From Halovivax limisalsi (GTDB lineage: Archaea > Halobacteriota > Halobacteria > Halobacteriales > Natrialbaceae): a DNA stretch of 64,000 bases. Below are positions 1-64,000 of the stretch, piece after piece. The notes under the pieces are model-generated. The model made no database searches. It had not been told where the DNA came from and saw only the letters and a program-made list of their open reading frames with translations. Numbering within the stretch: the first letter of the stretch is position 1; each line of letters opens with the position of its first letter. The stretch is taken from assembly GCF_023093535.1 (NCBI RefSeq), contig NZ_CP095757.1:1426001-1490000 (forward strand), given 5' to 3'. The translations under genes and the position numbers were made by a program.

Positions 1-240
1 GCCGGAACGAGTGAACTCAGAGTCCACGAAGAGGGACTCGTCCTCCGCCAGCCGCTGCGGCGTCGGTTCGTCCCCTGGAGCGACGTCGAGGACGTGACGC
101 TGACCGAGACGGAACTGCGTATCGAGCGCTCCGGAATCCGGAACCTGCGGTGTCACCGCGAGGTCATCGATGACGCCGTGAGCGTCCGCGACGCGATCGA
201 CTCGGCGAGACAGCGCGCGCGAGAAACCGTTTCCGAGTGA
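1..240 (+). CDS. C-terminal fragment of a PH-domain-like protein (5' end outside window)
   Basis: An open frame runs from the first base to a TGA at 238-240 and gives 79 residues. The pattern is alternating hydrophobic beta-strand (LRVHEEGLVLRQP, FVPWSDVEDVTLTE, LRIERSG) followed by a C-terminal helix rich in Ala, Arg and Asp. The 'FVPWSDVEDV' stretch is typical of bacterial/archaeal PH-like domains of the YdbT/PH_2 kind. No membrane segment is visible in the part present. The upstream half and the start lie outside the window, so domain order and function cannot be stated. Family assignment is an inference from pattern only. Confidence 0.6.
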   Translation, partial: AGTSELRVHEEGLVLRQPLRRRFVPWSDVEDVTLTETELRIERSGIRNLRCHREVIDDAVSVRDAIDSARQRARETVSE

Positions 241-281
241 CGGCAGCTCTTCGCTCGAATTCCACCACACGGTGACGTCGC

Positions 282-473
282 TCACTGTTCGGGTTCAGAC
301 TCGAGCGGGCGGACCAGATCGAGCGTCACTACCAGACCGAGATAGATCCCCGCGACGAGCGCCAGGACGGCCGGGTCGATGTCGGACAGCACGAACTGTA
401 CCACGGCGAGAATCGCGAGCACGATCGCCGTATTGACGAGGTGATACCGCAGTCGGATCGACGACAGGTCCAT
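282..473 (-). CDS. Small two-helix membrane protein
   Basis: This 63-residue protein has two hydrophobic segments, about residues 12-28 (VNTAIVLAILAVVQFVL) and 34-53 (PAVLALVAGIYLGLVVTL), joined by a short acidic turn (SDIDP). The tail is acidic, as is usual in halophiles. I chose the ATG at 473 because sequence upstream in the same frame is Arg/Ser-rich and unlike protein. The gene points towards the convergent PH-domain fragment 41 bp away. I recognise no family; a small integral membrane protein typical of haloarchaeal genomes is the safest description. Confidence 0.6.
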   Translation of the reverse strand: MDLSSIRLRYHLVNTAIVLAILAVVQFVLSDIDPAVLALVAGIYLGLVVTLDLVRPLESEPEQ

Positions 474-956
474 ACCCGTCCGTGGGCCGGCCGACTCATG
501 ACGGTTTGGCCCGCAACTAGCCGGGCCGTCGCTGCACTGTCGATCGTCGGGTACCAGTCCGTTTCGATTAGTGCGTGCGGAAGATACCGCTTGAATTTCA
601 CACTCTGTTGAAAACGATGCCCGGTTTCTGGCGAATATTGCGTCTCGATGCGCAACGGCTAAGTGGCCGGAACGAATCCTCTCCGTCAATGACGACCCTC
701 GCTCGCGAGCGAACCGAGGCGCACGCGAGCGGCGCCGATGGCGGCCGATCGGCGGGTATGCGCACTTCTTTTACAGCGATCAAAAAACGCCGGTGATCGC
801 GCTCGGAGCGGGACTGGCGATCCCGTTCCGGGTGCATCCGGATTCGGCGCACAGACAGCATCCACCGACGTGGATGCACCGTACCCGACCCGGCGGGGTC
901 GGCCCCGTTGACGGACCACCGTCCGTTCCCGCCGCGACTCACCACACCCAGACCAG
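474..956. other. Intergenic leader region upstream of the lysine operon, no gene seen
   Basis: About 480 bp without a convincing reading frame. All long frames here are Arg-rich shadows. The part around 560-670 is less GC-rich than its surroundings. A pyrimidine-rich TATA-like stretch near 766-775 could be the promoter of dapA. It is followed by an A-run (782-787) and then by a structured element at 831-880, described separately. Confidence 0.4.
831..880 (+). promoter_or_regulatory. Candidate RNA leader with two mutually exclusive hairpins before dapA
   Basis: Three short segments can pair in two ways. Segment A (831-839, GGTGCATCC) is the perfect reverse complement of 872-880 (GGATGCACC). 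Segment B (858-864, GCATCCA) is the perfect reverse complement of 871-877 (TGGATGC) with a 6-nt loop. A and B therefore compete for the same 3' strand. The element ends 76 nt before the dapA ATG and lies downstream of a TATA-like stretch, so it would be in the transcript. Its role is inference; it does not match the bacterial L-box riboswitch as I know it. Confidence 0.35.
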
Positions 957-1883
957 ATGACACACGACGACCCCTTCACCGGCGTCTACCCGGCGATGTG
1001 TACGCCGTTCGACGCCGACGACCGCATCGACTTCGAAACGCTGCGCGCCGACGCCCGACGGCTCGAGGCCGCCGGCGTGGCCGGACTCGTCCCCGTGGGA
1101 TCGACGGGCGAGTCCGCGACGCTCTCGCACGACGAACACGTCCGCGTCGTCGAGGCCGTCGTCGACGCCGTCGACGAGGTGCCCGTGATCGCGGGCAGCG
1201 GCTCGAACAACACCCGCGAGGCGCTTGAACTCTCCGAGCGCGCCGCCGACGCCGGCGCGGACGCGCTCCTCCTGATCTCGCCGTACTACAACAAGCCCGA
1301 ACAGCGCGGCCTGCGCGAGCACTACCTGACGATCGCCGACGCCGTCGACCTGCCCCAGATCGTCTACAACGTCCCCTCGCGAACGGGGCGGACGATCGAC
1401 CCCGATACCGTCGTCGACCTGGCCGCCCACCCGAACGTCCGGGGCTACAAGGCCGCGGAGGGCGACCTGAACGCGATCGGCGAGATCGCCGAGCGAACCC
1501 GCGACGAGACGTTTTCCGTTCTCTCGGGCGACGACGGACTCACCCTCCCGATCTGCTCGGTTGGCGGGACGGGTGCGATCAGCGTCGCCGCGAACGTCGA
1601 ACCGGACCGCACCGTCGCGATGGTCGAGGCGGCGCGCTCGGGCGACTACGCCCGCGCTCGCGCGCTCCACCACGAACTCGGCCCGCTCGTTCGCGAACTG
1701 TTCGTGGAGACGAACCCGATCCCGGTCACGGAGGCGCTCGCGATCCGCGAGGGGTATCCGCCCCACCTCCGATCGCCGCTGACCCGGCTCGCACCCGAAC
1801 ACAGGGATGACCTCGAAGCGGTCCTCGATTCCTACGCCCCGTTCGACGGGGATGCGGCCACCGCGCCGGTGGGCGAGCGATGA
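957..1883 (+). CDS. dapA: 4-hydroxy-tetrahydrodipicolinate synthase
   Basis: A 308-residue class I aldolase (TIM barrel). It condenses pyruvate with aspartate semialdehyde, the first committed step of the diaminopimelate route to lysine. The family motifs are all present: GSTGES at 48-53, SPYYNKP at 108-114, the catalytic Tyr in IVYNVPSRTG (about Y137) and the Schiff-base lysine in GYKAAEGD (K165). Length is normal for the family (about 290-310). It is the first gene of a six-gene operon and its stop overlaps the dapB start by 4 bp (ATGA). A structured leader lies upstream. I see no sign of a KDG-aldolase variant, and the linkage to dapB makes the assignment firm. Confidence 0.96.
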   Translation: MTHDDPFTGVYPAMCTPFDADDRIDFETLRADARRLEAAGVAGLVPVGSTGESATLSHDEHVRVVEAVVDAVDEVPVIAGSGSNNTREALELSERAADAGADALLLISPYYNKPEQRGLREHYLTIADAVDLPQIVYNVPSRTGRTIDPDTVVDLAAHPNVRGYKAAEGDLNAIGEIAERTRDETFSVLSGDDGLTLPICSVGGTGAISVAANVEPDRTVAMVEAARSGDYARARALHHELGPLVRELFVETNPIPVTEALAIREGYPPHLRSPLTRLAPEHRDDLEAVLDSYAPFDGDAATAPVGER

Positions 1884-2689
1884 CGGACGCGAGCGACCTC
1901 CGGCTGGGCGTCACCGGCGCGACCGGCCGGATGGGTCGCGAGGTTCTCGAAGCGGTCGACGACCGCGAGGGCTGCGACGCCGTCTTCGCGGTGAACCGGT
2001 CGCCCGAGGCAGACGAGATCGGCGGCGTGCCGATCGAGCCGGCGAGCGAGTTCGACGCGCTCGTCGCCGAGCGCGAACCGCACGCGGTCGTCGACTTCAC
2101 CGGCCCCGACGCCGCGCTCGCGTACGCCGAGGCCTGCGCCGCCGCCGGCGTCGCGTTCGTCACGGGGACGACCGGAATCGACGGCGGGGACCGCGAGCGA
2201 CTCCGAGAGGCGAGCGAGTCGATCCCGGTCCTGCACGCGTCGAACTTCTCCCGCGGCGTCGCCGTCCTCGACCGCCTCGTCGCGGCGGCGACGCGCAGCC
2301 TCCCCGAGTTCGACATCGAACTCGTCGAAACTCATCACCGGGGCAAGCGCGACGCCCCGAGCGGGACGGCGAACGCCCTCCTCCGGACGGTCGAATCGGC
2401 CCGCGAGGAGGCAGCTGAAGGCGGTGCGGATTCCGATCCCCCCGGCCGCGTCCACGGGCGCGAGGGCGAAGCGCCCCGCCAGCCGGGCGAGATCGGCGTT
2501 CACGCGGTCCGGGCGGGCGCGATCGCCGGCGAACACGAACTCCTGCTGGCCGGCGACCACGAGGAACTCCGCATCGCCCACCGGGCGGGCGACCGCGGCG
2601 TCTTCGCCGCCGGCGCGCTCGAGGCGGCCGACTGGCTCGCCGGCCGCGACCCCGGCTGGTACGACTTCGCCGAGGTGATCGATGGATGA
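1880..2689 (+). CDS. dapB: 4-hydroxy-tetrahydrodipicolinate reductase
   Basis: A 269-residue NAD(P)H-dependent reductase acting directly after DapA. The N-terminal Rossmann loop reads GVTGATGRMGREV (about 10-22). FVTGTTG (93-99) follows the nicotinamide-binding strand, and the substrate/catalytic segment is HHRGKRDAPSGTA (152-164), with the paired histidines, the lysine and the SGT phosphate-like loop. The region between about 172 and 205 is acidic and low in complexity, probably a halophilic surface insertion. The start overlaps the dapA stop and the end overlaps dapD, both by 4 bp, so translation is probably coupled. Confidence 0.96.
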   Translation: MTDASDLRLGVTGATGRMGREVLEAVDDREGCDAVFAVNRSPEADEIGGVPIEPASEFDALVAEREPHAVVDFTGPDAALAYAEACAAAGVAFVTGTTGIDGGDRERLREASESIPVLHASNFSRGVAVLDRLVAAATRSLPEFDIELVETHHRGKRDAPSGTANALLRTVESAREEAAEGGADSDPPGRVHGREGEAPRQPGEIGVHAVRAGAIAGEHELLLAGDHEELRIAHRAGDRGVFAAGALEAADWLAGRDPGWYDFAEVIDG

Positions 2690-3525
2690 GTCCGTCGCTC
2701 GAGTCGGCGATCGACGACCTCTGGGAACGTCACGAGGCCGGCGACGTGTCCGCGGCGACGGCGACCGAGGACGACCTCGCGACGCTTTCGGACTTCCTCG
2801 ACGCGCTCGAAGCGGGCGAGGCGCGGGCCGCCGAGCGCCGCGGCGGCGACTGGGAGGCGAACGAGTGGGTCAAGCGCGGAATGCTGCTCACGTTCGGCCT
2901 GCGCGAGACGGCCGCCCGCGAGTACGGCGACGTCACGTACAACGACGTCCTCCCGCTCGCCGACACCGCTTCGTACGGCGAGCGCGGCACCCGGAACACG
3001 CCGGACGGCACCGTCGTCCGACGGGGCGCCCACGTCGGCGAGGACTGCATCCTGATGAGCCCCTCCTTCGTCAACGTCGGCGCCCGCGTCGGCGACGGCA
3101 CCCTCGTCGACTCCTGCGACACGGTCGGCTCCTGCGCCCAGATCGGCGCGAACGTCAAGCTCGGCGCCAACACGCTGATCGGCGGCGTCCTCGAACCCGT
3201 CGAGGAGGCGCCGGTCGTGATCGAGGACGGCGTCTCCCTGGGGGCCGGCTGTCGCGTGACCTCCGGATTCGTCGTCGGCGCCGGCTCGGTCGTCGGCGAG
3301 AACACGCTCCTGACGCCGCGCATCCCCGTCTACGACCTCGTCGACGAGGAGGTGTACTACGGCAACCTGCCGCCGGAGCGCCGGGCGTTCACCCGGTTCG
3401 TCGAGTCCTCGATCGGCGAGCACGACCTCTTCGAGGGCGGCGCGTACAAGCCGGCAGTCGTCGCGACGACGCTCGAGGATCGCACGCTCGAGGCGACGGA
3501 ACGCGAGGAGGTGCTCCGGTCGTGA
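2686..3525 (+). CDS. dapD: 2,3,4,5-tetrahydropyridine-2,6-dicarboxylate N-succinyltransferase
   Basis: A 279-residue acyltransferase that transfers a succinyl group from succinyl-CoA to tetrahydrodipicolinate. An N-terminal helical domain (to about 100) is followed by left-handed beta-helix hexapeptide repeats, for example GTVVRRGAHVGEDCILMSPS, VNVGARVGDGTLVDSCDTVG and IGANVKLGANTLIGGVLEP. It defines the succinylase branch of the pathway here. No N-acetyltransferase (dapH) signature is seen. ATGA overlaps couple it to dapB and lysA. Length agrees with bacterial DapD (about 275 residues). Confidence 0.94.
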   Translation: MSPSLESAIDDLWERHEAGDVSAATATEDDLATLSDFLDALEAGEARAAERRGGDWEANEWVKRGMLLTFGLRETAAREYGDVTYNDVLPLADTASYGERGTRNTPDGTVVRRGAHVGEDCILMSPSFVNVGARVGDGTLVDSCDTVGSCAQIGANVKLGANTLIGGVLEPVEEAPVVIEDGVSLGAGCRVTSGFVVGAGSVVGENTLLTPRIPVYDLVDEEVYYGNLPPERRAFTRFVESSIGEHDLFEGGAYKPAVVATTLEDRTLEATEREEVLRS

Positions 3526-4916
3526 CCGGACGATCCGACGAGTCCGGTGAGCCGACGGCCACCGCGACCGACCGAGGCGAGTCGGTCCGGCGACTCGACG
3601 ACTGGGACGGCGCGTTCCTGCGCTCGCTCGCGGCGGAGTACGAGACGCCGCTGTACGTCCTCGACCTGGACCGCGTGCGGGCGAACTACCGGCGCCTCGC
3701 CTCGGCGTTCCCCGACGCCGACATCTGCTACGCGGCGAAGGCAAACGCGCTCGGCGACGTTCTCGAGACGCTGCTGGCCGAGGGTGCGACGATCGAGTGC
3801 GCCTCGGCGGGCGAGGTGCAGCGCGCGCTCGCCGCCGGCGCGTCCGGCGATCGGATCCACTACACGGCGGTCAACCCGCCGGAGCGCGACCTCGAGTACG
3901 TCCTCGACGTCTGGGCCGACGAGCCGCACCTGACGATCACCGCCGGCGCCCGCGATACGGTCGAGCGCCTCGCCGACGCCGGCTACGACGGCCGACTCGC
4001 CCTGCGGGTCAACCCGGGCGTGGGCGCGGGCCACCACGACGCCGTCCGGACGGGCGGCGACGCCACGTTCGGGATCCCCGCGGATCGACTCGTCGGCGTG
4101 GCCGAATTCGCCGTCGAATCGGGCCTCGACCTCGTCGGCCTGCACGCCCACGTTGGCTCCGGGGTGCTCGACGACGAGCAGGTCGCGGCCCACCGCGAGT
4201 TCGTCGGCCGGGTCGCCGCGCTCGCCGAAGACATCCTGTCCGCGGTCGGCCCTGTCGACTTCGTCGACGTCGGCGGCGGCTTCGGGGTACCGTACCGCGA
4301 GTCGGAATCGCCGCTCGACCTCGACGCCGTGGCCGGGGCGACCCGGGACGCGCTAGTCGGCGTCGACGCCGACCTCGTCGTCGAACCCGGTCGCTACCTC
4401 GTCGCCGACGCCGGCCTCCTGCTGACCCGGGCGAACACCGTCAAGGAGACGCCCGGGACGCGGGTCGTCGGCGTCGACGCGGGCATGACGTCGCTGCTTC
4501 GCCCGGCGCTGTACGACGCCTATCACGACATCCGTCCGGTCGCGCCCGGTGCGGCCGATCGCGACCGGGTCGCACAGACCATCACCGGGCCGATCTGCGA
4601 AAGCGCGGACGTCTTCTGTACGGATCGTCCCCTCCCGCGGATCGACCGCGAGGAACCCCTCGCGGTCGGGAACGCCGGCGCCTACGGCTACGAGATGGCG
4701 AGCACGTACAACTCCCGGCCCCGGCCCGCGTCGGTCGTCGTCGACGCCGGATCGGTCAGCCTCGCCCGGCGTCGGGAATCGATCGACGACCTGACTCGGC
4801 TGGAACGCAACCGAGCCGATGCCGGGACGGAACGAGCACCAGGTGCGGCGGAGCGAGCCGCTGACGGGACGTCGCCGGCGACCGACGGCGGTTCGTCCAC
4901 GGAGGTGGACGAATGA
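3522..4916 (+). CDS. lysA: Diaminopimelate decarboxylase
   Basis: A 464-residue PLP-dependent decarboxylase converting meso-diaminopimelate to lysine, the last step of the pathway. The PLP lysine is in CYAAKAN (K73). The glycine-rich phosphate loop is VDVGGGFGVPY, the substrate arginine/cysteine region is EPGRYLVADAG and ICESADVF, and the C-terminal signature is GAYGYEMASTYNSRPRP. I start it at the GTG at 3522, whose TG overlaps the dapD stop (GTGA); the frame stays open further upstream but only as a shadow of dapD. The final 45 residues are a disordered, Ala/Gly/Thr-rich halophilic tail. The order lysA before dapF and dapE is unusual but clear. Confidence 0.95.
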   Translation: MTGRSDESGEPTATATDRGESVRRLDDWDGAFLRSLAAEYETPLYVLDLDRVRANYRRLASAFPDADICYAAKANALGDVLETLLAEGATIECASAGEVQRALAAGASGDRIHYTAVNPPERDLEYVLDVWADEPHLTITAGARDTVERLADAGYDGRLALRVNPGVGAGHHDAVRTGGDATFGIPADRLVGVAEFAVESGLDLVGLHAHVGSGVLDDEQVAAHREFVGRVAALAEDILSAVGPVDFVDVGGGFGVPYRESESPLDLDAVAGATRDALVGVDADLVVEPGRYLVADAGLLLTRANTVKETPGTRVVGVDAGMTSLLRPALYDAYHDIRPVAPGAADRDRVAQTITGPICESADVFCTDRPLPRIDREEPLAVGNAGAYGYEMASTYNSRPRPASVVVDAGSVSLARRRESIDDLTRLERNRADAGTERAPGAAERAADGTSPATDGGSSTEVDE

Positions 4917-5950
4917 GTTCGATCGCGGCCGACGACGCGACCGTTCCGGTCGCGAAGTACCACGGTACCGGCAACGACTTCGTCGTGGTCGACGCCGCCG
5001 AGTCGATCCCCGACCGCCGCGCCTTCGCCCGACGTGTCTGTGACCGGTCCGACGGGCTCGGCGCCGACGGCGTACTCTTCCTCGCGCTCGAACCCGACTA
5101 CCGGCCGCCGCGGGTCGTGATGACGCTCGTCCAGCCCGACGGCTCGACCGCGCCGATGTGCGGTAACGGCGCGCGGTGTGCCGCCGCGTGGGCGATGACG
5201 CGAACCGGCGCCGACGCGGTGATGGTCGACACGCAGTCCGGTTCCCGCCGCGCGGAACGGGTCGCGCTCGCCGACGGGGAAGATCTGACCGTCGACGGGC
5301 CGGCGGACGGACCGCTGGAGGCGGTGGCCGACGGCGAGCCACCGAACGCGACGACGGCGGACGGGCCGCCGGACGCGATCTCCGTCGAGATGGGCGAGCC
5401 GGCGTTCGAACCGGCCGCGGTGCCGGTTCGAGCCGACGGTCCGGTCGTCGAACGCCCGCTCTCCGAGCTGGGCCTCGACGGTGCCGAGGCGGCGGTCGAT
5501 CCGGAGGGTACCTCCGAACTCCCCGCTTCCCACCCCGTCACGCTCGTCAACACGGGCGTACCCCACGCCATCGTCTTCGTCGACGACGTCGCGTCGGTCG
5601 ACCTGACGACGCTCGGGCCGGCGATCCGCCACGCCGACGCGTTCCCGCGGGGGACCAACGTGACGATCGCCAGTCTCGATGTCGGTCGCGCCACCGACGA
5701 CCACCCCGTCTTCGCCCAGCGAACGTACGAACGCGGCGTCGAGGGCGAGACCGACGCCTGCGGCACCGGCGCGGTCGCAATCGCCGCGGCCGCCGCCGAA
5801 ACGGGCCGTACCGAGACGGGCGTCCCCGTTTCCGTCCACCCGCCGGGCGGCGACCTGCGGGTCGCGTTCGACGATTTGGGTCGGGCCGTCCTCGCCGGCC
5901 CGGTCGTCCGCGAGTTCACCACCGACCTGTCGGTCCTCGGGGCGCAATAG
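4913..5950 (+). CDS. dapF: Diaminopimelate epimerase
   Basis: Epimerises LL- to meso-diaminopimelate using two cysteines. Both active-site cysteines are present: MCGNGARC in the N-terminal half and DACGTGAVAIAA in the C-terminal half. The substrate loop YHGTGNDFVVVD is near the N terminus. At 345 residues it is about 60 longer than the usual 275-285. The surplus is an acidic, Pro/Ala/Gly-rich segment of about 60 residues in the middle (roughly 118-178), beginning near ADGEDLTVDGPADG. The start overlaps the lysA stop (ATGA). Confidence 0.95.
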   Translation: MSSIAADDATVPVAKYHGTGNDFVVVDAAESIPDRRAFARRVCDRSDGLGADGVLFLALEPDYRPPRVVMTLVQPDGSTAPMCGNGARCAAAWAMTRTGADAVMVDTQSGSRRAERVALADGEDLTVDGPADGPLEAVADGEPPNATTADGPPDAISVEMGEPAFEPAAVPVRADGPVVERPLSELGLDGAEAAVDPEGTSELPASHPVTLVNTGVPHAIVFVDDVASVDLTTLGPAIRHADAFPRGTNVTIASLDVGRATDDHPVFAQRTYERGVEGETDACGTGAVAIAAAAAETGRTETGVPVSVHPPGGDLRVAFDDLGRAVLAGPVVREFTTDLSVLGAQ

Positions 5951-5951
5951 G

Positions 5952-7145
5952 ATGTCCGAGGTCCCGGCCGCCGCCGACGCGTTCGATCCGGTCGACTTCC
6001 TCGAACGCGCGGTCTCGATTCCCTCCGACGAGTCGGTCGACACCGTCCGCGATCTCGTCCGATCGACACTCGAAACCAACGGTGTCGACGTCACCGTCGA
6101 CGACGCCGGCAACCTCCTGGCCGGTCGTGGGCCGAACGGTGCCTCGCCCCAGGCCGGGGACACCGCCGGTCCGCACCTCGTTCTCAACACGCACATGGAC
6201 ACGGTCGCTCCGCATTTCGACCCCGAGTGGAGCGACGACGGCGAGCGGCTGTCCGGCCGGGGCGCCTGCGACGCCAAGGGCCCGCTCGCCGCGATGCTCG
6301 CCGCGTTTCTCGCGGCCGACGCGGGAAGGGGTCGACTCTCGCTCGCGCTGACGCCGGACGAGGAGGTCTACTCGACCGGCGCGCACGCCCTCGTGACGGG
6401 GAACGGGCTCTCCACGGACGACGCGGCGGGAAACGGTGCGTCCCCGATCCGGACCGCCGACGCCGTGATCGTCGGCGAGCCGACCGGCCTCGACGTCTGC
6501 ACGGCGGCGCCCGGGCGGTTCGAGGGGACGATCGAACTCGCCGGCGAACGCGCCCACGCGGCGGAACCGGAGACGGGAGCGAACGCCGTCGACGCCCTGG
6601 CCGAGGTTCTCACCGCTATCCGGACGTTCGACGAGCGATCCGACGTCCCCGACGTGTCCTCCCAGCTCGGCGACCCGACGTTGACGCCGACCGTCGTCGC
6701 GGGCGGCGAGACCACGAATCAGGTGCCCGCCGAGGCCCGCCTGACCGTCGATCGCCGGCCGGCGCCGCCCGAGACGCCCGCGTCGTTCGAAGCGGCGTTA
6801 CTCGAGCACCTGCGGGACGCCGTCTCCCCTTCGATCGCCATCTCGTTTTCCTTCACGGAGCGCCCGACGCCGTTCTTCGAGTCGTGGGCGACCGATCCGT
6901 CCGAGTCGATTGTCGGGATCCTCGCCGACGCCAGCGGCGGAGCGGTTCGTCCGTTCGGCGCGGCCACCGAGGCGTCGTACTTCGCGCCCCGCGCGCCGAC
7001 GGTCGTCTTCGGACCGGGTCGGCTCGCCGACGACGAGGGCCCGATCGCCCACGCCGATCGCGAGTACGTCCGCGTCGACGCCGTTCGATCGGCCGCGGAC
7101 GCGTTGACGCGGACCGCAGAGTCGGTGCTTCTCGCGGACGCGTAG
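5952..7145 (+). CDS. dapE: M20-family deacylase, probable succinyl-diaminopimelate desuccinylase
   Basis: A 397-residue M20 metallopeptidase. Metal ligands are visible in order: NTHMDT (His and Asp), GACDAKG (bridging Asp), LTPDEEV (catalytic and ligand Glu pair), IVGEPTG, and near the C terminus IAHADREYV (last His). Family members remove N-linked acyl groups (succinyl-DAP, N-acetyl-ornithine, [LysW]-lysine). Position in an operon containing dapD makes succinyl-DAP the likely substrate. It starts 1 bp after the dapF stop. No aminotransferase (dapC) is in the operon, so the preceding transamination must be done by an enzyme encoded elsewhere. Confidence 0.85.
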   Translation: MSEVPAAADAFDPVDFLERAVSIPSDESVDTVRDLVRSTLETNGVDVTVDDAGNLLAGRGPNGASPQAGDTAGPHLVLNTHMDTVAPHFDPEWSDDGERLSGRGACDAKGPLAAMLAAFLAADAGRGRLSLALTPDEEVYSTGAHALVTGNGLSTDDAAGNGASPIRTADAVIVGEPTGLDVCTAAPGRFEGTIELAGERAHAAEPETGANAVDALAEVLTAIRTFDERSDVPDVSSQLGDPTLTPTVVAGGETTNQVPAEARLTVDRRPAPPETPASFEAALLEHLRDAVSPSIAISFSFTERPTPFFESWATDPSESIVGILADASGGAVRPFGAATEASYFAPRAPTVVFGPGRLADDEGPIAHADREYVRVDAVRSAADALTRTAESVLLADA

Positions 7146-7169
7146 CGAATTCGGGACGACGGAACGGGA

Positions 7170-8126
7170 CTACAGGAGCTCGTCAGTCGGTCGCGTCAGT
7201 TCGATTTCACCGACATCGCCGTCGAGACGGGTGGTCACGCTCGCCGGATCGGCGCCGGAGTCGGTGACGTAGCCCTCGAGGCGGGCCTCGGTGGCGGCCT
7301 CGGCGCCCGAAAAGACGAGCGTCGTCGTGATCGTCGTCTCCTCGGCGCCCACGTCGAAGGATTCGCCCGCGGCGACGACCTCGTCTACCGCCGTCGGTGC
7401 CAGCACCGGTTTGACCGAGCCAGTCGCGTGTTCGGCGAAAACGACGTCGCCTGCCGGCTGAGCTGTCGCCAGCCGCTGGAACCGATCGCGCTCCTCGACG
7501 AGGCGTGAATCATCGCCGACGCTGGCGGCGAGACTCCGCTCGAGCCGCTCGACCGAGCTGTCGGGACCCCTCGCGGCGACGAACGTTTCCGAGCCGAGTC
7601 CCCACGCGGAGCGTCCGTCGGTGTAACACTCGAATTCGCGTACGGAGGTGTCGCGCTCGTATCCCTCCGCTTCCAGATCGGCAGCCGCCGCGTCGGGGTC
7701 GAGGGTGCCGTGCAGTACCAGCGTGGCGCCGGCGGCGTCGGTCGGCGGCCGATTCAACCCGAACGAGGCGCTCGCGACGAAGTCGATGTCCTCGGCCGGT
7801 GGGAACGCAATCGGTTGATCGGAAATTCGCTTGCCTGGCCCCAACTCCAGCGGGGTGTCGTCGACCGCCGAGAGCGACGCCGGTGCCATCCCGATGACGG
7901 TGACCGGATTCGCTTCGGACCCCGCCGCCGTCGGAATCCAGCGGCCGAAATCCCCGAGACCGTACTGTCCGGCTTCCGACCTGTCGGCATCGTTCGGTCC
8001 CGAACCGCCGTTCGACTCGCCGCCACCGTCGTTTTGCTCGTTCTCCCCGTCGAAGACACCCAGGCAGCCCGCGACGCTCGCGACGGCCGCAGTCGTTCCC
8101 CGCGCGAGTAGCGATCGCCGATCCAT
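7170..8126 (-). CDS. Tat-exported lipoprotein of unknown function
   Basis: A 318-residue protein starting MDRRSLLARGT, a twin-arginine signal, with a lipobox ending SVAGC (Cys about 21). A 30-residue Gly/Asn/Asp linker follows, as in membrane-tethered haloarchaeal lipoproteins. The mature part is mixed alpha/beta with three similar-looking segments that mention GDVVFAEHAT and VVAAGESFDVG, but no motif I can name. It is convergent with the lysine operon (24 bp apart) and transcribed from a very AT-rich promoter at 8130-8161. Function unknown; cell-surface location is the supported statement. Confidence 0.8.
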   Translation of the reverse strand: MDRRSLLARGTTAAVASVAGCLGVFDGENEQNDGGGESNGGSGPNDADRSEAGQYGLGDFGRWIPTAAGSEANPVTVIGMAPASLSAVDDTPLELGPGKRISDQPIAFPPAEDIDFVASASFGLNRPPTDAAGATLVLHGTLDPDAAAADLEAEGYERDTSVREFECYTDGRSAWGLGSETFVAARGPDSSVERLERSLAASVGDDSRLVEERDRFQRLATAQPAGDVVFAEHATGSVKPVLAPTAVDEVVAAGESFDVGAEETTITTTLVFSGAEAATEARLEGYVTDSGADPASVTTRLDGDVGEIELTRPTDELL

Positions 8127-8129
8127 AGT

Positions 8130-8161
8130 TCAGAATATATTTTATTTATATTATATTTTCC
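8130..8161 (-). promoter_or_regulatory. AT-rich promoter of the Tat lipoprotein gene
   Basis: About 30 bases of almost pure A/T directly before the lipoprotein ATG at 8126, in a GC-rich background. Several overlapping TATA-like octamers are possible, so the exact transcription start cannot be placed. Confidence 0.5.
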
Positions 8162-8323
8162 GGCCTTCCGAACGAACTCCGGCGGTCCGCTTCGAGCCGC
8201 GGGCGGCGGTTGGAGGTGGCCCTCGGGTGGTAGTCTGCGTCGAACTACGGGCGGGAGTCACTGGCGACCCATGGGTCATGGTCCGATCAGGGATAGACCC
8301 AGGATGACCCACGCGTGGCGGTC

Positions 8324-9637
8324 TCAATCGACCGCGTCGGCCGGTCCGTCGACCGCGTCCGATGCCGCACGGTTCGAGACGGCTGCGAGGACGTGTTCGT
8401 ACTGCGGGCCCCGCGATTCGACCAGCGTCGCTGCATCGAGTTCGGGCACAGCGTCGACGGCGGTGTGGTAACTCATACAGCCGACGCGGTACGCATCGTC
8501 CGGATCGATCGGCTCGCCGTCGACGCGGGGCTCACCGGCGCCCGCGACCGCGAGGCCCGCGGTGATCAGCTCTCCGTGGGTGGCGTCCAGCGGCGACGCA
8601 CAGCGGTCGGCGAGATCGAGCAGCCGCTCCCCCGAGAGCCGGTGGACGTGGAGGTCCGAGCCGAACGGCACGATGCCGATCACGTCGCCGCGGGTGACGC
8701 GCCGGGGGAGGCCGTCGCGAACCGACGCGGCCGCGACGAGACCGACGTCGGCGTCGCCGCGGGTGCTGAAGGCGTCGGCGACGAGTTCGGCCGCTTCGGA
8801 ATGCTCCAGCGGGGCCGGGAGCGTTCCGAGTGTCTCGGTTAGCCCGCGGTCGGCGGCCAGATCGCGGTACGTCTCCTCGACGGCGTCGACGCGCGGGCCG
8901 TCGTCGATCGTGCGGGTCCGCGCGACGGGGTCGTCGGCGAGTTCGACGACCTGGTAGACGCCGGCCTGCCCGCCTTCGGTTCGGGTCACCAGGGTGCCGT
9001 CGACCCGGTCGCGAACCGCGTCGTGGTCGTGCCCGCCGAGGATCGCGTCGACGTCGGTCGCCGTCGCGATGCGCCGGTCGATCGGCCCGGCGTGAGACAG
9101 GACGACGAGTCGGTCGACGCCCCGATCGCGGAGTCGCTCGGCCTCGGTGCGGACCGCCTCGACGGGGTCGGTGAACGCAACCTCGAGGTCGAGTCCGCTC
9201 AGCGCGTCCGTCTCGGGGTGGGCGATCCCGATCAGCCCGATGCGATCGCCGGCGCAGGTGCGGATCGTGCTCGGTCGGACGCCGTCCCACCGGCTCGCGT
9301 CCGGCCCCTCCCCTGCGTCGTCGGGGACGTTGGCCACGAGGTGGGTTCCCGGCGTCGTGGTCGCCCACTCGACGGCGCCGTCGACGCCGAGGTCGAACTC
9401 GTGGTTGCCGAGCGTGTCAGCGTCGGGCTCGATCCGCTCGTAGAACTGGCGGGCGACGGCCCGGCCGGCCTCGCTCTCGAAGGCCAGCGCGCCGAGGGCG
9501 GTCGTGTCGCCGGAGCCGACGACGAGCGTCCGCCCGTCGCGGGCGGCCTCGATCGCGCCCGCGAGGCGGGCGAGTCGCCGGGGGTCGTCGTAGATAGTTT
9601 CGAGGTCCGCAAGGTGACAGAGTCGCGGGTTCGTCAT
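8324..9637 (-). CDS. Cytoplasmic metallophosphatase / 5'-nucleotidase family protein
   Basis: A 437-residue two-domain protein: N-terminal calcineurin-like metallophosphatase (to about 260) and C-terminal 5'-nucleotidase domain. Metal-site motifs seen are GSGDTTALG, GNHEFDLG, VVLSHAGP and GGHDHD. The first motif, normally D-x-H, reads HLADLE here, so the usual His is replaced by Glu. There is no signal peptide, so it should act in the cytoplasm on nucleotides or related phosphoesters. I start it at the ATG at 9637 because the 106 in-frame residues upstream look non-coding. It is divergent from the M28 peptidase. Confidence 0.85.
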   Translation of the reverse strand: MTNPRLCHLADLETIYDDPRRLARLAGAIEAARDGRTLVVGSGDTTALGALAFESEAGRAVARQFYERIEPDADTLGNHEFDLGVDGAVEWATTTPGTHLVANVPDDAGEGPDASRWDGVRPSTIRTCAGDRIGLIGIAHPETDALSGLDLEVAFTDPVEAVRTEAERLRDRGVDRLVVLSHAGPIDRRIATATDVDAILGGHDHDAVRDRVDGTLVTRTEGGQAGVYQVVELADDPVARTRTIDDGPRVDAVEETYRDLAADRGLTETLGTLPAPLEHSEAAELVADAFSTRGDADVGLVAAASVRDGLPRRVTRGDVIGIVPFGSDLHVHRLSGERLLDLADRCASPLDATHGELITAGLAVAGAGEPRVDGEPIDPDDAYRVGCMSYHTAVDAVPELDAATLVESRGPQYEHVLAAVSNRAASDAVDGPADAVD

Positions 9638-9776
9638 CGTCGTCGGAATCGCACGAGGGACGTGAAAAATCTGGCGTCCGGAGCGCTCGGGTGCCCTGCG
9701 CCGGTCCCTACCGTTGCTTGCGGCCGGCGCTACCGCGACCAGAACGTTTAGGCGCCCGCCCGCGACACCCACTCCC

Positions 9777-11087
9777 ATGACCGAGTGGATCGCGGAGACG
9801 TACACGAGCGACGCCGGCTGGTCCCTCCTGGAGGACCTGGTCGACGTGGGCGATCGGATGGCGGGAAGCGAGGGTGAGCGCGAGGGCGCCGAGCTGACGC
9901 GGGACGCACTCGAGGCCGTCGGGGCGCGAAACGCCCGCCTCGAGGCGTTCGACATTCAGGGCTGGACCCGCGGCTCGAGCTCGATCGAGGCCGGCGGCCT
10001 CGAGCAGGACTGCATCGCCCTCCCGCGGAGCCCGCCGGGTTCGGTCACCGCCGAACTCGTCGACGTCGGGTACGGCCGCCCGTCGGACTTCGCGGACGCC
10101 GACCTCGACGGCAAGGTGGCGATGGCGCGCAGCGACGTGCCCGACTCGTTCGACCGCTACATCCACCGCCGGGAGAAGTACTACCACGCCGTCGAGGCGG
10201 GCGCCGCGGCGTTCCTGTATCGGAATCACGTCGAGGGCTGCCTCCCGCCGACCGGCAGCGTGGGGACGCCGGAGGACCCGATCGGCGATATTCCGGCCCT
10301 CGGGGTCAGTTCGGAGGTCGGCGCCAGGCTCGCGCGGCGATTCGACGGAACCGAGGTGACGGTCGCCGTCGAGGCCGACGTCCACGACGCGACGAGCCGG
10401 AACGTCCGCGCCGAACTCGGTCCCGACACCGACGAGCGCGTCCTCGTGACGAGTCACGTCGACGCCCACGACATCGCCGAGGGAGCGGGCGACAACGCCG
10501 CGGGGACGGCGATGGTCGTCGAGATCGCGGACGCCCTGGCGACGCGCGAAGACGAACTCGATACGCGGGTCGAGTTCGTCGCCTTCGGGGCCGAGGAGAT
10601 CGGCCTCGTCGGCTCGTCAGTCGACGCCGAGCGCCGCGATCACGAGTCGGTGAAGGCGATCCTCAACAACGACGGCGTCACCCGGGGACGCGATCTCGTC
10701 GTCTATCCCAACGGCTTCGACGAGCTCGCCGACCTGGCCGAGGAGGTGAGCGATCGCTTTTCTCACCCGGCCTCGATCGATCCCGAACCCCAGCCCCACA
10801 GCGACCACTGGCCGTACGTCCAGCGGGGCGTGCCGGGCTACATGATGATGAGCGAAACCGGCGACAGCGGCCGCGGCTGGGGCCACACCTTCGCCGACAC
10901 GTTCGACAAACTCGACCGGCGAAACCACCGCGAACAGGCGATCGTCCTCGCGGAATTGGCGGTGGAACTCGCCGACGAGGGCTTCTCGGTCGCCCACCGC
11001 GATTCCGAGGCCATCGCCGCCGACCTCGAGGACGCCGACCTCGCCGAGGGGATGAAGATCATCGGCGACTGGCCCTACGACGGTTGA
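9777..11087 (+). CDS. M28-family zinc aminopeptidase
   Basis: A 436-residue peptidase. A PA-like insert (about 95-200) sits inside the M28 fold. Zinc ligands: His in VTSHVDAHD, Asp in AGDNAAGTA, the catalytic/ligand Glu pair in FGAEEIGLVG, Asp in NNDGV, and the last His in PQPHSDHWP. It lacks a signal peptide and probably hydrolyses peptides in the cytoplasm. The ATG at 9777 follows a TATA-like AACGTTTAGG about 25 nt upstream, which fits a leaderless start. Exact specificity (aminopeptidase versus carboxypeptidase) cannot be decided. Confidence 0.88.
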   Translation: MTEWIAETYTSDAGWSLLEDLVDVGDRMAGSEGEREGAELTRDALEAVGARNARLEAFDIQGWTRGSSSIEAGGLEQDCIALPRSPPGSVTAELVDVGYGRPSDFADADLDGKVAMARSDVPDSFDRYIHRREKYYHAVEAGAAAFLYRNHVEGCLPPTGSVGTPEDPIGDIPALGVSSEVGARLARRFDGTEVTVAVEADVHDATSRNVRAELGPDTDERVLVTSHVDAHDIAEGAGDNAAGTAMVVEIADALATREDELDTRVEFVAFGAEEIGLVGSSVDAERRDHESVKAILNNDGVTRGRDLVVYPNGFDELADLAEEVSDRFSHPASIDPEPQPHSDHWPYVQRGVPGYMMMSETGDSGRGWGHTFADTFDKLDRRNHREQAIVLAELAVELADEGFSVAHRDSEAIAADLEDADLAEGMKIIGDWPYDG

Positions 11088-11236
11088 ACCGCCCGGCCTG
11101 CCGGGTGGTATCGTGGGGTATTGCCGTCGTTCGTCGCGTCGATCGGGACCGTCTCACCGTCGACCGCGACGCCGCGGCCCTATTCGTCGGGTCGAACACC
11201 CTAACAACTTTACTGGTTTGGACCCGAACGGCGGGT

Positions 11237-11704
11237 ATGGATCCAATGGACCCCGTGCCCTGGGAGGACGTCATCGCCGTCCGCGGCGTTCCCGGCGAGG
11301 AGTTGCAGCCCTTCATCCAGCGCGACGTCCCGGACCTCGACGGCCTGGCCCCGGCCGACGCCGTCAAAACGGTCTACGACGACTGGACGGAGACGCTGGG
11401 CGAGGAACGAACGCTCGACGATCAGGGTGCGGCCTACCTGATCGCGTACCTCCTCGAACACCGGGGCGTGATCGACCTCGCGGCCGCCGACGCGTTCGGC
11501 GGTTCGCTGCTCGAGCGAAAACCGGACGACGAACGCCTCCGCGAACTGTTCCACGACGAGGAACGGACCCTCTGGTGGATCGCCGTCGACTGCGGCGTCC
11601 ACTACGCGCTCGTCTCGCGCTGGCTATACGAGGCCGACATCCCGCTGCTCGAGCGGAACCTCGGCGAGGAAACCCGGGCGAAACTGGCCGCGCGAGCGGA
11701 GTAG
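11237..11704 (+). CDS. Conserved-looking haloarchaeal hypothetical protein
   Basis: 155 residues, acidic, predicted soluble and mostly helical, with a Trp-rich segment (ERTLWWIAVDCGVHYALVSRWLY). A TATA-like element (ACAACTTTAC, about 11205) lies roughly 25 bp before the ATG at 11237, which decides this start over an in-frame ATG at 11084. It lies between the M28 peptidase and purB (convergent). I do not recognise a family. Confidence 0.7.
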   Translation: MDPMDPVPWEDVIAVRGVPGEELQPFIQRDVPDLDGLAPADAVKTVYDDWTETLGEERTLDDQGAAYLIAYLLEHRGVIDLAAADAFGGSLLERKPDDERLRELFHDEERTLWWIAVDCGVHYALVSRWLYEADIPLLERNLGEETRAKLAARAE

Positions 11705-11748
11705 CACGGGGATTGGCCCGACGTACTCACCGAACCGCCCCCACTCGA

Positions 11749-13137
11749 TCACTCCTCGAGTTCGTCCACGAGGTTCGACGCGACGCCGGTGTAGCCGGCC
11801 GGCGTCAGCGCCAACAGCTCCGCTCTGACGTCGTCGTCGACGTCGAGGTCGGCGAAGAGGTCGCGGAAGTCCTCGATGGTGACGCGCTCGCCGCGGGTGA
11901 GATCTTTGACCCGCTCGTAGGCGTCGTCGCGGCCCTCGCGCCGGAGGATCGTCTGGACGGCCTCGCCGATCACCTCGGGGGTGTTCGCGAGTTCCTCGTC
12001 CATCACCCGTTCGTTCGGCGCGACCTTCGCCAGGCCGTCCTGCACCTTCGTGTAGCCGATCAGGCAGTGGGCGAACGCGGCCCCGATGTTTCGCTTGACG
12101 GTCGAATCCGAGAGATCGCGCTGGAGCCGGGAGGTGGTGACGTACTCGCCGAGGAACTGCAGGTCGGCGTTGGCCTTCGAGAGGTTGCCCTCCGAGTTCT
12201 CGAAGTCGATCGGGTTCACCTTGTGGGGCATCGTCGAGGAGCCCGTCTCGCCGGCGGCGGCCTCCTGGCCCAGGTAGCGGTCGGAGACGTAGAGCCAATC
12301 GTCGAGATCGAGGTCGAGCAGGATCCGATTCGCGCCGCGGAGCGCGTCGAACAGCGCGGCGAGGTCGTCGCACGGGTTGACCTGCGTCGTCAGGGGCTCG
12401 AAGTCGAGGCCGAGATCGGTGACGAACGCCTCGGCGACGGCCGGCCAGTCCACGTCGGGGTAGGCGGCGTGGTGGGCGGCGTAGGTGCCCGACGCGCCGC
12501 CGAGCTTCCCGCGGAGGCGATCGGTCGCGTCGGCGATGCGGTCGGTGGCGGTGTCGAGCCGGCTCGCGTAGACGGCCATCTCCTTGCCGAAGGTCGTCGG
12601 CGTCGCGGGCTGGCCGTGGGTGCGAGCGAGCATCGGCCGGTCGCGGTGTTCGCGGGCCTGCTCGGCCAGCGCCTCGCGGACGTCCTCGAGGGCGGGCAAC
12701 AGGACGTCGCGGACCGCGTCGCGGACATTCAGCCGGTGGGCGAGGTTGTTGACGTCCTCGCTCGTCAGCCCGAAGTGGATCCACGGGACCGCCTCGTGTC
12801 CGTCGGGAAGCCGGAGTCTGAGGAAGTACTCGACGGCCTTGACGTCGTGGTTGGTCGCCTCGAACGGGCCGTGACCCGTCGTCTCGATTCGCTTGATCAC
12901 CGCCGCGTCGTCGGCGTCGAAGTCCTCGTAGGCCGCCCGGAGGTCGGCCCGCGTCTCCGCGTCGAGTTCCAGCGGCGTGGCGTCGAGATCGGCGAGCGCG
13001 AGGAGATACTCGACCTCGACCTGGACGCGGGCCCGCATGAGGCCGGCCTCGCTCGCGTAGGGCCGGAGCGGTTCGGTCCGCCCGGCGTAGCGCCCGTCGA
13101 GCGGCGAGACGGCGTACAGCGAATCCACGGTTGGCAT
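11749..13137 (-). CDS. purB: Adenylosuccinate lyase
   Basis: A 462-residue member of the fumarase/aspartase superfamily. It acts twice in purine synthesis, cleaving SAICAR to AICAR and adenylosuccinate to AMP. The superfamily signature SSTMPHKVNPIDFEN is present, as are the N-terminal SPLDGRY and TSEDVNNLAHRL segments. The start at 13137 (MPTVDSLYAVSP) is the first Met before the conserved N terminus; further upstream the frame is non-coding. It is divergent from purNH, which makes the AICAR-using step next in the pathway. Confidence 0.95.
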   Translation of the reverse strand: MPTVDSLYAVSPLDGRYAGRTEPLRPYASEAGLMRARVQVEVEYLLALADLDATPLELDAETRADLRAAYEDFDADDAAVIKRIETTGHGPFEATNHDVKAVEYFLRLRLPDGHEAVPWIHFGLTSEDVNNLAHRLNVRDAVRDVLLPALEDVREALAEQAREHRDRPMLARTHGQPATPTTFGKEMAVYASRLDTATDRIADATDRLRGKLGGASGTYAAHHAAYPDVDWPAVAEAFVTDLGLDFEPLTTQVNPCDDLAALFDALRGANRILLDLDLDDWLYVSDRYLGQEAAAGETGSSTMPHKVNPIDFENSEGNLSKANADLQFLGEYVTTSRLQRDLSDSTVKRNIGAAFAHCLIGYTKVQDGLAKVAPNERVMDEELANTPEVIGEAVQTILRREGRDDAYERVKDLTRGERVTIEDFRDLFADLDVDDDVRAELLALTPAGYTGVASNLVDELEE

Positions 13138-13303
13138 ACCCGCGACTCGCCCGCGAACCCGAAAAAGCGTATCGTTTGGACGATTTCGTGGTCTCGGACG
13201 GGCGGGATTCGGGGCCGACCGTCGGCAGGCGGTGGGTGGTGACTCGTCGCAGACCACCCGCCGAATCAGAACCCCTTTGATCCGCGTGGCCGGTGTATCG
13301 CGT

Positions 13304-14941
13304 ATGACGCGCATCGCCGGGATGGCGGGCAATCGGGGGCGAAACCTGTTGAACATCGCGGACAGACGGCCCGGCGGGGCAGAACTCGCGGTCGTGCTCA
13401 CGAACAGCCCGGACGCGCCGGTACTCGACGCGGCGGCCGAGCGCGGGATTCCGACCGAGGTCGTCCCGCTCGAGGCGGAGATGGACCGTCGCGAACACGA
13501 GGAGGCGGTCCTCGACGCGCTCTCCGAGTACGACGTCGACCTGGTGTGTCTCGACGGGTACATGCGCATCCTCTCGGAGACCTTCCTCGACGCGATGCCG
13601 ACGACGCTGAACGTCCACCCGTCGCTGCTGCCGGCGTTTCCCGGGATGGACGCCTGGGGCGACGCGCTCGACGCGGGCGTCTCCGTGACGGGCTGTACCG
13701 TCCACGTGGTCACCGACGCGACGGACGCCGACGGCGACGTGATCGAGGACGAAGTCGACGCCGGCCCGATCGTCACCCAGGAGCCGGTCCCGGTCTACGA
13801 GGGCGACGACGAAGCGACGCTGAAAGACCGCGTCCTCCACGAGGGCGAGTTCCGGGCGTACCCGCGCGCCGTCGAGTGGTTCGCCCGGGGAGCGGTGGAC
13901 GTCGATCTTGATGCGGGTGAGGTGGCGGTCAGCGAGGACGTTGCGAGCGTCGCTGGGGCCGATCACGGCGGCCTTCCCACGCGCCGCCTCGTCTCGGACG
14001 ACCGGCTCGACACCCTCCGGTACGGCGAGAACCCCCACCAGGACGCCGCGGTCTACGTCGACCGCACCTGCGACGAGGCCAGCGTCGTCCACGCGGCTCA
14101 GCTCAATGAGGGAGCGAAGGCGCTGTCGTACAACAATTACAACGACGCCGACGGCGCGCTAAACCTGATCAAGGAGTTCGACGAACCCGCCGCGGCGGTC
14201 ATCAAGCACACCAATCCCGCCGGCTGCGCCACGGCCGACACCCTCGCCGAGGCCTACGAGAAGGCCCTGGCGACGGATCCCCAGAGCGCCTTCGGCGGCA
14301 TCGTCGCGCTCAACCGCGAGTGCGACGCCGAGACGGCCGCCCGGATCGTCGACTCCTTCAAGGAGATCGTCGTCGCGCCCGGCTACACCGACGACGCGCT
14401 CGACGTCCTCTTCGAGAAGGACAACCTGCGGGTGCTGGACGTCGGGGAACTCGGCGGGCGAACGGAACGATTCACGGAGAAGCCGCTCGTCGGCGGCCGC
14501 CTCGTCCAGGAGCGCGATCTCCAGTCGATCGCCGTCGACGACCTCGAGATCGTCACCGAGCGCGAGCCGACCGACGACCAGCTCGAGACGATGGTCTTCG
14601 CCTGGCGGACGCTCAAGCACGTCAAGTCCAACGGGATCCTCTTCGCCGAGGGCACCGAGACCGTCGGCATCGGCATGGGACAGGTCTCCCGCGTCGACGC
14701 CGTCCGTCTGGCCGCCATGAAGGCCGACGAACACGCCGATGGGAAGGACGCCGCGGGCGCCGTGATGGCCTCGGACGCCTTCTTCCCCTTCCCGGACGGG
14801 ATCGAACACGCGGCGAAGGCGGGCATCGAAGCCGTGATCCAACCCGGCGGCTCGGTCAACGACGAGGACGTCATCGAGGCCGCCGACGAGCACGGCATGG
14901 CGATGGCGTTTACCGGGCAGCGGTCTTTCAGACACGACTAG
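13304..14941 (+). CDS. purNH: Bifunctional GAR transformylase / AICAR transformylase fusion
   Basis: A 545-residue fusion. Residues 1-195 are a PurN-type phosphoribosylglycinamide formyltransferase: phosphate loop GNRGRN (10-15), catalytic LNVHPSLLPAFPG (102-114; Asn103, His105) and DAGP (152-155). Residues from about 230 are the AICAR transformylase half of PurH: LRYGENPHQ (238-246), KHTNPAGCA, FGGIVALN, SNGILFA and a C-terminal GGSVNDEDVIEAAD. The IMP cyclohydrolase (MGS-like) domain of bacterial PurH is absent, so ring closure needs a separate enzyme such as PurO, not seen here. Both steps use 10-formyl-tetrahydrofolate, which explains the fusion. Confidence 0.93.
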   Translation: MTRIAGMAGNRGRNLLNIADRRPGGAELAVVLTNSPDAPVLDAAAERGIPTEVVPLEAEMDRREHEEAVLDALSEYDVDLVCLDGYMRILSETFLDAMPTTLNVHPSLLPAFPGMDAWGDALDAGVSVTGCTVHVVTDATDADGDVIEDEVDAGPIVTQEPVPVYEGDDEATLKDRVLHEGEFRAYPRAVEWFARGAVDVDLDAGEVAVSEDVASVAGADHGGLPTRRLVSDDRLDTLRYGENPHQDAAVYVDRTCDEASVVHAAQLNEGAKALSYNNYNDADGALNLIKEFDEPAAAVIKHTNPAGCATADTLAEAYEKALATDPQSAFGGIVALNRECDAETAARIVDSFKEIVVAPGYTDDALDVLFEKDNLRVLDVGELGGRTERFTEKPLVGGRLVQERDLQSIAVDDLEIVTEREPTDDQLETMVFAWRTLKHVKSNGILFAEGTETVGIGMGQVSRVDAVRLAAMKADEHADGKDAAGAVMASDAFFPFPDGIEHAAKAGIEAVIQPGGSVNDEDVIEAADEHGMAMAFTGQRSFRHD

Positions 14942-15282
14942 CGCGGTTCGGAGCGCCGAAGGCGCGAGAACCGAGAAAATGCGAGCGGGGAACGGAGTGA
15001 CCCGCGAGCAGCGAGGAACCGAGCGAAGCGAGAATCTCGGAGAGGCGAGCGGCGAAGCCGCGACCAGCGAGATTCGGAACGAGCGGAGCGAGCGAGAATC
15101 TCGGAGAGGCGAGCGGCGAAGCCGCGACCAGCGAGATTCGGAACGAGCGGAGCGAGCGAGAATCTCGGAGAGGCGAGCGGCGAAGCCGCGACCAGCGCGG
15201 TTCGGGGCCGAGAATCGTGATATCGCCTGCATAGGCCGGGCGTAGACGTAACCGAGCCGACGGTGTCGATGCGGCAGGCGCC
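14942..15282. repeat. Intergenic 64-bp tandem repeat array (about 2.6 copies)
   Basis: Between purNH and the sulfatase gene. Identical units start at 15031, 15095 and 15159, a spacing of exactly 64 bp; the third copy is cut after about 39 bp. Each unit contains a small hairpin (GCGGC-GAA-GCCGC) and ends in a GAACGAGCGGAGCGAGC run. The flank at 14942-15030 holds a related hairpin (GCGCC-GAA-GGCGC) and degenerate pieces of the unit. No open frame in it looks like a protein. The array may act as the terminator of purNH or as a recombination target; that is inference. Confidence 0.8.
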
Positions 15283-16575
15283 ATGGGCGGTCGGATCCCG
15301 GTTCTGCTACTCACGATCGACACCCTTCGGCGGGATCGGTTTACCGAAGCCTGTTTTCCGCGGTCGATGGACTGGTTCGCGGACGATTTCGCGATCTTTT
15401 CGAACGCGCTCTCCCACGGCAATTCGACGCCCTTTGCCTTCCCGGCCATCCTGACGTCGCATCCGGTCGTCGGCGACGGGGAATTTCCCGACGGCGCGCG
15501 AACCATCGCGGAGTCGATGTCGGACCGACCGTGTTTCGGCTTCTCGAACAACGCGCACCTCGACGCCTCGCGAGGCTACGATCGGGGGTTCACGGCGTTC
15601 GGACCGTACCCGCCCGACGACATGACGCTGAAACAGCGGCTCAAACAGCACGCCGTCATCGGCGACTCGGATACGGTGTACGCGGCGTACCGGTCCGTCA
15701 AGCGGATTCGGCACGCGGTCGCCGACCTCACGGGCGTGGGCGATGGCGATCCGTTTCCCAACCCGCTCACGCCCGGGGACGTCGTGACCGACTTCGTGAC
15801 ACGACAACTGGAATCGCACCCGTCGGCGTTCGCGTGGGGCCACTACATGGATCCGCACGTTCCCTACCATCCGGATCTCGCGATCGACGGGCCGGAGACG
15901 GATCGATCGCGACGGGAACTCGAGGCGCTGTACGAACGGTACCTCGGCGAGACGGAGCTCCCCGACACGCCCGAGACGAGGGCCGATCTGGAGCTCCTCC
16001 AGGCGCTCTACGAGTCGAACGTTCGGTACGTCGACCGGGAGCTCGATCGGTTGTTCGGCTGGCTGTCCGATCGAAATATCTACGAGGACGCGCTGATCGT
16101 GGTCGTCGGCGATCACGGCGAGCTGTTCGGCGAGGGCGGGATCGTGTATCACCCGTGGGACGTCGACCCGGTCGACGGCCTGGTGCGAACCCCGCTCCTG
16201 GTCAAGTATCCCGAAAACGCCTACGGCGGGATACGATTCGATCACCTCGTCCAGCACGCGGATATCCCGCCGACGATTTCGGACGTACTCGACCTCCCGA
16301 GTTCGTTCTGGTCGTCTACAGCGTACCCGTTGACCGATACGCGTCCGCGTCGCGTCGTCTCCAAGTCGAACACGGCGATCCGGCTGACGGAACCGGACGC
16401 CGTCGCGTACAAGCGACGGAACGGGACAGAAGACGGCGTCGACACCCTTTCTGAACGGGGGCGGGCGCTCCTCGAAGCGAGCGAGTACCCCTCCACGAAA
16501 ACGAGCTCCGGGGAGGTCGCGGGCGTGGCCGAAGCCGAGCGTCAGAAGCAACTGGCGGCGCTGGGCTATCGATAG
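15283..16575 (+). CDS. Sulfatase-like member of the alkaline phosphatase superfamily
   Basis: A 430-residue cytoplasmic protein. The N-terminal metal motif LLTIDTLRRDRF is intact, and later VVVGDHGELFGEGG carries the conserved Asp-His pair, with HYMDPHVPYH between them. The modified-residue motif (Cys/Ser-x-Pro-x-Arg in true sulfatases) reads STPFA here, with Ala in place of Arg. It may therefore be a phosphoglycerol-transferase-like or otherwise divergent enzyme. There is no signal peptide. Neighbours give no pathway context; similar genes often occur in haloarchaeal cell-surface glycan regions. Substrate unknown. Confidence 0.82.
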   Translation: MGGRIPVLLLTIDTLRRDRFTEACFPRSMDWFADDFAIFSNALSHGNSTPFAFPAILTSHPVVGDGEFPDGARTIAESMSDRPCFGFSNNAHLDASRGYDRGFTAFGPYPPDDMTLKQRLKQHAVIGDSDTVYAAYRSVKRIRHAVADLTGVGDGDPFPNPLTPGDVVTDFVTRQLESHPSAFAWGHYMDPHVPYHPDLAIDGPETDRSRRELEALYERYLGETELPDTPETRADLELLQALYESNVRYVDRELDRLFGWLSDRNIYEDALIVVVGDHGELFGEGGIVYHPWDVDPVDGLVRTPLLVKYPENAYGGIRFDHLVQHADIPPTISDVLDLPSSFWSSTAYPLTDTRPRRVVSKSNTAIRLTEPDAVAYKRRNGTEDGVDTLSERGRALLEASEYPSTKTSSGEVAGVAEAERQKQLAALGYR

Positions 16576-16662
16576 CGATCGATTCGGACGACGGCGCCGT
16601 GGTAGAACGGACGAGGCCGGCGCGGGGAACCGTCTTACGGGCCGAAGCCCTCCCGTTCGCCG

Positions 16663-17541
16663 CTACTCGAACGACTCGCCGACCCGTTCGACCAGTCGCC
16701 GCCACAGCGTCCGCGATCGACTCTCGTGACGGCGACAGAGGACGACGTCGCTCTCGGCCCGGCGGGCGACGGCCTCGGCCACGTCGGTCGCGACGATGCG
16801 GTGGAGGCGGCCGCTGCCGCCGGCGCCCATGACGGTCACGTCGTGATCGGTCGTCGCGGCGAGGATGGCGTCGACGACGTCGGTCCCACGAACCACCGTC
16901 TGGGTGACCGATTCGACCGCGCCGAGCGACGGGGCCGTTCGATCGAGGAGCGACCGGGCGTCGGCGACGGCCGTCTCGTCGGCGCTCGAATCGACCACCG
17001 TGGCGAGCTCGACGCTCGAGTCGTGCGCCCGGGCGATGGCGCCCGCGATCTCCGCCGCGAGGGTCGTGTGCGGACCGCCGGCGACCGGGACGAGCACCGA
17101 TTCGATCGGCCCCCGGTCCCGGTCGACGCGCTCGACGATGACGTCGCAAGCCGCCTCGCGAAGCACACGATCGATGTACCCGCCGAAGACGACCTCCCGT
17201 CGGCGCGGACGGCCGTGCCAGCCCAGCAACACGGCCTCGACGTCGGCCGCATCGGCCAGACTCGTGAGGCTGCCGGCGACGTCGTGGCCGTATCGGAGCA
17301 GGCCCGTCGCCTCGATCCCGGCCGCGCGTGCGCGTTCGACGGTCTCGGAGACGACCGACTCGCCGGGGCCCGCGTCCATCGACGCGCGGGCCTGTTCGAG
17401 GCTCGTCTGTCCGGGCACGCCGATCACGTGGACGACGAGGAGTTCGAGATCGCGATCGTCGGCGACGTCGACGGCGGTCTCGAGCAACCGGGCGGCGGTG
17501 TCCGGGTTGGCGACGGGGAGGACGAGTCGAGCGTCGCTCAC
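16663..17541 (-). CDS. Tandem universal stress protein
   Basis: A 292-residue protein with two UspA-like halves. The first half starts ARLVLPVANPDTA and ends at GGYIDRVLREAACDVIVER; the second starts SVLVPVAGGPHT and ends VMGAGGSGRLHRIVATDVAE with the typical ATP-type G-x-x-G-x9-G(S/T) region partly kept (GAGGSGRLHR). The C-terminal 25 residues are Arg-rich. I choose the GTG at 17541, because it sits right before the first beta strand; an ATG 129 bp upstream would add a Pro/Arg-rich stretch. Probably a cytoplasmic stress or transporter-associated regulator. Confidence 0.78.
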   Translation of the reverse strand: MSDARLVLPVANPDTAARLLETAVDVADDRDLELLVVHVIGVPGQTSLEQARASMDAGPGESVVSETVERARAAGIEATGLLRYGHDVAGSLTSLADAADVEAVLLGWHGRPRRREVVFGGYIDRVLREAACDVIVERVDRDRGPIESVLVPVAGGPHTTLAAEIAGAIARAHDSSVELATVVDSSADETAVADARSLLDRTAPSLGAVESVTQTVVRGTDVVDAILAATTDHDVTVMGAGGSGRLHRIVATDVAEAVARRAESDVVLCRRHESRSRTLWRRLVERVGESFE

Positions 17542-17696
17542 ACCCGTTAATCCGCCGGAGGTGACCGTAAGGGTTCGGTCGACTCGCAGCCCGCGCTCCG
17601 GAGACGGGGCGCTTCGAGGTCGGGAGGGCGATCGCCGTGGCTGCCGCGCTGTCGCCGGGTGGGGTTTCAACCGTCCGGCAACCGTGAGACGGACGC

Positions 17697-18314
17697 ATGG
17701 ACACCGCTAGCGCGACCGAGGAACCCGCGTCGGACCGCCTCGCCGCTGCCCTCGATCGAGGGGCGGGTGACGGGACGCTCGCAGTCGTTGCCGGGGGTAC
17801 CGCGCTGTTCGTCGCCGGCCGCATCGCGAGCGACGGCGCACTTCGAAGCGCGCTCGCCGCCGTCGCCGGCGCCGGACTGCTCGGGTACGGCGTCGAGAAG
17901 CGCGTCGCTCTCGCCGGTCGGGGGAGCGGAATCGGCGACGAGCCGGCGGCCGAGGAGTCGGACTGGCACCCCTCGCGCGACGACGCGCCGGCCGAACGGC
18001 CGCGGACGGGCAGTGAGCCGTCGATCGAGGACGCGACCGACACCCGTCCGTCGAGCGACGACGCGGTCGAGGCGGATCCGCGACGGTCGGCGGACGAATC
18101 GGGCACGTCGATCGATATCGCCCCTCCCGGGTCGGCGGCCGACGAATCGGACGCAGGGACCGATCGCGACCGCACGCAGGCCGAATCGACCCGGACCGAC
18201 CCGGTCGACGATTCCGACGGTGACGTCGGCGATCGAGACGCCGAACCCGGCACGTCCGGCGATCGGGACGGGACGGAACCGGACGATACCGACTCGGCTA
18301 CCGGGGGAGAATAG
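17697..18314 (+). CDS. Acidic hypothetical protein with a short N-terminal hydrophobic region
   Basis: 205 residues. Residues 28-66 contain two weakly hydrophobic helices (TLAVVAGGTALFVAGRI and LRSALAAVAGAGLLGYGV). From about residue 78 to the end it is a disordered tail rich in Asp, Glu, Ser and Thr. This pattern fits a membrane-anchored protein with an acidic cytoplasmic or external tail. It is convergent with carA (38 bp apart). No family recognised; coding is supported mainly by acidic composition and codon pattern. Confidence 0.6.
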   Translation: MDTASATEEPASDRLAAALDRGAGDGTLAVVAGGTALFVAGRIASDGALRSALAAVAGAGLLGYGVEKRVALAGRGSGIGDEPAAEESDWHPSRDDAPAERPRTGSEPSIEDATDTRPSSDDAVEADPRRSADESGTSIDIAPPGSAADESDAGTDRDRTQAESTRTDPVDDSDGDVGDRDAEPGTSGDRDGTEPDDTDSATGGE

Positions 18315-18351
18315 GCACGCGGAGTCGGCGAGACGGGAGTCGAAGAGCCGC

Positions 18352-19428
18352 TCAGTCGTCGCAGGCGATCGCCCGCGAGGTGGGCGCCTGTGCCATCGTG
18401 AGGACGTCGTCGAAGAAGTCGAGGGTGTCCTCGGGACCGGGGTTGGCCTCGGGGTGGTACTGGCGGGTGAGGACGTCGCAGTCGACGCCGGTGAGCCCTT
18501 CGGGCGTGTCGTCGTTGACGTTACGCTGGGCGACGTCGAGGCGCGGGCCGGGGTCCTCCACGGTGTAGCCGTGGTTCTGGGTCGTCATGACGACGCGGCC
18601 CGTCTCGAGGTCCATGACGGGCTGGTTGACGCCGCGGTGACCGAAGGCCATCTTCTCGGTCGTACCGCCGAGCGCGAGCGAGACGATCTGCTGGCCGAGG
18701 CAGATGCCGGCGACGGGGTAGTCGTCGACGAGTTCCTCGACGAGCGAGACGGCCTCGTCGTAGTTTTCCGGATCGCCGGGGCCGTTGGAGATGAACAGGA
18801 CGTCGGGGTCGATCGCCCGGACGTCGGTCGGCGTCGCGTCGTGGGGCAGGACGTGGACGGTCGCGCCGCGCTCGACGAAGGACTCGATCATCGAGAACTT
18901 CACGCCGCAGTCGACCAGCGCGAGCGTCTCGCCGTCGTTCTCGGCGCCGTAGACTTCGGCGTCGGCGACGCTGACCTGCGAGCCGATCTCGGTGTGATCG
19001 CTCATCGCGACGGAGCGATCGAGCTCGGCCAGGGCGTCCTCGGGGGTGGCGGTCTCGCCGACGGCGATCCCGCACTGCATGGCGCCGCCGTCGCGGATGT
19101 CGGTGACGACCTCGCGCGTGTCGAGGTGGTCGACGGCCGGAACGCCCTCGTCGGCGAGCCAGTCGGCGACGTCGTCGGTCAACTCCCGTGCGAGCACGGC
19201 TCGCGGGTGGACGCGTTCGGACTCGAAGCGCTCCTCGCGAACCCCGTAGTTCCCGATTAGGGGGTACGAAAACGTCAGGATCTGTTCTTCGTAGGACGGG
19301 TCTGTCAGGCTCTCTTCGTATCCCGTGTAGGCGGTTGTGAAAACCAGTTCCCCACGGGCCGTACCCGGCGAACGACCACGCCCCTCGATCACGTGGCCGC
19401 CCTCCAGTGCAATATAGGCCGGTGGCAT
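18352..19428 (-). CDS. carA: Carbamoyl-phosphate synthase small (glutaminase) subunit
   Basis: A 358-residue protein. The N-terminal CPSase small-subunit domain (ALEGGHVIEGRG, FTTAYTGYEESLTDPSY) is followed by a class I glutamine amidotransferase. The nucleophile is the Cys in AGICLGQQ, the catalytic His/Glu are in QYHPEANPGPEDT, and the substrate loop is NHGYTV. It supplies ammonia to CarB for pyrimidine and arginine synthesis; carB is not in this window. It is divergent from an Lrp/AsnC regulator, with a perfect palindrome in the shared 102-bp promoter region. A TATA-like ACTTATGA (about 19453-19460 on the minus strand) predicts a nearly leaderless mRNA. Confidence 0.95.
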   Translation of the reverse strand: MPPAYIALEGGHVIEGRGRSPGTARGELVFTTAYTGYEESLTDPSYEEQILTFSYPLIGNYGVREERFESERVHPRAVLARELTDDVADWLADEGVPAVDHLDTREVVTDIRDGGAMQCGIAVGETATPEDALAELDRSVAMSDHTEIGSQVSVADAEVYGAENDGETLALVDCGVKFSMIESFVERGATVHVLPHDATPTDVRAIDPDVLFISNGPGDPENYDEAVSLVEELVDDYPVAGICLGQQIVSLALGGTTEKMAFGHRGVNQPVMDLETGRVVMTTQNHGYTVEDPGPRLDVAQRNVNDDTPEGLTGVDCDVLTRQYHPEANPGPEDTLDFFDDVLTMAQAPTSRAIACDD

Positions 19429-19479
19429 TACGAGATACGTACTGGCGGCAGGGTCATAAGTGTTGTCTTCGAAGCGGAG

Positions 19480-19494
19480 TTACGATTTTCGTAA
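19480..19494. promoter_or_regulatory. Perfect palindrome between carA and the Lrp regulator (candidate operator)
   Basis: TTACGA-TTT-TCGTAA, a perfect 6-bp inverted repeat with a 3-nt centre, lies midway in the 102-bp divergent promoter region. It overlaps where the TATA box of the Lrp-family gene is expected and is about 50 bp upstream of the carA start. Lrp/AsnC proteins bind as dimers to sites of this size, so autoregulation plus control of carA is likely (inference). Confidence 0.55.
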
Positions 19495-19530
19495 TCGTCA
19501 AGTGCGACCGCCGCGAACCGTCGCACCTCC

Positions 19531-19944
19531 ATGGACGACCTCGACCGCGAGATCCTCGACGTGCTTCGCCGCGACGCCCGGACGCCCTACACCGAGATCG
19601 CCGAGGAGGTCGGCACCAGCGAGGGGACGGTGCGAAACCGCGTCGACCGGATGGTCGAGTCCGACGTCATCGAGCGCTTCACCGTCACCACGCGCACGGG
19701 GAACGTTAAAGCGATGCTCGAGATCGGCGTCGCCGTCGACGTCGACACCCGGGAGACGACCGAGCGGATGGCCGAGTGGGACGAAGTCGACTACGCCTGG
19801 CAGGTCTCCGGCGAGGACGACATCGTCCTCGTCGTTGACGCCGCGGACACCCGCGGCATCAACGATCTCATCACGCGCGCCCGCGAGCAGGACGAGGTCG
19901 TCAACACGAAGACCCGCCTCATTCTCGACGAGCAGCGCGGCTGA
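19531..19944 (+). CDS. Lrp/AsnC-family transcriptional regulator
   Basis: 137 residues. N-terminal winged helix-turn-helix (LDREILDVLRRDARTPYTEIAEEVGTS, residues 3-30; recognition helix EGTVRNRVDRM) and C-terminal RAM effector domain from about 60. The RAM domain usually senses an amino acid and controls oligomer state. Its divergent placement from carA suggests control of carbamoyl-phosphate supply, perhaps in response to glutamine or arginine; the ligand is unknown. A palindrome at 19480-19494 is a probable binding site. Confidence 0.9.
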   Translation: MDDLDREILDVLRRDARTPYTEIAEEVGTSEGTVRNRVDRMVESDVIERFTVTTRTGNVKAMLEIGVAVDVDTRETTERMAEWDEVDYAWQVSGEDDIVLVVDAADTRGINDLITRAREQDEVVNTKTRLILDEQRG

Positions 19945-20006
19945 GTTGTGACCGCGAGCCGGTCGATGCTCGCTCGCTTCCGTCAGTCGGTGACGCGTTC
20001 GTTCTA

Positions 20007-20843
20007 TCAGTCGGTGACGCGCTCTCGTCCGTCGGTCGACGTCCGCTCGCTTCCGTCAGCCTGCGTTCGATCGGCCCCGTCGGTCCGCGTTCGGTCGACG
20101 TCGCCTGCCTCGATCGGGTCGGCCTCGACACCCTCCGCTTCCGCGGGTGGTCGCCCGACGCCCGGGGTCGGTCCGAGATCGCCGAAGTCGTCCGCGACTC
20201 CCTTTCGGTGGTGGACCCGCCGGTAGAGCTGTCGGAGAAGGCGATCGGCCCGGCCGCGCTCGATCGCGAAGTCGACGTCGCCGGCCCGGATGGCGTCGAC
20301 GACCGCTCGCGGGGTGAGGTCGTCGGTCTCGATGCGCGTGTACGCTCGCCCGACCTCGAAGGGGTAGTGCGCGTCGCTGCCGCCGATCAGCGGCAGGTCG
20401 CGCACTTCGGCCAGCTTCTCGACGAGGGGGAGCGAGCGCGGGTGTTTGCCGTTGACCTCGATCGCGTCGAAGGGGACGTCGTCGACGTCGCGGACCGTGC
20501 TGTTGCGAAACGGGTGGGCGACGACGGCGGCGCAGTCGCGATCGTGGGCCAGGTCGACGGCCTCGCCGGGGGAAAGCTCCTTCGGCTCCGTCTCAGTCGG
20601 CGGATCCGGCCCGATCACGAGGACGTGTCCGCGGTCGGTCGAGATCTCGATGCCGGGGATCGAGGCGACCGCGGCGGGTCCGAAGCGGGTGTAGTAGTCG
20701 TGGTTCGTCGTCGCGATTCCGTCGAGGCCCCGACGTTCGGCGAGCCGGGCCAGCACCCGGTGGCCGATCGGGTCGAACCGGTCCCCGAGGTCGCGGCGCC
20801 CGTGGAAGAATCGCGTGTGCGTGTGGAGGTCGACGCGGTACAT
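20007..20843 (-). CDS. PHP-domain metal-dependent phosphoesterase-like protein
   Basis: 278 residues. PHP metal-binding motifs in order: DLHTHT (5-10), ATTNHD, IPGIEIST, VVAHPF and GGSDAHYP. About 210 residues form the PHP barrel. The last 60 residues are a low-complexity tail with Arg-Thr-Asp/Ser-Asp-Gly steps, unlikely to be part of the fold. The start at 20843 gives the normal MYRVDLHTHT N terminus. Possible substrates include nucleotide or histidinol-type phosphates; none is implied by context. It is divergent from the lipid-kinase gene (52 bp). Confidence 0.85.
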   Translation of the reverse strand: MYRVDLHTHTRFFHGRRDLGDRFDPIGHRVLARLAERRGLDGIATTNHDYYTRFGPAAVASIPGIEISTDRGHVLVIGPDPPTETEPKELSPGEAVDLAHDRDCAAVVAHPFRNSTVRDVDDVPFDAIEVNGKHPRSLPLVEKLAEVRDLPLIGGSDAHYPFEVGRAYTRIETDDLTPRAVVDAIRAGDVDFAIERGRADRLLRQLYRRVHHRKGVADDFGDLGPTPGVGRPPAEAEGVEADPIEAGDVDRTRTDGADRTQADGSERTSTDGRERVTD

Positions 20844-20895
20844 GCACCGACGTACGTGGGCCACCCCTTTTTGACTTTCACGGTGTGGGTGACCC

Positions 20896-21822
20896 ATGGC
20901 TTCGAGCAGTCCCGGTCGCGGCGTGGTCGTGGTGAACCCCGTCAGCGGCAGCGCCGACCACGTGGATACGGTCGTCGAACGTGCCGCCGACGCCGGATTC
21001 GAGACGCGACTCACCGACGCGGCGGGCGACGCCAGGCGGATCGCTCGCGAGGTCGCCCCGGCGGCCGAGGTCGTCGTGGCGGCCGGCGGCGACGGGACGG
21101 TCAACGAGGTGGTCAACGGAATCGTCGAGGCGACGGCGACCGAGTCGACGACGCTCGGGATCGTCCCGGCGGGCACGGGAAACAACTTCGCGACGAACGT
21201 CGGCATCGAGGGGATCGAGGCGGCGTTCGACGTGCTCGCCCGCGATCGCCGTCGCGAGATCGATCTGGGACTGGCGAACGATCGCGCGTTCGTCAACTCC
21301 TGCGTCGGCGGGATCACGGCGGCGGCGAGCGCGGCGACCGGCTCGGAGGAGAAGGCGTCGCTGGGCGTCCTCGCGTACGTTCGCAACACGATCGAGGAGG
21401 TGACGTCGTACGATGCGCCGCCGCTCTCGGTGGATCTGCGAGACGGGTCGGCCGACGACGTCGACTGGCAGGGCGATGCACTGTTCGTCTTCGTGGGCAA
21501 CGCCAGGCGGTTCTCCGGGACGCGAACGGCCCAGGCCGACGTCGAGGACGGCCTGTTCGAGGTGGTCGTCGTCGGAGAGGAGCCGCCGTCGTCGCTGGTC
21601 GGCGACGCCGCGCTGGAGCGCCTGCTCGGCCGCGACGGCGACGCCATCGTCCGGCGTCGGACCCCCTCGGTTCGCATCGCCTGCGAGGAACGGTCGGTCG
21701 AGTACAGCCTGGACGGCGAGATGCTTGAGACGGATCGCCTGGAGCTCGACGTCGCCGCGGCCTCGCTGTCCGTGATCGTCGGCGAGGGGTACGCGGCCGA
21801 TCCGGACGGGCGACGAACTTAA
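20896..21822 (+). CDS. Diacylglycerol/lipid kinase family protein (YegS/BmrU-like)
   Basis: 308 residues. The kinase fold is shown by VVVNPVSGSADH (N-terminal beta strand and loop), the nucleotide-binding AAGGDGTVNEVVNGI (about 60-74) and GIVPAGTGNNFATN (about 90-103). The C-terminal half is the beta-sandwich lipid domain (SVEYSLDGEML). Family members phosphorylate diacylglycerol, sphingoid bases or, in archaea, possibly isoprenoid lipids such as archaeol precursors. The substrate here is unknown. It precedes idi by 134 bp on the same strand, which is consistent with lipid metabolism. Confidence 0.88.
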   Translation: MASSSPGRGVVVVNPVSGSADHVDTVVERAADAGFETRLTDAAGDARRIAREVAPAAEVVVAAGGDGTVNEVVNGIVEATATESTTLGIVPAGTGNNFATNVGIEGIEAAFDVLARDRRREIDLGLANDRAFVNSCVGGITAAASAATGSEEKASLGVLAYVRNTIEEVTSYDAPPLSVDLRDGSADDVDWQGDALFVFVGNARRFSGTRTAQADVEDGLFEVVVVGEEPPSSLVGDAALERLLGRDGDAIVRRRTPSVRIACEERSVEYSLDGEMLETDRLELDVAAASLSVIVGEGYAADPDGRRT

Positions 21823-21956
21823 CGTCGCCACGACTCCGCCGATCCCCGCTCTGGTCGGGTCGAACCGCGAATCGTCGGGAGATCGGACCGGATCCGGCGG
21901 GCGCGGGCCGGGGCCGATTCGACACTGGTTTGAGAGCGCTTCCCGACGGTGGGAGT

Positions 21957-22520
21957 ATGAGTAGCGAGTCAGACGGGCGGGCGGCCCACCCGAACGCGGG
22001 GCAGGACGTCGTCGCCGTCGACGCCGACGACACCGAACTCGAACAGGTCAACAGACTCGACGCCCACACCGGCGACGGCATTCGCCACCGCGCGTTCACG
22101 TCGCTCGTCTTCGACGGCGACGGCAACATCCTGCTGGCCCAGCGCGCCCCCGGAAAGCGCCTCTGGGGCACCTACTGGGACGGCACCGTCGCGTCCCATC
22201 CGGTCGCGGGCCAGAGCCAGGCAGACGCCACCCGGCAGCGCCTCGAAGAGGAACTCGGCATCACGCCCGACCAGTACGACGACCTCGAACGCACCGACCG
22301 CTTCGAGTACAAGCGCTACTTCGAGAACGAGGGCGTCGAACACGAGGTCTGTGCCGTGCTCAAACTCACGCTCACGGACCGCAGCCTCGATCCCGACGAA
22401 TCGGAGGTCGCCGGCCTCGCCTGGGTGCCGTACGACCGGCTCCGCGAGCACCCCGAGTGGTATCGCCAGTTCCGCCTCTGTCCCTGGTTCGAGATCGCGA
22501 TGCGCCGCGACGACGCCTGA
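21957..22520 (+). CDS. idi: Isopentenyl-diphosphate delta-isomerase, type 1 (Nudix fold)
   Basis: 187 residues. It interconverts isopentenyl and dimethylallyl diphosphate for archaeal lipid and carotenoid synthesis. Type-1 motifs are present: LLAQRAPGKRLWGTYWDG, the Nudix-like helix ATRQRLEEELGI, HEVCAVLKL with the catalytic Glu, and CPWFEIAM for the conserved Trp. The loop that holds the catalytic Cys67 in the E. coli enzyme (VCGHP) reads VASHP, so the Cys is Ala. The metal-binding His of that loop is kept. Function as an isomerase is probable; a different Nudix activity cannot be excluded. Confidence 0.82.
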   Translation: MSSESDGRAAHPNAGQDVVAVDADDTELEQVNRLDAHTGDGIRHRAFTSLVFDGDGNILLAQRAPGKRLWGTYWDGTVASHPVAGQSQADATRQRLEEELGITPDQYDDLERTDRFEYKRYFENEGVEHEVCAVLKLTLTDRSLDPDESEVAGLAWVPYDRLREHPEWYRQFRLCPWFEIAMRRDDA

Positions 22521-22782
22521 CGGGACGGTCGTTCCTCACCTTCGCCGATAGGCACCGTTCACTTTGTTCGGTCCCCGCGTTCGCCGGTAGGGCCTCCCTT
22601 TCCGTCGATAGGCACCCGTTTCGAAGCGCCGCTCTCCCCGGCAATTTCCGTAGTTCGCCGGTACGATGGGGGAGGAGACGGTCGGTTGTCGAGGGCGTGG
22701 TAGATGAATGCTAGCATGTAACAAGGTTTATGGTGGGTAGCTTCGTAGGAGGTGCCGTGAGCCGATCACGGCTCCGATCGCC

Positions 22783-23085
22783 ATGAGCAAGGCGCCGACG
22801 GAACCACGAACGAACGCGGTCGAGCTGTCCGACGAACAGCAGTGGGTGCTTCACCACCGGGTCGTCACACTGGCCGACGAACACCTCTCGGCCGGCGACG
22901 ACGTGCCCGACTGGCTCGTGGAGTCCTTCGAGCGCCTCGAATCGGACGGTTCGTCGCTACCGGAGCGGGCGATCGACCCGCTCGAAGCCGATCTGCGCGC
23001 CTACGTCGAGGACCCGGAGACGCCGTCGTCGGACGCGAAGACGGCGACCGCGATACTCGACGCGCTCTCGGATCGCTCCGACTGA
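22783..23085 (+). CDS. Small acidic hypothetical protein
   Basis: 100 residues, acidic, predicted helical throughout (LSDEQQWVLHHRVVTLADEHL, VPDWLVESFERLE). No cysteine or membrane segment. A TATA-like AAGGTTTATGG (about 22723) lies about 55 bp before the ATG. The 260 bp upstream of it contain several CGATAGGCACC / CCGGTAGGGCC-like short repeats. Codon use and acidity support a real gene. No family recognised. Confidence 0.7.
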   Translation: MSKAPTEPRTNAVELSDEQQWVLHHRVVTLADEHLSAGDDVPDWLVESFERLESDGSSLPERAIDPLEADLRAYVEDPETPSSDAKTATAILDALSDRSD

Positions 23086-23146
23086 CGAACGCGGTTGCCT
23101 CGCCGCGGTTTCTCCGTCGCCGTTTCCGGGCCATCGCCGTCTCGTT

Positions 23147-23467
23147 TCAGGGACGGGTCGTCGCCCAGACGGCGGTCAGCCCGAGCAGAATCGCCGGGAA
23201 GAGCGGCAGGATGATCAGCGCCATGAGGTAGACCTCCGCCTCCGGCGTCAGCACGTAGATCGAGAGCGGTGCGACGACGAACGCGAGGACGATGACGCCG
23301 ACGAGGATCCAGCCGCGCCGGCCGAAGGTCCGGTCGGCCGCGGTCGGGTGGACGCCGGTTCGGGAGTCGGTCGCCCGCTCCGCCGACCCGTCACTCGCCT
23401 CGCCCCGTCGCTCCCCGTCCGCGTCGAACGCCGCCGGATCGTGGACGTAGCCCTCGTCGTCGCTCAC
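23147..23467 (-). CDS. Two-helix membrane protein with acidic N-terminal region
   Basis: 106 residues from a GTG at 23467 (an in-frame ATG at 23584 would add 39 residues that look non-coding). The first 50 residues are acidic and disordered; then RRGWILVGVIVLAFVVAPLSIYVL and AEVYLMALIILPLFPAILLGLTAVW form two membrane helices separated by a short charged loop. It is convergent with the small acidic gene. Function unknown. Confidence 0.65.
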   Translation of the reverse strand: MSDDEGYVHDPAAFDADGERRGEASDGSAERATDSRTGVHPTAADRTFGRRGWILVGVIVLAFVVAPLSIYVLTPEAEVYLMALIILPLFPAILLGLTAVWATTRP

Positions 23468-23719
23468 GATCGATTCTTTCGGCCCGTCGGATAAGTGCGC
23501 TCCGTTTTCTCGCTTCGCGGCGGTTTCACCTCCGCCGACCGCGGCGAGCGGGCTGACCACGGGCGGCGAGGACGCCGTCCGCATCGATCGACCGACCCAC
23601 GCTATTCCGAACTCGCGTCGGCGGTCGCGGAGGGACGATACGACCGACTCGTGCGGAGCCCCTTCGGAAACGCCCTCGCGACCGTGTTGTCGACGAGAAT
23701 CGTGACGCGTCCCATTGGT

Positions 23720-25213
23720 TCACCTGCGGACGTATCCGCCGATCGTTTCTCGGGCGGACCGCGTCGCGAGCCGGGCGATCAGCCTCGCCGGGCCCCGTTT
23801 CGGGGCGTCCCGAACCGCGTCGACGGGACTCGGGGATTCGGTCCCGTGGTTGTCGAACGTCCACCCGGTTGCGTCCTCGAACCGCTCGATCGCGCTCGTC
23901 GCCCGCTCGAGCACGGCCTCCGGATCCACCGTCTCGATCTCGCCGTCGCGCATCACGACGTCGCCGTCCACGATGACCGTCTGCACGTCGGCGGGGCCGG
24001 CCTGGTTCGCCACGTGGGCGAAGGCGTCGTTCACCGGCGCGAATTTTGGCTTCGTCAGATCGAGCACGATCAGGTCGGCCCGTTTTCCCGGTTCGAGGCT
24101 GCCGATCTCGTCGCCGACGGAGAGTGCGCGGGCCCCGTCGATGGTGAGCATGCGGACGAGCTCCCTGGCGGTGAACTGTCCCGTTCCCCGTTCGAGGTTG
24201 GCGGCGAGTCGAGCTTGCCTGGCTTCGCCGAAGAGGTCGTAGGAATCGTGCCAGTAGTGGTCGTCGAGACCCAGCCCGACGTCGACGCCAGCGTCCCTGA
24301 GCGACGGGACCGGGGTCCACTGGTCGTCCGGATTCGGATTCCAGTGACAGAACACGGACGGGCAGTGGACGACCGATGCGTCCGCCCGCGACGTGCGGCG
24401 AACGTCCTCGTCGCTCGCCAGTCGGAAGTGGGCCGCGACCAGTCGATCGTCGAGCAATCCCACGTCCTCGAGCAGGTCGAGCGAATCGGCGGCGCCGTTG
24501 GCCCGCGCCATCGTGTTACTGGCCTCAAGTTCGAGCAGGTGCGTGTGGACGAGGAGGTCGGGATACTCGGCGGCGAGGTCGGCAACTCGCTCCCACAATT
24601 CGCTCGTACACGACCAGTCGTCGTGCGGGCAGATCGTCGCCCGTATCCGTCCGTCGTACGAGCGGTGGTACTCCTCGACGAAGTCCCGCGCTCGCGCGAA
24701 CTGGTCGTCGACCGGAACGTCCCAGAAGAGATCGGAGAGCGGCGCGCCGAAAAACGCGCGGAGGCCGGCGCGGCCGAAGGCCTCCGCGCCCGGTCGCGGG
24801 CGCATGTCCATCGAATTGGTCGTCGTGATCCCTCCCGTCAGGAAGTTCAGCGCGGCGAGTTCGTATCCCGCTTCGATCAGGTACGAGAAGTCGCCGGCGC
24901 CGATTCTGCTGTACACTGCCCACAGGTGTCCCCAGAGTTCGAGGAGGCCAAGCTCGCTGACGCCGCCGATAACCGGCGTCAGTTCGAGGTGCGCGTGGGC
25001 GTTGACGAGGCCCGGCATGACGAGGGTCCCGGACCCGTCGACGACGACATCCGCGGGGGCGTTCCCGTCGCCGGGCTCCGTCTCGCGAACCGCGGCCAGT
25101 CGGCCGTCGGAGACGACGATCGTTCCGCGCTGTAGCAATTCGTTGTCGCCGTCGACCGTCATCACGAGGGCGTCGTGAATGACGACGTCGGGATCGGTGA
25201 CGGACACCGTCAT
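23720..25213 (-). CDS. Metal-dependent amidohydrolase, SAH/MTA deaminase-like
   Basis: A 497-residue amidohydrolase. Composite domain at both ends (DVVIHDALVMTVDGDN and GSLEPGKRADLIVLDL) around a TIM barrel. Metal motifs: LVNAHAHLEL (HxH), LLVHTHLLELEASN (His), VAAHFRLASDEDV (His) and LGLDDHYWHDSYDLF (Asp). The overall plan is that of S-adenosylhomocysteine/methylthioadenosine deaminases and atrazine-chlorohydrolase relatives, but the GLDDHYWHDS motif differs from the usual GTDGxxSNN, so the substrate is uncertain. The last 40 residues are a basic extension. The start is divergent from a Bat-type regulator 106 bp away. Confidence 0.8.
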   Translation of the reverse strand: MTVSVTDPDVVIHDALVMTVDGDNELLQRGTIVVSDGRLAAVRETEPGDGNAPADVVVDGSGTLVMPGLVNAHAHLELTPVIGGVSELGLLELWGHLWAVYSRIGAGDFSYLIEAGYELAALNFLTGGITTTNSMDMRPRPGAEAFGRAGLRAFFGAPLSDLFWDVPVDDQFARARDFVEEYHRSYDGRIRATICPHDDWSCTSELWERVADLAAEYPDLLVHTHLLELEASNTMARANGAADSLDLLEDVGLLDDRLVAAHFRLASDEDVRRTSRADASVVHCPSVFCHWNPNPDDQWTPVPSLRDAGVDVGLGLDDHYWHDSYDLFGEARQARLAANLERGTGQFTARELVRMLTIDGARALSVGDEIGSLEPGKRADLIVLDLTKPKFAPVNDAFAHVANQAGPADVQTVIVDGDVVMRDGEIETVDPEAVLERATSAIERFEDATGWTFDNHGTESPSPVDAVRDAPKRGPARLIARLATRSARETIGGYVRR

Positions 25214-25318
25214 ACCTGATCGTAGGGGCGGGGTCGGGAGGCGCTTCTGCGGGTAATCACCGGCGGCTTTATGTCCTCGCCGGTCGCAGGCAACCGAACG
25301 ACTGCGGGTGCGTTCCCC

Positions 25319-26005
25319 ATGAAGTATCTTCGCGTGACGGCCACCCCCGATCCTGAACTGGTGCCGCGAGCGTACGAGATCGTCTCCGAGCGCGGGCCGG
25401 TAACGGAACTACGCGTTCTCGACTGGAACCTCGCGGCGTCCGGCGCCGGGACCGTGCTGTACGCCGTCGAGGGGTCGGCCACCGACTTTCGGGCGGCTGC
25501 GCTCGAGACCGAGGGCGTCGACGGCGTGGCGCTCACCGACGAGGACGCAGATCCGTCCTACGCCCTGCTCGAGGCCCGATCGGCGGCGATGCCGTTCTTC
25601 GAGACGATGGTCGCTGCGGTGGCCAGGGCCGGGATGATCGTGCGTCGCCCGCTCGTCTACCGGGACGGCGCCTCGCACGGTCACGTCGTCGGGAAATCGG
25701 GTCCCCTTCAGGAGATGCTAACCGAACTTTCGCCCGACGTCGATTTCGACGTGACGGCCGTCGGCGAGTTCCCGTGTCCGGCGGAGGATCGTTCGACGCG
25801 GCTCACGGACCGACAGCGGGAGGTGGTCCAGGTCGCCCTCGCCATGGGATACTACGAACGACCGCGGCGAATCACCCACGAGGAGATCGCCGCCGAACTC
25901 GACTGCGGGGTGAGTACGGTCACCGAGCACTTACAAAAGGCCGAAGACAAACTGATCCGGTCGGCGATCGGCGACGAGATCCGGCACTGCGGGGTCCGAG
26001 GGTAG
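25319..26005 (+). CDS. Bat-type helix-turn-helix transcriptional regulator
   Basis: 228 residues. An N-terminal alpha/beta sensor region (MKYLRVTATPDPELVP...) is followed by a C-terminal HTH-10 domain: LTDRQREVVQVALAMGYYERPRRITHEEIAAELDCGVSTVTEHLQKAEDKLI. This is the HTH of bacterioopsin activator-like proteins, abundant in haloarchaea. I choose the ATG at 25319 because a TATA-like CTTTATG (25267-25273) lies the right distance upstream and the family usually begins MKYLR. It is divergent from the amidohydrolase and could regulate it; the signal is unknown. Confidence 0.85.
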   Translation: MKYLRVTATPDPELVPRAYEIVSERGPVTELRVLDWNLAASGAGTVLYAVEGSATDFRAAALETEGVDGVALTDEDADPSYALLEARSAAMPFFETMVAAVARAGMIVRRPLVYRDGASHGHVVGKSGPLQEMLTELSPDVDFDVTAVGEFPCPAEDRSTRLTDRQREVVQVALAMGYYERPRRITHEEIAAELDCGVSTVTEHLQKAEDKLIRSAIGDEIRHCGVRG

Positions 26006-26200
26006 ATGGCGGGCAGCGGTCTCCGATCGTCGGATCGCTATCGCCGCGACCTCGGGTCGTCCTCACCTCCGAGGCGTTCCCGGTCCGCGGGACCCCGCGG
26101 ACATCCGGGATACGGAGTCGCGGGGTTCCGTCGAACGTGGCGAATCACCCGCCGATCGCTCCCGATGCGAGCGGTTCCGAATCCGGTTTCGACCGACCGC

Positions 26201-27241
26201 TCAGTACTCGCTGTCGGGCACGACCACGACCTTTCCGAAGCCCTCGCGTTCCTCCAGGAGCTCGTGCGCGCGAGCGGACTCGCTCATCGGGAGGACCTCG
26301 CGGATCGCCGGTTCGAACGTGCCGTCCCAGACGAGGTCCATGACGTCGTCGACCTGGCCCGGCGTGGCCATCGTCGAGCCGACGATCGAGAGCTGGTTCC
26401 AGAAGATCCGCGGGATGTCCGTCTCCGGGTTCGGCCCCGTCGTCCCGCCACAGGTGACCAGTCGGCCGCCCTTCGCGAGGCTCTTGATCGAGTCGCGCCA
26501 GGTGGCCGCGCCGACGTGGTCGACGACGACGTCGACGCCGCGCTTGCCGGTCTCCGCGCGGATCCACTCGGCGAAGTTCTCCTCCTCGTAGTTGCAGACG
26601 TGGTCGGCGCCGTATTCGCGGGCGGCCTCGAGTTTGGCCTCGGTCGAGCCGGTGGCGAAGACCTCGGCGCCGACGTAGTCGGCGATCTGGACCGCCGCGT
26701 GGCCGACGCCGCCGCTCGCGCCCAACACGAGGATCGATTCGGTCGGGCGCAGGTCGGCCCGGTCGACGAGCATGCGCCAGGCCGTCTGGAAGACCAGACA
26801 GGCCGAGCCCGCGACGGTCCAGTCGACGCCGTCGGGGACGGGAATCAGGTTGTCCTCGGGCACCGCCGCCCGCTCTGCGTGGACGCCGGGAACGTGTTCG
26901 CCGATGACGTGGTAGTTCACGCACAGCGTCGGGTCCCCGTCGCGACAGAATTCACAGCGGCCGCAGCTGACGCCCGCCGAGACCGCGACCCGGTCGCCGA
27001 TGTCGAACCGGGTGACGGCATCGCCGACGGCCTCGACGACGCCCGCCCCGTCGCTGCCCGGAATGTGGGGCATATCGAGGTCCAGCGTTGGGAGCCCGCC
27101 GCGGGTCCACACGTCGAGGTGGTTGAGCGCTCCCGCTTTCACGTCGACGAGCACCTCGTCGTCGCCGACCGTCGGCTCCGGCCGCTCGCCGTACTCGATG
27201 ACGTCGCGACCGCCGTGGCCGGTGAACGTGACTGCGTCCAT
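26201..27241 (-). CDS. Zinc-binding alcohol dehydrogenase / quinone oxidoreductase family
   Basis: 346 residues, medium-chain dehydrogenase/reductase. GroES-like N-terminal domain with HIPGSDGAGVVEAVG and a four-cysteine structural zinc lobe (CGRCEFCRDGDPTLC). The Rossmann domain has LGASGGVGHAAVQIA. The catalytic-zinc Cys of classical ADHs is replaced (ALNHLDVW), so it is nearer the quinone oxidoreductase and acryloyl-CoA reductase subgroup. The start at 27241 (MDAVTFTGHGG) is preferred over an ATG 39 bp upstream. Substrate not evident from context. Confidence 0.87.
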   Translation of the reverse strand: MDAVTFTGHGGRDVIEYGERPEPTVGDDEVLVDVKAGALNHLDVWTRGGLPTLDLDMPHIPGSDGAGVVEAVGDAVTRFDIGDRVAVSAGVSCGRCEFCRDGDPTLCVNYHVIGEHVPGVHAERAAVPEDNLIPVPDGVDWTVAGSACLVFQTAWRMLVDRADLRPTESILVLGASGGVGHAAVQIADYVGAEVFATGSTEAKLEAAREYGADHVCNYEEENFAEWIRAETGKRGVDVVVDHVGAATWRDSIKSLAKGGRLVTCGGTTGPNPETDIPRIFWNQLSIVGSTMATPGQVDDVMDLVWDGTFEPAIREVLPMSESARAHELLEEREGFGKVVVVPDSEY

Positions 27242-27384
27242 GTGCGCCCGATTGGCGACGACGGGGATAACGATTCTCACTTTCGGTGACGCGATGGTGG
27301 TGACCGTTCGATATCCAGCAGCGATGGGTATCGGGCTGAAACCACCGTTCGCCGTGCACCGATTCTCACGCTCTCATCCTTTCA

Positions 27385-27440
27385 CGCTCTGACTCACTCG
27401 CACTCTGATTCACTCGCACTCTGACTCACTCACACTCTCG
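27385..27440. repeat. 16-bp tandem repeat, about 3.5 copies
   Basis: Units of consensus CACTCTGACTCACTCG start at 27385, 27401 and 27417, with a partial fourth at 27433; copies differ at one or two positions. The array lies between the alcohol dehydrogenase and the ABC operon promoter, about 45 bp before the palindrome. Its sequence is pyrimidine-rich and non-coding. Confidence 0.85.
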
Positions 27441-27483
27441 AAGAGACTAGTAGCGAATCCGAACGGAAGCTTTGTAGTGCAAA

Positions 27484-27511
27484 GTACAATACTTGGGAAA
27501 GTATTTTGTAC
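27484..27511. promoter_or_regulatory. Imperfect palindrome over the ABC operon promoter (candidate operator)
   Basis: GTACAATACTT is followed by AAGTATTTTGTAC, with GGGA in the centre: the arms pair except for two extra T in the right arm. It is the only AT-rich stretch nearby and contains the likely TATA box (AGTATTTT, about 27500-27507), 33-40 bp before the ATG at 27540. A repressor bound here would block TBP. The operon's own winged-helix gene (30162) is the natural candidate. Confidence 0.5.
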
Positions 27512-27539
27512 CCTCGGGCAGACACCCCTGGTACGAGCG

Positions 27540-28496
27540 ATGGAACGAACTGATACCGACGACCGACCCGCCGACCAGGGGCGGTCGTCAACGAGAGACG
27601 ACGGCCCCCGCCCGGACTCCGTCAGGGCCGACGGCGGCGCTCACGCAGCCGAAACGGGCGCGGAGACGGTGCGCGGGACCGCCGCCAGCGCGACGGCCGT
27701 CTGGGCGAACCAGGCCCGCGCGTTCGCCGAACGCTGTCTGCGCGAACTCGCGACGAGTCGAATCATGCTCGCGAGCCTCGTCGGCACGGCCGCCGGGATG
27801 CAGCTGTTCTTCGGCGCCCTCTGGGAGGGGATGGCCGCGTCGACGATCGCCAGCGCGGCGGTCGGCACGGCCACGTTCGGGGCGATCTACGTCTGCCTGT
27901 ACGCCTTCGGCTACCTGCTGGCCGGCGACCTGGAAGCGCGCCGGTACGAGGCCTACCGATCCATGCCCATCGCCGCCTCCGCGGACCTGGCCGGGCGGAT
28001 GCTCGCCGGCGGGGTCCTCGCGACCGTCGCCTTCTCGCTCACGCTGGTCGCCGGCGTCGTTACCGGCGGGTCGTTCGCCCTGCGAAGCGTCGCGTCGGTC
28101 CCGATCGTCCTCCTCGCCTTCGCCGTCACCTGCGTCTTCTGGATGCTCGTGGCGCTGCCGGTCATCGCGACGGCGGCCAACGAGCGCCTCGCGGAGTACG
28201 GCGTGCCGATGATCGCCGTCCTCGGCTACATGCTCACCGGGTTCAACGGCGCGAACGTCGCCCTCTCGCCGCTCTCGGGCGATCTGCTGAACTACCTGCC
28301 GAACACGCTCTCGACCCGCCTGCTGATCTACCACCTCGTGCCGACGAGCGACTGGGCCGAGGCCGGTCTCGGCCCGCCGGGCCCGCCTGCCGGTCCCGAA
28401 TACCTCGCCCTGCTCGTCGCCTACGCCGTCGTCGCGGCCGTCGCCGGGACCGTCGCGACGAATCGCCTCCTCTACGACCGGGGGGTTCGGCGATGA
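27540..28496 (+). CDS. ABC-2 type transporter permease
   Basis: 318 residues. A 55-residue polar N terminus is followed by six hydrophobic segments, roughly at 77-95 (ASLVGTAAGMQLFFGAL), 100-125, 150-170, 175-195, 215-240 and a final helix at 285-305 (LLVAYAVVAAVAGTVATN). The pattern is that of ABC-2 exporter permeases, which act as dimers with the ATPase encoded next. The ATPase start overlaps its stop (ATGA). The start is the first Met downstream of the palindromic promoter. Substrate unknown; antibiotic, lipid or polymer export are all seen in the family. Confidence 0.85.
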   Translation: MERTDTDDRPADQGRSSTRDDGPRPDSVRADGGAHAAETGAETVRGTAASATAVWANQARAFAERCLRELATSRIMLASLVGTAAGMQLFFGALWEGMAASTIASAAVGTATFGAIYVCLYAFGYLLAGDLEARRYEAYRSMPIAASADLAGRMLAGGVLATVAFSLTLVAGVVTGGSFALRSVASVPIVLLAFAVTCVFWMLVALPVIATAANERLAEYGVPMIAVLGYMLTGFNGANVALSPLSGDLLNYLPNTLSTRLLIYHLVPTSDWAEAGLGPPGPPAGPEYLALLVAYAVVAAVAGTVATNRLLYDRGVRR

Positions 28497-29407
28497 GCGT
28501 CGTCGAAACCGACGACCTCGCGAAGTCGTTCGGAGACGCGTCCGTCCTCCGGGACGTCGACCTGACCGTCGAGGCGGGCGAGGTGCTCGCCGTCATGGGA
28601 CCGAACGGGGTCGGCAAGTCGGTTCTCTTCTCGGCCATCGCGGGCAGTACGCGTCCGTCGTCCGGCTCCGTCACCGTCTTCGGCGCCGATCCGACCGAGC
28701 GATCGGACACGACGAGCTTCCTCCTGCAGGACGCGCTGTGTTCGGACCGACTCACCGGCCGGGAGAACATCCGGTACTTCGAACGGCTCCATCCCGCGTT
28801 CACCGACGAGGCCTGGACGATCGTCGACCGCCTCGGACTGACCGAGGCACTCGACAAGCGCGTCGAGGACTACTCCGGCGGGATGACCCGCAAGCTCGAA
28901 CTCGCCATCGCGCTCGCCATCGACGTCCCGCTGTACCTGCTCGACGAACCCACGGCCGCGCTCGACCTCTCGACGATCCAGGCGGTCCACCAGCTCGTTC
29001 GCGAACGGCGGGCCGCCGGCCGAACCATCCTGCTGTCGAGTCACCAGCCGATGGACGCCGACCTGGCGGACCGGCTGGCGTTCGTCGCGGACGGGCGGAT
29101 CGTCGGGACGGGGTCGCCCGAGACCCTCTTCGAGCGCGTGCCGCCGGTCGTCGAGACGCGCCTCTCGAACGCCGACGCGCTGGCCGACGTCGCTCTCGCG
29201 GGCGTGACCTACCCGGCCGACGGCGCCGTCCGCGCCTTTCTCCCCCCTGACGGCGGGGCGAGCGACGCGGACGGACAGGGGACCGACGATCGTTCGTCCA
29301 CCGATCCGGCGGTGCCGTCCGGCGTCTCGCGCGTCGAGCGAACCACCTACACCGACCTCTTTACGTACTTCACGCGACTCGTTCCGGCGATGGAGGGCGA
29401 CCCATGA
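28493..29407 (+). CDS. ABC transporter ATP-binding protein
   Basis: 304 residues. Walker A is GPNGVGKS (36-43), the signature is YSGGMTRK, Walker B is LYLLDEP and the H-loop is LLSSHQP. About 215 residues form the ATPase domain. The C-terminal 90 residues contain a small domain and an acidic linker (GGASDADGQGTDD) before a final ERTTYTDLFTYFTRLV segment, likely a contact region with the permease. Overlaps couple it to the permease upstream and to a membrane protein downstream. Together they form an ABC-2 exporter. Confidence 0.92.
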   Translation: MSVVETDDLAKSFGDASVLRDVDLTVEAGEVLAVMGPNGVGKSVLFSAIAGSTRPSSGSVTVFGADPTERSDTTSFLLQDALCSDRLTGRENIRYFERLHPAFTDEAWTIVDRLGLTEALDKRVEDYSGGMTRKLELAIALAIDVPLYLLDEPTAALDLSTIQAVHQLVRERRAAGRTILLSSHQPMDADLADRLAFVADGRIVGTGSPETLFERVPPVVETRLSNADALADVALAGVTYPADGAVRAFLPPDGGASDADGQGTDDRSSTDPAVPSGVSRVERTTYTDLFTYFTRLVPAMEGDP

Positions 29408-30159
29408 CCGAGCCGGACCCGTCCGCGAACGGCGGCGGAACGGACGCGCCGGCGAACGACGGCGGGACGAACGCGGGCGCTTCGTCGTCTGACCACGGCA
29501 GCGGGACGGACGCGGAGGCCACCCCGTCCCTTGCCGCGAGCGATGACGTCCCGTCGGATCCCGAGGCGCTTCGCGCGGAACTCGGCCAGATCAAGCGCGC
29601 CGTCGGCCTGGCCGAGTCGCACCCGTACTGGTGGCGGATGTGGCTCGTCGAGGGCCTCGGCGTGGCGCTGCTCTTTCCGCTGTTCAACGTGGGCTTCGTC
29701 TACGGCTTCTCGATCCCCGTCGTCGGCGGCCTGCTCGCCGTCTTCGCGGGCCACCAGTACGCCCTCTATCGGGTTCAGCGGGCCTACGACGAACCGACGA
29801 CGGGAATTCCCGACTGGGGTCGCTGGCACCTCGGCTTCTTCGCCGGGTTGTTCGCGTGGATCGTCGGCCTCTCGCCGGTCCTCGACGCCGTTCCCGGCCT
29901 GGCGGAGACGCCGCTGATCTGGGTCGGCGCCGGCATCGTCATGGGCGTCGCCTTCTTCTATATGGGTCAGTTGCTCGGCGCCTACCACATCCGATCGGCC
30001 GACCGCAACGCCTTCTACCTCGGCGGGAGCTGGCTGCTCGCCGTCTCCGCAGCGCTCCCCTGGCTGCCCGATACCGTCCAGGACTGGGCGTTCGCCACCC
30101 TCGGACTCGCCTACGGCCTGTACTGTCTCGTCGCCTACGTCGTTCTCGCCCGCCGCTAA
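29404..30159 (+). CDS. Multi-spanning membrane protein of the ABC exporter operon
   Basis: 251 residues. The first 60 residues are polar and Gly/Asp/Ser-rich; then come six hydrophobic segments (for example GLGVALLFPLFNVGFVYGF, IPVVGGLLAVFAGH, FFAGLFAWIVGLSPVL, PLIWVGAGIVMGVAFFYMG and two more near the C terminus). It has no ATPase or peptidase motif. Overlap with the ATPase gene (ATGA) and 2-bp spacing to the HTH gene show it belongs to the operon. It may be an accessory membrane subunit. No named family recognised. Confidence 0.8.
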   Translation: MTEPDPSANGGGTDAPANDGGTNAGASSSDHGSGTDAEATPSLAASDDVPSDPEALRAELGQIKRAVGLAESHPYWWRMWLVEGLGVALLFPLFNVGFVYGFSIPVVGGLLAVFAGHQYALYRVQRAYDEPTTGIPDWGRWHLGFFAGLFAWIVGLSPVLDAVPGLAETPLIWVGAGIVMGVAFFYMGQLLGAYHIRSADRNAFYLGGSWLLAVSAALPWLPDTVQDWAFATLGLAYGLYCLVAYVVLARR

Positions 30160-30161
30160 CG

Positions 30162-30461
30162 ATGGAGATCGACAAACTCGTCCACCAGCCGACGCGGCTG
30201 CAACTGTTCGCGTACCTCTACGCGAACGGCGAGACGACGTTCTCCGACCTCGCCGACGCGCTCGAGCTGACGGAGGGCAACCTGGCGAGTCACATCGGCC
30301 GCATGGAGGACGAAGACTGCGTCGCCGTCGAGAAGACGTTCGTCGACCGCAAACCCCGAACGACCTACGAATTGACCGACCGGGGCGAACGCCTCTTCGA
30401 GGACCATGTCGCGACGCTCGAGGCGCTCATCGACGACTTCGACGCGGCGAGCGACGCGTGA
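30162..30461 (+). CDS. Winged-helix transcriptional regulator of the ABC operon
   Basis: 99 residues. A winged HTH (LVHQPTRLQLFAYLYANGETTFSDLADALELTEGNLASHIGRMEDEDCV) is followed by a wing with KTFVDRKPRTTYELTDRGE and a C-terminal dimerisation helix (LFEDHVATLEALIDDF). This is the small MarR/ArsR-like type often found as the last gene of ABC-2 exporter operons. It probably represses the operon through the palindrome at 27484-27511 (inference). No metal-binding cysteines. Confidence 0.88.
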   Translation: MEIDKLVHQPTRLQLFAYLYANGETTFSDLADALELTEGNLASHIGRMEDEDCVAVEKTFVDRKPRTTYELTDRGERLFEDHVATLEALIDDFDAASDA

Positions 30462-30584
30462 TCGGCTCGGCGCCCGGTTTCGGCCGGCGTCTCGGAGCGG
30501 CGTTCGATCGGCGACGCGACCGACCGCCACGCCCCGGTGATTCGGATCCCCACCGCTAAGGGGGACGACTGAGAACCCCCGCGT

Positions 30585-31160
30585 ATGGCCGCCGACCGAG
30601 CGGATGGAGGGACCGAATCGTCCGACGCCGACGCGGCCGCCGACGGCGGTCCGCCCCTCGGAATCGGGCTCCTCTCGATCTCGGAGATGCGGTCGCTCTC
30701 CGACGACCGGGCGCTGGCCGAGGCCACCGCCGACGTCGAGGCCGCCGGTCACGAGATCGTCGTCCGCGAGCGGATCGGCCGGGACTTCGATTCGGTTCAG
30801 TCGACGGCGTCGCGACTCGCCGACCGCGACGACGTCGACGCGCTGGTGACCGTGGGTGCGACCAGCGTCGAACCGACCGACGTGACGGTCGGCGCGGTCC
30901 GGCCGCTGCTTGACGCCGAACTCCCCGCGTTCGAGACGCTGTTTACGCTCTTCGCGCTCGAGTCGATCGGCACGCACGTCGTGGCCTCGCGCCCGCTCGC
31001 CGGCGTCATCGGTGAAACGCCGGTGTTCTGTTTGCCGGGCAATACCGGCGGGACGCGACTCGCGATGCGTCGGATCGTCTGTCCGCAATTGCGCCAGCTC
31101 GTCAACCTCGCGGCCCGACCGGAGGCCGACGATGGTGACGAATCCGAAGCCGATGAGTGA
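30585..31160 (+). CDS. MoaB/Mog-like molybdopterin-binding domain protein
   Basis: 191 residues with a disordered 22-residue N terminus. The MoaB/Mog fold is shown by IGLLSISEMRSLSDD, VVRERIGRDFDSVQS, DALVTVGATSVEPTDVTVGAV and GETPVFCLPGNTGGTRLAM. Family members adenylylate molybdopterin. The glycine-rich TGGTG-type loop is altered (TVGATS), so activity may differ from the standard enzyme. It is followed 24 bp later by the cyclo-ligase gene on the same strand. The symbol moaB would be reasonable but is not certain. Confidence 0.8.
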   Translation: MAADRADGGTESSDADAAADGGPPLGIGLLSISEMRSLSDDRALAEATADVEAAGHEIVVRERIGRDFDSVQSTASRLADRDDVDALVTVGATSVEPTDVTVGAVRPLLDAELPAFETLFTLFALESIGTHVVASRPLAGVIGETPVFCLPGNTGGTRLAMRRIVCPQLRQLVNLAARPEADDGDESEADE

Positions 31161-31184
31161 GTCGCGCTCGACGGTACTCGCAGC

Positions 31185-31958
31185 ATGAGTCCATCCGCCC
31201 GCGACGGCGACGAATCGACGGACCCCGACTCGCCGTCCGAGGCCGGCCGGTCCAAAGCGGCCGTGCGCGAACGAATCTGGGACGCCCTCGAGGATTCGGG
31301 AGCGGCCCGCTTTCCGTACCCGCCCCACGGGCGCATCCCCAACGTGGCCGACGCCGGTGACGCGGCCGAGCGCCTCGCGGACACCTCGCGGTGGGCCGCG
31401 GCTCGGACCGTCAAAGCGAACCCGGACGCCCCGCAGCTCCCGGTGCGTAGGCGCGCCTTACGCGACGGAAAACGCCTCTACGTCGCCGTTCCGCGGCTTC
31501 GCGACGAGCGGTGCTTCCTCGAACTCGATCCGTCGAAAATCGACGATTACGACGGCGCGACGACCGTCTCCGGGATCTCCGAGTACGGCGTCCCGCGTTC
31601 GCCCGCCGACCTGCCCCGCATCGACCTGATCGTCTCCGGGAGCGTCGCGGTCTCCGAGGCCGGCGCCCGAATCGGGAAAGGGGAGGGCTACAGCGACCTC
31701 GAGTGGGCGATCCTCCGGGCGTTCGATCGGGTCGACGACGCGACGACCGTCGCCACGACGGTTCACGAGCGCCAGCTCGTCGAATCGATCGACGCCGACG
31801 CCCACGACGTCACGATGGACCTGGTGGTCACGCCCGAACGAGTTATCGAGACGGGCGGCGCCTCCCAACCGGACGGGATCGACTGGGCGGCGCTCTCGCC
31901 GGAGCGACGCGACGAGATCCCGATTCTATCGGCGTTGGAACGGGATCCGCCGGTCTGA
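31185..31958 (+). CDS. 5-formyltetrahydrofolate cyclo-ligase family protein
   Basis: 257 residues. The family signature near the C terminus is present (GARIGKGEGYSDLEWAIL), with VPRLRDERCFLEL and LPRIDLIVSGSVAVS upstream. The enzyme converts 5-formyl-tetrahydrofolate to 5,10-methenyl-tetrahydrofolate using ATP. The N-terminal 60 residues include a halophilic acidic tail and a helix (KAAVRERIWDALEDSG). It could also be the related MTHFSD-type protein without known activity. It probably shares a transcript with the upstream MoaB-like gene. Confidence 0.82.
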   Translation: MSPSARDGDESTDPDSPSEAGRSKAAVRERIWDALEDSGAARFPYPPHGRIPNVADAGDAAERLADTSRWAAARTVKANPDAPQLPVRRRALRDGKRLYVAVPRLRDERCFLELDPSKIDDYDGATTVSGISEYGVPRSPADLPRIDLIVSGSVAVSEAGARIGKGEGYSDLEWAILRAFDRVDDATTVATTVHERQLVESIDADAHDVTMDLVVTPERVIETGGASQPDGIDWAALSPERRDEIPILSALERDPPV

Positions 31959-32466
31959 GTGTCCCTCCGCGCCGATTCGAGCACGTCTCTAGAATCCGTC
32001 TGGCGTTGTCGGCTCGAACGGCGGACTGGTCCGGTTCGAAACGGTGCACTCTGCCCTCGGGGCGCTGCTCTCGGCCGTCGCTGGGCGCGTACGTTCGGCA
32101 AAAACGGCCGGCCGGGAGGTGCTAGGCCCGGGCGGCCGCGATGTGGCACACCTGGTGGGTGCTCTGGTGGGATGCTGGAAGCCACGGGATTCGACCGTTG
32201 GGATGTGCGGGCCCGTGTCCTCCAGTTCGTCGATGGGCGAGTGTGGACTTCAACACCCGCGACCGTCCAACGGCCAGACCGGACGATCAATCCGAATTGA
32301 CCCGGGTTTACGCCGATTAAATCGGCGGGCGGCGTCGCCCTGCGACCGCGATACGGATTCGCCGATTGTCCTCGTCCGGCGATGCGATCCCCGTTCGCGC
32401 GGGATGCATTCGAGCCGTAATAAAGTGAATATTACCGTACGTGTTTGCCGCTGGCAGGCGAATTTA
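31959..32466. other. 508-bp gap between convergent genes, with three inverted repeats
   Basis: No confident gene. Inverted repeats: CGCCGAT-TAA-ATCGGCG at 32311-32327, GGGCG-GCGT-CGCCC at 32327-32340 directly after it, and GTAATA-7nt-TATTAC at 32417-32435 in an AT-rich patch. The first two could be bidirectional terminators for the convergent operons. A short possible reading frame at 32172-32300 is listed separately. Confidence 0.5.
32172..32300 (+). CDS. Possible 42-residue small protein
   Basis: The frame from ATG 32172 to TGA 32300 encodes a plausible short sequence, starting MLEATGFDRWDVRARVLQFV, with a balanced composition unlike the Arg-rich shadows around it. A GGTGG precedes the ATG by 3 bp. 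There is no TATA-like element nearby, and the frame remains open upstream with unlikely residues. Doubtful; it could be a remnant of a longer gene. Confidence 0.25.
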   Translation: MLEATGFDRWDVRARVLQFVDGRVWTSTPATVQRPDRTINPN

Positions 32467-32865
32467 CTAGGGGCGAGCGAGTTCTTCCGCGACGATGTTT
32501 GGGTCGAGCACCCGGGGATCGATCGCGAGATCCAGCTGGCTGCGGACGAACTCGGGGACGGACCCGCTCGCGTAGGCGACGATCCGAAGGTCGTCCGTCA
32601 GGTCGCGAGCGATCGGGACCGAGGTCGCGTCGGCGTAGTCGGTGACGACGTAGCCCTCGACCGACGTGATCCCCGCCGTCTCCAGCGCCGGTCTGTTCGG
32701 CGGTTCGTCGATGCGGGTGACGTCGATCCCTTCCGCCGCCAGCGCGGGGGCGATGTCGTGATCGTCCGGACCGGCGACGATCGCCGAGGCGATCGGTTCG
32801 TTCGTGCCCGCATCACGTGGCGATGCATCGGTCCTGCCGTCCGGATCGATTGGGTCGTCGCTCAT
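32467..32865 (-). CDS. Conserved-looking haloarchaeal hypothetical protein at the guaA-pyrG locus
   Basis: 132 residues. After a 25-residue acidic N terminus it has an alternating beta/alpha pattern ([56 protein letters not shown]) suggestive of a small Rossmann-like fold. It contains no catalytic motif I can name. Its start overlaps the guaA stop (ATGA), so it is the last gene of the pyrG-guaA operon. A role linked to nucleotide synthesis is possible by context only. Confidence 0.75.
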
Positions 32866-33779
32866 TCGTACTCGATCGTCGCGGGGGGTTTGTGCGTGAC
32901 GTCGTAGACGACGCGGGCGACGTTGTCGTTTTGGCCGGTGATGCGCGACTGGATGCGCTGGAGGGTCTCCCAGTCGATCTCCTGGGCGCGGGCGGTCATC
33001 CCGTCGCGGGAGTCGACCGACCGGACCGCGACGACCCAGCCGTGGACGCGATTGTCGCCCTTCACGCCCGTCGCCTTGCCGATGACGGCGGCCAGCGCCT
33101 GCCAGGGATCGTACTCCTCGAGTTCGTCCTCGACGACGTGACAGGCCTCGCGGGCGACCGCGAGCTTCTCCTCGGTCACCTCGCCGATGACGCGGACTGC
33201 GAGACCGGGGCCGGGGAACGGCATCCGCTCGGCGACGAGTTCGTCCAGATCGAGGTGGCGAGCCACCTCGCGGACCTCGTCCTTGTAGAGATCGCGGACG
33301 GGCTCGACGATGCCGTCGAAGTCGACGACCTCCGGAAGGCCGCCGACGTTGTGGTGGGACTTGATCCCGCCTTCGGACTCGATGCGGTCGGGGTAGATGG
33401 TCCCCTGGACGAGGTAGTCCGCGTCGGCGTCTTTGGCCTCGCGCTCGAACTCGCGGATGAACCGCTCGCCGATTACCCGGCGTTTCTCCTCCGGATCCGT
33501 GACCCCTTCGAGGGCGTCGAGGAACCGGTCTTTGGCGTCGACGATCCGCAGACTCTCCATGTAGTCGAAGGTCTCCCGGATCTGGTCGGTCTCGCCCTTG
33601 CGCATCAGCCCGGTGTCGACGTAGACCGGCGTGAGCCGTTCGCCGATGGCCTCGTAGGCCAGCGCGGCGGCCACCGAGGAGTCGACGCCGCCCGAGAGCG
33701 CGATGACGGCGTTGGCGTCGCCGATCTCGTCGCCGATCTCGTCGATCGCCTCCGGGACGAACGTCTCGACGTCGACCAT
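32862..33779 (-). CDS. guaAB: GMP synthase, ATP pyrophosphatase (synthetase) subunit
   Basis: 305 residues. The PP-loop is [14 protein letters not shown] (about 28-41). The synthetase dimer domain follows ([17 protein letters not shown]) and the C terminus is [13 protein letters not shown], the GMP synthase ending. The glutamine amidotransferase part of the bacterial enzyme is absent; in archaea it is a separate subunit, not in this window. It aminates XMP to GMP. The start overlaps the pyrG stop by 1 bp (TGATG), so the two glutamine-dependent nucleotide synthases are translationally coupled. Confidence 0.95.
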
Positions 33780-35467
33780 CAGGCGGTCACCTCCGTGTCC
33801 GCAGCGCCTTCGCGATTGTCGGGTTCGGCATCGCGACCGTCGATATCGGCCGTCTCCACCACGGCGTCGACGAAGCCGACGAAGGGCGGACTCGGATCGT
33901 CCGGTCGCGAACTGTACTCGGGGTGGAACTGGGTCCCGAGGAAGAACGGGTGGCTCTCGAGTTCCAGGATCTCCATGCGGTTGCCCGCGGTGCCGGAGAA
34001 GACCATCGGCTCGTCCGCGAAGTCCTCGAAGTACTCCGGGTTGACCTCGTAGCGGTGGCGGTGGCGCTCCGAGCAGGAGGTGTCGCCGTAGAGCTCGTAG
34101 GCGAGCGTCTCGGGTTCGATGACGGTCGTGTGCTCGCCGAGGCGCATCGTCCCGCCCATGTTCTCGACCTCGTACTGCTCGGGCAGGATGTCGATCACCG
34201 GGTGGGGCGTCTCCTCGTCCATCTCGGTGGAGTGGGCGCCCTCGAAGCCGAGCACGGTGCGCGCGTACTCGACGACGGCCAACTGGAAGCCCAGACAGAG
34301 TCCGAGGAAGGGGACGTCGTGTTCGCGGGCGTAGCGGACGGCCTCGATCTTGCCCTCGGTGCCGCGCATCCCGAAGCCGCCGGGGACGATGACCCCGTCG
34401 GCGTCGCGCAGTCGCTCGCGGTGGTGGTCGGCCATCTCGTCGGCGTCGACCCAGCGGGTCTCGATCTCGACGCCGAGTTCGAAGCCGGCGTGCTTGAGCG
34501 ACTCGTGGATCGACATGTAGGCGTCCTCGAGGTCGTACTTACCCACCAGCGCGATCTCGACCGTCCCCGTCTTCTCGGTGGTGACGATCTCGCGCCACTC
34601 GCTGGCGCGCTCGCCCTGGGGCAGGGCCTCGTCGGCCAGGCCGAGGCGTTCGAGGACGTACTGGTCGAGACCCTCCTCCTCGACGACCAGCGGGACGTGG
34701 TAGACGTCCTCGACGTCGGGGTTCGAGAAGACGGCTTCCGTCGGGATGTCGCAAAAGAGCGCGATCTTCTCTTTGGTCGCCCGGTCGAGTTCGTCGGGGC
34801 TGCGCCCGACGATGATGTCGGGCTGGAGGCCGATCGAACGCACCTCCTTGACGGAGTGCTGGGTCGGCTTGGTCTTTTGCTCCCCGTTCTTCGAGTAGGG
34901 GACGAGCGTGACGTGGGTAAAGAGGACGTTCTCGTCCGGCTCCTCGTGGGCGAACTGGCGCAGCGCCTCGAGGTAGGGCATTCCCTCGATGTCGCCGACC
35001 GTGCCGCCGACCTCGACGATGCAGACGTCGTGGCCTTCGGCGGCCTCGCGGATGCGGCGCTTGATGTCGTCGGTGACGTGCGGGATGATCTGGACGGTCT
35101 TGCCCAGGTAGTCGCCCGCGCGCTCCTTCTCGATGACGTGCTGGTAGGTCTTGCCCGTCGTGACGTTGTGGTCCGAGGTCATGTCGATCCCGAGGAACCG
35201 CTCGTAGTTCCCCAGGTCCAGGTCGACCTCGCCCCCGTCTTTGAGGACGTAGACCTCCCCGTGTTGGAACGGGTTCATCGTCCCCGCGTCGACGTTGAGG
35301 TAGGGATCGATCTTCACCGCGGTCACGTCGAACCCGGCGTTTTTGAGCAGGCGGCCCGTGCTCGCTGCCGTGATGCCCTTCCCGAGGCCCGACATCACGC
35401 CGCCGGTGACGAAAATGAACTTCCGTCCCAGTGTGGGATCGTAATCAGTGTCCGAGTCCGTCGGCAT
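33779..35467 (-). CDS. pyrG: CTP synthase
   Basis: 562 residues. N-terminal amidoligase domain: [20 protein letters not shown] (phosphate loop), [15 protein letters not shown] and [13 protein letters not shown]-terminal class I glutaminase: nucleophile Cys in [13 protein letters not shown] and HPEYSSRP for the His/Glu pair. It converts UTP to CTP with glutamine and ATP. The last 20 residues form an acidic tail. First gene of the three-gene minus-strand operon. The region directly upstream is an abrupt AT-rich island, so its promoter lies at or inside the island edge. Confidence 0.97.
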
Positions 35468-35585
35468 ACCGAGTGTGCGCGGGTCCCGGTGAAAACGATT
35501 TCGGAGCGACCCTCGCCGTGCCAGCTATTATAATCACAACCAATATTACAATTGATATCAACACGTCCTCGATCCTCATTAGCAT
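35445..35585 (-). CDS. Possible 46-residue hydrophobic peptide overlapping the pyrG start
   Basis: A frame from ATG 35585 to TGA 35445 encodes [20 protein letters not shown] followed by a polar tail. It has one strong membrane helix and overlaps the first 23 bases of pyrG in another frame. It could be a small membrane peptide, an upstream ORF affecting pyrG translation, or chance in AT-rich sequence. Confidence 0.2.
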
Positions 35586-35692
35586 TTCTATGCTATCTTC
35601 CAAAAACTATACTAGATTGATCAGATATATAAAATACCAGGCAATCCTCCTGAGAACTATTGAATAACTAGAGTTCAGAAAAACCATTCAAT

Positions 35693-35857
35693 TCAACACC
35701 ATTCTATATAAATTAATAAATTAAATAATGTTACGTAAAATCCTACCGATAACACGCAAATAATGGCGATTAATGAGCTCTGATACGTCCATAACAGAAT
35801 CAGACATACAGATACAACCAGAAATAGGCCATAGGTCAGCATTGATCTTCTATTCAT
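35693..35857 (-). CDS. 54-residue two-helix membrane protein in AT-rich island
   Basis: It encodes MNRRSMLTYG, then two hydrophobic helices, about 10-23 (GLFLVVSVCLILLW) and 29-50 (LIAIICVLSVGFYVTLFNLLIY), ending EWC. The positive-inside rule would put the N terminus in the cytoplasm. Unlike the other proteins here it has almost no acidic residues, and its codons are AT-rich, so it looks foreign. It is divergent from the 56-residue gene. Small membrane toxins, holins and immunity proteins have this shape, but nothing specific identifies it. Confidence 0.45.
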   Translation of the reverse strand: MNRRSMLTYGLFLVVSVCLILLWTYQSSLIAIICVLSVGFYVTLFNLLIYIEWC

Positions 35858-35904
35858 ATTGCAAATTATCTTTTTTACTTCTTATATTTTATGTTCATTA
35901 ATAT
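35858..35904. promoter_or_regulatory. Divergent AT-rich promoter region of the island genes
   Basis: 47 bases between the two start codons, almost all A/T, containing TATA-like CTTATATTTTATG and AATATAT. Both small genes could be transcribed from here as leaderless mRNAs. Confidence 0.4.
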
Positions 35905-36075
35905 ATGAAATATTTCCTCGTAGATCCGGTAGATATTCTAGGTAATTTTAACCAATTGATGCACGAACCCTCTTCTCCCGATGGTATTCTCATGGGTTGG
36001 ACCGGCTATGAATGGCAAATTCCTGATATGGATGAGCAAGTATCTTCATATGAAGGTGTGTACGTCCAACTTTAA
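35905..36075 (+). CDS. 56-residue soluble protein in AT-rich island
   Basis: It encodes MKYFLVDPVDILGNFNQL, then a Trp-containing segment (GILMGWTGYEWQIPDM) and ends SSYEGVYVQL. The sequence is well balanced, acidic (Asp, Glu) and clearly protein-like, with codons much richer in A/T than the rest of the window. No membrane segment and no known motif. It may be an intact tiny gene or the tail of a truncated one. It is divergent from the 54-residue membrane protein, an arrangement that would suit a two-component small system (inference). Confidence 0.45.
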   Translation: MKYFLVDPVDILGNFNQLMHEPSSPDGILMGWTGYEWQIPDMDEQVSSYEGVYVQL

Positions 36076-36205
36076 GAGTCTGCTAAATTATAATTTGAAT
36101 TCGATATTGAATAACGGTTTGTAGGTCTCTTCTGCAAGTGCTCACTGTTCGCTCTTTCTCGGTTACGTCCCATTCCGACACCGCGCGACAGAATACAGGA
36201 GTGAG

Positions 36206-36481
36206 TTACACTTCGACGTATTGTTCGACCCACTCCTGTCTGTCTTCGAGGGCGCGTTCGCCGCTCGGCGTCAGCGCGTAGTAGTTCGTCCGGCGGTCGA
36301 GCTGGCCCTTCTCGACGAGGCCCTCCTCGACGAGGGCGTCGAGATTCGGGTACAGCCGCCCGTGGGTGACGGGCTGGTCGACGTAGTCGTTGATCACGTC
36401 CAGGATCTCCTGGCCGGACGGGCGATCCATCCCGGTGATGACGTACAGCAGGTCGCGCTGGAAGCCGGTGAGTTGATCCAT
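36206..36481 (-). CDS. PadR-family transcriptional regulator
   Basis: 91 residues starting MDQLTGFQRDLLYVITGMD, the usual haloarchaeal PadR N terminus, so the ATG at 36481 is preferred over one 24 bp upstream. Winged helix: SGQEILDVINDYVDQPVTHGRLYPNLDALVEEGLVEKGQLDRRTNYYALTPSGE, then a C-terminal helix (LEDRQEWVEQYV). It probably acts as a dimeric repressor. Upstream, AACTCCGA and TCGGAGT lie inverted about 30 bp apart (36483-36530) and could be operator halves. The ligand and targets are unknown. Confidence 0.9.
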   Translation of the reverse strand: MDQLTGFQRDLLYVITGMDRPSGQEILDVINDYVDQPVTHGRLYPNLDALVEEGLVEKGQLDRRTNYYALTPSGERALEDRQEWVEQYVEV

Positions 36482-36760
36482 GTGACTCCGAAATGATCCA
36501 TTCACGACGCCGTGTCTTTGTTATCGGAGTTGTACGGCAATTTAGCAGGTCCGAACGCGACGTATGGCGGCGCGAAACCCCGTCGTAGGCCATCTCATCG
36601 CCGATCGATCCGCAATCCGTTCGAGTACCGCTCGCCGATCCGATGGGAGTCGGCTGGCTGGCCGCTTCGACGTTCACCGCGGGAACGCCGCCGGTCCACC
36701 TGGGCGAGTCCGGCTCCGTCTGAGGGCAGTCTTTTTTCTGCCGCGCGCGAAGCCCCTCGC

Positions 36761-37408
36761 ATGCCTGACGATCCCCCATCGCGAGACGAGGCTCCCGAGC
36801 AGACCGAGCCCGACCCGCGGACCGAGATCCATCCACAGGATCCCGACGGGTCGGCGTGGGAGACCGAGGACCGCTCGGTCGCGTACTCCTGTCCCGGCTT
36901 CGACGTGATCTCCGAGACCGTCGTCCTCCCGGACGGGACGCGAACCGACTTCGATTACCTCTCCGAGCCGCCGAGTGTGGGGATCCTGCCGTTCACGCCC
37001 GCGGGGGCTGTCGTGACGATCGAGGAGTGGCGCCACGCCGTCGGTCGGCACAACGTCGGCATCCCCGTCGGCGGCGTCGAACCCGACGACGCGGACGTCG
37101 CGGCCGCCGCGCGGCGGGAACTCGCCGAGGAGACCGGCTACGGAGCCGGCTCGCTCGAGGCGCTCTGTACGGTCGAACCGGCGAACGGCCTCGCCGACAG
37201 CGTCTTGCACCTCTTCGTCGCTCGCGACTGTCGGCCCACCGCCGAGCAGGACCTCGACGAGGACGAGACCATTCGCGTGCGCGAACGATCACTGGAAGCG
37301 CTCGAACGGGCGGCGCTGTCGGGCGAACTCAGGGACGCTCGGCCGATGCTGGCCGTCTCGTACTACCGGCTCCGAGAGCGGGCGAGCGACGGAACCGTCG
37401 ACGACTGA
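36761..37408 (+). CDS. Nudix hydrolase, ADP-ribose pyrophosphatase-like
   Basis: 215 residues. The Nudix box is complete: GGVEPDDADVAAAARRELAE followed by ETGYG, with the catalytic Glu pair and Arg. The N-terminal domain (VAYSCPGFDVISETVVLPDG) and the IEEWRHAVGRHN strand resemble ADP-ribose pyrophosphatases (NudF type). A T-rich promoter element (TCTTTTTTC, 36730) lies about 25-30 bp before the ATG. Substrate is inferred only from domain type. Confidence 0.85.
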   Translation: MPDDPPSRDEAPEQTEPDPRTEIHPQDPDGSAWETEDRSVAYSCPGFDVISETVVLPDGTRTDFDYLSEPPSVGILPFTPAGAVVTIEEWRHAVGRHNVGIPVGGVEPDDADVAAAARRELAEETGYGAGSLEALCTVEPANGLADSVLHLFVARDCRPTAEQDLDEDETIRVRERSLEALERAALSGELRDARPMLAVSYYRLRERASDGTVDD

Positions 37409-37614
37409 CCGAGCGAGCGGCGCCGTCGACGACTGACCGGCCGGCTGACTGCGTTCCGCACCCGTTGCAACACGTTCGTCACCCGTTCACGACCCCTCGC
37501 TCAGCCGTCGATAGCCCCTTCGGTGACCGGCTTCCCGCCTCCCGAAGCCGTCGCTAACCGGGTGCAGTCGTTCGAAAAATGGATCGTCCGTCGCCGACGA
37601 ATCGTTTCGGCCGA

Positions 37615-39147
37615 TCAGACGGGCGCCTCGATCGACGGGGCGCTGTCGTCTTCGGTCGCATTGTCCTCGCCGTCCGTGCCGTCGTCGGTCGCACCGTCGC
37701 CACCGTCTTCGGTGGCGTTGTCCGCACCGTCGCCCGTCGTCGTACCGGTCTCGTTGTCGCCTTCGAACTCCTGTTCGAGCTGGTCCACGTCGACCGTGAC
37801 GGTTTCGGCCGTTCCGTCCTCGATCGTCATCGAGGCGGCCGACGCCATCTCGATCGTCTCGCCAGCTTCGGCGGTGTCGGCCGCGCCGTCGTCGGTCGCG
37901 TTGTCCGCGCCGGCACCGTCGGTCGCGTTGTCGTCACCATCCATGCTGTCGGTCGCGTTGTCGGTCGCGTTGTCGGTCGCGGCGCCGTCTTCGCCGTCGG
38001 TGGCGTCGTCGGTCGCACCGTCGCCACCGTCTTCGGTGGCGTTGTCCGCACCGTCCATGCCGTCCGTTGCATTGCCGTCCATGCCGTCAGCGCCGTCGTC
38101 GGCGCTTCGATCCTCGAGCGAATTGATCGTCATCGCCTCGACGGTCGCTTCCTGGACGTCGAACTGCTCGATCGTGACCGACTCGAACTCCTGCGTCTCG
38201 CCGTCGGTGGCCGCGCCGGCACCGTCGGTCGCGTTGTCTTCGCCATCGGTGGCGTTGTCCATGCCGTCGGTCGCGTTGTCTTCGCCACCGGTGGCGTTGT
38301 CCATGCCGTCGGTCGCGTTGTCGGTCGCGGCGCCGTCCTCGCCGTCTTCGCCATCTCCGTCACCGCCGAAGATGCCGCCGAGCCAGTCGCCGATCTGATC
38401 GACGATACCGCCGTCCTCCTCTTCGACCGTGATATCGCCGAGCGTCAGGGTCTCGATGTTCATCTCCTCGATCGTCAGTTCGCTCCCGTCGAGCGCGACC
38501 ACGTTCTCGTCGATGACCATCTCGTCGCCGGCACCGTCGGTCGCGTTGTCCTCGCCGTCGGTGGCGTTGTCCGCGCCGTCGGTCGCAGCGCCGTCTTCAC
38601 CGTCGGTGGCATTGCCCGCACCGTCCATGCCGTCCGTGGCGTTGTCGGCGCCGTCCGTGCCGGCGCCCATCTCGCTCACCTGAAGCTCCTCGATCGAGAC
38701 GTTCTCCAGTTCGAGCGACTCGATGTGGATGTTCGAGAACGTCACGTCCTCGATCGGCTCGTCCGAGGCGTTCTGTGTGCCGGCACCGTCGGTCGCGTTG
38801 TCCGCGCCGCCGGCCGTGGCGTCGTCTTCGCCGTCGGCCGTAGCGTTGTCGTCACCGTCCGTGCCGTCGGTCGCCGCCCCGTCTTGGGTCTGGTTGACGC
38901 CGAGTTCGTCTTCGAGTGCCGCTCTGTCCTGGGCCTCGAGCGTCTCGACGTTGAGTTCCTCGATCGTCACGTTCTCGACCGTGACGTTGTCCAGTTGTAG
39001 TTCGCCCACCTGTACGTGTTGCAGCGTTGCGCTCGTCTCTCCGGTCGTCGTCCCGTCGGCCATGCTCGCCGTGGCCACGCCGGGGCCGGCGAGTGCGACG
39101 CAGCACGCGACGAGGACGACACCGATCGCCTGTAGTCGTGAGTCCAT
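37615..39147 (-). CDS. Secreted acidic repeat protein packed with N-glycosylation sequons
   Basis: 510 residues. A Sec-type signal peptide (MDSRLQAIGVVLVACCVALA...) is followed by two alternating kinds of sequence. Five beta-rich segments, such as LQLDNVTVENVTIEELNVET and ELTIEEMNIETLTLGDITVE, have the regular short hydrophobic spacing of a beta-solenoid. Between them are long low-complexity stretches of Asp/Gly/Ala/Asn/Thr built on DNATDG-like units. I count about 19 Asn-Ala-Thr and about six other Asn-x-Ser/Thr sequons. No enzyme motif and no C-terminal anchor were seen. It is probably an exported, heavily N-glycosylated surface protein. The DNA is correspondingly repetitive, so strain-to-strain length variation is expected. 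The start at 39147 gives a good signal peptide; an ATG 51 bp upstream would not. Confidence 0.8.
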   Translation of the reverse strand: MDSRLQAIGVVLVACCVALAGPGVATASMADGTTTGETSATLQHVQVGELQLDNVTVENVTIEELNVETLEAQDRAALEDELGVNQTQDGAATDGTDGDDNATADGEDDATAGGADNATDGAGTQNASDEPIEDVTFSNIHIESLELENVSIEELQVSEMGAGTDGADNATDGMDGAGNATDGEDGAATDGADNATDGEDNATDGAGDEMVIDENVVALDGSELTIEEMNIETLTLGDITVEEEDGGIVDQIGDWLGGIFGGDGDGEDGEDGAATDNATDGMDNATGGEDNATDGMDNATDGEDNATDGAGAATDGETQEFESVTIEQFDVQEATVEAMTINSLEDRSADDGADGMDGNATDGMDGADNATEDGGDGATDDATDGEDGAATDNATDNATDSMDGDDNATDGAGADNATDDGAADTAEAGETIEMASAASMTIEDGTAETVTVDVDQLEQEFEGDNETGTTTGDGADNATEDGGDGATDDGTDGEDNATEDDSAPSIEAPV

Positions 39148-39478
39148 ACGGATCGCAGTACCGCCGCGTTCCGGGCTAAAACGAACAGACCGTTTCACGG
39201 TCTTCCGACCGAAACTGTCGATTCACGTCGCGAGGGTCGCGGGTAACCCCGCATTCACGGCGCGAGCAGCCGCCGGATGAATCGCGACTGGCAATCGGCG
39301 ATCAACGCCCGGTGTCGGCGGTCGACCGGCCGCCCGACGGACCGTTTCGAAGCGTAATGGGTCGTTCACCCGCGCCGCTATCGGCGGACCTGGGTCGTCA
39401 TCGATCGTCTCGCCCCCGACCGCCGGCGATCCTCGCCGGAACGCAACGTTTACCGACGCCGCCACGAAGACGTCCACG
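39148..39478. other. Divergent intergenic region, no gene seen
   Basis: 331 bp between the secreted repeat protein and tgtA. A TATA-like AACGTTTACC (about 39446) lies some 30 bp before the tgtA ATG. Nothing else recognised. Confidence 0.4.
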
Positions 39479-40957
39479 ATGGCTGGGCGCTTCGAACTTC
39501 GCGACGTGGACGCCGGCGGCCGGATCGGTTCGCTCTCGATCCCGAGCGCCGATACGACACTGGAAACGCCGACGCTGCTGCCGGTGATCAACCCGCACCT
39601 GGATACGCTCCCGCCGCGACGACTCCACGACGAGTTCGGCGCCGAGGCGCTCATCACGAACGCGTACATCTTCCACGGCTCCGAGGAATTCCGCGAGCGC
39701 GCGCTCGCCGAGGGGCTCCGCGAGGTCCTCGACTTTCCCGGCGTGATCATGACCGACTCCGGTTCGTTCCAGCTGGCCGAGTACGGCGAGATCGACGTCA
39801 CGACCGAGGAGATTCTCGACTTCCAGGCCGCCATCGGGTCGGACATCGCGACGCCCGTCGACGTCCCGACGCCGCCGGACGTCCCCCGCGAGCGAGCCGC
39901 GGCGGAACTCCAGACGACGAAGGAGCGCCTCGAACTCGCCGCCGGGATCGACACCGGCGAGATGCTCCGCAGCGCGCCGGTGCAGGGGTCGACCTATCCC
40001 GACCTCCGCGAGGAAGCGGGCGCCCACGCCGATTCGACGGGGCTCGACGTCTTCCCGATCGGTGCCGTCGTCCCGCTGCTGAACGAGTACCGCTACGCCG
40101 ACGTGGTCGAGGTGGTCGCCGCCGCCAAGCGCGGGCTCGGGGCCGACGCGCCGGTGCACCTCTTCGGCGCCGGCCACCCCATGATGTTCGCGCTGGCCGT
40201 CGCGATGGGCTGTGACCTGTTCGACTCCGCGGCCTACGCGCTCTACGCCCGCGACGACCGCTACCTCACCGTCCGGGGGACCCGCCACCTCGACGACCTC
40301 GATCACCTGCCCTGCTCGTGTCCCGTCTGCACCGATCACGGCGCCGAGGGCCTCGCCGCGTTGCCCGACGACCGGCGGGAGTCGGCGCTGGCCGCGCACA
40401 ACCTCCACGTCAGCTTCGCGGAGATCCGCCGCATCAAGGCCGCGATCCGGGCGGGCAACCTGCTCGAACTCGTCGACGAGCGCGCCCGCTCGCACCCGGC
40501 GATGCTCGACGGCTATCGGGCCCTGCTCGACCACGCGGCCCAGCTCGAACGCACGGATCCCGTCTCGAAGGGCACCTTCTTCTACACCTCCCACGAGAGC
40601 GCGCGCCGGCCGGAAGTGCTGCGACACCACGATCGCCTCGACCGACTGGCCGTGCCCGAGTCGCTGTTCCTCTCGGCGGGCGGCGTCGAACCCGACGAAC
40701 CGTTCGAAGCGGTCTGGCGCGTCGAGCCGCCGTTCGGACCGTTCCCGCGGGCGCTCTCGAAGACGTATCCCCTGACCGCCGAGGTGCCCGACCGGACCGA
40801 CCGCGCCGCGATCGCGGCCGCCGTCCGCGGCGTCGAGCGACTCGTCGCGGCCAATCCCGAGACCGCGTTCGGCCTCGGCCACCCCGGCTGGTCGCCGGAA
40901 CTCCTCTCGGCGCTACCCGATCGGGTTTCGGTCGTCGAGGGCTCCGCGCCGTCGTAA
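39479..40957 (+). CDS. tgtA: tRNA-guanine(15) transglycosylase (archaeosine TGT)
   Basis: 492 residues. It exchanges guanine-15 in the D-loop of tRNA for preQ0, the first step of archaeosine formation on tRNA. The TIM-barrel catalytic region has the Asp in [27 protein letters not shown] and [14 protein letters not shown]. The zinc site is CSCPVC with a later His (HNLH). It ends soon after the catalytic domain and lacks a recognisable PUA domain; that domain is carried by ArcS, encoded 1.3 kb downstream on the same strand. This split is normal in haloarchaea. Confidence 0.95.
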
Positions 40958-41077
40958 GCGCCCGCCTGGGACGCGGCCGACGACCGTTCGTACCGACCTC
41001 CACCCGGACTCAACCGCGCTGACACCGGCTTCGCGGATAGAAACACCGAAGAGGGATGGCTGTCCTTTCCCGTAACG

Positions 41078-41503
41078 ATGCGTGAACGGGCCGTCGAACT
41101 CTGGGACGTGATTCGATCGTCTCTGTCCGGGGCGTCGTCGACCGAACTCGCCGTCGGTCTGGGGGCGGCGATCCTGGCGCTCGTCCTACTCGCACTCGCG
41201 ACCCGGGGGCTCCGGCGCCGATGGCGCGTCCGACGCGACCGCCGGCGGTCCCGATCGCGCCACGAGGCCGCTCGCGAGCGCGAGCCGCCGGTCGCCATCG
41301 GCGAGGAGTACACCGTCGGCGTCCAGGAATTTTCCCACCACCACTCCGGCGATCGCCACGCGGTCGCGAAGGTCGAAGGGTTCGTCGTGTTCGTTACGGA
41401 CGTTCCGGGCGACGTCCAGCCGTCGGACACGATCCGCGTCTCGATCCTCTCGTTCAACCGCGGGCGGACGTCGGCCACGGCGACGTTCGTCGGCCGGGCC
41501 TGA
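41078..41503 (+). CDS. Membrane-anchored TRAM-domain protein
   Basis: 141 residues. One membrane helix (ELAVGLGAAILALVLLALAT, about 22-41) is followed by a strongly basic linker (LRRRWRVRRDRRRSRSRH) and a C-terminal TRAM domain of about 65 residues (PVAIGEEYTVGVQEFSHHH ... GFVVFVTDVPG ... IRVSILSFNRGRTSATATFVG). TRAM domains bind RNA, typically in tRNA-modifying enzymes. The basic linker would face the cytoplasm. It sits between tgtA and arcS, which hints at tRNA, but a general membrane-linked RNA chaperone is equally possible. Confidence 0.8.
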   Translation: MRERAVELWDVIRSSLSGASSTELAVGLGAAILALVLLALATRGLRRRWRVRRDRRRSRSRHEAAREREPPVAIGEEYTVGVQEFSHHHSGDRHAVAKVEGFVVFVTDVPGDVQPSDTIRVSILSFNRGRTSATATFVGRA

Positions 41504-41515
41504 CTCAGTCGGAGC

Positions 41516-41592
41516 GGCCGCCGCGAAGACCAGGAAACGCCGGAGTGGTCGCCGCGAAGATCACGCAACGCCGAAGTGGCCGCCACAGATTC
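41516..41592. repeat. Imperfect 31-bp tandem repeat, about 2.5 copies
   Basis: Units at 41516-41546 and 41547-41577 share GGYCGCCGCGAAGAYCA-CAACGCCGRAGT with a few changes, and a partial third unit follows at 41578. It lies between the TRAM gene and the usp gene, upstream of the T-rich usp promoter (about 41618-41625). Confidence 0.65.
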
Positions 41593-41651
41593 GAGCGGTT
41601 CCGGATGGAGAAACCACGCAATTTTTGACGTGTCGCTGAGATGGAGGGGGT

Positions 41652-42110
41652 ATGGATCGTGGGTTAGTCGTCTTCGAGAAGACGGACCGGAACAAGCGGC
41701 TGCTCGAAACGGCGGGCGAGTTCGCCGCCGGGGCCGAGGCCGACCTGGTCTTGCTCTCGACGCTCAGTTACGCGGAGTACGAGGAGGACAAAGACGCCCT
41801 GAAGGGTTTCGAACGGATCGAGGGGACCGATTACGGCATCGACACGTTCCGCAACCGCCTCGAGCAGGAACTCCAGTCGGTCGCGAACGAGACGCTCGGC
41901 GACACCGGCGTCGAGTACGAACTCGTCCCCCGTATCATCGACGACCGCTCGGAGACCGACGCCATCCTCGACGCCGCCGAGGAGTACGACGTCGATCACA
42001 TCTTCCTGGTCGGCCAGAAGCGCTCCCCGACGGGGAAGGCGATCTTCGGCGACGTCGCCCAGGCGGTCATCCTCGGTTTCGACGGTCGCGTCACGGTCGA
42101 CCTGGAGTAG
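41652..42110 (+). CDS. Universal stress protein (UspA family)
   Basis: 152 residues, single UspA domain: VVFEKTDRNKRLLETAGEFA at the N terminus, IIDDRSETDAILDAAEEYDVDHIFLVG in the middle and a C-terminal GKAIFGDVAQAVILGFDGRVTV. The ATP-binding G-x2-G-x9-G-S/T motif is not well kept (KRSPTGKAIFGDVAQ), so it may be of the non-nucleotide type. It lies in the archaeosine locus but is probably expressed from its own promoter (AATTTTTGACG, about 41620). Confidence 0.85.
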   Translation: MDRGLVVFEKTDRNKRLLETAGEFAAGAEADLVLLSTLSYAEYEEDKDALKGFERIEGTDYGIDTFRNRLEQELQSVANETLGDTGVEYELVPRIIDDRSETDAILDAAEEYDVDHIFLVGQKRSPTGKAIFGDVAQAVILGFDGRVTVDLE

Positions 42111-42228
42111 CGCTCGCGGCGTCGGCAAACGCAGCTGATCGGCCCACCGGTCGCGCCGTTCGACGATCCGGTCTGGGCCCGCCGGCGGGTTTCGACACGC
42201 TCTTTCGACTGCCCGCCGCAGGGTCCGT

Positions 42229-43998
42229 ATGACCGAGTACTTCGAGATTCACGCGCGCGACGGCGCGGCGCGTCTGGGCGAACTTCGCCTCGCGGAGCCC
42301 CGGCGAACGCCGGCGCTGGTGGGCGATCTCCTCGACGACGCGGGGTCGGAGTGGGTCGCCGACCCCGAACTCCCCGCGGGCGATCCGTCGTCGCTGACGG
42401 TGCTGCCCCACCGGGCGTTTCCCGGCGGCACGGCCCCCGAGGTCCGCGAGTCGTTCGCACCCACCTACCCCGACGTGGACTATCCGAGCGCGGCGGTGGT
42501 CTCGAGCGAGTCGCCCGTCGATCACGGCACCGACGCGGTGATCGTCGCCGACGCCCAGTCGTTTCGGGGCCACGGCGCGGCGTTCGTGGAGGCCATCGTC
42601 GCCGTCCGCGAGGCCGTGCCGGCCGACACCGCCGTGATCCTCTCCGGCGTCGCCACGCCGCGGAACGTCTCGCTGCTTTCCTACGCCGGCGTGGACGGCG
42701 TCGACGCGTCGCGCGCGACGGTCGAGGGGACGCAGGGACACTACCTGACGACGGACGGGTTTCACCACCTCGACGCGCTCGAAGAACTGCCGTGTGCCTG
42801 CCCCGCCTGTCAGGTCCCGCTGGCGAAGTTCACCCGCGAGGACTGCGTCGAGCACAACCGCAACGCGCTCGCGGCCGAACTCGCGCGGGTTCGCGGGCGG
42901 ATCCGCGACGGGCGCCTGCGCGACTACGTCGAGGGACAGGCCCGCCACGACCAGTGGCTCACGGCCGCGATGCGCGAACTCGACGACGAGTGGAGCTACC
43001 TCGAGGAACGCGCGCCGATCCTCCGCGCGGCCGAGATCGCGGCCACCACGGCCGACACGCTCCGACGGGTCGAGATCCAGCGCTTCGCCGACCGGGTGAC
43101 GAGCCGGTACCGCAACCGCTTCCGAAATCCGCTCGTCCTCGTCCCCTGCTCGGCCCGAAAGCCCTACAGCGAGTCCCAGAGTCACGGGCAGTTCCACGAC
43201 GTCATCCGGTGGCGCGCCCACCTCGTCTCGATGACGAGTCCGATCGGCGTCGTGCCCCAGGAACTCGAGACGACCTATCCAGCCCAGCACTACGACACCG
43301 TCGTCACCGGTCGCTGGTCGGCCGACGAGATCGACTTCGTCGCCAGCGTCCTCCGGCGCTACCTGCAGCGCAACGACTACCGGAAGATCGTCGCGCACGT
43401 CCCCGACGAGGGCTACCGCGAGATCGTCGAACGGGTCGAGGCCGACCTCGAACTCGAGGAGCGGGTGACCTACACCGTCCCGGCGGACGGGCACCCGACC
43501 GACGAGGAGTCACTGTCGAACCTCGCGAACGCCCTCGACGGCGAACTCAAGTATTCGAAACGCGAGCGCGAGCACAACACCGTCCGCGCGATCGCCGACT
43601 ACCTGCTCGGCGACGGCGCCGGCGACGACCTCTTCGCGGACGTGGAGGTCCAGACCACGAGTCGCTATCCGAAGATCCAGGTACGTGACGGCGACGGCAC
43701 CCAGCTCGCCACGATGGTGCCCGAGTACGGCACGCTCTCGTTCACGCTCGAGGGCGCCCGGCTGTGGGACGAGAGCGACGCGCCGACGAAGCGCGTCGAG
43801 ATCGACGGCTTCGTCCCCCACGGCAGCGTCCTCGCGCCGGGTATCGTCGACGCGGACGAGGAGATCCGCGTCGGCGACGAGGTGATCGTCGAGGGCCCCA
43901 AAGCATTCGCCGTCGGTCGCGCAGAGATGTTCGGCCGCGAGATGGCGGAAAGCGCCCGCGGCGAGGCCGTGACGGTTCGCCACGTCGAGGAGACGTAA
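42229..43998 (+). CDS. arcS: Archaeosine synthase
   Basis: 589 residues. It converts preQ0-15 in tRNA (made by TgtA) to archaeosine. The N-terminal half is TGT-like without the catalytic residues but with the zinc cluster (CACPAC). The ArcS hallmark PCSARKPYSESQSH begins near residue 306, and a C-terminal PUA RNA-binding domain is seen (KIQVRDGDG ... APGIVDADEEIRVGDEVIVE). The order tgtA-TRAM-usp-arcS places both enzymes of the modification in one locus. I see no separate QueF-like amidinotransferase. Confidence 0.95.
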   Translation: MTEYFEIHARDGAARLGELRLAEPRRTPALVGDLLDDAGSEWVADPELPAGDPSSLTVLPHRAFPGGTAPEVRESFAPTYPDVDYPSAAVVSSESPVDHGTDAVIVADAQSFRGHGAAFVEAIVAVREAVPADTAVILSGVATPRNVSLLSYAGVDGVDASRATVEGTQGHYLTTDGFHHLDALEELPCACPACQVPLAKFTREDCVEHNRNALAAELARVRGRIRDGRLRDYVEGQARHDQWLTAAMRELDDEWSYLEERAPILRAAEIAATTADTLRRVEIQRFADRVTSRYRNRFRNPLVLVPCSARKPYSESQSHGQFHDVIRWRAHLVSMTSPIGVVPQELETTYPAQHYDTVVTGRWSADEIDFVASVLRRYLQRNDYRKIVAHVPDEGYREIVERVEADLELEERVTYTVPADGHPTDEESLSNLANALDGELKYSKREREHNTVRAIADYLLGDGAGDDLFADVEVQTTSRYPKIQVRDGDGTQLATMVPEYGTLSFTLEGARLWDESDAPTKRVEIDGFVPHGSVLAPGIVDADEEIRVGDEVIVEGPKAFAVGRAEMFGREMAESARGEAVTVRHVEET

Positions 43999-44401
43999 TC
44001 GCAGCCGGCGAATCAGATCGCGCGTCGCGACGGCGGATAGCGGAGCGCCGATCGATTACGAGTCGACTTCTCAAGCGCGAACCGGCGGTTCCGCGGCGTC
44101 CGACAACCCGGCCGTGTCGCACATCACGATGTGTACTGGCCAATTCTATATAGATTTCTACTCAAATCGGTTTATCCAGCGGCTATCCCGGAACCGGCTC
44201 GATAGTCGTCGTCTCGGAATTTTCGATCGAGGACGTTCCCGATCCGAATGTGCGTATGACGCGGACTGCAAGGTCCGGAACCCTCGATATTTAAGGCTCC
44301 ACGCCTCCCCTCATTGTTCTATATACCTAAATATAGTACTACCGCCCAAATTATATAGATATTAGCATTCTACTTAACCCATCCGCCGATACCTGCACCT
44401 G
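43999..44401. promoter_or_regulatory. Promoter region of the phosphate operon with repeated ATATAG motifs
   Basis: No gene. TATATAGAT occurs at 44147-44155 and again at 44352-44360, each followed within 20 bases by TTCTACT/ATTCTACT. Between them is a perfect inverted repeat CTATAT-ACCTAA-ATATAG (44319-44336), and a further one, CACATC-AC-GATGTG, is at 44120-44133. The copy at 44352 is placed to be the TATA box of pstS (ATG at 44402). The repeated elements are candidate phosphate-control boxes (inference). Confidence 0.5.
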
Positions 44402-45472
44402 ATGTCCGAAGACAGATTCGGGCGGTTCGGTGCTGACGTATCGCGGCGTAAATTCATCGCTGGAGCGGGCGTCGCGGGGACGGTGTCGGTCGCCGGCTGT
44501 GTCGGGAGCCTCGGCAGCGCGGATGAGGATGATACCGGATCGCTGTCGGCTGACGGATCGTCGACCGTCTATCCTATCACGAGCAAGGCCGGGTCGCTGT
44601 GGAACTCGAACCCGCCGGCCGACGACGAGGAGTACTGGGGTCCCAGTCAGTACGGCATCGACTCCGACGAGAACCTCGCAGACTACTGGGCCGGTCGCTA
44701 CGGCTTCGAGGCGAAGGACAGCGGCGCGCCACCGTTCGAGACGTCGATCGGACTGAACCACACCGGCGTCGGATTGCAGAAGCTCGAGGAGGGCCAGGTC
44801 GACATCGGCGACGCGAGCGCTCCCGTCTCCGCGGAGTTCCCCGACCGAAGCGAATCCGACCTCGAGCCGTTCGTCGACCACGTCGTCGCGGTCGACGCCC
44901 AGCCGATCATGGTGAGCAAGGCCGTCAAAGATGACGGGCTCGACAAGATTACCCTCGAGGAGGTACGGGGGATCTATCGGGGCGAGATCACCGACTGGAC
45001 CGAGGTCGAGGCCTACGGCGGCTCCTCGAAGGAGATCCAGGTCATCGGTCGCGCAGAGGGCTCCGGGACGGACACGTCGTTCCGAAACAACGTCCTCGGC
45101 GATCCCGACGCCGAGATGGAAGTCGACGCCCGGAAGGGCGAGAATCAGCAGGTTCAGACGACCCTCGAACAGTCCGACAACGCCATCGCCTACGCGGGCC
45201 TCGCGTTCGTGTCGGACCAGGCGCCGATGGTCAACCTCGTGATCGACGGCACGGAGTACACCCGGGAGCGGATGGCCGATCCCGAGTATCCGCTCGCTCG
45301 GGATCTGCACTGTTACACGTGGAAGGATACCTCGAAGAAGGAGGCCGCCTTCATCCGCATGATCCTGCACCCCTACGGACAGCAGCAGTTCGTCGAACCG
45401 GCGGACTATCTCCCCCTGACGGACGAGCGTCGGGAGGAGGAGTTGGGAAAGCTTCCCGAGCCGAGTAACTGA
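44402..45472 (+). CDS. pstS: Phosphate ABC transporter substrate-binding lipoprotein
   Basis: 356 residues. Tat signal with twin arginine (VSRRKFIAGAGVAGTVSVAGC) whose Cys at about 33 is the lipidation site. Binding-protein motifs follow: LSADGSSTVYPITSKAG (phosphate loop SST), QVDIGDASAP, and the phosphate-binding EGSGTDTSFRNNVLG. A C-terminal PYGQQQFVEPADYLPL completes the fold. It captures phosphate outside the cell and hands it to PstCA. First gene of the pst operon. Confidence 0.95.
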   Translation: MSEDRFGRFGADVSRRKFIAGAGVAGTVSVAGCVGSLGSADEDDTGSLSADGSSTVYPITSKAGSLWNSNPPADDEEYWGPSQYGIDSDENLADYWAGRYGFEAKDSGAPPFETSIGLNHTGVGLQKLEEGQVDIGDASAPVSAEFPDRSESDLEPFVDHVVAVDAQPIMVSKAVKDDGLDKITLEEVRGIYRGEITDWTEVEAYGGSSKEIQVIGRAEGSGTDTSFRNNVLGDPDAEMEVDARKGENQQVQTTLEQSDNAIAYAGLAFVSDQAPMVNLVIDGTEYTRERMADPEYPLARDLHCYTWKDTSKKEAAFIRMILHPYGQQQFVEPADYLPLTDERREEELGKLPEPSN

Positions 45473-45512
45473 CCCGGGCGGACATCCGGTTTCGCAACCG
45501 TCATCACCATCA

Positions 45513-46580
45513 ATGTATACTAATTTACGAAAGGGCGGTCCGTCGGATGCCGACGATCGGTCCGGCGGCGGGAGGGGATCGATTCTGTCTCTCGTCGCCG
45601 GGGCGTCGCTCGCGGGTTCGTTGCTGACGTTCCTAGTCGCACCGTGGCTCACGGTGTTTTTCGTCGCCGCGTTCCTCGCGGTCGTCGGATACGGGTGGGT
45701 CGCCTACCAGGAACGGACCGCGAAGGGACTCATGTTCCTCGCGACCGTTTCGACGGCGCTCGTTCTCGTGCTCATCATCGCCTTCCTGTTTCTCCGCTCG
45801 CTTCCCGCGTTCGAACACATGGGGCTCGACATCCTCTACAGCGACGGGGACTACTGGAGCCGCGCCGACGACCGGTACTCGCTGTACCCGGCTATCTGGG
45901 GGACCGTTCTCACGACCATCCTGGCGACGGCCGTCGCCGCACCGCTCGGAATCGCCTCGGCGATCTTCATCAGCGAAATCGCGCCTCCGTGGGCTCACGA
46001 GATCGTAAAGCCCGCAGTCGAAACGCTCGCCGGGATCCCGTCGATCGTGTACGGCTTCATCGGCTTTACGATCATCAACGGCTACATGATGGATAACTTC
46101 GGGCTCTCCTCGATCGGGAGCATCGTCGTCGTCGGCGTCGTCGTCGGATTGATGGCGCTGCCGACGGTCGCCTCGGTCGCCGAAGACGCGATCGCGAGCG
46201 TCCCCGATCACGTGAAAGACGGTTCGGCCGCGATCGGCGCGACGAAGTGGCAGACGATCCAGAGCGTCACGCTTCCCGCGTCCGTTTCGGGGGTTTCGGC
46301 GGCGGTACTGCTCGGCGTCGGACGCGCTGTCGGGGAGACGATGGCGGCGACCGTCATCCTCGGAAACGTCATGCAGCTGCCACAGCCGCTCTACAACGTG
46401 TTCGGAAACACGATCACGCTGACGAGCCTCATCGCCAGCCAGTACGGTAATTCACACGGCCTTCACAGGGAGGCGTTGTTCGCGGCCGGCGTGGTCCTGT
46501 TCGTCACCGTCATGGCGTTGAGCGTCACTGCACAGGTGATCGAAGCGCGCGTTACGACGAATCTCGGAGGAGACCGATGA
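45513..46580 (+). CDS. pstC: Phosphate ABC transporter permease PstC
   Basis: 355 residues. Three hydrophobic segments near the N terminus (to about 95) precede the six-helix permease core. The coupling (EAA) loop is [26 protein letters not shown], the ATPase contact site. HYDROPHOBIC core motifs include [22 protein letters not shown] and [16 protein letters not shown], as in PstC proteins. Its stop overlaps the pstA start (ATGA). Confidence 0.94.
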
Positions 46581-48148
46581 GCGAACGGTCCACGCAGCAC
46601 AACACACGGAACGCACTCACCGCCGACCACTCCCCGGCGATGACGGGACTCTCGGTCGTCCCGATCGCGCTGTTTCTGGTCGCCTTCGTCGTCGGCGGTG
46701 CGACGCTGACCGGACGGTTCGGCTTCGGATCGTCACTCTTCGGACTCGCTCTCGAGACCGTGTTCGCCGCGCTCCCGTTCGCGTCCGGCGTCTGCCTGCT
46801 GGCGACCGGCGCAGCGTCCCGACTCGAGATCGTCGAGACGACGCCCGACAGGTCCGCCGGCGTCGCCGTCGCGGCCGGATTCGGCCTCGTCGCCTTCGGC
46901 GCGACCGGCCTGACCGCGTCGCAGACGTTCGGAGTCGGCGGCGTCCCCTCGGCGCTTCTCGCGTCGGTGGTCGGCGCCGTCGTCGCCGGCTCGATCCTGT
47001 TCGCACGCGAAGACCTCGGCGTAACCGTCCCGTCGGGGCTGTTCTCGCTCCTGGTCGGCGGGCTGTTCCTGTTCGACGTGATCGGCCCCAGCTGGACGTT
47101 CTCCCCGACGGGATTCGGCGTCACGTTCTTCGGGACGGTCGTTGTTCCTCTGTTGACGGTCTTCACCGCCTTCGTAGGCGCGTGGGCGGCGGCCAACGCG
47201 TTCCGGGGGTTCGGAGCCGCCGGCCGCCAGGCCGGCGCGTTCTTCCTGATCGGGACCAACGCCGGATTCATCCTCCTGGTGTTGGTCCTGTTGATCGGGT
47301 TCATCGTCAAGAACGGATTCTGGTACGCCGTCGACGGTGTCGAAATCGGACCGGGGCTGCACTTTCACTGGCCCTTCGTGATGAACGGGTACGACGCGTA
47401 CCTCGGGACCAAGGGTATCTTCCCGGCGATCGTCGGCACGTTCTGGCTCGTCGTCGGCGCCGTCGTGCTGGCGGTCCCGATCGGGGTCGGCGCGGCGGTG
47501 TTCCTGACAGAGTACGCCGAGCAGGGGCGGTTCACGTCCGCCGTCGAGATCGCGACGAACGGCCTCTGGAGTACCCCGAGCGTCGTCTTCGGTCTGTTCG
47601 GCTACGCGTTCCTCGTTCCCCGCCTCGGGAACAACACGAGTCTGCTGGCCGGGATGATCGTTCTCGGGTTCATGCTCCTCCCGCTCGTGTTGATCACGAG
47701 CCGCGAGGCGATCAAGAGCGTCCCCGACGAGTATCGCGACGCCAGCGCGGCGTTGGGCGTTTCCAAGTGGGAGACGATCAAGGAGGTCACCATTCCGTCG
47801 GCGATGCCCGGAATCGTGACCGGCGTCATCATCGGTATCGGTCGAATCGCCGGCGAGACCGCACCGATCTTGATCGTCACCGCCGACAACCCGCAGCGAA
47901 AGTTCGCGCCGTCCGTTCTCGGCTCGTTCGAGTTCACGGCCTCGCCGCCGTTCATCGTGAACGAGGCGTTGCTCAGCGGCTCGAGCGCGCTGCCGTACCA
48001 GTTGTACGGCGCGATCACGACCGGGGTCGTCGGCGACGATCCCGGATACGGGTGGGCAACCGCCTTCGTCCTCCTGCTCGTCGTCCTCTCGTTCTACGCG
48101 ATCGGTATTGCCACTCGGACGTACTTCCGGAAGAAACTACGCGCATGA
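46577..48148 (+). CDS. pstA: Phosphate ABC transporter permease PstA with long membrane N terminus
   Basis: 523 residues, about 220 more than typical PstA. The last 300 residues form the standard permease ([15 protein letters not shown]-type segment, [19 protein letters not shown], coupling loop [39 protein letters not shown]). The first 220 residues add six or so extra hydrophobic segments of unknown role. Overlaps of 4 bp join it to pstC and pstB. The long form may be normal in haloarchaea, which I cannot check here. Confidence 0.93.
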
Positions 48149-49071
48149 GTAATCGCATGGAAAATCCACGAGAAACGACGGAGTCGAATCGTCGATCGAC
48201 CGACGGCGTCACGCAGACGACGGTCGGGGAGTCACAGGAGGAGACCCGGAGCGAGTGGATCGAGTACGGGTTCGACGGCGAACCGAAGTTCTCGATCGAG
48301 GACCTCGACGTCTACTACGGTGACGAGCGGGCCCTGCAGGGGATCACGATGGACGTTCCCGAGAACAGCGTGACGGCGCTGATCGGCCCCTCGGGCTGCG
48401 GGAAGTCGACCTTCCTGCGGTGTCTCAACCGCATGAACGACCGCATCAACAGCGCTCGGGTTGACGGGTCGGTCGAACTCGACGGTGCGGAGATCTATCG
48501 GGACGACGTCGACCTCGTCGAACTTCGGAAACGCGTCGGCATGGTGTTCCAGTCGCCCAATCCGTTCCCGAAATCGATCCGGGACAACATCTCCTACGGC
48601 CCGCGGAAACACGGTGATATCGAAACGGGACTGCTCGCCCGCCTGCTCCGCGACGACTCGAGCGGTCGCGAGCGGGAACTCGTAGAGCGGAGTCTCAAAC
48701 AGGCGGCCCTCTGGGACGAAGTGAACGATCGCCTCGACGACAACGCGCTCGGACTCTCCGGGGGGCAACAGCAGCGACTGTGTATCGCGCGCTGTCTGGC
48801 CGTCGATCCGGACGTGATCCTGATGGACGAACCCGCGTCCGCGCTGGACCCCATCGCGACCGCGAAGATCGAAGATCTGATCGAGCAACTGGCGGAGGAG
48901 TACACGGTCATCGTGGTCACTCACAACATGCAACAGGCCGCGCGGATCTCGGACCAGACGGCCGTCTTCCTCACTGGCGGCGAGCTCGTCGAGTACGACG
49001 ACACCGACAAGATATTCGAAGATCCGGAGAGCCAGCGCGTCGAGGACTACGTCACCGGGAAGTTCGGGTGA
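48145..49071 (+). CDS. pstB: Phosphate ABC transporter ATP-binding protein PstB
   Basis: 308 residues. After a 50-residue polar N terminus it has the ATPase: Walker [15 protein letters not shown], the PstB-specific LNRMNDRI, Q-loop [10 protein letters not shown], signature LSGGQQQRL, Walker [14 protein letters not shown] and H-loop VVTHNMQQA. It powers phosphate uptake through PstCA. The start at 48145 overlaps the pstA stop (ATGA); a Met five codons later would also do. Confidence 0.95.
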
Positions 49072-49076
49072 TCGCC

Positions 49077-49754
49077 GTGGCACGCACTTCCTATCAGGAC
49101 GACCTCGACCGCCTGCGGGCGGACGTCCTCGCGATGAGCGACCTCGTCTGCGAGCGACTGACGCTCGCGCTCGACGCCTACGCGGATCACGACGAACACC
49201 TCGCCGAGACGGTCGTCACCGGCGACCACGAAATAAACGAGCGGTACCTCGACCTCGAGGGCGACTGCATCGACCTGCTGGCGCTCCAGCAACCGGTCGC
49301 GGGCGATCTGCGCTTCATCGCCGCCTCGTTCAAGATCATCACGGATCTCGAACGGATCGGCGACCTGGCCACCAATCTCGGGCAGTACACGATCGAGGCC
49401 GGTCGCGAGCGGTACCCGGAGATCGACGCCGTGCGGATCGGCGAGGAGACGGTCGAGATGGTCGAGGACGCGACGACGGCCTACGCCGATGCGGACACCG
49501 CTTCGGCGCGCCAGATCGCCGCCCGCGACGACGAGATCGACGACCGGTGTCGACGGGCGAGCGAGGTCGTCGTCCGGAACCTGCTCGCGTCCGGCGTGGC
49601 CGTCGACGCGCCCGAGTCCGTCGACCCCGTGCTGGCGGACGTCTCGCGGATCCTGTTGACGATCCGCGACCTCGAACGCGTCGGCGATCACGCCGTCAAC
49701 ATCGCGGCCCGGACCCTGTACATGGTCGAGAACGATGAGACGCTGCTCTACTGA
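49077..49754 (+). CDS. phoU: Phosphate signalling / transport regulator PhoU
   Basis: 225 residues from the GTG at 49077 (MARTSYQDDLDRLRADVL); a GTG three codons upstream overlaps the pstB stop and is also possible. Two three-helix PhoU repeats are visible, each with the metal-binding E(D)xxxD pattern (EINERYLDLEGDCIDLLALQ and DEIDDRCRRASEVVV) followed by RFIAASFKIITDLERIGDLATNL and ILLTIRDLERVGDHAVNIA. It down-regulates Pst when phosphate is plentiful. Part of the pst operon. Confidence 0.95.
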   Translation: MARTSYQDDLDRLRADVLAMSDLVCERLTLALDAYADHDEHLAETVVTGDHEINERYLDLEGDCIDLLALQQPVAGDLRFIAASFKIITDLERIGDLATNLGQYTIEAGRERYPEIDAVRIGEETVEMVEDATTAYADADTASARQIAARDDEIDDRCRRASEVVVRNLLASGVAVDAPESVDPVLADVSRILLTIRDLERVGDHAVNIAARTLYMVENDETLLY

Positions 49755-49766
49755 CGGTTCGAACTC

Positions 49767-50759
49767 ATGAGCGTCGAGACGCCCGACGCGGTCGAGCGGA
49801 CGGTTCAACTGGCCGGAAATTCGACGTTCGTCGTCTCCCTGCCCAAGGAGTGGGCGCTCGAGCAGGGGATCGAGCGCGGCACGCCGATACAGCTGTACCC
49901 CCACGACGACCGGCTCGTCCTCGCGGCGGAACCGCTGGACCCGCCGTCGCGATCGATACGGATCGACGCCGTCTCGATGGACGCGTCACTGGTGCCCGCT
50001 CGCGTCACGGACGCCTACGCCGCGGGGTGCGATCGGATCACCGTCGTCGACTCGACCGGGCTCGACGCCGCCATCCGGCGCGATGTGACGGCGCTGGTCG
50101 GCGAGTTGATCGGCCTCGAGATACAGCGCGAGACGGAGACCGAACTCGTCGCAGCCGATGTTCTCGACGCGGCCGACGTCTCGCTCGCCCAGACGGTCTC
50201 CCAGATCCGCCACCGGACGAACGCGGCGTACGACGCGGCGATCGAAGCCGTCGTCGACGACGATGCGGACCTGGCGACTCGCGCGACCGAGCGCGTCGAC
50301 GACGTCGATCGACTGGTCGGGTTCGTGCGCCGGGGCTTCCGTCGCGGGCTGGCGGACGTGACGGAACTGGCGCGGGTCGACGCCGACCGAACCGACGCCT
50401 TCGATCACTATCGCACGGCCCAGCGGCTCTCGCGGCTCGGCGAGGTGTCCGACCGAATCGCGACCGTCGCCGACCGGCAGTCGGCCGCCCCCGATCCGTC
50501 AGTCGGCCCCGCCGTCGAGGCGGCCGACGAAGCGGTTCGCGGGCTCCTCGAACCGGCGCTGGCCGGTCGGACGCGATCGGCCAGGTGCCGGTACCCGGAG
50601 GCACGCGAGGACGTAGCGACCCTGGCGACCGTCGCGCGCGAGCGAGAGGGTCCGGACGCCGTGCGCTACGAGACCCTCGCCGACTGCCTTCAGCGGGTGG
50701 CGTCGACCGCCCTCTCCCTCTCGGAGTCCGTCGTCGACGCGGACGGGACCTGTTGCTGA
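49767..50759 (+). CDS. AbrB-domain / PhoU-domain fusion regulator
   Basis: 330 residues. The N-terminal 48 residues are a SpoVT/AbrB-like DNA-binding swapped-hairpin (RTVQLAGNSTFVVSLPKEWALEQGIERGTPI). From about 110 to 320 there are two PhoU-like helical repeats (DAAIRRDVTALVGELIGLEI, VAADVLDAADVSLAQTVSQIRHRTNAAY), with weaker metal motifs than in PhoU. It begins 12 bp after phoU and belongs to the operon. This architecture is known in archaea and suggests a phosphate-responsive transcription factor for the pst promoter (inference). Confidence 0.9.
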   Translation: MSVETPDAVERTVQLAGNSTFVVSLPKEWALEQGIERGTPIQLYPHDDRLVLAAEPLDPPSRSIRIDAVSMDASLVPARVTDAYAAGCDRITVVDSTGLDAAIRRDVTALVGELIGLEIQRETETELVAADVLDAADVSLAQTVSQIRHRTNAAYDAAIEAVVDDDADLATRATERVDDVDRLVGFVRRGFRRGLADVTELARVDADRTDAFDHYRTAQRLSRLGEVSDRIATVADRQSAAPDPSVGPAVEAADEAVRGLLEPALAGRTRSARCRYPEAREDVATLATVAREREGPDAVRYETLADCLQRVASTALSLSESVVDADGTCC

Positions 50760-51557
50760 GCCGATCGGCGCGGCGACGGCCGTCGACCCCGGTAAACGCC
50801 TTCCGTTAGCATCGTACCGATCGATCGGTTCTGCGCCGCCACCCCGGACGATCGATCGCCGCTCGCTGCACTCCCGCTTCGTCTTCTCCCCGCCGGTCGT
50901 AGCGATCACCGACCGTTCCGCGTCTCCCGTACTGGACCGACCGAGCATCTGATCGAGCGGAGCGAGGCCGCGCGGTCGGGCGCGCAGTGCGGTAGCAGTG
51001 CCGACAGGGCTGTGAATAATCCATGCCGAACAGAACGAGGGTAAGTTAATCGCACATGGCCAATAGCCGCTAGCAGCCCTTTGCAACGGATTTTGTGTTC
51101 GGACCGAGTCCCGATTGCGATGCGTCCAACCACTCCTCTCGTCCGTGAGTCCGACCGACCGGGTGTTTCGTGCCTTTCCACGCGCCGGCGGCGGTCCGTC
51201 CGTCGGATACTGAACCGAGCGGGATCGACGCGCCTCGTCGAGTTCGCCCGGGAACTCGCGACGGATCGAACGCCGTCGCGAGCGCCACGGTCGCACCGTC
51301 GCCGATCGGTAACTCGACTGGTGACGCCCGACCGCACCGGATCCCGTGATTCCTCGCCTCTGACCGTCTTCCGTGTGCCCTTTCCGACCGGCGTCTCGCT
51401 CGCCCCTGGCCCCGTATCCCGTTCCCCCGGATCCCGCTCCGGTTCGCAGTTCCCGTCCCGCACGTACCGCTCCCGATCGCTCTATAGACCTCTTAGCAGC
51501 GCCTTTGAGCCATCCTTCCAGACACTCGACCGGAGTGGTCCGACACTCCGTCTTCCC
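50760..51557. other. About 800-bp gap, no convincing gene
   Basis: All open frames are Arg/Ser/Pro-rich on one strand and unlike the acidic proteins around them. The AT-rich patch near 51039-51060 (AAGTTAATCG) could be a promoter for a non-coding RNA, and CTCTATAGACCTC at 51480 could be one for the following gene. Nothing else recognised. Confidence 0.4.
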
Positions 51558-51779
51558 ATGACCGCCACCGATCCCCCGACCGGGGAACGCACCCCCGAAC
51601 AGCCGGCAGCCGAGCCCGCGCTTTCCTCGCCGACCGAACTCGCCTCGACCGTCGTCCGGAACGACGCCGCGCCCGATCGACGAACCGTCCACCCGCGCCA
51701 CTGCCACGAGTGGGCGCGACTGACCGCGTGGCTCTCCGCGGACGACGAGGTATTCCTTCCCCTGGACGAGTGTCGGTGA
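51558..51779 (+). CDS. Small haloarchaeal protein (DUF7511-like)
   Basis: 73 residues. A disordered first third is followed by ELASTVVRNDAAPDRRTVHP and ARLTAWLSADDEVFLPLDECR, the pattern of a widespread family of haloarchaeal proteins of 60-80 residues whose C-terminal core is a beta hairpin plus helix. Function unknown. I am fairly sure it is a gene; the family name is from memory and less certain. It precedes the ars operon. Confidence 0.6.
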   Translation: MTATDPPTGERTPEQPAAEPALSSPTELASTVVRNDAAPDRRTVHPRHCHEWARLTAWLSADDEVFLPLDECR

Positions 51780-51825
51780 TCGGCGACCGCTTCGACCGCG
51801 GCGCCGGTCCCGCGCCGATCCGAAC

Positions 51826-51858
51826 ATCTATATGAGTGCCTGTTCAGATATTCAGATA
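51826..51858 (+). promoter_or_regulatory. ars operon promoter and candidate ArsR operator
   Basis: A TATA box CTATAT (51827-51832) is followed by a tandem octamer TTCAGATA-TTCAGATA (51843-51858), ending right before the ATG at 51862. The expected transcription start (about 51855) falls inside the repeat. ArsR repressors bind AT-rich half-sites of this kind, so this is the probable operator. Confidence 0.5.
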
Positions 51859-51861
51859 CTG

Positions 51862-52260
51862 ATGGTCCAGTCATCCTCGCTCCGCCGGTTGCTGGAAACC
51901 CAACTCGAGGACTGTTGCGACGCGGACGTCGACGAGCGCCTGAACGCGCTCGCGTCGCTCGACGACGCCGTCCCGACGGACCCGTCGGCCGACCTCGACG
52001 CGCTCTCGACGCTCGGCAACGGCACCCGCTACCGCATCGCCTCGCTGCTCGTCGAAGCGGACGACGAACTCTGCGTCTGCGAACTCTCGCCGCTTGTCGA
52101 CGTCAGCGACAGCGCGATCAGCCACGCCCTCTCGGACCTGGCCGACGCCGGGCTCGTCACGCGACGCAAGGAGGGCACCTGGCGATACTACCGGCCGACC
52201 GAGCGGGCCGAGGCGCTCCTCGCCGCGCTGGAGACCACCCGGGGTGACGCCCGTGTCTGA
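51862..52260 (+). CDS. arsR: ArsR-family arsenic-responsive repressor
   Basis: 132 residues from ATG 51862 (an upstream in-frame ATG at 51832 overlaps the TATA box and is less likely). The winged helix carries the classical metal motif ELCVCEL on the sensor helix and SDSAISHALSDLADAGLVTRRKEGTWRYYR as the recognition helix and wing. An additional CC pair is near the N terminus (LEDCCDAD). Arsenite or antimonite binding should release it from DNA. It heads the arsR-arsC-acr3 operon; its end overlaps the arsC start. Confidence 0.92.
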   Translation: MVQSSSLRRLLETQLEDCCDADVDERLNALASLDDAVPTDPSADLDALSTLGNGTRYRIASLLVEADDELCVCELSPLVDVSDSAISHALSDLADAGLVTRRKEGTWRYYRPTERAEALLAALETTRGDARV

Positions 52261-52720
52261 CGCTCGAACCGACGCCGGTACCGAACGCGGCGACCCCATC
52301 CGGATCGCCTTCGTCTGTGTCCGGAACGCCGGCCGCAGTCAGATGGCGACCGCGTTCGCCGAACGCGAACGCGATCGGCGCGGACGCGACGACGTCGAGA
52401 TCGTGACCGGCGGCACGCACCCCGCCGACGGGATCCACGATGTCGTCGTCGAGGCGATGGCCGAGGCGGGCGTCGATCTCTCCGGGCGCACCCCGCGCGA
52501 GATCTCGACCGCCGAACTCGAGACCTGCGACGTCGTCGCGACGATGGGATGTTCGACCCTCGAACTCGACGCGCGCGTCGACGTCAGGGACTGGAATCTG
52601 TCCGATCCCCACGGTCAGGACGTCGAGACGGTCCGGGAGATCAGGGACACGATCGATGGCCGCGTCCGGGAGCTGTTCGACGAACTGGCGGCCCGGTTAA
52701 CCGGGGGAGCCGGTCGATGA
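52253..52720 (+). CDS. arsC: Arsenate reductase, low-molecular-weight phosphatase type
   Basis: 155 residues from a GTG at 52253 overlapping arsR by 8 bp. The LMW-PTPase P-loop is CVRNAGRS (C-x5-R-S), with a later [10 protein letters not shown] containing the general-acid Asp. Such ArsC proteins reduce arsenate to arsenite with thioredoxin or a mycothiol-like donor. An acidic 17-residue N terminus precedes the fold. Its place between arsR and acr3 makes arsenate reduction far more likely than protein tyrosine phosphatase activity. Confidence 0.9.
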
Positions 52721-53886
52721 ACTCGCCGGCGACCGATCACGATCACGGCCCCGACTGCGCCTGTCCGGACTGCGCCGATCCGCGGTCGATGGACCTCCTC
52801 GATAAGTATCTCACCGTCTGGATCTTCGCGGCGATGGCGCTCGGCGTCGGGCTCGGGTCGTCCGCGCCGGGCGTCGTCGACCCCATCGGGGAGTACCACC
52901 TCGTCGAGATCGGTCTCGTCGCCATGATGTACCCGCCGCTCGCGACCGTCAACTATCGCCTGCTCCCGCGGGTGTTCGGTCAGTGGCGCATCCTCTCGCT
53001 GAGCCTCGTCCAGAACTGGCTCATCGGCCCGACGCTGATGTTCGCGCTGGCCGTGATCTTCTTCAGTGGCCTCGTGCCGCCGTTTCCCGCCCGGCCCGAG
53101 TACTTCCTGGGCCTGATCTTCATCGGAATGGCCCGCTGCATCGCGATGGTGCTGGTCTGGAACGACCTCGCGGACGGTTCGAGCGAGTACGCCGCCGGCC
53201 TCGTCGCGTTCAACAGCGTCTTCCAGATCCTCACCTACGGCGTCTACGTCTGGTTCTTCGCCCTCTTTCTGCCGCCGCAACTCGGCCTCGACGCGATGGT
53301 CGCCGGGACCGAGTCGTTCGACGTCACCGTCCGGCAGGTGTTCGAAGCGATCGCTATCTATCTCGGGCTGCCGTTCGCCGCCGGCCTCCTCACCCGATTC
53401 GCCGGCATCCGGGCGAAGGGCGAGACCTGGTACGAGGAGTCGTTCGTCCCCGCGATCAGCCCCCTGACGCTGGTGGCGCTGTTGTTCACTATCGTCGTGA
53501 TGTTCGCGACGCAGGGCGAGGCCATCCTCGCCCGGCCGACGGACGTCCTGTGGATCGCCGTCCCGCTTTCGATCTACTTCGTCGGCATGTTCCTCGTCAG
53601 CTTCGCGATGGGGCGAGCGGTCGGCGCGGACTACTCGACGACGACGGCGATCGGCTTTACCGCCGCCTCGAACAACTTCGAACTCGCGATCGCCGTCGCG
53701 GTCGCCGTCTTCGGCGTCGGCTCCGGCGTCGCCTTCGCGACCGTCGTCGGCCCGCTCATCGAAGTGCCCGTCTTGCTCGCACTCGTCCACGTCGCCGTTC
53801 GCTTCCAGCGGCGATTCGACTGGACCGACCGCCCGGCCGGTCGGGTGGCCGTCGATACCGGTCGATCGACCGACGGCGAGGACTGA
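52717..53886 (+). CDS. acr3: Arsenite efflux transporter ACR3
   Basis: 389 residues, ten hydrophobic segments. The conserved ACR3 motif [16 protein letters not shown] carries the essential Cys in the fourth helix region, and [21 protein letters not shown] is the other conserved segment. It extrudes arsenite as an antiporter. The N terminus ([19 protein letters not shown]) is a His/Cys-rich extension before the first helix that could bind metalloid. The start overlaps arsC by 4 bp (ATGA). The C-terminal 25 residues are polar. Confidence 0.95.
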
Positions 53887-54136
53887 CTCCGGTTTCGACG
53901 GCCGCTGTCGCGGTGAACGTCCGGCTCTATACGATCGGCCCGGCAGACAGCGACTATCCGATCGCATCGTCGCGCCCGACCGATAGGTGACGGGCGCCTC
54001 GGATCGATCGAGTCCGAAATCGCTCGTCCGGTCGGACGCGGTGCACCGCTATCCGGCTCGTGAACACGGTCGCTGCCTTCGGCCAGTACTGACTGTGACG
54101 GATTCGAGACCGCACGGAGCGTGACAGCCGCGTCGG

Positions 54137-55690
54137 TTACGACTGCCCCTGTTCGGTGATGGTGAGGTCGTAGTTCCCCCAGCCCTCCGCGGCGTGGACG
54201 AGGACGCCGACGTCGGTGGTTCCGGAGAGGCTGCCGGAGATGGCCTCGTCGGGGCCGGAGCCGGCAGAGCGGTCGTCGTAGTCGCCGGTCGTCGGAGTGC
54301 GTCCGTCGTAGGTCACGTAGAGGTCGTAGTTCGCGAAGCTTCCGGGACCCTCGAGCTCGATGTCGATCCCGCAGGGACTGTCGGTGGTCGTGGCGTAGGT
54401 GTAGTCCTCGCGGTCGTTCCACCAGGCGAGGTACCCGGACTCGGTGGTAGTTTCGGTCTCGCCGCTACACTCGCCGCCACCGCCCTCGACGATGTTGGCG
54501 GCGTCGACGCGGCCGGATCCCTGGTGGTCTTCGGGCAGGCCGATGTCGACGGCGGTCTCTTCGAGTTTGTCCCAGAGTTCCTGGGCCGAGAGGTCCGGGT
54601 GGGCCGATTTGCCGAGCGCGGCGACGCCGGCGGCGACGGGCGAGGCCATCGACGTCCCCGAGGCCGTATCGTAGCCGCCGTCGGGGACCGACGAGAGCAC
54701 GTCCACGCCTGGCGAGGCGACGTTGATCTCCGGACCGCGGTTCGAGAAGCTCGCGAGGTTCTCGCTCTCGTCGATCGCTGAAACCGCCAGGCAGTTCTGG
54801 TACGCCGCCGGATAGGAGACCGGACCGCCGTCGTTGCCCGCCGCCGCGATCGGCAGCGTGCCGTTGTTGTAGGCGTAGTTGATCGCGCTGCGACCCGTCT
54901 CGCTGCCACCGCCACCACCGAGCGAGAGGTTGATGATGTCGGCGCCCTGGTCGGCCGCCCACTGGATCCCGTCGGCGATGTCGGTTACGGAGCCGCCGTT
55001 CGGGCCGAGGACCCGCCCGGAGATCAGGTGACAGTTCGAGATGCCTGCGACGCCCTCGTTGTTGCCGGTCGTCGCCGCCGCACAGCCGCTGACGTGCGTG
55101 CCGTGCATCCTGCCGCCAACCGGCGCCGGATCCCCGTCGCCGTCGACGAAGTCGTAGCCCTTGTTCTCCCCGAACCGGTCGGAGATGTCGGGATGCGTGT
55201 AGTCGGCACCGGTGTCGATGACCGCGATGGTGACGTCCATCGAGCCCATCTCCGTGTCCCAGGCCGTCGGCGCGTTGACCAGTTGCGGGGCGTACTGGTC
55301 GCTAAATCGCGGGTCGTTGGGCTCCTCGGCGAAGGCGTGCCAAGTCTCGTTGCGTTCGGCGTAGGCGACGTCCGGCTGGCGCTCGAGTTGATCGATGACG
55401 GTGCGCATCGCTCCCGCGCTGTCGTCGGACAGCTTCACTGCCGCGTAGTCGAGGACGTCGTTCTCGTGGACGACCGCGGCGTCGTTCGGGATCGTCGACT
55501 CGATCGTCGCCCGCGCGCGCTTGATCGAGACGCCGTCGTTCGTTCCGACGACGATCTCGTCTTCCTTCGGACCGGGCTCGCGCCCCGGCGTCGCGACTGT
55601 AACGCCGCCCAGGCTGACCGTTGCGCCGACCGCGCCGGCCGCCTTTAGTACCGATCGTCGGTCGAAGCCGTGTCTGTCATCTTCTCCCAT
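54137..55690 (-). CDS. Halolysin-like subtilase (S8 serine protease), copy 1
   Basis: 517 residues. Tat signal (GFDRRSVLKAAGAVGATVSL) and a propeptide (about 40-125) precede the catalytic domain: Asp159 in AVIDTGADY, His196 in HGTHVSGC, Asn286 in AAAGNDG and Ser347 in SGTSMASP, all present. A C-terminal pre-peptidase-like beta domain (about 410-517, SGYLAWWNDREDYTYATTT) follows. Extracellular protease stable in high salt. It is transcribed in the same direction as its paralogue upstream; their 3' parts are almost identical (see findings). Confidence 0.95.
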   Translation of the reverse strand: MGEDDRHGFDRRSVLKAAGAVGATVSLGGVTVATPGREPGPKEDEIVVGTNDGVSIKRARATIESTIPNDAAVVHENDVLDYAAVKLSDDSAGAMRTVIDQLERQPDVAYAERNETWHAFAEEPNDPRFSDQYAPQLVNAPTAWDTEMGSMDVTIAVIDTGADYTHPDISDRFGENKGYDFVDGDGDPAPVGGRMHGTHVSGCAAATTGNNEGVAGISNCHLISGRVLGPNGGSVTDIADGIQWAADQGADIINLSLGGGGGSETGRSAINYAYNNGTLPIAAAGNDGGPVSYPAAYQNCLAVSAIDESENLASFSNRGPEINVASPGVDVLSSVPDGGYDTASGTSMASPVAAGVAALGKSAHPDLSAQELWDKLEETAVDIGLPEDHQGSGRVDAANIVEGGGGECSGETETTTESGYLAWWNDREDYTYATTTDSPCGIDIELEGPGSFANYDLYVTYDGRTPTTGDYDDRSAGSGPDEAISGSLSGTTDVGVLVHAAEGWGNYDLTITEQGQS

Positions 55691-55856
55691 GACTGTAATA
55701 TCAGTACCTATTGCATCATTAAATAACTTCTGAAAAGTTTGTATTTTAGTATGGGGCCGTTACGCTTGATCGGCTCTCGCTCTAGACGGCGGGCCCAAGA
55801 AATTCGCTGGCCGGCGCGAGACGCCGAGGCGCTTCTCACGAGGACCTGTGCGTGAC

Positions 55857-57413
55857 TCAGCTCTGGCCCTGTTCGGTGATGGTGAGGTCGTAGCTCCCCC
55901 AGCCCTCCGCGGCGTGGACGAGGACGCCGACGTCGGTGGTTCCGGAGAGGCTGCCGGAGATGGCCTCGTCGGGGCCGGAGCCGGCAGAGCGGTCGTCGTA
56001 GTCGCCGGTCGTCGGAGTGCGTCCGTCGTAGGTCACGTAGAGGTCGTAGTTCGCGAAGCTGCCGGGACCCTCGAGCTCGATGTCGATCCCGCAGGGACTG
56101 TCGGTGGTCGTGGCGTAGGTGTAGTCCTCGCGGTCGTTCCACCAGGCGAGGTACCCGGACTCGGTGGTGGTCTCGGTCTCGCCGCTACACTCGCCGCCAC
56201 CGCCCTCGACGATGTTGGCGGCGTCGACGCGGCCGGATCCCTGGTGGTCTTCGGGCAGGCCGATGTCGACGGCGGTCTCTTCGAGTCTGTCCCAGAGTTC
56301 CTGGGCCGAGAGATCCGGGTGGGCCGATTTGCCGAGCGCGGCGACGCCGGCGGCGACGGGCGAGGCCATCGACGTCCCCGAGAAGCGCTCGTAGCCGCCG
56401 CCGGGGACCGACGAGAGGACCTGCGCGCCCGGCGACGCGAGGTTGATCGCGGGGCCGTAACTCGAGAAATCCGCGAGCTCTTCCTGCTCGTTGAGCGCCG
56501 AGATCGCCATGCAGTCCTCGTAGGCGGCCGGGTAGCCGGTGTGTTCCGTTCCCTCGTTCCCGGCGGCGGCGATCGGCAACGTGTCGTTTTCGAGCGCGTA
56601 GGCGAGCGCGTCCTCGATCGCCCCGTTCGGGAAGTCCGACCCGAGAGACATGTTGATGATGTCGGCTCCTTCGTCCGCCGCCCACTGGATGCCGTCTGCG
56701 ACCGCGTCCATCCCGCCGCCAACGCCGCCGAGAACTCGTCCGGCGATCAGACGACAGTTCGCGATGCCGGCCGTCCCGACGCCGTCGTCGATGGTCGCGG
56801 CGGCGCAGCCACAGACGTGCGTCCCGTGGTCCTCGTTGGGCCCCGGGGCCGGATCCTCGTCGTCGTCTCCGAAGTCGTACCCGGGATCGTCACCGAAGCG
56901 CGCCTCGATGTTCTCGTGAGTGTACTCGACGCCGGTGTCGAGAACCGCGAGCGTCACGTCGGTCGAGCCCATCGTCGTCTCCCAGGCGTCCGGCGCGTTG
57001 ACCTGCTGGGGCGCGTACTGCTCGTCGAAGCGCGGATCGTTCGGCTGGACGTCGTAGGCGTAGACCGCGCGGTTGCGATCCGCGTACCTGATCCCGTCTC
57101 GCCCTTCCAGGCGCCCGCGCTGGGTCCGGAGTTCCGCGTCGTCCGCGTCGGGGAACTCGACGGCCACGTACCTGATCACGTCGTTCTCGTGGACGACCGC
57201 GGCGTCCGCCGGAATCGCGTCCTCGATGATCGATCGTGCACTGTCGAGTCCGATACCCTCGGCGTAGCCGACGAGCAGTTCATTCTCCCGCGGCTTCGGT
57301 TCGCGACCCGGTGTCGCGACGGTGATGCCGCTGATACCGACCGTCGCACCGATCGCACCGGCGGCCTTCAGGATGGATCGCCGTTCGTACCCGTGATTAC
57401 TATCTTTTCGCAT
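55857..57413 (-). CDS. Halolysin-like subtilase (S8 serine protease), copy 2
   Basis: 518 residues with the same plan as copy 1: Tat signal (GYERRSILKAAGAIGATVGI), propeptide, then Asp159 (AVLDTGVEY), His196 (HGTHVCGC), Asn286 (AAAGNEG) and Ser348 (SGTSMASP). It carries one extra Cys pair difference (VCGC, NCRL) that may form a disulfide. The N-terminal 340 residues are clearly diverged from copy 1, but everything after the active-site Ser is nearly the same. It ends 167 bp from the start of copy 1, so they may be separately transcribed. AT-rich sequence at 57420-57480 holds its promoter. Confidence 0.95.
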   Translation of the reverse strand: MRKDSNHGYERRSILKAAGAIGATVGISGITVATPGREPKPRENELLVGYAEGIGLDSARSIIEDAIPADAAVVHENDVIRYVAVEFPDADDAELRTQRGRLEGRDGIRYADRNRAVYAYDVQPNDPRFDEQYAPQQVNAPDAWETTMGSTDVTLAVLDTGVEYTHENIEARFGDDPGYDFGDDDEDPAPGPNEDHGTHVCGCAAATIDDGVGTAGIANCRLIAGRVLGGVGGGMDAVADGIQWAADEGADIINMSLGSDFPNGAIEDALAYALENDTLPIAAAGNEGTEHTGYPAAYEDCMAISALNEQEELADFSSYGPAINLASPGAQVLSSVPGGGYERFSGTSMASPVAAGVAALGKSAHPDLSAQELWDRLEETAVDIGLPEDHQGSGRVDAANIVEGGGGECSGETETTTESGYLAWWNDREDYTYATTTDSPCGIDIELEGPGSFANYDLYVTYDGRTPTTGDYDDRSAGSGPDEAISGSLSGTTDVGVLVHAAEGWGSYDLTITEQGQS

Positions 57414-57481
57414 AGCCTGTTCGATCTATATTCGTCTCTCACATATATATTACGGAAGCTATTACCTTCAATTAATAGTTT

Positions 57482-58547
57482 ATAGGACAGTTATTTCGTC
57501 CTCGTGCCCGCGATCACCGCCTGCGGACAGGACTGACCGTTCGTCGGCACGGACGTCGGATCCGCTCGCGACCCCAGCCGAGCGACGAGACGACGCTCTC
57601 GGCCGCGCGGACGAGTGTCCGGTGTAGGACGCGACGTCGTAGTCGGGCCCGAATCGGTCTCGAAGTCGGCGTCGAACAGGCGGAGCCTCCCCGGCGCGAC
57701 CGGCGGGGACTCGTCGCTCGACCGCGTCGACGCCTCCGCTCCGACCGACGGCTTCGCCGCCGTTCGCCCGTCGACGCGTCGCGTCCCGCGTTCGGCCGCG
57801 GCGCCCGCTCGTGGCGGTGAACGAGCGCCAGCGTCCGATCCTCGCCGGTTCGTTCGAACGCCCCTGAGCACCGGCTCGAGTGCCGACCCCCGTTTCGTAT
57901 TGCGTAATGTGATGTATCGGCTCCCGATCGACGCGTCCGGCCCTTCGGATCAGCTCGCAGCGTCGCTCGACGCGCGTCCAGCGCCTCGGGCGGACCGGCG
58001 ACGGACGGCACCGGTTCGTACCCGTCGTCCAGCACCGGCTCCGCACTCGTCTCCGTCCTCGCTGGCGATTCCAGTCACACTGGGCCCCTCGTCGCCGGCG
58101 TCGTCGCCGCGGTCGTCGCTTCGAGTTCGTCCGATCGGTCGTGGAGGCGTCGGATTCGACCTCGTGGTCGAGCAGGAGAGAGGACGAATGCTCGCTCGGG
58201 CGGCGGCATCGCGAAGCCGGCGGCGTCGGCGCCCCTACGGCGCGATCGAGCGATCGCCACGGGTCCGTTCGCTCACCCGGCGATCGTCGCTCTCCCGCGG
58301 TCCGAGTTCGAACTCGTCCGGCGTGCGAGCGCCGTCCGTTTCCGGTCGGTCCGTCAGGTATCGTGGCCCGTTCGACCGAGTATCGCACGACCGATCCGAT
58401 ACCGGTCGCTCGGATCATGATTCGTCTGCGCGACCGATCGGACGGTTCGACGGTCGCTGTTCCGAACGATCCGATGCCGTCGATCGACGGCCCGGCCACT
58501 GCCGACCGAACAAGTTGGATGCCGCCGAGGGGGTCGTGGTTCTCGGC
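57482..58547. other. About 1.07-kb gap, possibly decayed coding sequence
   Basis: No intact gene. On the minus strand, short protein-like pieces occur in different frames (for example LEATTAATTPATRGPV near 58080-58130, EPVLDDGYEPVPSVAGPPEALD near 57970-58040, and LFDADFETDSGPTT near 57660-57700), separated by Arg-rich shadow sequence and stops. This could be a frameshifted pseudogene or chance in GC-rich DNA. No IS ends or transposase fragments recognised. Confidence 0.3.
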
Positions 58548-59570
58548 TCAGTTCGATTCGGTCGGCCGCGCCTCGACGGTCCGGTACGTCCGGCCGCGTT
58601 TCTCGCCGGTGGCCTCGACGAGGTCGTAGTGGGCCATCTTCGTCAGGTAGTTGCGCACCGTCCGTCGGGTTTTGGGGTCGTCGACGCGTTCCTCGTAAGT
58701 CTCGTAGAGCTCGCCGGGTTCGGTCTCGCCGCGCTCGGCGATCACGTCGTAGAGCGTTCGCTGGTGGGCGGGGAGACTCTCGAGGGTCTTCTGTCGGATC
58801 GCGCTGCGGGCGTCGGGAATGGCGTCGTCCAGCAGGTCGTCGGTAAGGCGTTCGTCGCCGCGTGCCGCGGCGCGGGTGGCGGCCGACCGGAGGATGCCGA
58901 TCGCGACGCGAGCGTCGCCGGCCGCGGCGTCGGCGATGCGGCGGAGCTGGTCGTCGGCGACCGCGTCGGGCTGGAGGCCCTGCCGGACGCGCTCGGCGAG
59001 AATGGCGACGAGTTCGTCGACGCCGTAGCGGTCGAACGTGACGCGCGTGCCCGCGCGAAACCGGGATCGGACGCGGTCGTCGAAGCGCGCGAAGAGTTCC
59101 TCCTCGCGGTTGGCGACGAGGACGACCGAGACGTGGGGGAGCCGGTGGACGTCGTACAGAACCTCGCTCTCCTCGAGCTGGTCGACCTCGTCGAGGATGG
59201 CGACGATCGGCGCGTCGTCCGCGGCCCGAAGCCGACCGAACAGTTCGTCCTTCGCCGTCGAGCGGTGGACGTCGTAGGCCCGGTCGACCGCCTCGAGAAG
59301 GCGGTGGAGGACGCGAAACCTGGTGTAGGCCTGCCAGCAGTTGACGTAGGCGACCCGGATCGCGGGGCGCTTCTCGGTCAGGCGCTCCATCGTGTAGCGG
59401 GCGATGCAGGTCTTGCCGACGCCGGTCGGCCCGAAGCAGAAGGCCGGATCCGCCCGCCCGCCGGAGACCAGCGGCTCGACGGCCTCCGAGAGGAGCGAGA
59501 CCTCCTCGTGGCGATGGACCACCTCGCTCGGAACGAACTCCTCGGCGAGGACGCGCTCGTCGACGATCAC
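58548..59570 (-). CDS. orc: Orc1/Cdc6-family replication initiator
   Basis: 340 residues. AAA+ domain: Walker A FGPTGVGKT (46-54), Walker B IVAILDEVDQ, sensor-1 VVLVANR, sensor-2 GDARVAIGILR. The C-terminal winged helix (about 265-335, LPAHQRTLYDVIAERGETEP ... RTVRNYLTKMAHYDLV) binds origin DNA. It is at the short end for the family (about 340 versus 370-410), with a brief N terminus, typical of the secondary Orc paralogues of haloarchaea. A TATA-like TTAATATT (about 59595) suggests a leaderless mRNA. An origin-like intergenic region lies directly upstream. Confidence 0.93.
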   Translation of the reverse strand: MIVDERVLAEEFVPSEVVHRHEEVSLLSEAVEPLVSGGRADPAFCFGPTGVGKTCIARYTMERLTEKRPAIRVAYVNCWQAYTRFRVLHRLLEAVDRAYDVHRSTAKDELFGRLRAADDAPIVAILDEVDQLEESEVLYDVHRLPHVSVVLVANREEELFARFDDRVRSRFRAGTRVTFDRYGVDELVAILAERVRQGLQPDAVADDQLRRIADAAAGDARVAIGILRSAATRAAARGDERLTDDLLDDAIPDARSAIRQKTLESLPAHQRTLYDVIAERGETEPGELYETYEERVDDPKTRRTVRNYLTKMAHYDLVEATGEKRGRTYRTVEARPTESN

Positions 59571-59926
59571 GCCTACCGGTTGGACGGCCAGAATATTAAG
59601 CGACGGTGACCGTGTTCCGATTTTCCGATACCGCCCGCTGGCGGTGCCGTGTCGACCCTGCTTATATGTTATATCTCATAACGCGATATCGAATATTCCG
59701 GGGGAGCCGATCTCCGGGGTTCCCCGATATGCCGAAATACGCAGGTGCAGGGCCGACAGCGTAAATATGTTCCATTTGGGGAGGCCACGACGTTGGTGGA
59801 TCTGGTGACGCGTCCGCCGACGAGATCGATCCGACGCTGGCGGTGGTGAGGACGGCGTCGCTCGTCCGGCTCCCGGGCATCGCGACGGGGATAAATTCGT
59901 CGGACGGCAGGTGCTTCCCCCGCGGG
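59571..59926. other. Origin-like intergenic region upstream of orc
   Basis: 356 bp with no gene. AT-rich patches (59660-59700 and 59760-59775) alternate with G-string motifs: ATTCCGGGGGAG (59695-59706), CCGGGGTTCCCCG (perfect short palindrome near 59715-59728) and GTTCCATTTGGGGAGG (59769-59784), which resembles archaeal mini-ORB boxes (TTCCA..TGGAAAC..GGGG) only in part. Proximity to an orc gene and these repeats make it a candidate replication origin. Confidence 0.35.
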
Positions 59927-62701
59927 TCACCCCGCCGCGGGCCGGGGGACGTCGCTCCGGTCCGTCGCCTCGCGGCGATTCTTCGCGACGAGGGCCACGA
60001 ACAGGACGAATCCGAGGGCGCGAAGCGTGAGATCGAGCAGGAGGGCGTCGACCGAGACGGTCACGCCCGCCAGTTCGAGGAGATCGAAGCCGGTCGTCGA
60101 GAGGAGCCCCGGTGCCATGAGTAGCACCGACCCGAGGGCGAAGCCGGCCCGGTCGACCGACGAGACGGCCGTGTACAGCGTGCCGATGACGGTCGCGCCG
60201 AGCGCGACGACGCCGAGGAAGACGCCGATCACGGGGATGAGAATTTCAGGGATCGAGTAGGACAGTTCCGCGAGGTCATTGAATCCGACCACGCGATAGC
60301 GCTCGCCGGGGTCCAGCTCGGCGGCGTTCGCGTTCTCGCGCAGGAGGACGATCCCGGGCGTGAGGACGAACGCGAAGGGAACGATCGCCTTGTTGAGCGA
60401 GAGCGAGAACGCCTTGACGCCCGTCTCGAACGGTTCGGACTTGGCCACCCCGCTGGCGGCGTAGGCGGCGACGGCGACCGGCGGCGTGATGTCGGCGATG
60501 ACGCCGAAGTAGAGGATGAAGAGGTGCGCGGCCAGCAGCGGGAGGCCGAACTCGGTGAGCGGCGAGGAGAGCATCGAGACGAGGATGATGTAGGTGACCG
60601 TCGTCGGCATCCCCATGCCGAGGACGATGCTGGCGATCGCCGTCACGACGAGCATGACGACGATCGAACCGCCCGAGAGCGTCAGCAGCAACGACGTGAG
60701 GTTGGGGCCGAGGCCGGTGACGCTGATCACGCCCGGGATGATGCCGGCGGCCGCGACGGCGATCACGACCGGGACGGCCGTCCGGGCGCCCTCGTCCATC
60801 GATTTGACGACGAAGGTGCCGAATCGAAACGGCTGGTTGGTTCGCAGGCTGCGGCCGGTCCGATCGTCGAGCGAGTCGACGGACCGCTGGACCGCGGGAT
60901 CGAGCGAGAGTAACGACGAGTCCGTGCCGGGACGGAACAGTAGCGTCAGCACGCCCGCGAGCATGGCGTACCAGTCGAGTCGGACGAAGACGACGTCGAG
61001 CGCCGCGCCGACGGACAGCCCGGCACCCCCGTCGCCGGCGAGCAGGCCGAGGACGGAGACGCCGGCGCCGACGTAACTCGCCAGTTCGACGCCGAGGACG
61101 GCGGCGAAGATCGCGACGAGCAGCCCGCGCGTCTCCTCGCTGTAGGCCGCGACGAGGGCGATCAGCGCGACGAGGGCGACGATGGTGAACCACGCCGAGC
61201 GCGCGACGGAGAGGCGTTCTATGATGAGGTAGTACAGCAGGAGGACGATCGGGACGAGGTAGAACCAGCCCCGTTTCAGGTGAGCCCAGACTGGCACGGT
61301 ATCGTCGGCCGCGACGCCGCCGATCCCCTCGTTGACGGCCTTGAAGTGGACCATCACCCAGACGCCGACGAAGAAGACGATCGCGGGGATCGTCGCGACG
61401 AGGATGATATCTCTGAACGGCGTCCCCGTGTACTGGACCATGAGAAACGCCGCGGCGCCCATCACGGGCGGGAGGATCTGCCCGCCGGACGAGGCGGAGG
61501 ATTCGACCCCGCCGGAAAACTCCGGTGAGTAACCCGAGCGCTTCATCAGCGGGATGGTAAAGGCGCCGGTGGTGACTGTGTTGGCGATCGAGGAGCCCGA
61601 GATCGTCCCCATGAAGCCGCTCGAGAGGATGCTCGCCTTCGCCGGCCCGCCCTTGCGCTTGCCCGTCGCCGCGTAGGCGAGATCGATGAACCACTGTCCG
61701 GCGCCGCTCATCTCCAGGACGGCGCCGAAGAGGATGAAGATGTAGATGTACCGCACCGAGACCGTCACCGGAATCCCGAAGACGCCGTTTTCCGTGTTGT
61801 ACCAGAGATTCTGAACGATCTGCGGCCAGGTCAGCCCGTCGATCGCGAGGACGCCCACGAGTGGCGTCTCCACGTCGATGAGGTAGCCCCAGCGCGCGTA
61901 GACGATGAAGGTCGCCACGATGAGCATGAGCGGCAGGCCGAGCGTTCGGCGAGTGGCCTCCAGAACGAGCAGGACGCCGACGACTCCCAGTAGGAAAGCG
62001 TAGGACGTCCCGCCGACGATCGGAACGCCGCCGAGGATCGGCTCGAGCGCCGGGTACACCTCGGTAACGGGCCGTCCGGCCGTGAGCCCGAACACCCGCA
62101 TCGTATTGTTGAGTTCCGCGAACTCGGTCAGGAGGTAGATCGTCGGCAGAACCGACCCGACGATGCAGGTCAGGTCGAACGGCGTCACGCGATCGCGGTC
62201 GGGATCGAGGAAGAGCCAGCGGACGCCGGAACGGCCCGCCGTAAGCAGTCGGGTGACCGGGCTCGTCGCACCCAGTGTCCGGGTCGCCGCGGGGACGATC
62301 CGCCCCAGGGTCCGCACGACGATCCCGTCGCCCGTACTGGCCGGAAACAGCAGGAACGTCAGCACGAGCGCGAACGAAACGTGCACCGCGTTGGCCTGCA
62401 GGAGCTGCAGCGAGACGTCCCAGGAGGCCATCGCGGGTCGCCAGCCGTCGAGCGTCACGATCGGGATCGAGAACGTGGTGCTGCGCGCGGCCAGGAACAG
62501 CTGGAAGATCGAAAACAGGATCCCGATCGCGGAGACGAGGATGGTGGCGACACCCCTGAGCGACCGCCGCCGTTCGATCTCGTCGACCAGCTCGTTCGCG
62601 TCCACTGGCGAGACCTCGTCGCTCGACCCGTCGCCGGGTTCGTCTCTGTCGGCGCCTGCGTCGGTCGGTTCGTCGTCGTTCGTGTCGTCGCTCGTGGTCA
62701 T
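59927..62701 (-). CDS. TRAP transporter fused permease (small plus large subunit), TAXI type
   Basis: 924 residues with about 20 hydrophobic segments. A 45-residue acidic N terminus is followed by a DctQ-like four-helix part and then the DctM-like part with GSSIANTVTTGAFTIPLMKRSG, GGQILPPVMGAAAFLMVQY, GMGMPTTVTYIILVSML and YFGVIADITPPVAVAAYAASG, the family's two discontinuous motifs. Fused 4TM-12TM permeases pair with TAXI receptors. It imports an organic solute with Na+ or H+; the substrate is unknown. Its start overlaps the DUF1850 gene by 4 bp. Confidence 0.94.
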   Translation of the reverse strand: MTTSDDTNDDEPTDAGADRDEPGDGSSDEVSPVDANELVDEIERRRSLRGVATILVSAIGILFSIFQLFLAARSTTFSIPIVTLDGWRPAMASWDVSLQLLQANAVHVSFALVLTFLLFPASTGDGIVVRTLGRIVPAATRTLGATSPVTRLLTAGRSGVRWLFLDPDRDRVTPFDLTCIVGSVLPTIYLLTEFAELNNTMRVFGLTAGRPVTEVYPALEPILGGVPIVGGTSYAFLLGVVGVLLVLEATRRTLGLPLMLIVATFIVYARWGYLIDVETPLVGVLAIDGLTWPQIVQNLWYNTENGVFGIPVTVSVRYIYIFILFGAVLEMSGAGQWFIDLAYAATGKRKGGPAKASILSSGFMGTISGSSIANTVTTGAFTIPLMKRSGYSPEFSGGVESSASSGGQILPPVMGAAAFLMVQYTGTPFRDIILVATIPAIVFFVGVWVMVHFKAVNEGIGGVAADDTVPVWAHLKRGWFYLVPIVLLLYYLIIERLSVARSAWFTIVALVALIALVAAYSEETRGLLVAIFAAVLGVELASYVGAGVSVLGLLAGDGGAGLSVGAALDVVFVRLDWYAMLAGVLTLLFRPGTDSSLLSLDPAVQRSVDSLDDRTGRSLRTNQPFRFGTFVVKSMDEGARTAVPVVIAVAAAGIIPGVISVTGLGPNLTSLLLTLSGGSIVVMLVVTAIASIVLGMGMPTTVTYIILVSMLSSPLTEFGLPLLAAHLFILYFGVIADITPPVAVAAYAASGVAKSEPFETGVKAFSLSLNKAIVPFAFVLTPGIVLLRENANAAELDPGERYRVVGFNDLAELSYSIPEILIPVIGVFLGVVALGATVIGTLYTAVSSVDRAGFALGSVLLMAPGLLSTTGFDLLELAGVTVSVDALLLDLTLRALGFVLFVALVAKNRREATDRSDVPRPAAG

Positions 62702-63195
62702 AGATACCGTTCGAGGAGGGACGATCGCTCGACGGAGAGGGTGACGTCGCGGCCGTCCGTGGCCGCGACCAGGTCGTGGCGGCGGCCGTCGACGACTAGG
62801 GTGTGGCCGGCGACCCGGCCCGGCGAGACGGCGAGGCGGCGGAGCTCGACGATCGGCTCGTCGGGTTCGTAAACGAAGGTTCCGTCGACGATGGTGACGT
62901 TCGCGCTCGTCGGGAGTCCCCAGCCGTAGGACTCGAACTCCATCCGGACCTGCAGGAGGCGGTCACCGTCGACGCGGTAGACGTCGTAGACGCGGGATTT
63001 CTCGACGCTGTGGGTGTACTCCAGGCCGACCGTACTCCCGTCCGCGACCGGTTCGCTGAGGTATCGCTCGCCCGTCTCCTGGTCCTCGACGACGAGGCGT
63101 CGCTGGGCCGGGACCAGCGCGGCGACCGTGGCCGGGAGCGGGACGGCCGCGACGAGGAGCGCGGCGAGCGCGCGTCGACGAGTGAGCGAAACCAT
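62698..63195 (-). CDS. DUF1850 TRAP-accessory protein
   Basis: 165 residues. An N-terminal hydrophobic segment (RALAALLVAAVPLPATVAAL) probably anchors or exports it. The DUF1850 core follows: FEYTHSVEKSRVYDVYRVDG-like region (here VGLEYTHSVEKSRVYDVY), MEFESYGWGLPTS and TLVVDGRRHDLVA. Genes of this family occur next to TAXI-TRAP permeases, as here, and their role in transport is unproven. It lies between the receptor gene (131 bp upstream) and the permease (4-bp overlap). Confidence 0.88.
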   Translation of the reverse strand: MVSLTRRRALAALLVAAVPLPATVAALVPAQRRLVVEDQETGERYLSEPVADGSTVGLEYTHSVEKSRVYDVYRVDGDRLLQVRMEFESYGWGLPTSANVTIVDGTFVYEPDEPIVELRRLAVSPGRVAGHTLVVDGRRHDLVAATDGRDVTLSVERSSLLERYL

Positions 63196-63326
63196 GCTGG
63201 GTGACGGATGAATTGCGGTCCTGTCTGCGGAACGGGGACGGTCGGCACGACCGTCGGACCGGCTCGACTGGCGGTCGATGCGACCGATCGCGACGGTGGC
63301 GGCTGTTCGAGGTTCGGGCCCGCGGC

Positions 63327-64000
63327 TCAGACGTCGAAGTACGCCGCGGCGCCCTCGTGGAGATCGATGGACATGCCGTCCTGGGCGCTGTCGACCGAGA
63401 TGAAGTCGGTCTTGATCGAGAGTTCGTCGAGGTTGTCGAAGATGGCCGCCGTCACCGTCTCGACGGTGTCGGCCGAGACGTCCGCGTGCGTGGCGATCAT
63501 CGCCTGGACGGCGATTGTTTCGACGTCCGAATCGACGCCGCCGTAGGTGCCGCCGGGGATGGTGTCTTCGGCGAACCACTCGGCGTCTTCCATGATAGCC
63601 TCGCGGTTCTCGCCGTCGATGGGGACGATCTCGATGTCGTGGCTGGTCGCGAGGTCCTCGATCGCGCCGACCGGCCAGCCGCCGACGACGAACGCCGCGT
63701 CGATGTCGCCGTTCGCGAGCTGGTCGGAGGCCTGCGAGAAGCTGGCGTTCTGTTCCTCGAAGTCGGAGATACCGACCGTCTCGAGGATCTGCAGGGCGTT
63801 GACCTGCGTTCCAGACCCGAGGTCGCCGGTGTTGATCGTCGCGCCGCTCAGGTCCGACAGCGAACTGATGTCGTTCTCCGCGAGCGTGACGACCGTGATC
63901 GTCTCCGGGTACAGCGTCGCGACGCCCCGGAGGGATTCGATCGCGTTGCCCTGGAACGCCTCGATGCCGGTTCCGTTCACTGCGAACGAGGCGATGTCGT
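63327..64000 (-). CDS. TAXI-family TRAP solute receptor (5' part outside window)
   Basis: The C-terminal 224 residues are present; the start lies beyond the right edge. TAXI-type features include LSGATINTGDLGSGTQVNAL, DFEEQNASFSQASDQLANGD, IDAAFVVGGWPVGAIEDLA and TIPGGTYGGVDSDVETIAV. It should be an extracytoplasmic binding protein, probably lipoprotein- or Tat-exported, but the signal is not visible. It feeds the fused permease encoded downstream. Confidence 0.92.
   Translation of the reverse strand, partial: DIASFAVNGTGIEAFQGNAIESLRGVATLYPETITVVTLAENDISSLSDLSGATINTGDLGSGTQVNALQILETVGISDFEEQNASFSQASDQLANGDIDAAFVVGGWPVGAIEDLATSHDIEIVPIDGENREAIMEDAEWFAEDTIPGGTYGGVDSDVETIAVQAMIATHADVSADTVETVTAAIFDNLDELSIKTDFISVDSAQDGMSIDLHEGAAAYFDV

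Follow-up and report, generated by a model that had tools for sequence, protein, structure and literature searches.

The window analysed here is a 64,000-nucleotide stretch of the Halovivax limisalsi genome, and its minus strand carries at 37615-39147 a 510-residue open reading frame that begins with an ATG at 39147 and stops at 37617-37615 (Table 1). The gene is present in one copy in the 3.89-Mb single-contig genome and stands by itself: a NUDIX gene on one side converges with it, and tgtA on the other diverges. Synteny around it is patchy within Natrialbaceae members and absent in other families. An operon-based function was rejected, the gene being solitary and its neighbours convergent or divergent. 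Elsewhere in the window, an AT-rich island (35500-36000, 34% G+C amid about 65-70% G+C) lies between a CTP synthase gene and a PadR-like regulator gene, and three near-perfect 64-base tandem repeats (97% matches) occupy 15021-15205.

Table 1. Features of the five-block gene, in window positions
Feature	Position	Strand	Basis
Promoter box, GAAACGGTC-N4-CGTTTTA	39177..39196	-	Conserved across family
CDS, predicted secreted five-block protein (510 aa, 25 sequons)	37615..39147	-	Translation, orthologues
Predicted Sec-type signal peptide, residues 1-27, ends ATA/S	39067..39147	-	Read by eye; strongly conserved in orthologues
Block s1, residues 39-73, ~7 pentads, consensus VQVET LELEN VTVEN ATIEE	38929..39033	-	Segment HMM, periodicity
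Linker 1, residues 74-132, acidic, sequon-rich	38752..38928	-	Between s1 and s2
Block s2, residues 133-156, ~5 pentads	38680..38751	-	Segment HMM, periodicity
Linker 2, residues 157-208, NATDG repeats	38524..38679	-	Between s2 and s3
Block s3, residues 209-259, ~5 pentads and hydrophobic GIVDQIGDWLGGIF tail	38371..38523	-	Segment HMM, periodicity
Linker 3, residues 260-319, NATDG repeats	38191..38370	-	Between s3 and s4
Block s4, residues 320-346, ~5 pentads	38110..38190	-	Segment HMM, periodicity
Linker 4, residues 347-428	37864..38109	-	Between s4 and s5
Block s5, residues 429-453, ~5 pentads	37789..37863	-	Segment HMM, periodicity
Acidic C-terminal tail, residues 454-510, ends PSIEAPV	37618..37788	-	Tails compared among orthologues

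The protein contains 30 Asn, exactly 25 of which lie in N-x-S/T sequons (19 NAT, 2 NVT and one each of NVS, NAS, NQT and NET), about 5 sequons per 100 residues; the initial annotation had counted about 19 Asn-Ala-Thr and six other sites, and these counts are correct. Its proposals of a Sec signal and of a highly acidic protein were also borne out: residues 1-27 read by eye as a Sec-type signal that is conserved in orthologues, and the mature protein has a pI of 4.05, 29.6% Asp+Glu, only two Lys+Arg and no Cys. AglB, which it had named as the glycosylating enzyme, is represented in the genome by an archaeal AglB-type oligosaccharyltransferase gene (G000:C1:1869874-1872477). The protein thus has the properties of an AglB substrate, being predicted to be exported and carrying N-x-S/T (x not Pro) in a genome with AglB. 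All 22 linker Asn are in sequons (expected 3.1; at most 7 across 300 within-linker shuffles), an excess that is inflated by unit duplication, so the real test is the comparison across orthologues. At the C-terminus, which reads DDSAPSIEAPV, we found neither a PGF-CTERM tail nor a transmembrane segment, and no NCBIfam match; retention at the cell surface is therefore a guess. The tails of orthologues bear at most a short SIALLG-like end. Such a short hydrophobic end follows the acidic stretch in many family members and is possibly an assembly or sorting signal.

The five segments that had been described as beta-solenoid-like are real, and are more exactly pentapeptide-like blocks with strict 5-residue periodicity. 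Lag-5 autocorrelation was 0.65-1.0 in all five, with none of 2000 shuffles as strong, and hydrophobic residues occupy pentad positions 1 and 3 in each block. The likeness to pentapeptide repeat proteins (Pentapeptide_3, Pentapeptide_4) lies in these tandem pentads with inward hydrophobics at positions 1 and 3. The differences are that position 1 is mostly Leu, Val or Ile and not Ala (consensus pentads mostly begin with L, V, I, F or M, Ala coming first in a minority only), that blocks of 4-7 pentads are broken by long acidic linkers, and that the protein is predicted to be secreted; nor did most pentads have a small residue (Ala) at position i-2. Matches to Pentapeptide_4/_3 were weak in the window protein (E 0.13, 12.8 bits) and at best E 0.00048 (20.6 bits) among relatives from other families; none, in the window protein or its relatives, reached the Pfam gathering scores (38 and 27 bits), and the family is therefore not filed under pentapeptide repeats. 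Pentapeptide repeat proteins form a right-handed quadrilateral beta-helix; AlphaFold models of the window protein and a Halobiforma orthologue, built on four-sequence alignments, had mean pLDDT of 38.9 and 37.8 with no strands modelled.

Close homologues of the whole protein were found in 101 of 125 Natrialbaceae genomes, in 26 of 29 genera, and an N-terminal profile search recovered weaker relatives in other haloarchaeal families. Segment HMMs placed the five blocks in identical order in 109 of 110 Natrialbaceae members. What is conserved is a signal, the five blocks with their order kept, four long linkers that are acidic and of low complexity, and a similarly acidic tail; linker sequence and length vary freely among orthologues. 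The initial annotation knew of no named family with this design, and indeed neither Pfam nor NCBIfam has a model that covers it; the libraries for viruses, plasmids and defence systems likewise gave no match. On the strength of these comparisons, this is an undescribed haloarchaeal family of predicted secreted proteins in which five pentapeptide-like blocks are joined by long polyanionic linkers. Among same-genus genomes, G029, G030 and G032 are without a full-length member, and all that G029 carries is a short frame of 144 residues with weak similarity (L149, G029:C13:60700-72800), perhaps a remnant. Distant relatives in other haloarchaeal families (L132-L144) reach about 830 residues and 89 sequons, the densest seen.

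Family genes share an upstream promoter box, GTAACAGTC-N4-CGTTTTA, which stands at a fixed distance and is nearly invariant (loci L051-L131); its TTT[A/T] core lies 33 bases ahead of the ATG in 102 of 110 members. An untranslated frame had been named as an outcome that would refute the initial reading; the frame is real, as the five segments and this box are kept across the family. In eight genomes scanned, the box is almost exclusive to genes of this family, which suggests that a dedicated regulator may act on it. A shared regulon was rejected because the box is almost confined to the family's own genes, and it therefore points to no functional partner.

The number of sequons is far less constant than the blocks. 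Hyper-glycosylation had been proposed as the design of the protein, yet orthologues with the same five blocks span 0 to more than 50 sequons, and where the annotation had called for a comparison between strains, the nearest same-genus orthologue that we found has no linker sequons. On these counts, the family is not defined by its predicted glycosylation sites. Across 109 members, the fraction of linker Asn that belongs to a sequon has a bimodal distribution: 47 members fall at 0-0.14 (38 of them with exactly 0), five at 0.31-0.59 and 57 at 0.75-1.0. Splitting at 0.3 gave 62 sequon-rich and 47 sequon-poor members. In the rich class, 1362 of 1500 linker Asn (91%) are in sequons where shuffles predict 277, by way of 22 kinds of N-x-S/T triplet in different repeat units, versus 14 against an expected 28.9 in the poor class. 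With 22 triplet kinds behind it, this contrast cannot be explained by expansion of one repeat unit. Sequons in the window lineage are far above chance and, as judged from orthologues, evidently under selection.

The same shift is seen within the conserved blocks. At block columns where Ser or Thr nearly always stands at +2, Asn is present in 57/62 rich versus 10/47 poor members, and at the others in 61/62 versus 22/47, 42/62 versus 9/47, 45/62 versus 2/47 and 26/62 versus 0/47. Asp or Glu mostly takes the place of the lost sequon Asn, with the +2 Ser/Thr retained. Non-sequon Asn columns gave 55/62 versus 36/47 (p 0.12), 34/62 versus 37/47 and 22/62 versus 13/47; two such columns, s2 column 7 and s4 column 11, do differ, the poor class losing Asn. 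Because sequon columns change and most non-sequon Asn columns are similar, the sequon is the main target of change, and a general Asn-to-Asp trend adds to its loss.

On a tgtA tree, parsimony required 15 changes of state, at least eight of them forced by supported branches. Paralogues agree in state in all 32 genomes with two scored members, some copies lying tens of kilobases or more apart, which makes the state a property of the genome. Loss of AglB was rejected as an explanation for sequon-free members, since AglB was detected in 120 of the 125 genomes, rich and poor classes alike.

The sequon-free state apparently goes with haloalkaliphiles. State fits pH lifestyle in 27 of 27 labelled genomes on the tree, neutrophiles being rich and haloalkaliphiles poor. 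The labels were given after the classes were seen, which carries a risk of bias. Some genome names are tentative; a paper-based label with firm identity covers 4 alkaliphiles and 7 neutrophiles, and the other labels are general background. Poor members belong to Natrialba magadii, Natronobacterium gregoryi, Natronococcus occultus, Haloterrigena daqingensis, Natrarchaeobaculum species and Natronolimnobius baerhuensis; rich members to Haloterrigena turkmenica, Haloterrigena salifodinae, Halopiger species, Natrinema species and Halobiforma. Published descriptions supplied alkaliphilic or near-neutral labels (PMC3403918, PMC6631277, PMC8530250, PMC4149028), with Halopiger djelfamassiliensis growing optimally at pH 8 (PMC3910545). 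Five independent pairs are supported (seven on all branches) and all run in the same direction, with a sign test p of 0.0625, five pairs being too few to attain p 0.05. We found no earlier report of sequon loss in haloalkaliphiles in the open-access papers searched.

Other surface proteins differ in the same direction. Archaellins carry 0.25 sequons per 100 residues in the alkaliphile set versus 1.52 in the neutrophile set (p 3e-6, indicative only, as homologues were treated as independent), and S-layer-like proteins, counted on full ORFs, 0.65 versus 1.43, about twofold (p 0.0025, indicative for the same reason). Alkaliphile archaellins also have fewer sequons than their own composition predicts. 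Among the archaellin loci L215-L244, those of haloalkaliphilic Natrialbaceae mostly have no N-x-S/T versus one to three predicted, and those of neutrophilic relatives often have two to six. Exceptions among archaellins are the alkaliphiles G037 and partly G045 and the neutrophiles G080, G081, G011 and G077. The same-genus genome G031 is sequon-free in the five-block family, and three of its archaellins have none either, as against 4 and 2 in the two archaellins of the window genome. Since archaellins and S-layer-like proteins also differ, the trait is wider than the five-block family, although by predicted sites the contrast is sharpest there. TIGR04216, used as an S-layer control, had only one true full-length match.

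Like the window protein, haloarchaeal S-layer glycoproteins (halo_surf_glyco, PGF-CTERM) are acidic exported proteins whose N-x-S/T sequons are targets of AglB. The S-layer-like proteins of neutrophilic relatives have 0.6-2.0 sequons per 100 residues, as against about 5 here, and the window protein differs further in having no PGF-CTERM tail, transmembrane segment or sequence match to them. Halomucin, which we take to be much larger than the window protein, is comparable by description as an extracellular, glycosylated haloarchaeal protein. It is found in Haloquadratum walsbyi, where it is proposed to aid survival of desiccation (PMC10102575). In the Haloferax volcanii proteome, HVO_2160 has the largest number of confirmed N-glycosites, 19 (PMC8241124); likened again by description, it is an exported haloarchaeal protein rich in such sites, and differs from the window protein in being the largest of Hfx. 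volcanii.

Several processes could produce such a pattern. If linkers need only acidity and disorder, sequons might simply hitchhike on expanding NxT-bearing units, as the near-identical DNATDG repeats of the window linkers and the freedom of linker sequence and length would allow. We consider this low-complexity drift quite improbable: rich members keep 91% of linker Asn in sequons across 22 triplets, the shift recurs at non-repeat columns of conserved blocks, where it is the sequon Asn that changes, and the state is common to all paralogues of a genome, even distant copies. Sequon loss could instead be a by-product of general acidification of alkaliphile exported proteins, with Asn going to Asp and Thr/Ser to Asp/Glu. 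Linker Asp+Glu (0.605 poor versus 0.352 rich) and Ser+Thr (0.03 versus 0.19) move as this predicts, and the non-sequon columns s2 column 7 and s4 column 11 lose Asn too. We nevertheless think it unlikely, given that poor linkers are still Asn-rich (0.085 versus 0.105 per residue), that poor blocks keep non-sequon Asn (36/47) and lose sequon Asn (2/47, 0/47), and that alkaliphile archaellins fall under their composition-based expectation.

The genome-wide reach of the pattern, in archaellins and S-layer-like proteins alike, together with the retention of AglB itself, would also suit some other lineage trait correlated with alkaliphily, such as divalent-cation supply, glycan-binding viruses or a different N-glycan; with archaellins breaking the rule in the several genomes named above, we regard this as somewhat unlikely. 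In the first case, AglB, acting outside the cell, may be short of the divalent metal that it needs, carbonate brines being poor in it. Least credible to us is that the linkers are calcium- or magnesium-binding spacers resembling thrombospondin type 3 repeats, with glycosylation secondary. Units of D-x-D/N-x-D-G style do occur in both classes (DNATDGEDNATDG; DNGVDDNDEN), but thrombospondin type 3 repeats follow DxDxDGxxDxxDxC with a conserved Cys, the mature window protein has no Cys and does not show this pattern, Pfam gave no match to such repeats, and unit spacing is not fixed among orthologues.

On balance, we give a slight preference to a secreted polyanionic brush, charged by N-glycans at neutral pH and by Asp/Glu in alkaline brine. 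Short beta-helix coils of the pentapeptide type would arise by folding or stacking of the blocks, and would anchor the protein or assemble it at the surface of the cell or within a matrix. The disordered linkers would make a hydrated brush of negative charge. In neutrophiles, a group to which the window organism probably belongs, AglB would decorate both the linkers and the faces of the blocks with acidic N-glycans; lineages in alkaline brine would give up this coat and take their charge from Asp/Glu. Linker Asp+Glu falls linearly with rising sequon density (slope -2.5, r -0.91). A one-for-one swap implies a median of 2.7 negative groups per glycan (about 4 for the window protein), and some 2-3 would equalise the rich and poor forms of the brush; Haloferax N-glycans do bear several uronic acids (PMC8241124). 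Part of the slope is simple compositional displacement, and the charge swap is therefore put forward as a hypothesis. AglB needs a divalent metal, and divalent metals are scarce in carbonate brines, which may bear on why alkaliphiles would drop the sites. The enzyme works outside the cell (PMC2952790). A bolder proposal, which we hold to be quite possible if somewhat short of an even chance, is that the brush is a two-state charge device, its negative charge either supplied by N-glycans on saturated sequons or written into the chain as Asp/Glu: lineages would flip repeatedly as they move between neutral and alkaline brines, all paralogues at once and with AglB kept.

Our analysis gives a name to a widespread exported family that lies outside the domain libraries searched. 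Why archaea N-glycosylate their surfaces is usually approached by single knockouts; here evolution has seemingly repeated the experiment in one protein, the five blocks, promoter and neighbours staying constant while the glycosylation sites are either all present or all absent, following habitat pH. Pairs such as Natrialba asiatica and N. magadii, or Halobiforma haloterrestris and Natronobacterium gregoryi, would be natural material for asking what the sugars do. Sequon state may also serve as a sequence marker for the lifestyle of uncultured genomes and, if the two-state device is true, the sequon density of a secreted proteome would be a readout of external pH.
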